The notes under the pieces were generated by a model. It saw only the letters and a list, made by a program, of their open reading frames with translations, searched no databases and was not told the origin of the DNA. Below, in pieces: positions 1 to 21,098 of a DNA stretch of 21,098 bases. The DNA lies in the IMG/VR virus record IMGVR_UViG_3300025122_000199, positions 1-21,098 of that record; one strand, 5' to 3'. How positions within the stretch are numbered: position 1 is the first letter of the stretch; the number at the start of each line of letters is the position of its first letter. Made by a program: the position numbers and the translations under genes. The stretch comes from a virus.

Positions 1-2
1 GA

Positions 3-83
3 AGACAAGATTATAACTACTTTAAGAAAAGCGTAAAGATAAAGTTATTAACCATACCGAGGCTACAGGCAGAAAGATATTAA
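3..83 (+). CDS. 3' end of a truncated gene (product unknown)
   Basis: A reading frame open from the left edge encodes 26 residues ending in PRLQAERY and stops at TAA 81-83. It is basic and resembles the tail of a real protein, and it would sit 21 nt upstream of the next start, in keeping with the tight packing here. A second frame (1-36) is also open from the edge but stops sooner. The product cannot be identified from so little sequence. Confidence 0.4.
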   Translation, partial: RQDYNYFKKSVKIKLLTIPRLQAERY

Positions 84-104
84 CAATAAGAGAAAGGAAC
101 AGAT

Positions 105-245
105 ATGAGATGGACAGATGAGTTAGTGAGGGAGTTTGTTAAGGTGGCTACATCGGGATCATATGGAGTTTATGATGACTGCTACACCCTTGACGCGAAG
201 ATGAAGAGATTCAAGAAACTAAAGAGAAAGGAAAGATATGGATAA
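105..245 (+). CDS. Small basic hypothetical protein, 46 aa
   Basis: The ATG at 105 follows a good SD (GAGAAAGGA, about 6 nt upstream). The product starts MRWTDELVREFVKVATSGSY and ends in a Lys/Arg-rich segment (KMKRFKKLKRKERYG). There is no recognisable domain; the basic C-terminus could bind nucleic acid, but that is a guess. Its end overlaps the next start by 8 nt and contains that gene's SD (GAAAG), which suggests translational coupling. Confidence 0.6.
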   Translation: MRWTDELVREFVKVATSGSYGVYDDCYTLDAKMKRFKKLKRKERYG

Positions 246-390
246 GGACTACGACTTCTTTGATTGGGACATCCATGATGATAAGGAAGGCAAGTGTGAA
301 TACTGTAATGGGCGGGGATATATGTATGTGGAACAGGGTTCATCCCTAACATACCCCTGCACAGACTGTGAGCAACTGGAAGGAGAATAG
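238..390 (+). CDS. Small zinc-ribbon-like protein, 50 aa
   Basis: The ORF begins at ATG 238, overlaps the previous gene by 8 nt and ends 9 nt before the next start. The N-terminus is acidic and aromatic (MDKDYDFFDWDIHDD). Two cysteine pairs follow: CEYCNGRGY at about residues 20-28 and CTDC at about 41-44. The CxxC-NGRGY signature is that of DnaJ-type zinc knuckles, so one bound Zn ion is likely. Tiny phage proteins of this type usually have no assigned function. Confidence 0.65.
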   Translation: MDKDYDFFDWDIHDDKEGKCEYCNGRGYMYVEQGSSLTYPCTDCEQLEGE

Positions 391-399
391 AAAGGACAT

Positions 400-1059
400 A
401 TGAAAACTGTGAAAGGATCAGCTATTTTCTATGAGAATAGCAGGATGAGAGCGGTTATTACTAGTCTGGATAGACCGTCCGATAACATCAAGACAGGCAG
501 AATGGGTCAAACATTCATGCTCAAGAAACAATACCCTGCCCGTGATGTAAAAGGTGCAGGATGTAAAGGGTGTCCGGTATGGGATGAGTGCTACGTCAAT
601 TGGGGGCAAGCTCCCGCTGCCGTACACCGCACAGCTAAGGCAGATAGGTACGCCTTTATGGGAGATAAGGAGAAGGAAAGGCTAACCCAAATACCTCTGC
701 GCGTAGGCTCGGCAGGTGAACCCACCTCTGTGCCTTATAAGGTATGGAAGAGACTACTTGCACTGGCCCCGAATTGGACAGGCTACACCCACAAGTGGAG
801 ACTGCCCAAGTTCCAGAACTTTAAAGAGTTCTGTATGGCAAGCGTACACTCAGTTGAGGAGGCGCGTGAGGCTCAGGCTATGGGCTGGCGTACGTTCAGG
901 GCTGGCGGCATTGATGAACCATCAAAGGGTGAAATAGAATGCCCCAACTCCACCAAAGGAATACAGTGTGCTGACTGCGCTCTATGCAAAGGGTCAGCTA
1001 TCAAAGCTAAATCAATCTACATCAAGGGTCACGGCCCGTGGTGGAAGAAATCTCGGTGA
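400..1059 (+). CDS. Conserved cysteine-rich phage protein of unknown function, 219 aa
   Basis: The start ATG 400 follows SD GAAAGGA. I recognise a pattern common in tailed phages: a Leu-Asp-Arg-Pro-Ser segment followed by KTGRMGQTF (residues 23-39), a cysteine cluster C-x2-C-x5-CYVNWGQAP (residues 55-72), RVGSAGEP and PYKVW (101-116), WTGYTHKWR (126-134), MASV..AREAQAMGWRTFR (146-167), and a C-terminal cluster C181, C190, C193, C196. Seven ordered cysteines suggest metal or Fe-S binding. I believe this is a phage DUF family (possibly DUF7227) with no established activity. It is the first gene of the run down to the terminator at 2553. Confidence 0.8.
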   Translation: MKTVKGSAIFYENSRMRAVITSLDRPSDNIKTGRMGQTFMLKKQYPARDVKGAGCKGCPVWDECYVNWGQAPAAVHRTAKADRYAFMGDKEKERLTQIPLRVGSAGEPTSVPYKVWKRLLALAPNWTGYTHKWRLPKFQNFKEFCMASVHSVEEAREAQAMGWRTFRAGGIDEPSKGEIECPNSTKGIQCADCALCKGSAIKAKSIYIKGHGPWWKKSR

Positions 1060-1082
1060 GTAAAATCACCATCAACACAACA

Positions 1083-1103
1083 AAGGTTGACGATGTCAAC
1101 CTT
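1083..1103 (+). promoter_or_regulatory. Perfect inverted repeat (9-bp arms, 3-nt loop) upstream of the DUF932-like gene
   Basis: AAGGTTGAC, loop GAT, then GTCAACCTT. It lies in the 64-nt gap between two genes and is followed by AACAAACG rather than a T tract, so it is a poor intrinsic terminator. It could be an operator or an mRNA hairpin about 20 nt before the start codon. No other copy was seen in the window. Confidence 0.5.
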
Positions 1104-1123
1104 AACAAACGAAAGGAAGTATC

Positions 1124-1972
1124 ATGGGATTAATGATACATTGTGATGCGGAGCTGAAGGATGAGAGTTTCATCCAATCACTGCCAGCTCCATCAAGAAA
1201 GACAGACACCCATGTGCCCATCGAGCATAGCTGGTTTATCAACAAGATAAAAGGCGACCTCGATACACGGGGGATAAGGTATGGCAGCGGAGAGTATGCC
1301 GTCACACCGGATAATGAGCGGATGTTTGGACTACTGGAGTTACAGGAGTTCAGCGTTCCATCCATTGACGCTCGCTGTGAGCTGTTCAAGGACACCGAAC
1401 TCAGCACTGAACAACGACACCATCTGCTTGTTAGAATGGTGGAGTATGGAGCGTTGCCCGCAACGCAGATGATCGACGTTGAGAAGGAGCATAACCGTAA
1501 CCATCACAATGATGATGAGCTGCTGAGAGATCAGCATAGCTATGGTCATAATGCATGGCGGCTACTCCAAGCCTACACCCACCAGCTACAGCGTGGTGGT
1601 AAGTTCCGCTCAGATAATGCGCGGATAGAAGCCATAAGCCGCAGGACTCAACTGGCTAACAATATGCTCCAAAGGTTCTGTGATCCCGATGGGGCTAAGA
1701 TGCAGCAATACATGAACGAACCGGAACTATTCAGTGACGGCTATTCAGTCAGCAAATCCTATCGGTATGTGATGGGGATGCGGAATAGTAATGACATGAA
1801 GTTCCCCGCTGGGCTGGTCTTAGGCATAGCCCCGTTCGTATGCGATAACCTCTGCTTCAGTGGAGAGGTTAAGGTAACCCGCAAACACACCATCAACATC
1901 AAGAGAGACTTGCCAATGCTTATCACTGATAAGATGGACACCCTCTTGACCAAGGGGATCGTGGCTGGATGA
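1124..1972 (+). CDS. DUF932-like phage/plasmid protein with rearranged block order, 282 aa
   Basis: The ATG 1124 follows SD GAAAGGAAG. Three blocks match what I remember of the DUF932-like phage family. The N-terminal block (residues about 21-72) has TDTHVPIEHSWFINKI and FGLLEL. A block typical of the family's C-terminus (about 79-186) has HHLLVRMVEYGALP, NAWRLLQAYTHQL and SRRTQL. The family's central signature (about 215-266) reads MGMRNSNDMKFPAGLVLG, FVCDNLCFSGEV, RKHT and RDLP. In usual members the FVCDNL block precedes the AWRL/RRTQ block; here it comes last. The frame is open throughout, so this does not look like decay. Function of the family is unknown; members are common on phages and plasmids. 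Confidence 0.75.
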   Translation: MGLMIHCDAELKDESFIQSLPAPSRKTDTHVPIEHSWFINKIKGDLDTRGIRYGSGEYAVTPDNERMFGLLELQEFSVPSIDARCELFKDTELSTEQRHHLLVRMVEYGALPATQMIDVEKEHNRNHHNDDELLRDQHSYGHNAWRLLQAYTHQLQRGGKFRSDNARIEAISRRTQLANNMLQRFCDPDGAKMQQYMNEPELFSDGYSVSKSYRYVMGMRNSNDMKFPAGLVLGIAPFVCDNLCFSGEVKVTRKHTINIKRDLPMLITDKMDTLLTKGIVAG

Positions 1973-2337
1973 TGAGTAACCTATATCAAGACCCTTACCG
2001 TGAAGGCACAAGGGAAAAGAAGGGCCGCTTGCAGGTCATGCGGCACAAGTATGGTGACTTTGAAATATGGGAAACCATACCCAACACACTACCCGATGGC
2101 AGGGTAATGAGAATCATAGGTGAACACATTGAACTCGACGATGGAACCTATGTGGTGGTAGACGTTACAGAGTCATGCGCGTTATGTGAATCAACGACCA
2201 AAAAGACCGTCCAATATACTACGGATGGAGGGAAGGAAGTTAAATACACCGCTACAAGGAAAGGTCATATTCGTGTCAGCAATTATAGAGAGCCAAAACC
2301 TAAGCGACGAAGAGCAAACAGCAAAGGAGTTCTGTGA
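1969..2337 (+). CDS. Hypothetical protein, 122 aa, basic C-terminus
   Basis: It overlaps the preceding stop by 4 nt (ATGA); a second ATG at 1972 is an alternative start. The protein has a likely beta-rich middle (GDFEIWETIP, DGRVMRIIGEHIELDDGTYVVVDV), a lone CALC pair at about residues 70-73, and a strongly basic tail (REPKPKRRRANSKG). I do not recognise a family. Position suggests it is co-expressed with the DUF932-like protein. Confidence 0.65.
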   Translation: MMSNLYQDPYREGTREKKGRLQVMRHKYGDFEIWETIPNTLPDGRVMRIIGEHIELDDGTYVVVDVTESCALCESTTKKTVQYTTDGGKEVKYTATRKGHIRVSNYREPKPKRRRANSKGVL

Positions 2338-2530
2338 AGACTTGCGCTCACTTACTGCTGTAACAGAAGTTAGAGGATGCAGCTATAAAAGAATGGGACA
2401 AGCAATGATTGGCTGCGGAATACAGAGCCTAAAAGAAGGATGCGATGATTCTGAAGAAGCCTTGGGACTTGCACGGCAAATGCTTGAGGCTTGGACAGAC
2501 CTCATTGAATCAGAAGACATAGCGGAGTAG
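2273..2530 (+). CDS. Small hypothetical protein, about 85 aa (GTG start proposed)
   Basis: The frame is open from 2186, but I place the start at GTG 2273 because AAGGAAAGG ends 8 nt upstream, an ideal SD. It overlaps the previous gene by 65 nt in another frame. The product is acidic and mostly helical (SDEEQTAKEFCEDLRSL, EEALGLARQMLEAWTDLIE) with two cysteines near GCGIQSLKEGC. No family was recognised. It is the last gene before the strong terminator at 2553. Confidence 0.6.
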   Translation: MSAIIESQNLSDEEQTAKEFCEDLRSLTAVTEVRGCSYKRMGQAMIGCGIQSLKEGCDDSEEALGLARQMLEAWTDLIESEDIAE

Positions 2531-2552
2531 TTGTCCTTTCGACTCCGCGCTC

Positions 2553-2597
2553 AAGCGGGGGTGGGTTCTTGTCCTTTCTGCCCCATCCCCGCTTTTT
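2553..2597 (+). terminator. Rho-independent terminator
   Basis: AAGCGGGGGTGGG pairs with CCCATCCCCGCTT, giving a GC-rich stem of about 13 bp with one G-U pair and a loop of about 15 nt, followed by TTTTTAAT. It closes the first + strand transcription unit 23 nt after the stop codon. The flank and loop carry two direct copies of TTGTCCTTTC (2531-2540 and 2569-2578). Confidence 0.85.
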
Positions 2598-2600
2598 AAT

Positions 2601-2618
2601 AAGTTGCCGCGATAACTT
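2601..2618. promoter_or_regulatory. Imperfect 18-bp palindrome, candidate operator
   Basis: AAGTTGCCGCGATAACTT matches its reverse complement at 14 of 18 positions, with 5-bp perfect outer arms and a CGCG core. It lies 9 bp upstream of the -35 box of the next promoter, which suits an upstream regulator site. Confidence 0.4.
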
Positions 2619-2626
2619 AAACACCC

Positions 2627-2663
2627 TTGACAGATAGCCCTGCTGCTGTCATACTAGCTATCT
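2627..2663 (+). promoter_or_regulatory. Sigma70-type promoter with overlapping 7-bp inverted repeat
   Basis: A perfect TTGACA (2627-2632), a 17-bp spacer and CATACT (2650-2655, 4 of 6 match to TATAAT) form the best promoter seen here. AGATAGC (2632-2638) and GCTATCT (2657-2663) are perfect inverted arms that bracket the spacer, -10 box and expected transcription start. A repressor bound there would block polymerase, and the adjacent RHH protein is the obvious candidate. Confidence 0.75.
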
Positions 2664-2664
2664 C

Positions 2665-2880
2665 ATGGAGGAAGGAACTTTAGACGACAGTGCCGCAGTA
2701 GTCACAAAGATTAACCCCGACAAGATCAAGCCAACCGATGTAAAGCGTTGTCTTGGTGTGCGGATCAGCGAAGGTCATCACGAAAAGTTGACCATGCTGG
2801 TGAGGGAAACTGGAAGATCACGGAGGGATATTTTGGAGATGTTAATTGATATGGCTAAGGTCGGACAGTACTCAGAATAA
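2665..2880 (+). CDS. Ribbon-helix-helix DNA-binding protein (CopG/Arc-like), 71 aa
   Basis: Residues about 27-64 fit an RHH domain: a short strand (CLGVRIS), helix A (GHHEKLTMLVRETG) and helix B (RRDILEMLIDMA), preceded by a flexible acidic N-terminus. Such proteins are dimeric repressors that insert a beta ribbon into the DNA major groove. The ATG is only 10 nt past the -10 box, so the mRNA would be leaderless or nearly so; the purine run GGAGGAAGGA lies inside the coding sequence. Probably autoregulatory through the inverted repeat overlapping its promoter. Confidence 0.75.
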   Translation: MEEGTLDDSAAVVTKINPDKIKPTDVKRCLGVRISEGHHEKLTMLVRETGRSRRDILEMLIDMAKVGQYSE

Positions 2881-2960
2881 ACTTGGAGGGGAGCACCGCT
2901 TTTCTGAGGGCATCTCCTGCCCCACCTCCTTTGCGGTGTGAACCTCCTTATCTTAAACAG
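2881..2960 (+). other. Leader between RHH and resolvase genes with anti-SD-like sequences
   Basis: No separate gene is supported, although a TTG at 2883 would extend the resolvase frame by 26 proline-rich residues. The segment carries a purine run (GGAGGGG, 2886-2892), arms CACCGC/GCGGTG (2895-2900 and 2933-2938) and two pyrimidine runs, CACCTCCTT and ACCTCCTTA. These last two resemble the 3' end of 16S rRNA. The purine and pyrimidine runs could pair, hinting at an attenuator or masked initiation site. Confidence 0.35.
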
Positions 2961-3332
2961 ATGAACAGCAGAGAGAAAGGAAAACGTGGAGAGAGATTGT
3001 GGAGAGATCAGCTAAAGTCTGCTGGCTACCCCAATTCAAGGAGGGGTCAGCAGTTCAGCGGCGATGAATCCGCACCAGACGTTATCTGTGAAGACCTGCC
3101 CCACCTACACTTTGAAGTGAAATATACGCAGAGGCCAAACATAGAGGCTGCACTCATACAAGCCAAAGACGATTGCGGTGAGAAGCTACCAGTTGTAGCA
3201 AGCTATCGTACCGGAGGTAAACTGAAGGAGTGGGTCGTATCAATGACAGCCGAAGCGTACTTTAAACTGATAGAACAATGCCAAATAAAGAATCAGAACA
3301 CATCGGAACTGTGCTCGCAAGAGCGCAGTTGA
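2961..3332 (+). CDS. Phage Holliday-junction-resolvase-like PD-(D/E)XK nuclease, 123 aa
   Basis: From ATG 2961 the protein begins MNSREKGKRGERLWRDQL and continues SRRGQQFSGDESAPDVI and HLHFEVKYTQRPNI. This is the arrangement of small phage resolvases, with likely catalytic E11, D40 and E52-x-K54. The GQQFSG segment and the following NIEAALIQA helix are typical. The role would be resolving branched DNA during replication or recombination. The ATG lacks a clear SD; a TTG at 2883 in frame is less likely because the family normally starts near the ExGxRGE helix. The 3' end overlaps the ERF gene by 55 nt, which suggests coupled expression of annealing protein and nuclease. Confidence 0.8.
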   Translation: MNSREKGKRGERLWRDQLKSAGYPNSRRGQQFSGDESAPDVICEDLPHLHFEVKYTQRPNIEAALIQAKDDCGEKLPVVASYRTGGKLKEWVVSMTAEAYFKLIEQCQIKNQNTSELCSQERS

Positions 3333-3838
3333 ATATCAAGACAGCCCCGTGTTCGGGGACTAACCCGCACTTCGGAAGTACTTATGCAATGCTTAAGGAC
3401 TTCATTAGATCGTGCAGGGAGGTCTTGAACAACGAAGGAATAGTAGTCCACTTTGAGAGTGGGTTCTCACAGGAGAGGACGGAAGCTAAGGTGAATGAGG
3501 AGGGGGATGTCATAGGCAAAACCCACTACCCTCGTCAAGACTTCCTCACCCTCAAGCTCATCTTTGGGGATCAAGCCTTGGCCAGCACGGTTGCCTTGAT
3601 CTGCACTAAGGATGATATGCAGTCACGCAAGTCAGCGCAAACCTACGGGATGAGAGCACTTCTTGAGAGTGCTTTATGTATCGACTCTGAAGAAATGGAC
3701 GATGATGGCAACGCTGCTGTCGGCGAAGAGAAGATGAAAGCAAAGACCAGCAAGCGTTCCAACTATAACCCAAACCAACCCGTCAAGTCGCGCAGCGAAG
3801 CAGTTGAAGCTAACGCAGACTTCTTGGCTAAAGGATAA
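3278..3838 (+). CDS. erf: ERF-family single-strand annealing protein, 186 aa
   Basis: The ERF hallmarks are present: an N-terminal helix with ARAQLNIKTA, then NPHFGSTYAMLKDF (residues 29-42), and a central SAQTYGMRALLESALCID (119-136) matching the family's SYxxRYxL..L region. The C-terminus (about 137-186) is a lysine- and acid-rich linker, probably disordered, as in other ERF proteins. ERF proteins anneal complementary ssDNA and promote circularisation and recombination of phage genomes. The start at 3278 overlaps the resolvase gene and lacks a strong SD, so translation is probably coupled. Confidence 0.85.
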   Translation: MPNKESEHIGTVLARAQLNIKTAPCSGTNPHFGSTYAMLKDFIRSCREVLNNEGIVVHFESGFSQERTEAKVNEEGDVIGKTHYPRQDFLTLKLIFGDQALASTVALICTKDDMQSRKSAQTYGMRALLESALCIDSEEMDDDGNAAVGEEKMKAKTSKRSNYNPNQPVKSRSEAVEANADFLAKG

Positions 3839-3859
3839 AACCAAAAGAAAGGTAAGCTA

Positions 3860-4456
3860 ATGAACATGAAAGTAGTTGATGTTGCGATCAAGGGATTAAC
3901 CCCACTGATGCAACACAGATTCAGCGAGAACGCTGAAGTAGAAGGGAAGAAGACAACCCGCACTGTAGTAAGAGTGGCGGAAACACCACGAGAAGAAGCC
4001 GATAAGGTTTGTTATCGGAACAAGGAGGGAGAGTATTATATGCCCTCAACCTGCATCCACCGGATGCTCATAGAGGCTGGCAGCAATCACAAGCTGAAAG
4101 GCTCACGCAAGTCGGCAAAGTATGTCGTGTCTGGAGCAGTCCAGATGACATCAGACACACTTGTTGTACGCAACGGTGATGGAGTAACCCCCGCAAAGGA
4201 CTACGAGGTGGACAGCCGCCCTGTTGTTATTCCAAGCACGAAGGGTAGGATCATGCGGCATCGTCCGCGCTTTGACCAGTGGTCAATGCAGTTCTCCATT
4301 CGCATCAACGAGGACTTGTTGCCAGAAGACTTTGTACACCAGCTTCTTGATGAAGGTGGTTTGCAGGGTGGCATAGGTGACTTCCGTCCACAGAAGTTCG
4401 GGCCGTATGGCACGTTCCTCGTGACTGAGTGGAAGGACGGTAAGCCTGTTAGTTAA
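3860..4456 (+). CDS. Conserved phage protein with RAMP-like glycine-rich loop, 198 aa
   Basis: The start at 3860 has SD GAAAGG; a second Met is at codon 3. The N-terminus (VDVAIKGLTPLMQHRF, residues 6-21), the middle (YMPSTCIHRMLIEAG, 60-74; DSRPVV and RHRPRF, 118-138) and the C-terminus (GGLQGGIGDFRPQKFGPYGTF, 166-186) fit a conserved phage family that I remember next to recombination genes. The GG-x-GG-x-G...G-x-x-G segment resembles the glycine-rich loop of RAMP/Cas7-type RRM folds, which suggests RNA or ssDNA binding. That is inference; no catalytic residues are evident. It is the last gene before the pentamer array. Confidence 0.6.
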   Translation: MNMKVVDVAIKGLTPLMQHRFSENAEVEGKKTTRTVVRVAETPREEADKVCYRNKEGEYYMPSTCIHRMLIEAGSNHKLKGSRKSAKYVVSGAVQMTSDTLVVRNGDGVTPAKDYEVDSRPVVIPSTKGRIMRHRPRFDQWSMQFSIRINEDLLPEDFVHQLLDEGGLQGGIGDFRPQKFGPYGTFLVTEWKDGKPVS

Positions 4457-4463
4457 TGAATCA

Positions 4464-4495
4464 CCTCTGCCCATCAGTCAAATGGTGGGCGGAGG
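4464..4495 (+). terminator. Strong hairpin directly before the pentamer array (weak terminator or boundary structure)
   Basis: CCTCTGCCCATCA pairs with TGGTGGGCGGAGG, a 13-bp stem with two G-U pairs and a 6-nt loop. It begins 8 nt after the upstream stop codon and ends 7 nt before the first GGTNN pentamer. The following ATTTCC is only weakly U-rich, so termination may be partial; it may instead cap the 3' end of the upstream mRNA or the 5' end of an array transcript. Confidence 0.55.
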
Positions 4496-4501
4496 ATTTC
4501 C

Positions 4502-5691
4502 GGTTCGGTAAGGTAAGGTGAGGTGGTGTGTGGTTCGGTGAGGTTCGGTTGGGTAAGGTAAGGAATGGCTTATGAATTTAATTTCGGGCGAGGTACGGTG
4601 CGGTGAGGTAGGGTGTGGTTCGGTCCGGTAGGGTAAGGTAAGGTAAGGAATGGTTTAATGAATTTAATTAGGTAAGGTACGGTTTGGTAAGGTACGGTCC
4701 GGTAAGGTGGGGTACGGTAAGGTAAGGTAAGGAATGGTTTAATGAATTTAATCTGGCAGTGTCGGGTATGGTTGGGTGGGGCGGGGTTGGGTTGGGTAAG
4801 GCAAGGAATGGTTTAATGAATTTAATGGGCTGGTTTGGTTAGGTATGGTGAGGTTCGGTAGGGTGCGGTATGGTGTGGTCCGGTAAGGTAAGGAATGGTA
4901 TGGTTTTATGAATTTAATTCGGTGAGGTACGGTATGGTAAGGTAAGGTGAGGTGGGGTACGGTAAGGTAAGGAATGGTATGGTTTTATGAATTTACCACG
5001 GTCGGGTAAGGTGAGGTGAGGTAAGGTACGGTCGGGTATGGTCGGGTATGGTGAGGTGTGGTAAGGTCAGGTAAGGTAAGGAATGGTTTAATGAATTTAA
5101 TTTGGTATGGTAAGGTGAGGTGGGGTTTGGTGCTGTTTGGTGAGGTCTGGTCAGGTGAGGTTCGGTTGGGTAAGGAATGGTTTAATGAATTTAATTTAGG
5201 TCGGGTTTGGTTGGGCAGGGTAAGGTTTGGTATGGTCGGGTATGGTGAGGCGCGGTAAGGTTTGGTTGGGTACGGTAAGGTATGGAATGGTTTAATGAAT
5301 TTAATTTAGGTTTGGTAAGGTATGGTTAGGTTGGGTTCGGTATGGGCTGGTGAGGTGTGGTCAGGTGAGGTAAGGAATGGTTTAATGAATTTAATTTGGC
5401 GAGGTTGCGGTATGGTAAGGTGAGGTGGGGTCGGGTTTGGCTCGGTATGGTGGGGTAAGGAATGGTAAGGAATGGTTTAATGAATTTAATTTAGGTTTGG
5501 TAAGGCAAGGAATGGTTTAATGAATTTACCATGGTTCGGTATGGTACGGTTAGGTGGGGTTTGGTGGGGTATGGTAAGGTAAGGAAAGGTTTAATGAATT
5601 TAATTTGGCGAGGTATGGTACGGTCAGGTGAGGTTTGGTTAGGTATGGCGGGGTTAGGTCAGGCTCGGTAGGGTAAGGTAAGGAAAGGTTA
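4502..5691 (+). repeat. GGTNN pentanucleotide array, 14 units, about 1.2 kb
   Basis: By hand parsing, about 171 pentamers of form GGTNN lie head to tail, grouped 12, 12, 12, 10, 13, 10, 16, 14, 17, 13, 14, 3, 10 and 15 per unit, with an AT-rich box after each of the first 13. About 153 start with exact GGT; exceptions are single substitutions (12 GGC, 3 TGT, 2 GGG, 1 GGA). The 5-nt register breaks only once, by a 6-mer near 5403. The two variable bases take all 16 dinucleotide values, so this is not a homogeneous microsatellite. In 13 of 14 units the last pentamer ends AA, creating TAAGGAAT or TAAGGAAA. The + strand is very G-rich and C-poor. The last unit merges into the ribosome binding site of the gene at 5699. 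No protein frame spans the array. Confidence 0.95.
4562..5606 (+). repeat. Thirteen copies of an AT-rich box with SD-like leader and invariant ATGAATTTA
   Basis: Boxes begin at 4562, 4647, 4731, 4805, 4892, 4971, 5080, 5174, 5284, 5374, 5469, 5509 and 5583. The consensus is GGAATGG followed by TTTAATGAATTTAATTT. Variants lie upstream of the core (CTTATG in box 1, a TATGGTTTT insertion in boxes 5 and 6, GGAAAGG in box 13) or at the 3' end (ATTTACC in boxes 6 and 12). ATGAATTTA is identical in all 13. AAGGA sits about 8 nt before this ATG in the typical box, so each box looks like a bacterial translation start. Spacing between successive ATGs is 40-110 nt, so it is not a constant period. Confidence 0.9.
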
Positions 5692-5698
5692 CAACATT

Positions 5699-5923
5699 AT
5701 GAAAGACATCAATCACAGCGAGAGGGAACATCACCCCGATTTCCCTCCATCATCATTGCCAGCGTTCGCCAAGTGTCCTTGCTACAAGTCATCGTCAACG
5801 GTGGGGGCGGCAGCAATAAGGGGAACAGAGTTACATGAGAAGCTGGAGGAAATACTGTGCAGTACTGAGTTAATCAAGGAGATAAAGAATGCTAGAAAGA
5901 ACACCAAATCAAATAAGGGATGA
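5699..5923 (+). CDS. N-terminal fragment of a Cas4/DUF2800-like PD-(D/E)XK nuclease, 74 aa
   Basis: The ATG 5699 uses an SD (AAGGAAAGG) supplied by the last array pentamers. Residues 15-53 (FPPSSLPAFAKCPCY, then AAIRGTELHEKLEEIL) match the start of Cas4/RecB/DUF2800-type nucleases: the SxSSLxxxxxCP entry with the first Fe-S-type cysteine (C26 or C28) and the RGTxxH helix with H46. The rest of that fold (catalytic D, DxK, QxxxY and three cysteines) is missing here but occurs in the gene at 7106. The tail after residue about 61 (KNARKNTKSNKG) overlaps the next gene by 35 nt and looks like read-through into inserted DNA. It may work as a split subunit or be a remnant. Confidence 0.7.
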   Translation: MKDINHSEREHHPDFPPSSLPAFAKCPCYKSSSTVGAAAIRGTELHEKLEEILCSTELIKEIKNARKNTKSNKG

Positions 5924-6152
5924 AGCCATCAAGTGCTTCAATCAAATGGCTCCAGCCAAATATAACGCTGGACAAAAGGAGCACGGAGGATTGCTGGACA
6001 AGAGGAAAGACATCATCGCTGATCTGCGCGGGGAGTCCATAGACTTTTGGTTCTACGTTGAGACAGCCGCAAGGCAGATGGAGGAGAAGGATGAGCGCAT
6101 TGAGTTTCTTGAGAAGCAACTGGAACACTACAAGGAGATTGCAGCGAGGTAA
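5889..6152 (+). CDS. Small helical phage protein, possibly MazG-like, 87 aa
   Basis: The SD AAGGAG lies 7 nt before ATG 5889, within the tail of the preceding gene. Residues 24-57 (KYNAGQKEHGGLLDKRKDI, then GESIDFWFYVE) match a small phage family with a K/Y-x-AG-x-x-EHGG signature and a following E-x-x-D-x-x-x-Y helix, faintly recalling all-alpha NTP pyrophosphohydrolases. The C-terminus (about 62-87, MEEKDERIEFLEKQLEHYKE) is a predicted coiled coil. Activity is not established; the full MazG metal site is not obvious. Confidence 0.55.
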   Translation: MLERTPNQIRDEAIKCFNQMAPAKYNAGQKEHGGLLDKRKDIIADLRGESIDFWFYVETAARQMEEKDERIEFLEKQLEHYKEIAAR

Positions 6153-6154
6153 GC

Positions 6155-6682
6155 ATGAAGCTGGACATTAACACACCACGGGGTCAGAGCGCATTGGGTT
6201 ACGAGCGGGACTGCATAGAACTATTCTGTAAACTCTACCCCGACTATAAGTTCCTTGAGACTGACAAGCGGGAACCTGCTGCCATCGACGGGTTCTTCTA
6301 CCTGCACAAACGTCAATGGGTTGACTGTGCTGTGGAGGTTAAGACGAGAGACATGACAACCGAGCAACTGGTGTGTAGCTACGGGAACGAGTGGCTCATC
6401 TCGCACGACAAGATACTAAGAGGGCAGCGCATCAGCGAGTTAATCTGCTGCCCGTTCATCGGGATGCTTTACCTTATACCGGAAAAGAAAATCCTAACAA
6501 TCAAGATCACAGACAAGCGCGGGAATTACATAATAGACTTTGACGTTCGTGAAGCCGCAACAAGTAAAAGCATTAACGACCACAACATGGAGCTTGGCAT
6601 GAACGCATTCATACCAATGGGAAAAGCAAAGGAGCATAAATGGAGTACAGAACAAACTGCAAACTCTGCAACGACCCAATGA
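6155..6682 (+). CDS. PD-(D/E)XK-like nuclease of unknown role, 175 aa
   Basis: It starts 2 nt after the previous stop. Residues 1-65 carry a PD-(D/E)XK-like layout: helix with E17 (GYERDCIELF), D45 in AAIDGFFY, then E61-V-K63 in CAVEVKTRD, followed by a possible helix (TTEQLVCSYGNEWLISHDKI). The remainder has strands (FIGMLYLIPEKKILTIKI) and a polar tail. It may act as a restriction- or homing-type endonuclease. Its position among the genes that separate the two nuclease fragments makes a mobile origin plausible, but no flanking repeats were seen. The 3' end overlaps the next gene by 43 nt. Confidence 0.6.
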   Translation: MKLDINTPRGQSALGYERDCIELFCKLYPDYKFLETDKREPAAIDGFFYLHKRQWVDCAVEVKTRDMTTEQLVCSYGNEWLISHDKILRGQRISELICCPFIGMLYLIPEKKILTIKITDKRGNYIIDFDVREAATSKSINDHNMELGMNAFIPMGKAKEHKWSTEQTANSATTQ

Positions 6683-6855
6683 CAATCCCTGTCGAGGACA
6701 GTGATGATAAGGATAGCAGAGAGTTGGGGCTTAACCCCGAAGTCTGGATGGGGAAACTGACCTGCATGAAGTGCAGCCACTACAAGAAGACAGGGAAGCT
6801 ACCCCCAATCAGCAATAACATTAGGGACTTTCTATTAGAGAAAGATGAAAACTAA
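6640..6855 (+). CDS. Small zinc-ribbon protein, 71 aa
   Basis: The ATG 6640 follows AAAGGAG at 5 nt, inside the end of the preceding gene. Two CxxC pairs, CKLC (residues 7-10) and CMKC (42-45), are separated by an acidic linker, an arrangement that fits a single zinc ribbon. MEYRTNCKLCNDPMTIPVE at the N-terminus is typical of phage zinc-finger proteins. Specific function is unknown. Confidence 0.65.
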   Translation: MEYRTNCKLCNDPMTIPVEDSDDKDSRELGLNPEVWMGKLTCMKCSHYKKTGKLPPISNNIRDFLLEKDEN

Positions 6856-6931
6856 AGACTTGGAACTAATCGCGGCTATCGCCATAGCCATTGCCTTTAT
6901 CGGGCTTGTAATAAAGGTTGCACTTTTATGA
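6845..6931 (+). CDS. Single-span membrane micropeptide, 28 aa
   Basis: The ATG 6845 lies in the end of the zinc-ribbon gene (11-nt overlap) and the stop overlaps the next ATG (ATGA). The product starts MKTKDLEL and continues with a hydrophobic stretch of about 20 residues (IAAIAIAIAFIGLVIKVALL), a likely single transmembrane helix. Tight overlaps on both sides support real expression, although the SD (AGAGAAAG) is only moderate. It could be a small holin-like or membrane-modulating protein; that is speculative. Confidence 0.5.
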   Translation: MKTKDLELIAAIAIAIAFIGLVIKVALL

Positions 6932-7122
6932 TGAAAGAACAGGAACAACTTGAAGAGTGGCAGAGGATAGGCATGAGGATTCTTGCCGACCCACACGCCA
7001 GCCGCAGCGAGGTGGACACAGCCATCATTGGGGTGAGAGGTAGCGACAATGAATGGCTCAAGGAGCAACTCCAGCGTAAGAGAGAGACAGCGTGGAAGGC
7101 TAAGAATGTCAAAGACAATTAA
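6928..7122 (+). CDS. Small helical hypothetical protein, 64 aa
   Basis: It begins at ATG 6928 in ATGATG overlapping the micropeptide stop; ATG 6931 is an alternative start. The sequence is charged and helical (KEQEQLEEWQRIGMRILADP, then DNEWLKEQLQRKRETAWKAK) with no recognised domain. Its 3' end overlaps the C-terminal nuclease fragment by 17 nt and provides that gene's SD (GGAAGG). Confidence 0.55.
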   Translation: MMKEQEQLEEWQRIGMRILADPHASRSEVDTAIIGVRGSDNEWLKEQLQRKRETAWKAKNVKDN

Positions 7123-7699
7123 GGTTTATCCAAAAGAAATAGCATGGGCTGCATCCTACATCCTGTCAGTGGCAGGGAGGAAGAAGCTGACCAGCGAACA
7201 GCGTGTGTCCATCATGCGAGGGGATGAGGAGATTAGCTTTGGGAGTATGGATGCCTACTGTAAGGGCCATCTGTTTGATCTCAAGACAGGCATGAGGCGG
7301 GACTATAGGCAGCAGATGGCTGCGTATGCTCTTGGTGTGATGCAGAAGTTTGGGGACACAAAGCTCAAATGCCATCTGGTCTACTCCAAATATAAGGAGG
7401 TTGAGACTTTTGATATTGATTTAGAAGAGGCAGAGAGTATAGTGTACGACATCGTTGACTCCGTTAACGACCCCACCCGCTCACCGTGGCCCTGTGATTA
7501 CTGCCGTTGGTGTGCAAGAAAGGATAACTGTACAGCCATTAAACACTTTAGCTATGTCATCGCCGGACAAGTCGAGGCGATGAAAGCAATAAATCTCAAT
7601 GAGCCAGTGCCACCCGCCGTCAAGGAACGGTTGCTCTCTATTGTGAGTGCAGTGGAGAAGTGGGGGGATTGGATCAAGGAGAAGGTAAAAGAGAAATAG
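7106..7699 (+). CDS. C-terminal catalytic part of a Cas4/DUF2800-like PD-(D/E)XK nuclease, 197 aa
   Basis: I place the start at ATG 7106 (SD GGAAGG, 6 nt upstream); the frame is open back to 7049. Visible motifs are SMDAYCKGHLFDLKTG (D49; D58-x-K60), RRDYRQQMAAYALG (Q70xxxY74, the RecB/Cas4 motif) and a cysteine cluster C130-x2-C133-x2-C136-x5-C142, as in Fe-S nucleases of this class. The family's N-terminal helix with the first cysteine and RGTxxH motif is absent but present in the gene at 5699. If the two products associate, they would rebuild a Cas4-like exonuclease used in recombination or DNA processing. The tail (residues 150-197) is helical and charged. Confidence 0.75.
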   Translation: MSKTIKVYPKEIAWAASYILSVAGRKKLTSEQRVSIMRGDEEISFGSMDAYCKGHLFDLKTGMRRDYRQQMAAYALGVMQKFGDTKLKCHLVYSKYKEVETFDIDLEEAESIVYDIVDSVNDPTRSPWPCDYCRWCARKDNCTAIKHFSYVIAGQVEAMKAINLNEPVPPAVKERLLSIVSAVEKWGDWIKEKVKEK

Positions 7700-7703
7700 T
7701 ATT

Positions 7704-8000
7704 ATGCCTGAAGAAGAAAAGAAACAGAAGTATAAGTACGCAAAGGTAGCCAAGAAAGGCTACCTCTACAAGAACGACCGCAAGCGTGAGGGTACTAATG
7801 ATCCCGACCATAAGGGTAAGATCATTGAGCTTAACCTCAACGAGTGCAAGGAAGTTGCAGACGAGAACGGGTTAGTAACCCTTCATGTGTCTGGATGGGT
7901 AGAGGAAGATCAAGGTGGCACTCCCCGTGTCGGTCTTGCTGTCCAGAAAGCTATCCCAATCGAGACTGCTGAACCAGCAGCATCGCCCTTCGAGTGCTGA
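7704..8000 (+). CDS. DUF736-like small phage protein, possibly ssDNA-binding, 98 aa
   Basis: The N-terminus is Lys/Glu-rich. A core KGYLYKNDRK, DHKGKI, LHVSGWVEED and GLAVQKA follows the usual layout of DUF736-like phage and plasmid proteins (G-x-L/F-K-N-x-R-K ... H-x-x-x-G ... S-x-W-V-K/E). These are small beta-rich proteins, often beside recombination genes. It follows the nuclease fragment by 4 nt with only a weak SD. ssDNA binding is inference. Confidence 0.55.
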   Translation: MPEEEKKQKYKYAKVAKKGYLYKNDRKREGTNDPDHKGKIIELNLNECKEVADENGLVTLHVSGWVEEDQGGTPRVGLAVQKAIPIETAEPAASPFEC

Positions 8001-8014
8001 ACAGTACTAAAACA

Positions 8015-8056
8015 AATCCCCTTCCCTCGTCTTGCAGTTGCGGCGGGAGGGGGATT
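8015..8056. other. Hairpin in the intergenic region before the DnaA-like gene
   Basis: AATCCCCTTCCC pairs with GGGAGGGGGATT (12 bp, one G-U pair) around an 18-nt loop. On the + strand it is followed by AAAACC, so it is not a classic terminator in that direction. It lies 18 nt before the SD of the next gene and may affect translation or mRNA processing. Confidence 0.5.
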
Positions 8057-8074
8057 AAAACCGAGAAAGGAAAC

Positions 8075-8464
8075 ATGAGACAAAAGAAAGAACCTTCGGA
8101 AGAAGAGAAACTAAAAGCAAAGATGGCAGTTGTTGCCGCGAGCTTTGCTTACGGGGTTAAAGACCACCACATAATGCGAGTGCCGCGAGGAGAGGAAAGG
8201 GTTGCAGTTGCACGGCAGACTGCGTATTGGCTTTTAAGAAAGTCCGGTATGAAGTATGAAACAATCGCCAGTGTAATGGGGAAGAAGGATCATGCCACAC
8301 CTATACACGGATACAACCACATAGAAAACATACTTCAAATCAATCTGGACAGCGGGTATGCCGGATGCGTCAGGAATGCAGCCAAGCATTACAGAAGCTT
8401 CTATAAGAGATACGAAGAGCTAAACAGGGAGCGTAAGGTGAAGGAGTTGGAAAATGCTTTTTGA
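8075..8464 (+). CDS. DnaA domain-IV-like DNA-binding protein, 129 aa
   Basis: The ATG 8075 follows SD GAGAAAGGA at 4 nt, so I prefer it to an upstream in-frame ATG at 7994 that would run through the hairpin. Residues about 43-88 (VAVARQTAYWLLRKSGMKY, TIASVMGKKDHATPIHGYNH) match the DnaA C-terminal helix-turn-helix, including the signature G-x-(R/K)DH(S/T/A)T-like loop that reads DnaA boxes. There is no AAA+ domain. Such standalone proteins occur in phages and may recognise an origin or compete with host DnaA. No clear DnaA box was noticed in the window. Confidence 0.75.
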   Translation: MRQKKEPSEEEKLKAKMAVVAASFAYGVKDHHIMRVPRGEERVAVARQTAYWLLRKSGMKYETIASVMGKKDHATPIHGYNHIENILQINLDSGYAGCVRNAAKHYRSFYKRYEELNRERKVKELENAF

Positions 8465-8687
8465 TGATAGCCGCCCTGCGAAGAAGCCCATCACCGCATG
8501 GGAACTGAAGGAAGCCTTGGAGTCTGTGAGTGAGAGGATGGGGGAACTGGCCCAAAGGCACAGGGGAGAGGTTGCTGGAAGCGGGGTTATTTGGGATAGC
8601 GAGAAAGCTAGAGAGGAATACTTAGAGCTAAGGGCAGTCCGTAAAAGGATCAGAGAAAAGCAAATGGAGTCTGCGAGGATGCTTTAA
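8454..8687 (+). CDS. Small helical hypothetical protein, 77 aa
   Basis: It overlaps the DnaA-like gene by 11 nt, with SD AAGGAG 8 nt before ATG 8454. The protein is rich in charged residues and predicted helical (AWELKEALESVSERMGELA, then EEYLELRAVRKRIREKQ), perhaps a coiled coil. No family was recognised. It is the last + strand gene; the convergent - strand gene ends 10 nt away with no clear terminator between them. Confidence 0.6.
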   Translation: MLFDDSRPAKKPITAWELKEALESVSERMGELAQRHRGEVAGSGVIWDSEKAREEYLELRAVRKRIREKQMESARML

Positions 8688-8697
8688 GCCCACGGCA

Positions 8698-9015
8698 TTA
8701 CATCTCCCTGTAACCCATCCTCCAGAGCAGTTTGGAAATACTACTGGACGCTGCCTCTACCCAATCCTCCTCGGTTGAGGAGGCTATTGAGGGAAACTCA
8801 GCATGAAGAGATTCATGTATTATCACCTCAAGCCTCCGCTTCCCCTTTATCTTTGGGCTTATCGAGATGGAGAAGTCGGAATCTGAATGGCTGTCCAGAA
8901 ATGCCTTTGTCTTTGAGTTATTGCTCTCTGGATAGGAACATAATCCGTCTATCTCCTCCGTCCTTACGGTGAACTTTCCGGTGCTGAACTTGTGCTTAAA
9001 TGTTTTTCCATCCAT
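8698..9015 (-). CDS. HExxH metalloprotease-like phage protein, 105 aa
   Basis: The central motif VIIHESLHAEFP places H67, E68 and H71 in an HExxH zinc site, followed by an acidic helix (SSTEEDWVEAASSSISKLLWRMGYREM). The combination of HExxHA with a C-terminal LWRxGYR resembles small phage proteins related to SprT/WLM-type metallopeptidases. Activity is not demonstrated. The start overlaps the upstream PD-(D/E)XK gene by 20 nt, so the two form a pair. Confidence 0.65.
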   Translation of the reverse strand: MDGKTFKHKFSTGKFTVRTEEIDGLCSYPESNNSKTKAFLDSHSDSDFSISISPKIKGKRRLEVIIHESLHAEFPSIASSTEEDWVEAASSSISKLLWRMGYREM

Positions 9016-9430
9016 TCCTAAACTCCTCCCATTTACATATTCTACTATTCCCCTTACCCCTTCCAGACGGATATATTATTGCGTGGTAAGCGTTCTTCTT
9101 AACCATCTCCTTTATAGGAATGATGTAGAATCCGTCATTATGAATATCCTTAAAGTCATCCGAGTAAGGAGCGTACAGGATTATCAAGTCACAATCTGCT
9201 TGTGTGTACTTAGACTTGTTGCTCTTGCCATGCGTAAGCGAGCAGCGATAACTGCCGTGGTTTGATAAGGTTGCAGTCTTGACTTGTATTCTGATAAGCC
9301 TTCCACCCTTCTCGGCAATCAAATCATAAGACGTTTCCCCGAAGGGTATGCTTACGTTGTAGCCCAAGGACACCAGCTTTGCAGATACAGCAAGCTCCGC
9401 AACGCCCCCTGTTCTTCTGTTAATATCCAT
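8996..9430 (-). CDS. PD-(D/E)XK endonuclease (PDDEXK_5 / I-Ssp6803I-like), 144 aa
   Basis: The N-terminus reads GGVAELAVSAKLVSLGYNV, then SYDLIAEKGGRLIRIQVKTA. E12, D36 and Q49-V-K51 fit the PD-(D/E)XK core in the Q/E-x-K version typical of PF11645. That family includes the group I intron homing enzyme I-Ssp6803I and many phage or plasmid proteins. No intron is seen here. It is placed after the structural operon and two hairpins, and upstream of the HExxH gene with which it overlaps. SD AAAGGG is about 10 nt upstream. The role may be genome competition, homing or DNA repair. Confidence 0.7.
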   Translation of the reverse strand: MDINRRTGGVAELAVSAKLVSLGYNVSIPFGETSYDLIAEKGGRLIRIQVKTATLSNHGSYRCSLTHGKSNKSKYTQADCDLIILYAPYSDDFKDIHNDGFYIIPIKEMVKKNAYHAIIYPSGRGKGNSRICKWEEFRNGWKNI

Positions 9431-9452
9431 CCATCCACCCTTTCATTTCACC

Positions 9453-9475
9453 AAAGTTTCGGTGAACGAAACTTT
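9453..9475. terminator. Hairpin with 9-bp perfect stem downstream of the structural operon
   Basis: AAAGTTTCG, loop GTGAA, CGAAACTTT, followed on the + strand by TCTTC; on the - strand the stem is followed by GGTG. Termination is more plausible for + strand transcripts arriving from the left; for the - strand operon it may act as a processing or stability element. Confidence 0.45.
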
Positions 9476-9481
9476 TCTTCA

Positions 9482-9501
9482 TAAGTGTTCGCGAACACTT
9501 A
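9482..9501. promoter_or_regulatory. Perfect 20-bp palindrome overlapping the stop codon of the giant gene
   Basis: TAAGTGTTCGCGAACACTTA is fully self-complementary and its first three bases on the - strand are the TAA stop of the 1804-codon gene. A perfect palindrome with no loop suits a dimeric protein binding site better than an RNA hairpin. With the hairpin at 9453 it forms a compact control region upstream of the PD-(D/E)XK gene. Confidence 0.6.
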
Positions 9502-12500
9502 GTTATCCCTGCCGGACGGGTCTTTGACTTCCTGCTCCGGCTTGATTGGTAAATTCTTTATGTCGATGTTAAACATCTTCGTAAGCCCGTCTTCTCTTGG
9601 GTTTGCGAAGTACTCAAACGAATCCTTTTTGGCAAACTCATACTGCCTACCATATATCCTAATCAGCTTCTTTACCTTCTCCTCGTCAGTGAGTCCATCC
9701 ATATAGTTGGGGTCATTGATGAGTTGAGCAACTCCATCGTGCTTTCTCAAGTATGTTCTCGTTCCACGACCCTCAATCTCCTGCTTGCCAAGCAGCCTGT
9801 ACCTGCCTACAAGCGCAGAGAAGTAGGCATACTGATCTCGGTTAAGTTCATACTTTTTACCGTCTACCACTATACTCCTGCTTGGCAGCGAGGGAACAGC
9901 TTCGTTTTTGGAGAACTTCCTCCACAGCCTATGCACCTCAGATGAGTATGGATCAAGTATTGCTCCGGACTTTTTAAGTTTAACTATATTAAATGCAGAC
10001 GACATGAACCTGTCCCAATTATCAAGTTCACCGGATTCTGTCTTCTGCCAAGTAGCCTTCTTCCCTTTTCCGAGAGGCAGGACTGAATAGACTGTCCCTT
10101 CCGGCACTGACTCAAGCGGAGTTCCCCACAGGTCTGCGATTATAGGGTAACCCTCAACAAGCTCCTCCTCACTCCACTGACTTGAAACCTTCTTCCTCCA
10201 CTCAGCTTTCAGAGCGTCAGTAAATCCGTCCGGCTTAAATGTTTGCCTATAAGGAGAGTTCATCTTTGTGAACCAAGTGAGCGTGTTAGGGAGGAACACT
10301 GTCATTAAGTCTCGTGCGGCAGAATCCCTAAGCTTCGAGGCATCCTTATCATTTATTATCGCTGCCCACCCCTGCAACCAATCCCTTATTCCTGTAGCCA
10401 TTGTGGTGTTTGCCCCAAATCGGGCAGCGTGGGTTAACCCTTTCGCTGTTCTCTCTTTCATCATGTTTGCCCAGCTCTTCTCAAGCTTTTCCCTTTCCTC
10501 CTTAGGCAAGCTCTCAAGATGCCTGTGCCAGTTGGCGTTATTAAGAAGGATGAACCCCATCGGCCCCATTCTTCTCAAGTCAACCAGCCAGTCACCTTGT
10601 TGGTAAGCCGTCTCCTCACCATTTTGCCACCTTCCCAACGCGCTCATGTTAATGAACCCGTGGTGGAATGATTGCTCTGTCATATACCTAACCTTCTTGG
10701 TGTCAGATGGGTCAGACATATAGGGGTCTAGGTCGGCAGACACAATATCGTTATCCAGTAGATACTGAGCAAGGGACAAGGCTGCTGTCCCTGTAACAAC
10801 TTTGCCAGCGGAAATCTTCGCGTCCTTTGTAAGAAAGCCTTCCTTGTACGTCTTGCCAGCCACATCCACGATCCCCGCAGGAGTGTAATTAACAAGCTCA
10901 CTGAATAGATTGATAAGGGTTTTCTGATAAGGGGTTTTGTTTCTCCAAATAAGAAACGCAGCACTATTCTTTTTCTTTAACCACCTATTAAATTTAGCCA
11001 CATTCTCGGTTCCAATATTCTCCTGCTGGAATGTGGCGCGAGCAGACTCTTGCTTTACTCTCATCCAATCCTTTTCCCCAAACACTAGCTCCGGATGCTG
11101 CATTGCGCGATCCACTGTCTTCTTATCCCATCCTCGGATTTCCCCCTGTTCTAATATTACTCGGCGCATCTCTGCCCCTCTAAACGGAACGTCAGTTGCA
11201 GCAAGCCCCCTAAAGAAGGCTGTAGGGAATGCTCCAAAGGTTGTCTCGACTATATCTTTCGCCACCGTCTTGGCATCAGATGAAACCTCACCCTTCTTGT
11301 TGGTCATTAGCTCATAAAGCCTACCCCCAGCCCTCACTGCGTCTACTGGAGCGGTCATGTTACCCATGTCCAGCGTTCCAGTTTCGTAGATGTTGACCCT
11401 ATCACCCAGCAGCATTGATGATATGAAGTCTGATTTGATTGGGCCGCTTCCCTCTCTCTTGTACTCGTTTAAAAACTTCTTGAGTGTTATGCCACCTTTC
11501 TTCGCTTCCTTCGCTGCTTTGTAAAGCCTCTTGATCCCTGTTGCGTCAACTAACCCCTTAATCTTTTCCCAAGAACCCTTCTTGGGGCTGAGTCGCATCT
11601 GCTCCATTGGGCTTAACATCCTCTCAAGCTTCTCAAGTCGCGCAGCATTCTTAGCGGTCGGGTTTACCTCCTGTTCTGACACCAGCCGTGCTCTCTCAGA
11701 TTCACGCCTCGGCCTCATAAAATACTGATCAATCACATCAATCCCGCGAGCGAAAGTGCGAGCACCAGCTCTCGCTGGCAGCGGAGCTATATTGCCGAAC
11801 ACGTTAACAGCTATTGTTGTGGGAGTGAGATAGTTCCCTTGAAGGAATGAAACAACCAAGTCAGTGAGCTCCTTTGGATTTTTGTCCATGATGAAGTCCA
11901 ACTGCTCAATCTTAGCTGCCTCTGCATCCCTCAACGCCTTTACAGCAGACTCCCAGTTTGCGTCAGTTCTGCTTTCGTGAAAAGCGTTGGCAGTTTTGTC
12001 AGCAATCTCTTGCGCCTTCTGCGCCTTCACAACTCTCTCAACCAAGGTCTTACGTTCTGCTTTAGTAAGCTTCGGCCCTTTGTTCTTTTTGATAGCAGCC
12101 TCGATTAAATCGGCAGTCACTGTTGGGTCAGACGCTTTGAAGAATGCCCTTGCTTGGATGAGTTGCCCAAGGAAGGTGGATTCATTTGCAGAATCCTGCA
12201 CTGCATCCTTATATGCAGCCTCGTTTTCCGTGGTCTTCTCCTTGAGATAACGCTGACGTAAAAGGTCAATCCTCCTCTGCTCCAGCAATGCTCGCTCAAC
12301 TCCAAGCTCCCCATCCGGAAGTTTTTGGAGCTGCTCGTCAATCTCCGGAATTTCAAATGTCTCAATTACTTTAGCAACCCTCGAAGTAGGCATTGCATCG
12401 TAAGCAGAGTCGGGGTTCTCGATCCAAGACGCGACCTCTGAAGGGTCATCCTTCACCATCTCCAAGTGGCGTTTGGTTATCTTATGGAAACGCCTCACCC

Positions 12501-14913
12501 TGTCGGTCTGCGGAACTAGCGTCCCTTCTGCTGCCTCTACAACCTTAGCCTCCTTAGCTTCAGCAATCTCAGCTTCGCCACGGGCAACCTCCTCAACCCT
12601 TTCCTCCTTTAAAGCTTCAACAGCGCGATCAGCCCTTATATCCGGCTTGGCTCGCGGCAACGCCTCCGCCGCTGGAACCGCTTCCTCCCTTAAAGACTCA
12701 ACAACAGGGTCGGTTGGCTTGGGGGGTTTGGCCACAGGGTCTTCAAGAGCAACCTTGCTCCAGTGTTCTCTCCCTTTATCGGTATGCTCTTTAAGCTCAC
12801 TGACCAAGGTTCTTGCATCATCCCACCTCTTCTCTCCCAGTGCTACCGCCAAATCTCTCGCCTTGGTCTGAACGTCATTATACGTTTTGAGTTTCTTGTG
12901 AGACTCGGCGTAAAACTTTAAGGCAGCATCGACTTCCTCTCTCACCTTTTCAACTGGCTTCTTGTGGTGCTTTGCCATTGCCTCCACGTTCTCGCCGTAT
13001 GCTTCTTTTTCAAAGCCGTATTCACTATGAAGCCTCCTGTGGATGCGATCTACCTTCTCCTTAACCCAAGTGAATCCACCCTCAAAGAAGGAGGGGTCTT
13101 GCGCCATCCTGTGCGTCAAGTCTCCGGCATGTTCTGTTGTGTCGGACAGTAATCCTGTGACGGCTCTATGAACCCTATGCATGGCTCCCTCGGGAACCCC
13201 CCTCTGCGCCTCCGCCAAATCGTTAAACCTTTCGTTCATTGACTTGGATTCCCATCCCCCTTGCTCTTCGTAAATCCCCTCCACCTCAACAGGGGGAGTT
13301 GGCTTCTCGTAATATGCAGCCTCGCTTCCTGCTTCGGGTTCAGCTTCTAAGGCTGGTTTCTCAACTTCCTTAACTGGCTCTATAAGTTTAGCGGCCTTCT
13401 CCGCCCTCGCCATCTCTATAATCTCCTGCTCTGGAATGGTAGTCTCAACCTTCTTGGCCTCAAGCTCTGCCCTAAACTCTGCCAGCTTATCGGCCTCAAG
13501 TATCTCCCTGTCGAGTGCCATCTCTCTGTCGAGAGCTATCTCTCTGTCGAGAGCTATCTCCCTATCCTTAGCTGTCTCTCCTTCCTTGAGAGGGGCATCG
13601 GGGCGGATAATAGGGTCGGGGGCAGCAACAGCTTCCGGTGCAACAGGCTTTTCAACCAACGGAATATCTTTAATCTTTAAAGCCTCGGCAGGGGTTTCAA
13701 CGTCAGACTTCATTCTTTCTAACGCCTGTTGTTCTCCCACTCTCTTGTTGAAGTCTGCTTGGGTTTCCCCTTCCATCTTCTCCAGCACTTCACCTTTAGC
13801 CCTGCCTGTCTCAGCCTCGCCTCTCCTCGCTTCAGCCGTCCTCTTCGCGCTGTCAAACCACCCAAGCTTCTTGGCAGCAGCCAAGGCTTTTTGTGGTGTC
13901 TTAATTTCCTTTAACGAAACGCCCCTCTCCGTTAATGCTCCCCTAGCTGAGAGATAGGCAAACGTGCCGAGCAGCGCATGACCCGCCAAAGCTTCCCACT
14001 TCTCCTGCTCTGATGCGTTCGGGTCTTTCCACAACTCAGCAATCTCCGGCGTGTGCTCGACCACGGCTCTCGTCATGTCTGCTGCGAACAGGCCGTGAAT
14101 AGCTTTTCCGGCTTTAGGGAGCACGGCAGATGTTCCTGCTGTCATAATTCCGAGAGGCGAAACAACAGACTTAATCATGTCAGTAACAGCATTAACAGTT
14201 CCTGCGCCACGTTTCGCCCACTTATTATCCTCACCAAAAACAGTCTCTACGTCCTTTTCAGACACTTTAGGTGCGAGTCTTTTCTGTATCCATTCGGGTA
14301 GGTCGTCGTAAAACCCTGCGTGTTCCGCACCTTCCTTTGCTATGAGGGAAGGAATGAGTCCTCTTTGCTGCAAGTCAAAACCTTCTATCCAACCCTTTTC
14401 TTTAACAGGTTCGTCACCTCTCACCCATTCACCCTGCTCCAGTTGCCTTTTTGTTGGGCCAACTATGGGGCTGAACACCTCCCTTAACCCGCCCCATCTC
14501 AATCCTCCGACACTCTCTCCAGTGAGGAGGTCTTTGTCATAGTATGGAAGTGCCTTCTTAGCGACAGGCGACATATCGGGGCGGGTTGCAGCAGCAACTC
14601 TCCCCTCCTCAATCTTTCGGGCAATCTCTTCTTGCCTGTACCACTCCGGCCTCTCCTGCCTATTTTTCCATTCCCACTTTTTATCAAGCTCGAAAATCTT
14701 TTCAAGATCACCCTTAACCTCCTGTACCAGCTTGGAGTCCTCTTTAATTGCCCCATCTTTTAGCAGGTTGTCTATGTTACGGAACCTGCTAAAGACCTTC
14801 GGCCTCTCTTTTAGGTAGGTGCTATAGGAAACATCAGCAGCATCACTCCACGACATCCTTTCGGTTTTCTTGGCAAACGAGGAAAGGAAGTCGCTATAAG
14901 TTTGATCAGCCAT
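9499..14913 (-). CDS. Giant internal virion / ejected-type protein, 1804 aa
   Basis: The start overlaps the preceding stop (TAATG) with SD AGGAG. The N-terminal ~370 residues include a hydrophobic stretch (SVVSPLGIMTAGTSAVL). Residues about 370-800 are Glu/Ala/Lys-rich, low-complexity, coiled-coil-like, with a run of DREIAL repeats at about 447-470. The C-terminal ~750 residues are more globular, with segments such as SFLQGNYLTPTTIAVNVFGN, TGIRDWLQGWAAIINDKDAS and NTLTWFTKMNSPYRQTF. These resemble the C-terminal regions of large phage internal-virion or large polyvalent proteins that enter the host with the DNA. I see no protease, transglycosylase or polymerase motif. Last gene of the structural operon. 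Confidence 0.65.
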   Translation of the reverse strand: MADQTYSDFLSSFAKKTERMSWSDAADVSYSTYLKERPKVFSRFRNIDNLLKDGAIKEDSKLVQEVKGDLEKIFELDKKWEWKNRQERPEWYRQEEIARKIEEGRVAAATRPDMSPVAKKALPYYDKDLLTGESVGGLRWGGLREVFSPIVGPTKRQLEQGEWVRGDEPVKEKGWIEGFDLQQRGLIPSLIAKEGAEHAGFYDDLPEWIQKRLAPKVSEKDVETVFGEDNKWAKRGAGTVNAVTDMIKSVVSPLGIMTAGTSAVLPKAGKAIHGLFAADMTRAVVEHTPEIAELWKDPNASEQEKWEALAGHALLGTFAYLSARGALTERGVSLKEIKTPQKALAAAKKLGWFDSAKRTAEARRGEAETGRAKGEVLEKMEGETQADFNKRVGEQQALERMKSDVETPAEALKIKDIPLVEKPVAPEAVAAPDPIIRPDAPLKEGETAKDREIALDREIALDREMALDREILEADKLAEFRAELEAKKVETTIPEQEIIEMARAEKAAKLIEPVKEVEKPALEAEPEAGSEAAYYEKPTPPVEVEGIYEEQGGWESKSMNERFNDLAEAQRGVPEGAMHRVHRAVTGLLSDTTEHAGDLTHRMAQDPSFFEGGFTWVKEKVDRIHRRLHSEYGFEKEAYGENVEAMAKHHKKPVEKVREEVDAALKFYAESHKKLKTYNDVQTKARDLAVALGEKRWDDARTLVSELKEHTDKGREHWSKVALEDPVAKPPKPTDPVVESLREEAVPAAEALPRAKPDIRADRAVEALKEERVEEVARGEAEIAEAKEAKVVEAAEGTLVPQTDRVRRFHKITKRHLEMVKDDPSEVASWIENPDSAYDAMPTSRVAKVIETFEIPEIDEQLQKLPDGELGVERALLEQRRIDLLRQRYLKEKTTENEAAYKDAVQDSANESTFLGQLIQARAFFKASDPTVTADLIEAAIKKNKGPKLTKAERKTLVERVVKAQKAQEIADKTANAFHESRTDANWESAVKALRDAEAAKIEQLDFIMDKNPKELTDLVVSFLQGNYLTPTTIAVNVFGNIAPLPARAGARTFARGIDVIDQYFMRPRRESERARLVSEQEVNPTAKNAARLEKLERMLSPMEQMRLSPKKGSWEKIKGLVDATGIKRLYKAAKEAKKGGITLKKFLNEYKREGSGPIKSDFISSMLLGDRVNIYETGTLDMGNMTAPVDAVRAGGRLYELMTNKKGEVSSDAKTVAKDIVETTFGAFPTAFFRGLAATDVPFRGAEMRRVILEQGEIRGWDKKTVDRAMQHPELVFGEKDWMRVKQESARATFQQENIGTENVAKFNRWLKKKNSAAFLIWRNKTPYQKTLINLFSELVNYTPAGIVDVAGKTYKEGFLTKDAKISAGKVVTGTAALSLAQYLLDNDIVSADLDPYMSDPSDTKKVRYMTEQSFHHGFINMSALGRWQNGEETAYQQGDWLVDLRRMGPMGFILLNNANWHRHLESLPKEEREKLEKSWANMMKERTAKGLTHAARFGANTTMATGIRDWLQGWAAIINDKDASKLRDSAARDLMTVFLPNTLTWFTKMNSPYRQTFKPDGFTDALKAEWRKKVSSQWSEEELVEGYPIIADLWGTPLESVPEGTVYSVLPLGKGKKATWQKTESGELDNWDRFMSSAFNIVKLKKSGAILDPYSSEVHRLWRKFSKNEAVPSLPSRSIVVDGKKYELNRDQYAYFSALVGRYRLLGKQEIEGRGTRTYLRKHDGVAQLINDPNYMDGLTDEEKVKKLIRIYGRQYEFAKKDSFEYFANPREDGLTKMFNIDIKNLPIKPEQEVKDPSGRDN
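13503..13574 (-). repeat. Four tandem 18-nt repeats encoding DREIAL
   Basis: Units at 13503, 13521, 13539 and 13557; the middle two are identical (TCTCTCTGTCGAGAGCTA on the + strand) and the outer two diverged. They encode DREIAL-type hexapeptides at about residues 447-470 of the giant protein, in a helical charged region, so copy number can vary without frameshift. Confidence 0.8.
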
Positions 14914-16802
14914 TATTTGCTCCTAAGCCTTTTAAGCCCTATTTCAAGAATCCTTAACTTCTCCGCCATATCGACAGCCTCCGTTAATAGCGAGTTCTCC
15001 TCCTCGGTCAATTCTTCAGCAGCTTTTCTGAGAAGCTCCCGCGCCTCCAAGTCTTGCCTAAATGCAGCATCACCAATCTCCACTATTGATGGCTCGTACT
15101 CCTTGTTCAGCATATAATCCCTCGTGACTTCATCAGCCTCTTTCACCGCAGCCAAAGTCTGTTCACTCTCCGCCGCCTTTGAAGCAAGCTCTTCTTGAGT
15201 AAATCCCGTAGGAGTTTCCATTCCTGTAGGAGTCTTAGGGTCGGGGGTTTTAGGGATCATCCTCTCGGGAGTTGGGTCACCCTCTAGATCAAAACCGTAT
15301 TGCGCATAAACCTTCTGCCGCTCAAGCTGTTGAAGCTTTGTTACCATTTCCGGACGTTCGACATAGTAATCCTCAAAAGCCTTCCCTATAAGACGGTTGG
15401 CGGGAACCTTCCTGCCAACCCCTCCGGTGACTGAAGTGCCACCCGAAGGAGGGATGATAAGAGGATTAGGCATATAAAGAACGGAGCGTTCGGTTGATAT
15501 AAACTTAGAGTCCCGAAGAGGCATCCCGCCGTGAACTAATGCGGGGATCGATTCTTTAAATGTTCCAAGCCACGGACGCCACACATCTTTGAGAACCTTG
15601 TAAGGGTTGCCATCCGGCCCCACAGCATCTTCAAAGTAGACTTTATCAAATAGTGTGTCTCCAGTGCTTTTATCAACAACCGTTGTTTCAAAGTCTCTAG
15701 GGTTTATGAGCTTTAAAAACTTTTGTCTATCCGGACGCGCAGCCGTATAATTAGCTTTAGCGATATAAAGCTTTGCTGCTTTTTCGTCAGTTGCATTGGT
15801 GTCGAAATCCTCAACCCACTTCTTGATCTTCTCTATGTCATAGGAGGTTTCAGAGTTAAGCTTTGCGAGACGTTTCTGCGCCGTTATCACTCCTCTTTGG
15901 ATCGCCTCCCTCCTCTCTTCAGAAAGAGGAGTGCCGTCCAAGTTCTTGTTATCCTTCAACACACTTTGAGCGTCTTTAATCTCTTTGAGGACAAGCCTCT
16001 TAGGTTCCATATTGAGCGCATCAAATTTAGGAGGGCCACCAAACCTCGCAGCATACTTTGCGATGTACTCGTTGGTGTCAGTTACCTGCTTTAATCCGGA
16101 AGGAGATGTCCAATACTGCATCTCCCTGTCCGACATATTGTCAAAATCATATTCATTCCCATCCTTATACCCGATCTGTCTGAACAGCTCGGCAACAGGT
16201 TCAAAATTATACGCGATATCCTGCTTCTGCTTCTGATTAAGCTCCGCTGTCAAGTCTCTCGAATACAGTTCAAGGTTGGACTTTCTTTCAGGATCGTTGT
16301 AAACACTGCGAACATCGGGCGGCATCCCATTCCAATCTATAAGCCCAAACGGATCAGTATACGTTTTAGCATTGACTTCGTCCTGCTTATTAAAGAGAAC
16401 CTTATTCTTTTCCCTCCGCGCCTTCAGCCCGTCCACCAAAGGTTTTCCCCAATCAACTGCTGTAGCCAGTTCTATATCGGTTGCATCCCTTTTTAAGTCT
16501 TTTACGGATATTCCCCCTGTCGGAGTAGACCACGGTATTTCGTCCATCTCTTCAAGCTGCTCTTTGGTTTGGAATAATCTCCTTGGGTCGCCGCCAGCAT
16601 CTCTTACCTGCCTTATTAAAGAATCAATCTTCGCAGACTGCGTGTCCGCTGCTGCCTTTCTAACCTTCTTAGCCTTTCGCTTTGCCTTCTTATCTGTCCT
16701 CTTCTCTTTATCCTTATCTACGGCTGCTTGATAAGCCATCTGATATGCTGGCACAAACGACTTGTCGAATGCCTTCCCAAAACCGCTTCCAAATATACCC
16801 AT
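14913..16802 (-). CDS. Large internal-virion-like structural protein, 629 aa
   Basis: It starts MGIFGSGFGKAFDKSFVPAY with SD AAAGGAA 7 nt upstream. Residues about 30-50 are extremely basic (DKDKEKRTDKKAKRKAKKV). The middle is mixed alpha/beta without a recognised domain; the last ~120 residues are acidic and helical (QEELASKAAESEQTLAAVKE, EELTEEENSLLTEAVDMAEK). The glycine-rich start and place between the Gly/Gln-rich protein and the giant protein suit an internal or DNA-transfer protein of a podovirus-like particle. Function is inferred from context only. Confidence 0.55.
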   Translation of the reverse strand: MGIFGSGFGKAFDKSFVPAYQMAYQAAVDKDKEKRTDKKAKRKAKKVRKAAADTQSAKIDSLIRQVRDAGGDPRRLFQTKEQLEEMDEIPWSTPTGGISVKDLKRDATDIELATAVDWGKPLVDGLKARREKNKVLFNKQDEVNAKTYTDPFGLIDWNGMPPDVRSVYNDPERKSNLELYSRDLTAELNQKQKQDIAYNFEPVAELFRQIGYKDGNEYDFDNMSDREMQYWTSPSGLKQVTDTNEYIAKYAARFGGPPKFDALNMEPKRLVLKEIKDAQSVLKDNKNLDGTPLSEERREAIQRGVITAQKRLAKLNSETSYDIEKIKKWVEDFDTNATDEKAAKLYIAKANYTAARPDRQKFLKLINPRDFETTVVDKSTGDTLFDKVYFEDAVGPDGNPYKVLKDVWRPWLGTFKESIPALVHGGMPLRDSKFISTERSVLYMPNPLIIPPSGGTSVTGGVGRKVPANRLIGKAFEDYYVERPEMVTKLQQLERQKVYAQYGFDLEGDPTPERMIPKTPDPKTPTGMETPTGFTQEELASKAAESEQTLAAVKEADEVTRDYMLNKEYEPSIVEIGDAAFRQDLEARELLRKAAEELTEEENSLLTEAVDMAEKLRILEIGLKRLRSK

Positions 16803-16845
16803 AATCTATTCCTTTAGTCCTGTATTTTGCTGTCCATCCATCTTC

Positions 16846-17988
16846 TTATGGCCATTGCTTCTTCCCAAAAGCCTTTCCTGCTGCTGCTCCCCAACCTCCC
16901 CCAAATCCTCCTGCTGCGGTTCCGAGTATAGTCCCAAACGGATCACTTTGATTAGCCATCTGAGCACCGTATATGTTTGCCTGTGTGCCAAAGACGTTAC
17001 TGGCAAACCCTGTTCCCTGCGCTCCAGCATTCGGATCAAGTCCGATACCTCTCTGCATTTGAGGCATAGTAAATGGTGATGCACCCTGTTGTAGTCCAGA
17101 AAGGTAGCCTCCTTGTGCCGCAATCGGTTGCAGTCCGAGATAGGATTGGATGTTGCCAATGTCCTGCTGTCTACCAGCCATCTGCTGTTGTGATCCAACA
17201 TTTCTGGCTTGATTAACCTGCTGAACTCTCTGTATCGCGTTGGCAAATGATTGCTGTGCAAGTGCGTTAGCCTTATCACTTGAGGCTTGTCCGCTACCGA
17301 GGAAGCCGAGAGCTTCACCTCTCCTCTGCTTACCCAACTGCATTCCACCTTCCATCTTCGCAATGGCTTCGCGCAGTCCCGCTCCGGTTCCCAACCCCTG
17401 CCCTCTCGCAGAGGCAGCACGACGAACACCTTGCTCCAGTGCGCGTTGTTGATCTGATGTGAGTTGTTCACCCATCATTAAGGAGTCGAGGATTTGAGTC
17501 TCAAGCTCTCCTCTGGTCGCAGCAGTCTGTCCGGTGTCAGCAAAAGTAGGAGCATCACCAACCTCCTCGTACTCAGTGAGACTTGCGATGTCTTCAGCAC
17601 CCCTTTCACCACCCCTAAGTCTCTCTGCAAATTCTTCCCTTAAAGCAAACCCTTCAGGGTCAGATTGCCTTAGCTGTTCCCGTTGAGTGGCAATAAATTG
17701 TGGGCCAAACTCCGTAAGATTGTCGAGTTGAGCTTGGCTCATCTGAGGAACCATACTTATTAGCCCCTCCATCTCGTTACGGGTAAGGTCAACGTCACCG
17801 AACCCTGTAAAGTCTGCGGTACGTTCCGCTCCCGTGCGAGGGTCAGTGTAAGTGACAGCAGTCCCTTGTCTGGCTGCGTTCTCTATGAGTCGGCGGGTTG
17901 GTAATGTCTCAATGTCGGTGTATATGCCCTCTTTATTTGCTTCGGCATAGTCCGGTGCTGGTGGTGGTGATGGTGATGATTTGCCCAT
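16846..17988 (-). CDS. Gly/Gln/Ala-rich virion (DNA-transfer-like) protein, 380 aa
   Basis: It begins MGKSSPSPPPAPDYAEANKE, a Pro-rich start I associate with podophage internal or tail-needle-region proteins. The middle is polar and helical; residues about 190-300 are Gln/Ala/Gly-rich (RRAASARGQGLGTGAGLREA, QQQMAGRQQDIGNIQ), and the C-terminus is glycine-rich (GTAAGGFGGGWGAAAG). This composition is typical of ejected, membrane-interacting virion proteins. SD GGGAGA lies 6 nt upstream, inside the end of the GNAT-like gene. A 666-nt frame on the same strand at 16806-17471 is a shadow. Confidence 0.6.
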   Translation of the reverse strand: MGKSSPSPPPAPDYAEANKEGIYTDIETLPTRRLIENAARQGTAVTYTDPRTGAERTADFTGFGDVDLTRNEMEGLISMVPQMSQAQLDNLTEFGPQFIATQREQLRQSDPEGFALREEFAERLRGGERGAEDIASLTEYEEVGDAPTFADTGQTAATRGELETQILDSLMMGEQLTSDQQRALEQGVRRAASARGQGLGTGAGLREAIAKMEGGMQLGKQRRGEALGFLGSGQASSDKANALAQQSFANAIQRVQQVNQARNVGSQQQMAGRQQDIGNIQSYLGLQPIAAQGGYLSGLQQGASPFTMPQMQRGIGLDPNAGAQGTGFASNVFGTQANIYGAQMANQSDPFGTILGTAAGGFGGGWGAAAGKAFGKKQWP

Positions 17989-17990
17989 GA

Positions 17991-18407
17991 TTATTCTCCC
18001 ATAAATCTACGTTTAGCTCTTTTCATATCTACTATTGTGACTCTGTTGTTGTACTTATGACGCATCCAAGCCATCTTTTCCGCAACATCCTTCCAATCCT
18101 CCCAAATCATGCGGTACATCTCGTTAAGGCTGCGGGGGTAACGACTGATAGCCGCCTCAATATAGCATATTGGCCCCTCAGTATCCTTATAATGCTCATT
18201 GCACTGCTCCTCATTGTCCACCATCCGTATTAAGGTAAGTCCAACCAGTTTTCCACCCGCTTCAACAGCGTAGTATCGGTCATTATTCACAAACCACTGC
18301 AACCAATCAAGTAAACGCTCCCTGCTCCACTCAGAACAGAAGTCAAGGCTACCCATCAGCAGGTCAGCCATCTCCTTCGTCTTTTTTGGGTACTGTGCAG
18401 TAGTCAT
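17991..18407 (-). CDS. GNAT-like phage protein, 138 aa
   Basis: YYAVEAGGKLVGLTLIRMVDN (about residues 45-65) resembles the beta-strand entry of GNAT acetyltransferases, followed by CYIEAAISRYPRSLNEMYRM and a C-terminal basic stretch (VTIVDMKRAKRRFMGE). A clear acetyl-CoA pyrophosphate loop (Q/RxxGxG/A) is not visible, so catalysis is uncertain. Small GNAT-like proteins occur between tail and internal virion genes in podovirus-like genomes. It overlaps the tail gene stop by 4 nt (ATGA). Confidence 0.5.
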   Translation of the reverse strand: MTTAQYPKKTKEMADLLMGSLDFCSEWSRERLLDWLQWFVNNDRYYAVEAGGKLVGLTLIRMVDNEEQCNEHYKDTEGPICYIEAAISRYPRSLNEMYRMIWEDWKDVAEKMAWMRHKYNNRVTIVDMKRAKRRFMGE

Positions 18408-20332
18408 CGCTGTGGATCAATGGTATCTGTGAAGGCTGAAGCCTTGATTGCGTGTAATGAGAGCCTTCCCCGCTCTGTGGTTACCATATACTGTACCTCC
18501 TTGAACTTACCCCTACTCAGCATATTGAATGCCTTAACAAAGTGGTTGTTTTGGGGAGGAATAGTGACATCTTCCTCAAGAATGTCAGGAGCACACTGCT
18601 CAGAGAGGGTGTAACCGTCCTCAGACAGTACCTCAAAGCCGTCTTCCTGTAGGATGGCACTCTCAAATGCCTCCATATCCTTAATGTAATAGAAATTAAC
18701 GTCTTGGCTGTACATGAACTTGTTGTCCATGTCAAATTCCACTTGGTATCCGAGCTTATCAGAGTAAATCTCACCGAAATTATAGGCTCGACTGATGACT
18801 TCAGTCCGATAAGCCGTAGTCTGGTCGAGGTAATAGCTCTCGTCAGCCTCCGCATCCTGCACATAATCCAGCCAAGTATATAACTTGCCTGTTTCATCAC
18901 CGAACATCAGCCGTATCTTGCCGCTGAATGCCGTTACCACAAAGGCATTGGGTGTCCATCCCTGCCAGTACCCGCTCCATGACTTCTGCTCCGTGTTATA
19001 GACGAAAACCCTATTGGGAATCTCCGCTCCATCGATGCAAAGTCCGATCATGTAACGGTTTCTGTAGTATGCCGAACAGGCTTTATTGCCTTGATCCCTT
19101 GTCATCCTCTCAATGTAATCATTGATAGGGGCTGAGAGGGGTGTGGATACATCTGTCTGTGCTCCAGCCTCGATAGTCGAGAGGCTCCGAACTCCGTCAC
19201 GAGAGAGAAAGAAAACATCAGAACCGACCTGTTGGACTGACTTGTGGCTGATGCAACCTATGCGGTTGTTGACCAGTTTAATGCTCCAATCAGCAACCTC
19301 TTGAGTCGGGTCAGCATCCACTGTCCAGATGCTTCTCTCCTTAAATACCAACAGCTTAAATCCGAACCACGGCATGATCGACATGATGGGATCACCTTCA
19401 CCCTCACCGATTCTCATACTATTGCCGAGTATATCCCAACTTTCCCCGTCTAATACATCCGAAACGTAAAGTGTGTCCTGCGGAATAGCGGTATCTGCCG
19501 ATGTGCAGAAGAGACGGTTGGAGTGTGCAGCCAATAGCTTTGGCTTTGAGGGAACCTGCGAGATGTGGGCAATGCCTACTGCGGTTGTTCCTCCGGCGGG
19601 AGCAGCATCAAAGGCTATCGTTGGGGGAATCGTTGCACTGTACCCGCTACCTTGGTTTGTGATATTAGTGCTGACAACCTTCCCGCCGTAACCGAGCTTT
19701 GCCGTTGCCGCAGCAGCGGAACCGGAACTTGCTGTGAAAGTAATGGCCGGAACACTTGTATAACCCAACCCGTTGGTGGTTATGTCAATGCTTGTAACCT
19801 TTCCGGCTGTGATAGTTTGGCCTGTGGAAGACGAGTTAACGTACTCCAAGTTCCCTACTCCATCGCAGAAATACATCCTGTCAACGAGTTGGGCAAAGTA
19901 AACGTCTGAGGCTGTCGAAGAGAAAGTCCCTCCAGTGTCAGAGATTAATCCGGTTTCACCCACAATCTTGATCTTATAGGTTCCTGCGTCTGAGTCTGAA
20001 TCTGCCAGTACAATCTTTTCTATGCTTGGTGTGTCAAAATAGCTTAGGGCAATAATGGAACCGTCCAGCACGTTAGACCATTTCGTAGTGATGGCTTCCC
20101 AATCATCAGTAATCTCATTCCAGACTCCATCAACAACATCATCAACCAACTGAGCTACACCCCGTCTGGTGATAAGATTGCCGAACGTATCAAAGTCTGT
20201 GTTCCTTCCGAGGTTATACGCACCCTCGGCCATTACGTTCTTACGGACGTTACTAGCTTGACCCGCAGAGAAAGAGACATCCCCACCTAAAACGATAGGG
20301 TCATCAGTTAGATTGTTCTCAAGTTGCGGCAT
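18404..20332 (-). CDS. Phage tail structural protein, beta-propeller-like, 642 aa
   Basis: The N-terminus (VRKNVMAEGAYNLGRNTDFD, then TFGNLITRRGVAQLVDD) is the usual opening of podophage tail/stabilisation proteins. Two copies of a GxGYxxxPxIxF motif (LGYTSVPAITFTASS and SGYSATIPPTIAFDAAP) lie near residues 190-250. The segment FGFKLLVFKERSIWTVDADP, then RIGCISHKSVQQVG, then DVFFLSRDGVRSL, matches beta-propeller-type tail proteins. Beta-strands continue to the C-terminus. It overlaps the upstream adaptor gene at TAATG. Probable role: tail tube or collar component. Confidence 0.7.
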   Translation of the reverse strand: MPQLENNLTDDPIVLGGDVSFSAGQASNVRKNVMAEGAYNLGRNTDFDTFGNLITRRGVAQLVDDVVDGVWNEITDDWEAITTKWSNVLDGSIIALSYFDTPSIEKIVLADSDSDAGTYKIKIVGETGLISDTGGTFSSTASDVYFAQLVDRMYFCDGVGNLEYVNSSSTGQTITAGKVTSIDITTNGLGYTSVPAITFTASSGSAAAATAKLGYGGKVVSTNITNQGSGYSATIPPTIAFDAAPAGGTTAVGIAHISQVPSKPKLLAAHSNRLFCTSADTAIPQDTLYVSDVLDGESWDILGNSMRIGEGEGDPIMSIMPWFGFKLLVFKERSIWTVDADPTQEVADWSIKLVNNRIGCISHKSVQQVGSDVFFLSRDGVRSLSTIEAGAQTDVSTPLSAPINDYIERMTRDQGNKACSAYYRNRYMIGLCIDGAEIPNRVFVYNTEQKSWSGYWQGWTPNAFVVTAFSGKIRLMFGDETGKLYTWLDYVQDAEADESYYLDQTTAYRTEVISRAYNFGEIYSDKLGYQVEFDMDNKFMYSQDVNFYYIKDMEAFESAILQEDGFEVLSEDGYTLSEQCAPDILEEDVTIPPQNNHFVKAFNMLSRGKFKEVQYMVTTERGRLSLHAIKASAFTDTIDPQR

Positions 20333-21075
20333 TAGTTCTTAGGCCCAAACTCAGCTACACTCCCATGAAAGTCATAGTCATTGTAAGTGTAGGGAATAAT
20401 CCGGCTTATGTTCTGCTCCTGTCCCTTCTCCAAGTCCCTCATAATCTGGACATGAGAAGCGGCTTCAGTAAATTTAACCTGTGCCTTCTGGTACTGTCTC
20501 GCTCTCTCAAGCATATCTCCCTCGGCAAAGGCAAGGAGGGCATTGTCAATCCCGTTTAAGGCAGGAGTGTCAGTATCCTCCAACTCAACCCAATTAAGTT
20601 TGCCCAACACAAACAGGGTTCCGGCAGACTTGGGAACTGGCACGGGCTTAATTCGGCAGTTACCGCTGCCGTCTTTTGGCAGGTTAATAAAGTTAGATGG
20701 GTTGGCTCTACGGTTTGCAATGTTCTCCCACGCATTAGGGTCAATCTGGAAGAACGTCATCCAACTATCGTTGAGTATGTTAAGTCCTTGATCCTTTCCG
20801 GTTTCAGTGAAACGCAGGGCTACAGGGAAATCCACCTTTGTCGATGGGGCAGAGGAGGATTGGTAAAAGGTAATGGAAGGAGTGGAGTCAATGGTGATCT
20901 CCGTGTCCTCTGCGACAACTGCCTTGGAGGCAACCCCCATTGTTTCAGTCCATAACCCGCTGTCCCAAATCATTTGGTAACGGCGGTTTATGAAACCCTT
21001 ACAGACAGAGACAGACGAGGTATCCGTATCGGATAGCTTCGTGGTCACAAAATCGGCTAGTTCAGTTAAGGTCAT
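20332..21075 (-). CDS. Putative head-tail adaptor protein, 247 aa
   Basis: It opens with MTLTELADFVTTKLSDTDTS and SVCKGFINRRYQMIWDSGLW, a helical N-terminus like that of podophage head-completion/adaptor proteins. Near the C-terminus, DNALLAFAEGDMLERARQYQ and KAQVKFTEAASHVQIMRDLE are the long conserved helices of that class. A beta-rich insert lies between. The start has only a weak SD (AAAGA), and an upstream gene beyond the window probably precedes it in the same operon. Confidence 0.6.
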   Translation of the reverse strand: MTLTELADFVTTKLSDTDTSSVSVCKGFINRRYQMIWDSGLWTETMGVASKAVVAEDTEITIDSTPSITFYQSSSAPSTKVDFPVALRFTETGKDQGLNILNDSWMTFFQIDPNAWENIANRRANPSNFINLPKDGSGNCRIKPVPVPKSAGTLFVLGKLNWVELEDTDTPALNGIDNALLAFAEGDMLERARQYQKAQVKFTEAASHVQIMRDLEKGQEQNISRIIPYTYNDYDFHGSVAEFGPKN

Positions 21076-21098
21076 GTCTTTATAATGTAGTTGACTAC

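Follow-up and report, generated by a model that had tools for sequence, protein, structure and literature searches.

A long array of GGY/NN guide modules beside a vipr gene on a phage contig: a new member of the VIPR systems

VIPR systems, described in a bioRxiv preprint of April/June 2026 (PMC13142463), combine a phage-encoded ancestral RAMP protein, the single-RRM homologue Vipr, with guide RNAs termed vrRNAs. According to the main text of that preprint, each vrRNA consists of 9–16 YNNGG repeats, in which GGY is constant and NN hypervariable, followed by an invariant 3′ tail that is structured (a pseudoknot) in the SUSP1 clade. Vipr subunits sit on the GGY triplets and leave the NN dinucleotides free to pair with double-stranded DNA, one base being skipped per dinucleotide, and the complex so formed acts as a repressor of genes carried by competing elements. 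Long intergenic stretches next to vipr hold the vrRNAs, chiefly in phage genomes. The preprint's tree distinguishes seven types, and the system is proposed to be older than CRISPR (PMC13142463).

Here we analyse a viral sequence of 21,098 nucleotides (IMG/VR record IMGVR_UViG_3300025122_000199, hereafter the window), in which an initial annotation had singled out a 1.2-kb array of GGTNN pentamers as a layout shared with no known element, a statement since overtaken by the April 2026 preprint (PMC13142463). What was noticed there is real and striking, and the instinct behind it was right; the element belongs to the known VIPR system. The locus is a new member of a kind reported only in 2026, to which it adds an array with many guides and a case in which the turnover of modules can be seen.

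The vipr gene and the modular array

Searches of Pfam, NCBIfam and PADLOC returned nothing for the product of the gene at 3860–4456; it matched PHROG 4652, a family of unknown function (E=7.2e-24). A single-sequence search of PDB sequences matched it to PDB 36pp, the 'SUSP1 Vipr protein' (E=4.5e-7), and the profile of its 22-member family reached this entry at E=3.3e-44, with no other strong match. When the AlphaFold2 model of the 198-aa protein (mean pLDDT 86.9, pTM 0.81) was compared with the PDB using Foldseek, all 50 matches listed were chains of CRISPR effector complexes (best E 7.5e-8), the matched chains being RAMP subunits of the Csm3/Cas7 type, mostly from type III-A Csm and type VII complexes. 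Judging from homology and predicted fold, the product is a Vipr protein. The array starts 45 nt after the end of vipr, on the same strand of this viral contig. The features of the locus are as follows.

3860–4456, + strand: vipr gene, RAMP (Cas7-like) protein of 198 aa, PHROG 4652 (homology, AlphaFold2 model, Foldseek)
4502–5691, + strand: vrRNA array, about 14 GGYNN modules each followed by a constant tail (step excess over shuffles, module parse)
4502–4580, + strand: M1 and tail, 12 pentamers, one degenerate (TGTGT) (module parse)
4587–4666, + strand: M2 and tail, guide part identical in relative L128, tail differing by one base
4671–4750, + strand: M3 and tail (module parse)
4755–4824, + strand: M4 and tail (module parse)
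4827–4916, + strand: M5 and tail, extended tail AAGGAATGGTATGGTTTTATGAATTTA (module parse)
4921–4995, + strand: M6 and tail, extended tail AAGGAATGGTATGGTTTTATGAATTTA as in M5 (module parse)
5000–5099, + strand: M7 and tail, 16 pentamers (module parse)
5104–5193, + strand: M8 and tail (module parse)
5199–5303, + strand: M9 and tail, 17 pentamers (module parse)
5309–5393, + strand: M10 and tail (module parse)
5398–5488, + strand: M11 and tail, one 6-nt unit (GGTTGC), tail partly duplicated
5494–5528, + strand: M12 and tail, 3-pentamer remnant (module parse)
5533–5602, + strand: M13 and tail (module parse)
5607–5691, + strand: M14 and tail, 15 pentamers, divergent last tail AAGGAAAGGTTAC

The array is real, non-random and non-coding. 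The interval 4502–5691 contains 169 GGT triplets, 130 of which are spaced exactly 5 nt from the preceding one. It has 147 GGY-NN-GGY steps, whereas 1000 dinucleotide-preserving shuffles averaged 8.1 and never gave more than 19. No comparable run was found elsewhere in the 21-kb window when both strands were searched, and all three forward frames carry 33–36 stops each across the array. Per-position entropies of the GGYNN pentamers are 0, 0, 0.36, 1.79 and 1.87 bits, the zero at both G positions arising partly because the pentamers were selected by GGY. The triplet, annotated as a fixed GGT, holds its GG, whereas the third base is a pyrimidine (152 T, 11 C) rather than an invariant T. All 16 dinucleotides occur at NN, as had been reported, although the full variability claimed for these positions does not extend to their usage, which is uneven: AA makes up 40 of the 152 GGTNN units, largely because the final NN before a tail is almost invariably AA.

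The array was also said to keep a strict 5-nt register with one exception, which we could not sustain, as 13 constant AT-rich tails interrupt it and the modules restart in differing phases. What had been overlooked is a modular structure of about 14 guide-and-tail units, with 10–16 pentamers in 12 of the 14, 17 in one and 3 in a remnant. Modules are closed by the constant tail AAGGAATGGTTTAATGAATTTA, present in 13 copies, with AAGGAATGG or a close variant standing before a core that reads TTTAATGAATTTA or, in variants, TTTTATGAATTTA or CTTATGAATTTA. Tail fold energies, calculated with a program that has no pseudoknot model, were no better than those of shuffles, and on this measure a structured non-coding RNA found no support. 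Searches of 3800–6000 against Rfam families, including hammerhead ribozymes, gave nothing at E≤1, and no sigma-70 promoter-like site was seen in 3700–5900. Three pairs of modules (M7/M9, M8/M11 and M1/M6) each have four identical NN in a row, where shuffling predicts about 0.13 pairs, which suggests that the paired guides have overlapping targets or that one arose from the other.

The contig encodes Erf and virion proteins, and the neighbours of the array are Erf, RusA-like and DUF2800/RecB-like genes. No vap gene was recognised among these neighbours; the main text of the preprint gives no vap families (PMC13142463). A short open reading frame after the array (5699–5923, + strand) resembles the N-terminal part of a DUF2800/RecB-Cas4-like nuclease, the C-terminal part of which lies at 7049–7699 (+ strand), so that the two look like a split nuclease gene, the split having been judged by eye; a similar short frame is kept at this position in relatives L128 and L129. 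Elsewhere in the window, 7994–8464 (+ strand) encodes a small protein that has the C-terminal helix-turn-helix domain of DnaA (Pfam E=1.1e-8) and seems to lack the ATPase part, and an 18-bp tandem repeat of about 3 copies lies at 13501–13580 within a reverse-strand gene for a 1804-aa protein.

A Vipr homologue, an adjacent array, GGY/NN units, a constant tail and a viral genome are thus all found together, and because a Vipr homologue accompanies an array of GGY/NN guides with tails, the locus is a VIPR system. With the type II systems of Escherichia phage SUSP1 and a Pseudomonas fulva prophage, as presented in the preprint's main text (PMC13142463; PDB 36pp), it shares a Vipr RAMP homologue, pentameric GGY/NN vrRNAs with a constant 3′ tail, an array beside vipr and a phage genome as carrier. 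It differs in the number of guides, about 13 in one array as opposed to the four vrRNAs given for SUSP1, and in its tail, which is short, AU-rich and without structure detectable by a program that ignores pseudoknots, whereas that of the SUSP1 clade is structured (PMC13142463). The Vipr protein of the window is only 22% identical to that of the SUSP1-like locus L124.

The predicted fold and a glycine-rich loop recall the Cas7/Csm3 backbone subunits of class 1 CRISPR systems, as do the proposed oligomerisation on a guide RNA and the separation of variable guides by constant sequence. Unlike class 1 CRISPR, the locus has no repeat array with contiguous spacers and shows a 5-nt period with fixed GGY. 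A class 1 CRISPR-Cas assignment was rejected, given a single RAMP gene, a PADLOC search that returned weak Cas4-like matches and no Cas effector set, and pentamers in place of contiguous spacers; Cas10, Cas1 and Cas2 were not recognisable among the window genes searched.

Distribution and turnover of guide modules

The initial annotation had proposed a pattern search of genomes and metagenomes, and scanning IMG/VR for (GGTNN)8 returned at least 119 stretches. The matches listed fall into two classes, homogeneous runs and diverse arrays, the latter defined by at least 5 distinct NN in 7, and it is the diverse ones that are linked to vipr. Among the matches listed, a Vipr homologue accompanied 46 of 61 diverse loci (49 of 61 counting three found by whole-record search), as opposed to 1 of 50 loci with homogeneous runs and 0 of 24 such records searched whole. 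Tails are specific to clades: AAGGCTAATG in L010 and L081, GGCAGGT in L017, L097 and L076, GGACTAA in L111 and CTCTGGCGAGAAATTTTTATGC in L118. A homolog of the window's vipr was present in 154 records of named phages, and five of the six checked for GGY/NN runs had them beside the gene, namely Gordonia phages UmaThurman and Ecliptus, Mycobacterium phage Saal, Pseudomonas phage LESphi2 and Escherichia phage allfine. In the sixth, Listonella phage phiHSIC (L146; vipr homologue at 2501–3085), no run nearer than about 2.5 kb reached the threshold applied, and its array may be degenerate, distant or variant.

Twelve records carry diverse GGTNN arrays without a Vipr detected by the profile (L105, L106, L113, L023, L024, L037, L040, L043, L070, L078, L087 and L090); these may be fragments, encode a divergent Vipr, or hold guide RNAs without the protein gene. 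The 112-kb contig L082 has more than 300 GGTNN steps over about 10 kb (2679–12920), with vipr and a second, partial vipr-like frame, and on this sequence pattern is taken as a very large guide bank. In L091 (2889–4175), vrRNA-like arrays lie in several consecutive gaps between genes in the neighbourhood of vipr and a nuclease-like gene, and each closes with a similar sequence of the TTTAAAATTTAG type.

The closest comparison is with L128, in which Vipr is 99% identical, the aligned flanking DNA is about 86.5% identical, and the array is much shorter, with about four to five modules. The guide part of M2 recurs there letter for letter (14 of 14 pentamers when the ones preceding the tail proper are included), the tail of this shared module differs by one base and the remaining modules differ. 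As a near relative thus keeps one guide unchanged while the rest are different, guides turn over as whole modules. In order to compare triplet and dinucleotide, 19 shared-module alignments were taken from five related phages of another clade and from the window/L128 pair; over 206 sites at each position, the differences at G, G, Y, N and N numbered 0, 10, 11, 18 and 24. The rate of difference is thus about 10% for NN and about 2.4% for GG, a ratio biased in favour of GG conservation because the modules were delimited by GGY. The constraint that had been suspected on a GG-containing triplet next to hypervariable NN is favoured by this homologue comparison.

It is conceivable, though rather doubtful, that the locus represents a long-array subtype of VIPR which has not been described in detail so far, with about 13 guides, short AU-rich and apparently unstructured tails, a setting among Erf/RusA/RecB-like recombination genes, and turnover of whole modules between close relatives.

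Proposed function, targets and alternative readings

We consider it very probable that this tailed-phage contig carries a VIPR locus whose vipr RAMP gene and same-strand array of about 13 vrRNA guides serve to read DNA and repress competitors. The Vipr homologue, its predicted RAMP fold, the GGY/NN and tail architecture, the linkage of array to vipr and the module turnover come from the present analysis. Vipr would act as the RAMP (Cas7-like) protein, and the 1.2-kb array would be transcribed on the vipr strand into about 13 guide RNAs, each a series of roughly 10–17 GGYNN pentamers that ends 3′ in the constant AU-rich tail, and one fragment. Vipr subunits would line up along a guide RNA and occupy its GGY triplets, so that the exposed NN pairs could recognise a gapped site in double-stranded DNA (NNxNNxNN...), with a single base skipped per dinucleotide; the genes repressed as a result would belong to phages, satellites or prophages that act as competitors. 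By analogy with the published system (PMC13142463), we would expect transcription, loading of Vipr into an RNP, the 1-nt skip and the anti-competitor role to apply to this clade also. Two of the roles first proposed for the array, a non-coding RNA and a periodic platform for a GG-binding protein, come close to the published mechanism.

Targets were sought in several ways. With skips of 0–3, all guides gave no more matches to the collected loci than shuffled guides did, and core patterns of M7, M14, M8, M2, M9 and M5 found either nothing or partial, unconvincing matches in IMG/VR. The best of these was M7 in L130, where 23 of the 24 bases that make up its first 12 NNs agree; this match falls in an unremarkable open frame of 119 residues and has a quality that, by our own estimate, is expected about once per 15 such searches. 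Many microvirus-sized matches to M9 fit its 16-base core only and not its flanks, and M7 and M14 had 0 matches in bacterial and archaeal genomes. Self-targets in the window or in L128/L129 did not exceed shuffles; the best for M14, 20 of 26 with a skip of 1 where shuffles reach 16–17, is unconvincing among 17 guides and four skips. The missing targets are a weak argument against targeting, because the scans required exact cores of 16–20 bases and the rivals may be unsampled.

The same absence of foreign targets for the guides scanned would suit a genuine Vipr-bound RNA bank that regulates the phage's own or host genes instead of those of competitors. We regard this as unlikely, as no self-target was found in the window or L128/L129 and rapid module turnover fits conflict better than fixed regulation; moreover, absence of targets weighs little given sparse sampling, exact-match scans and the six guides used in IMG/VR.

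TRAP sites are (G/U)AG (NAG/NN) triplets placed 2–3 nt apart with a 5-nt period, in about 11 copies, which wind round an 11-mer ring. Their fixed triplet, two free bases and period of 5 resemble the array, and a platform for another GG-binding protein such as a TRAP-like ring, or a replication or packaging element, might accordingly stand beside vipr by chance. This is very improbable: the triplet here is GGY and not (G/U)AG, TRAP spacers carry no information, the TRAP protein is an unrelated ring, arrays and vipr are strongly associated over many unrelated phages, and the vrRNA definition in the preprint's main text fits (PMC13142463). The replication or packaging element and the slippage repeat weighed in the initial annotation found no support. 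A slippage microsatellite, repetitive coding region or assembly artefact is scarcely credible, for although short-period tandem repeats are common and homogeneous GGTNN runs exist in other phages, GG is kept while NN takes all 16 forms, stops crowd each forward frame, one of the modules recurs unaltered within conserved flanks in the independent contig L128, and the same layout is seen in many contigs.

As a VIPR system, the locus bears on a very recent (April 2026 preprint, PMC13142463) form of RNA-guided DNA recognition with a non-contiguous code, to which it contributes a natural bank of many guides, together with a close phage pair showing gain and loss of guides. Should the long-array subtype prove real, its whole-module turnover would imply recombination-driven guide swapping. 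The origin of new vrRNA guides is left unexplained in the main text of the preprint (PMC13142463), and phage pairs such as this one therefore make the question testable.
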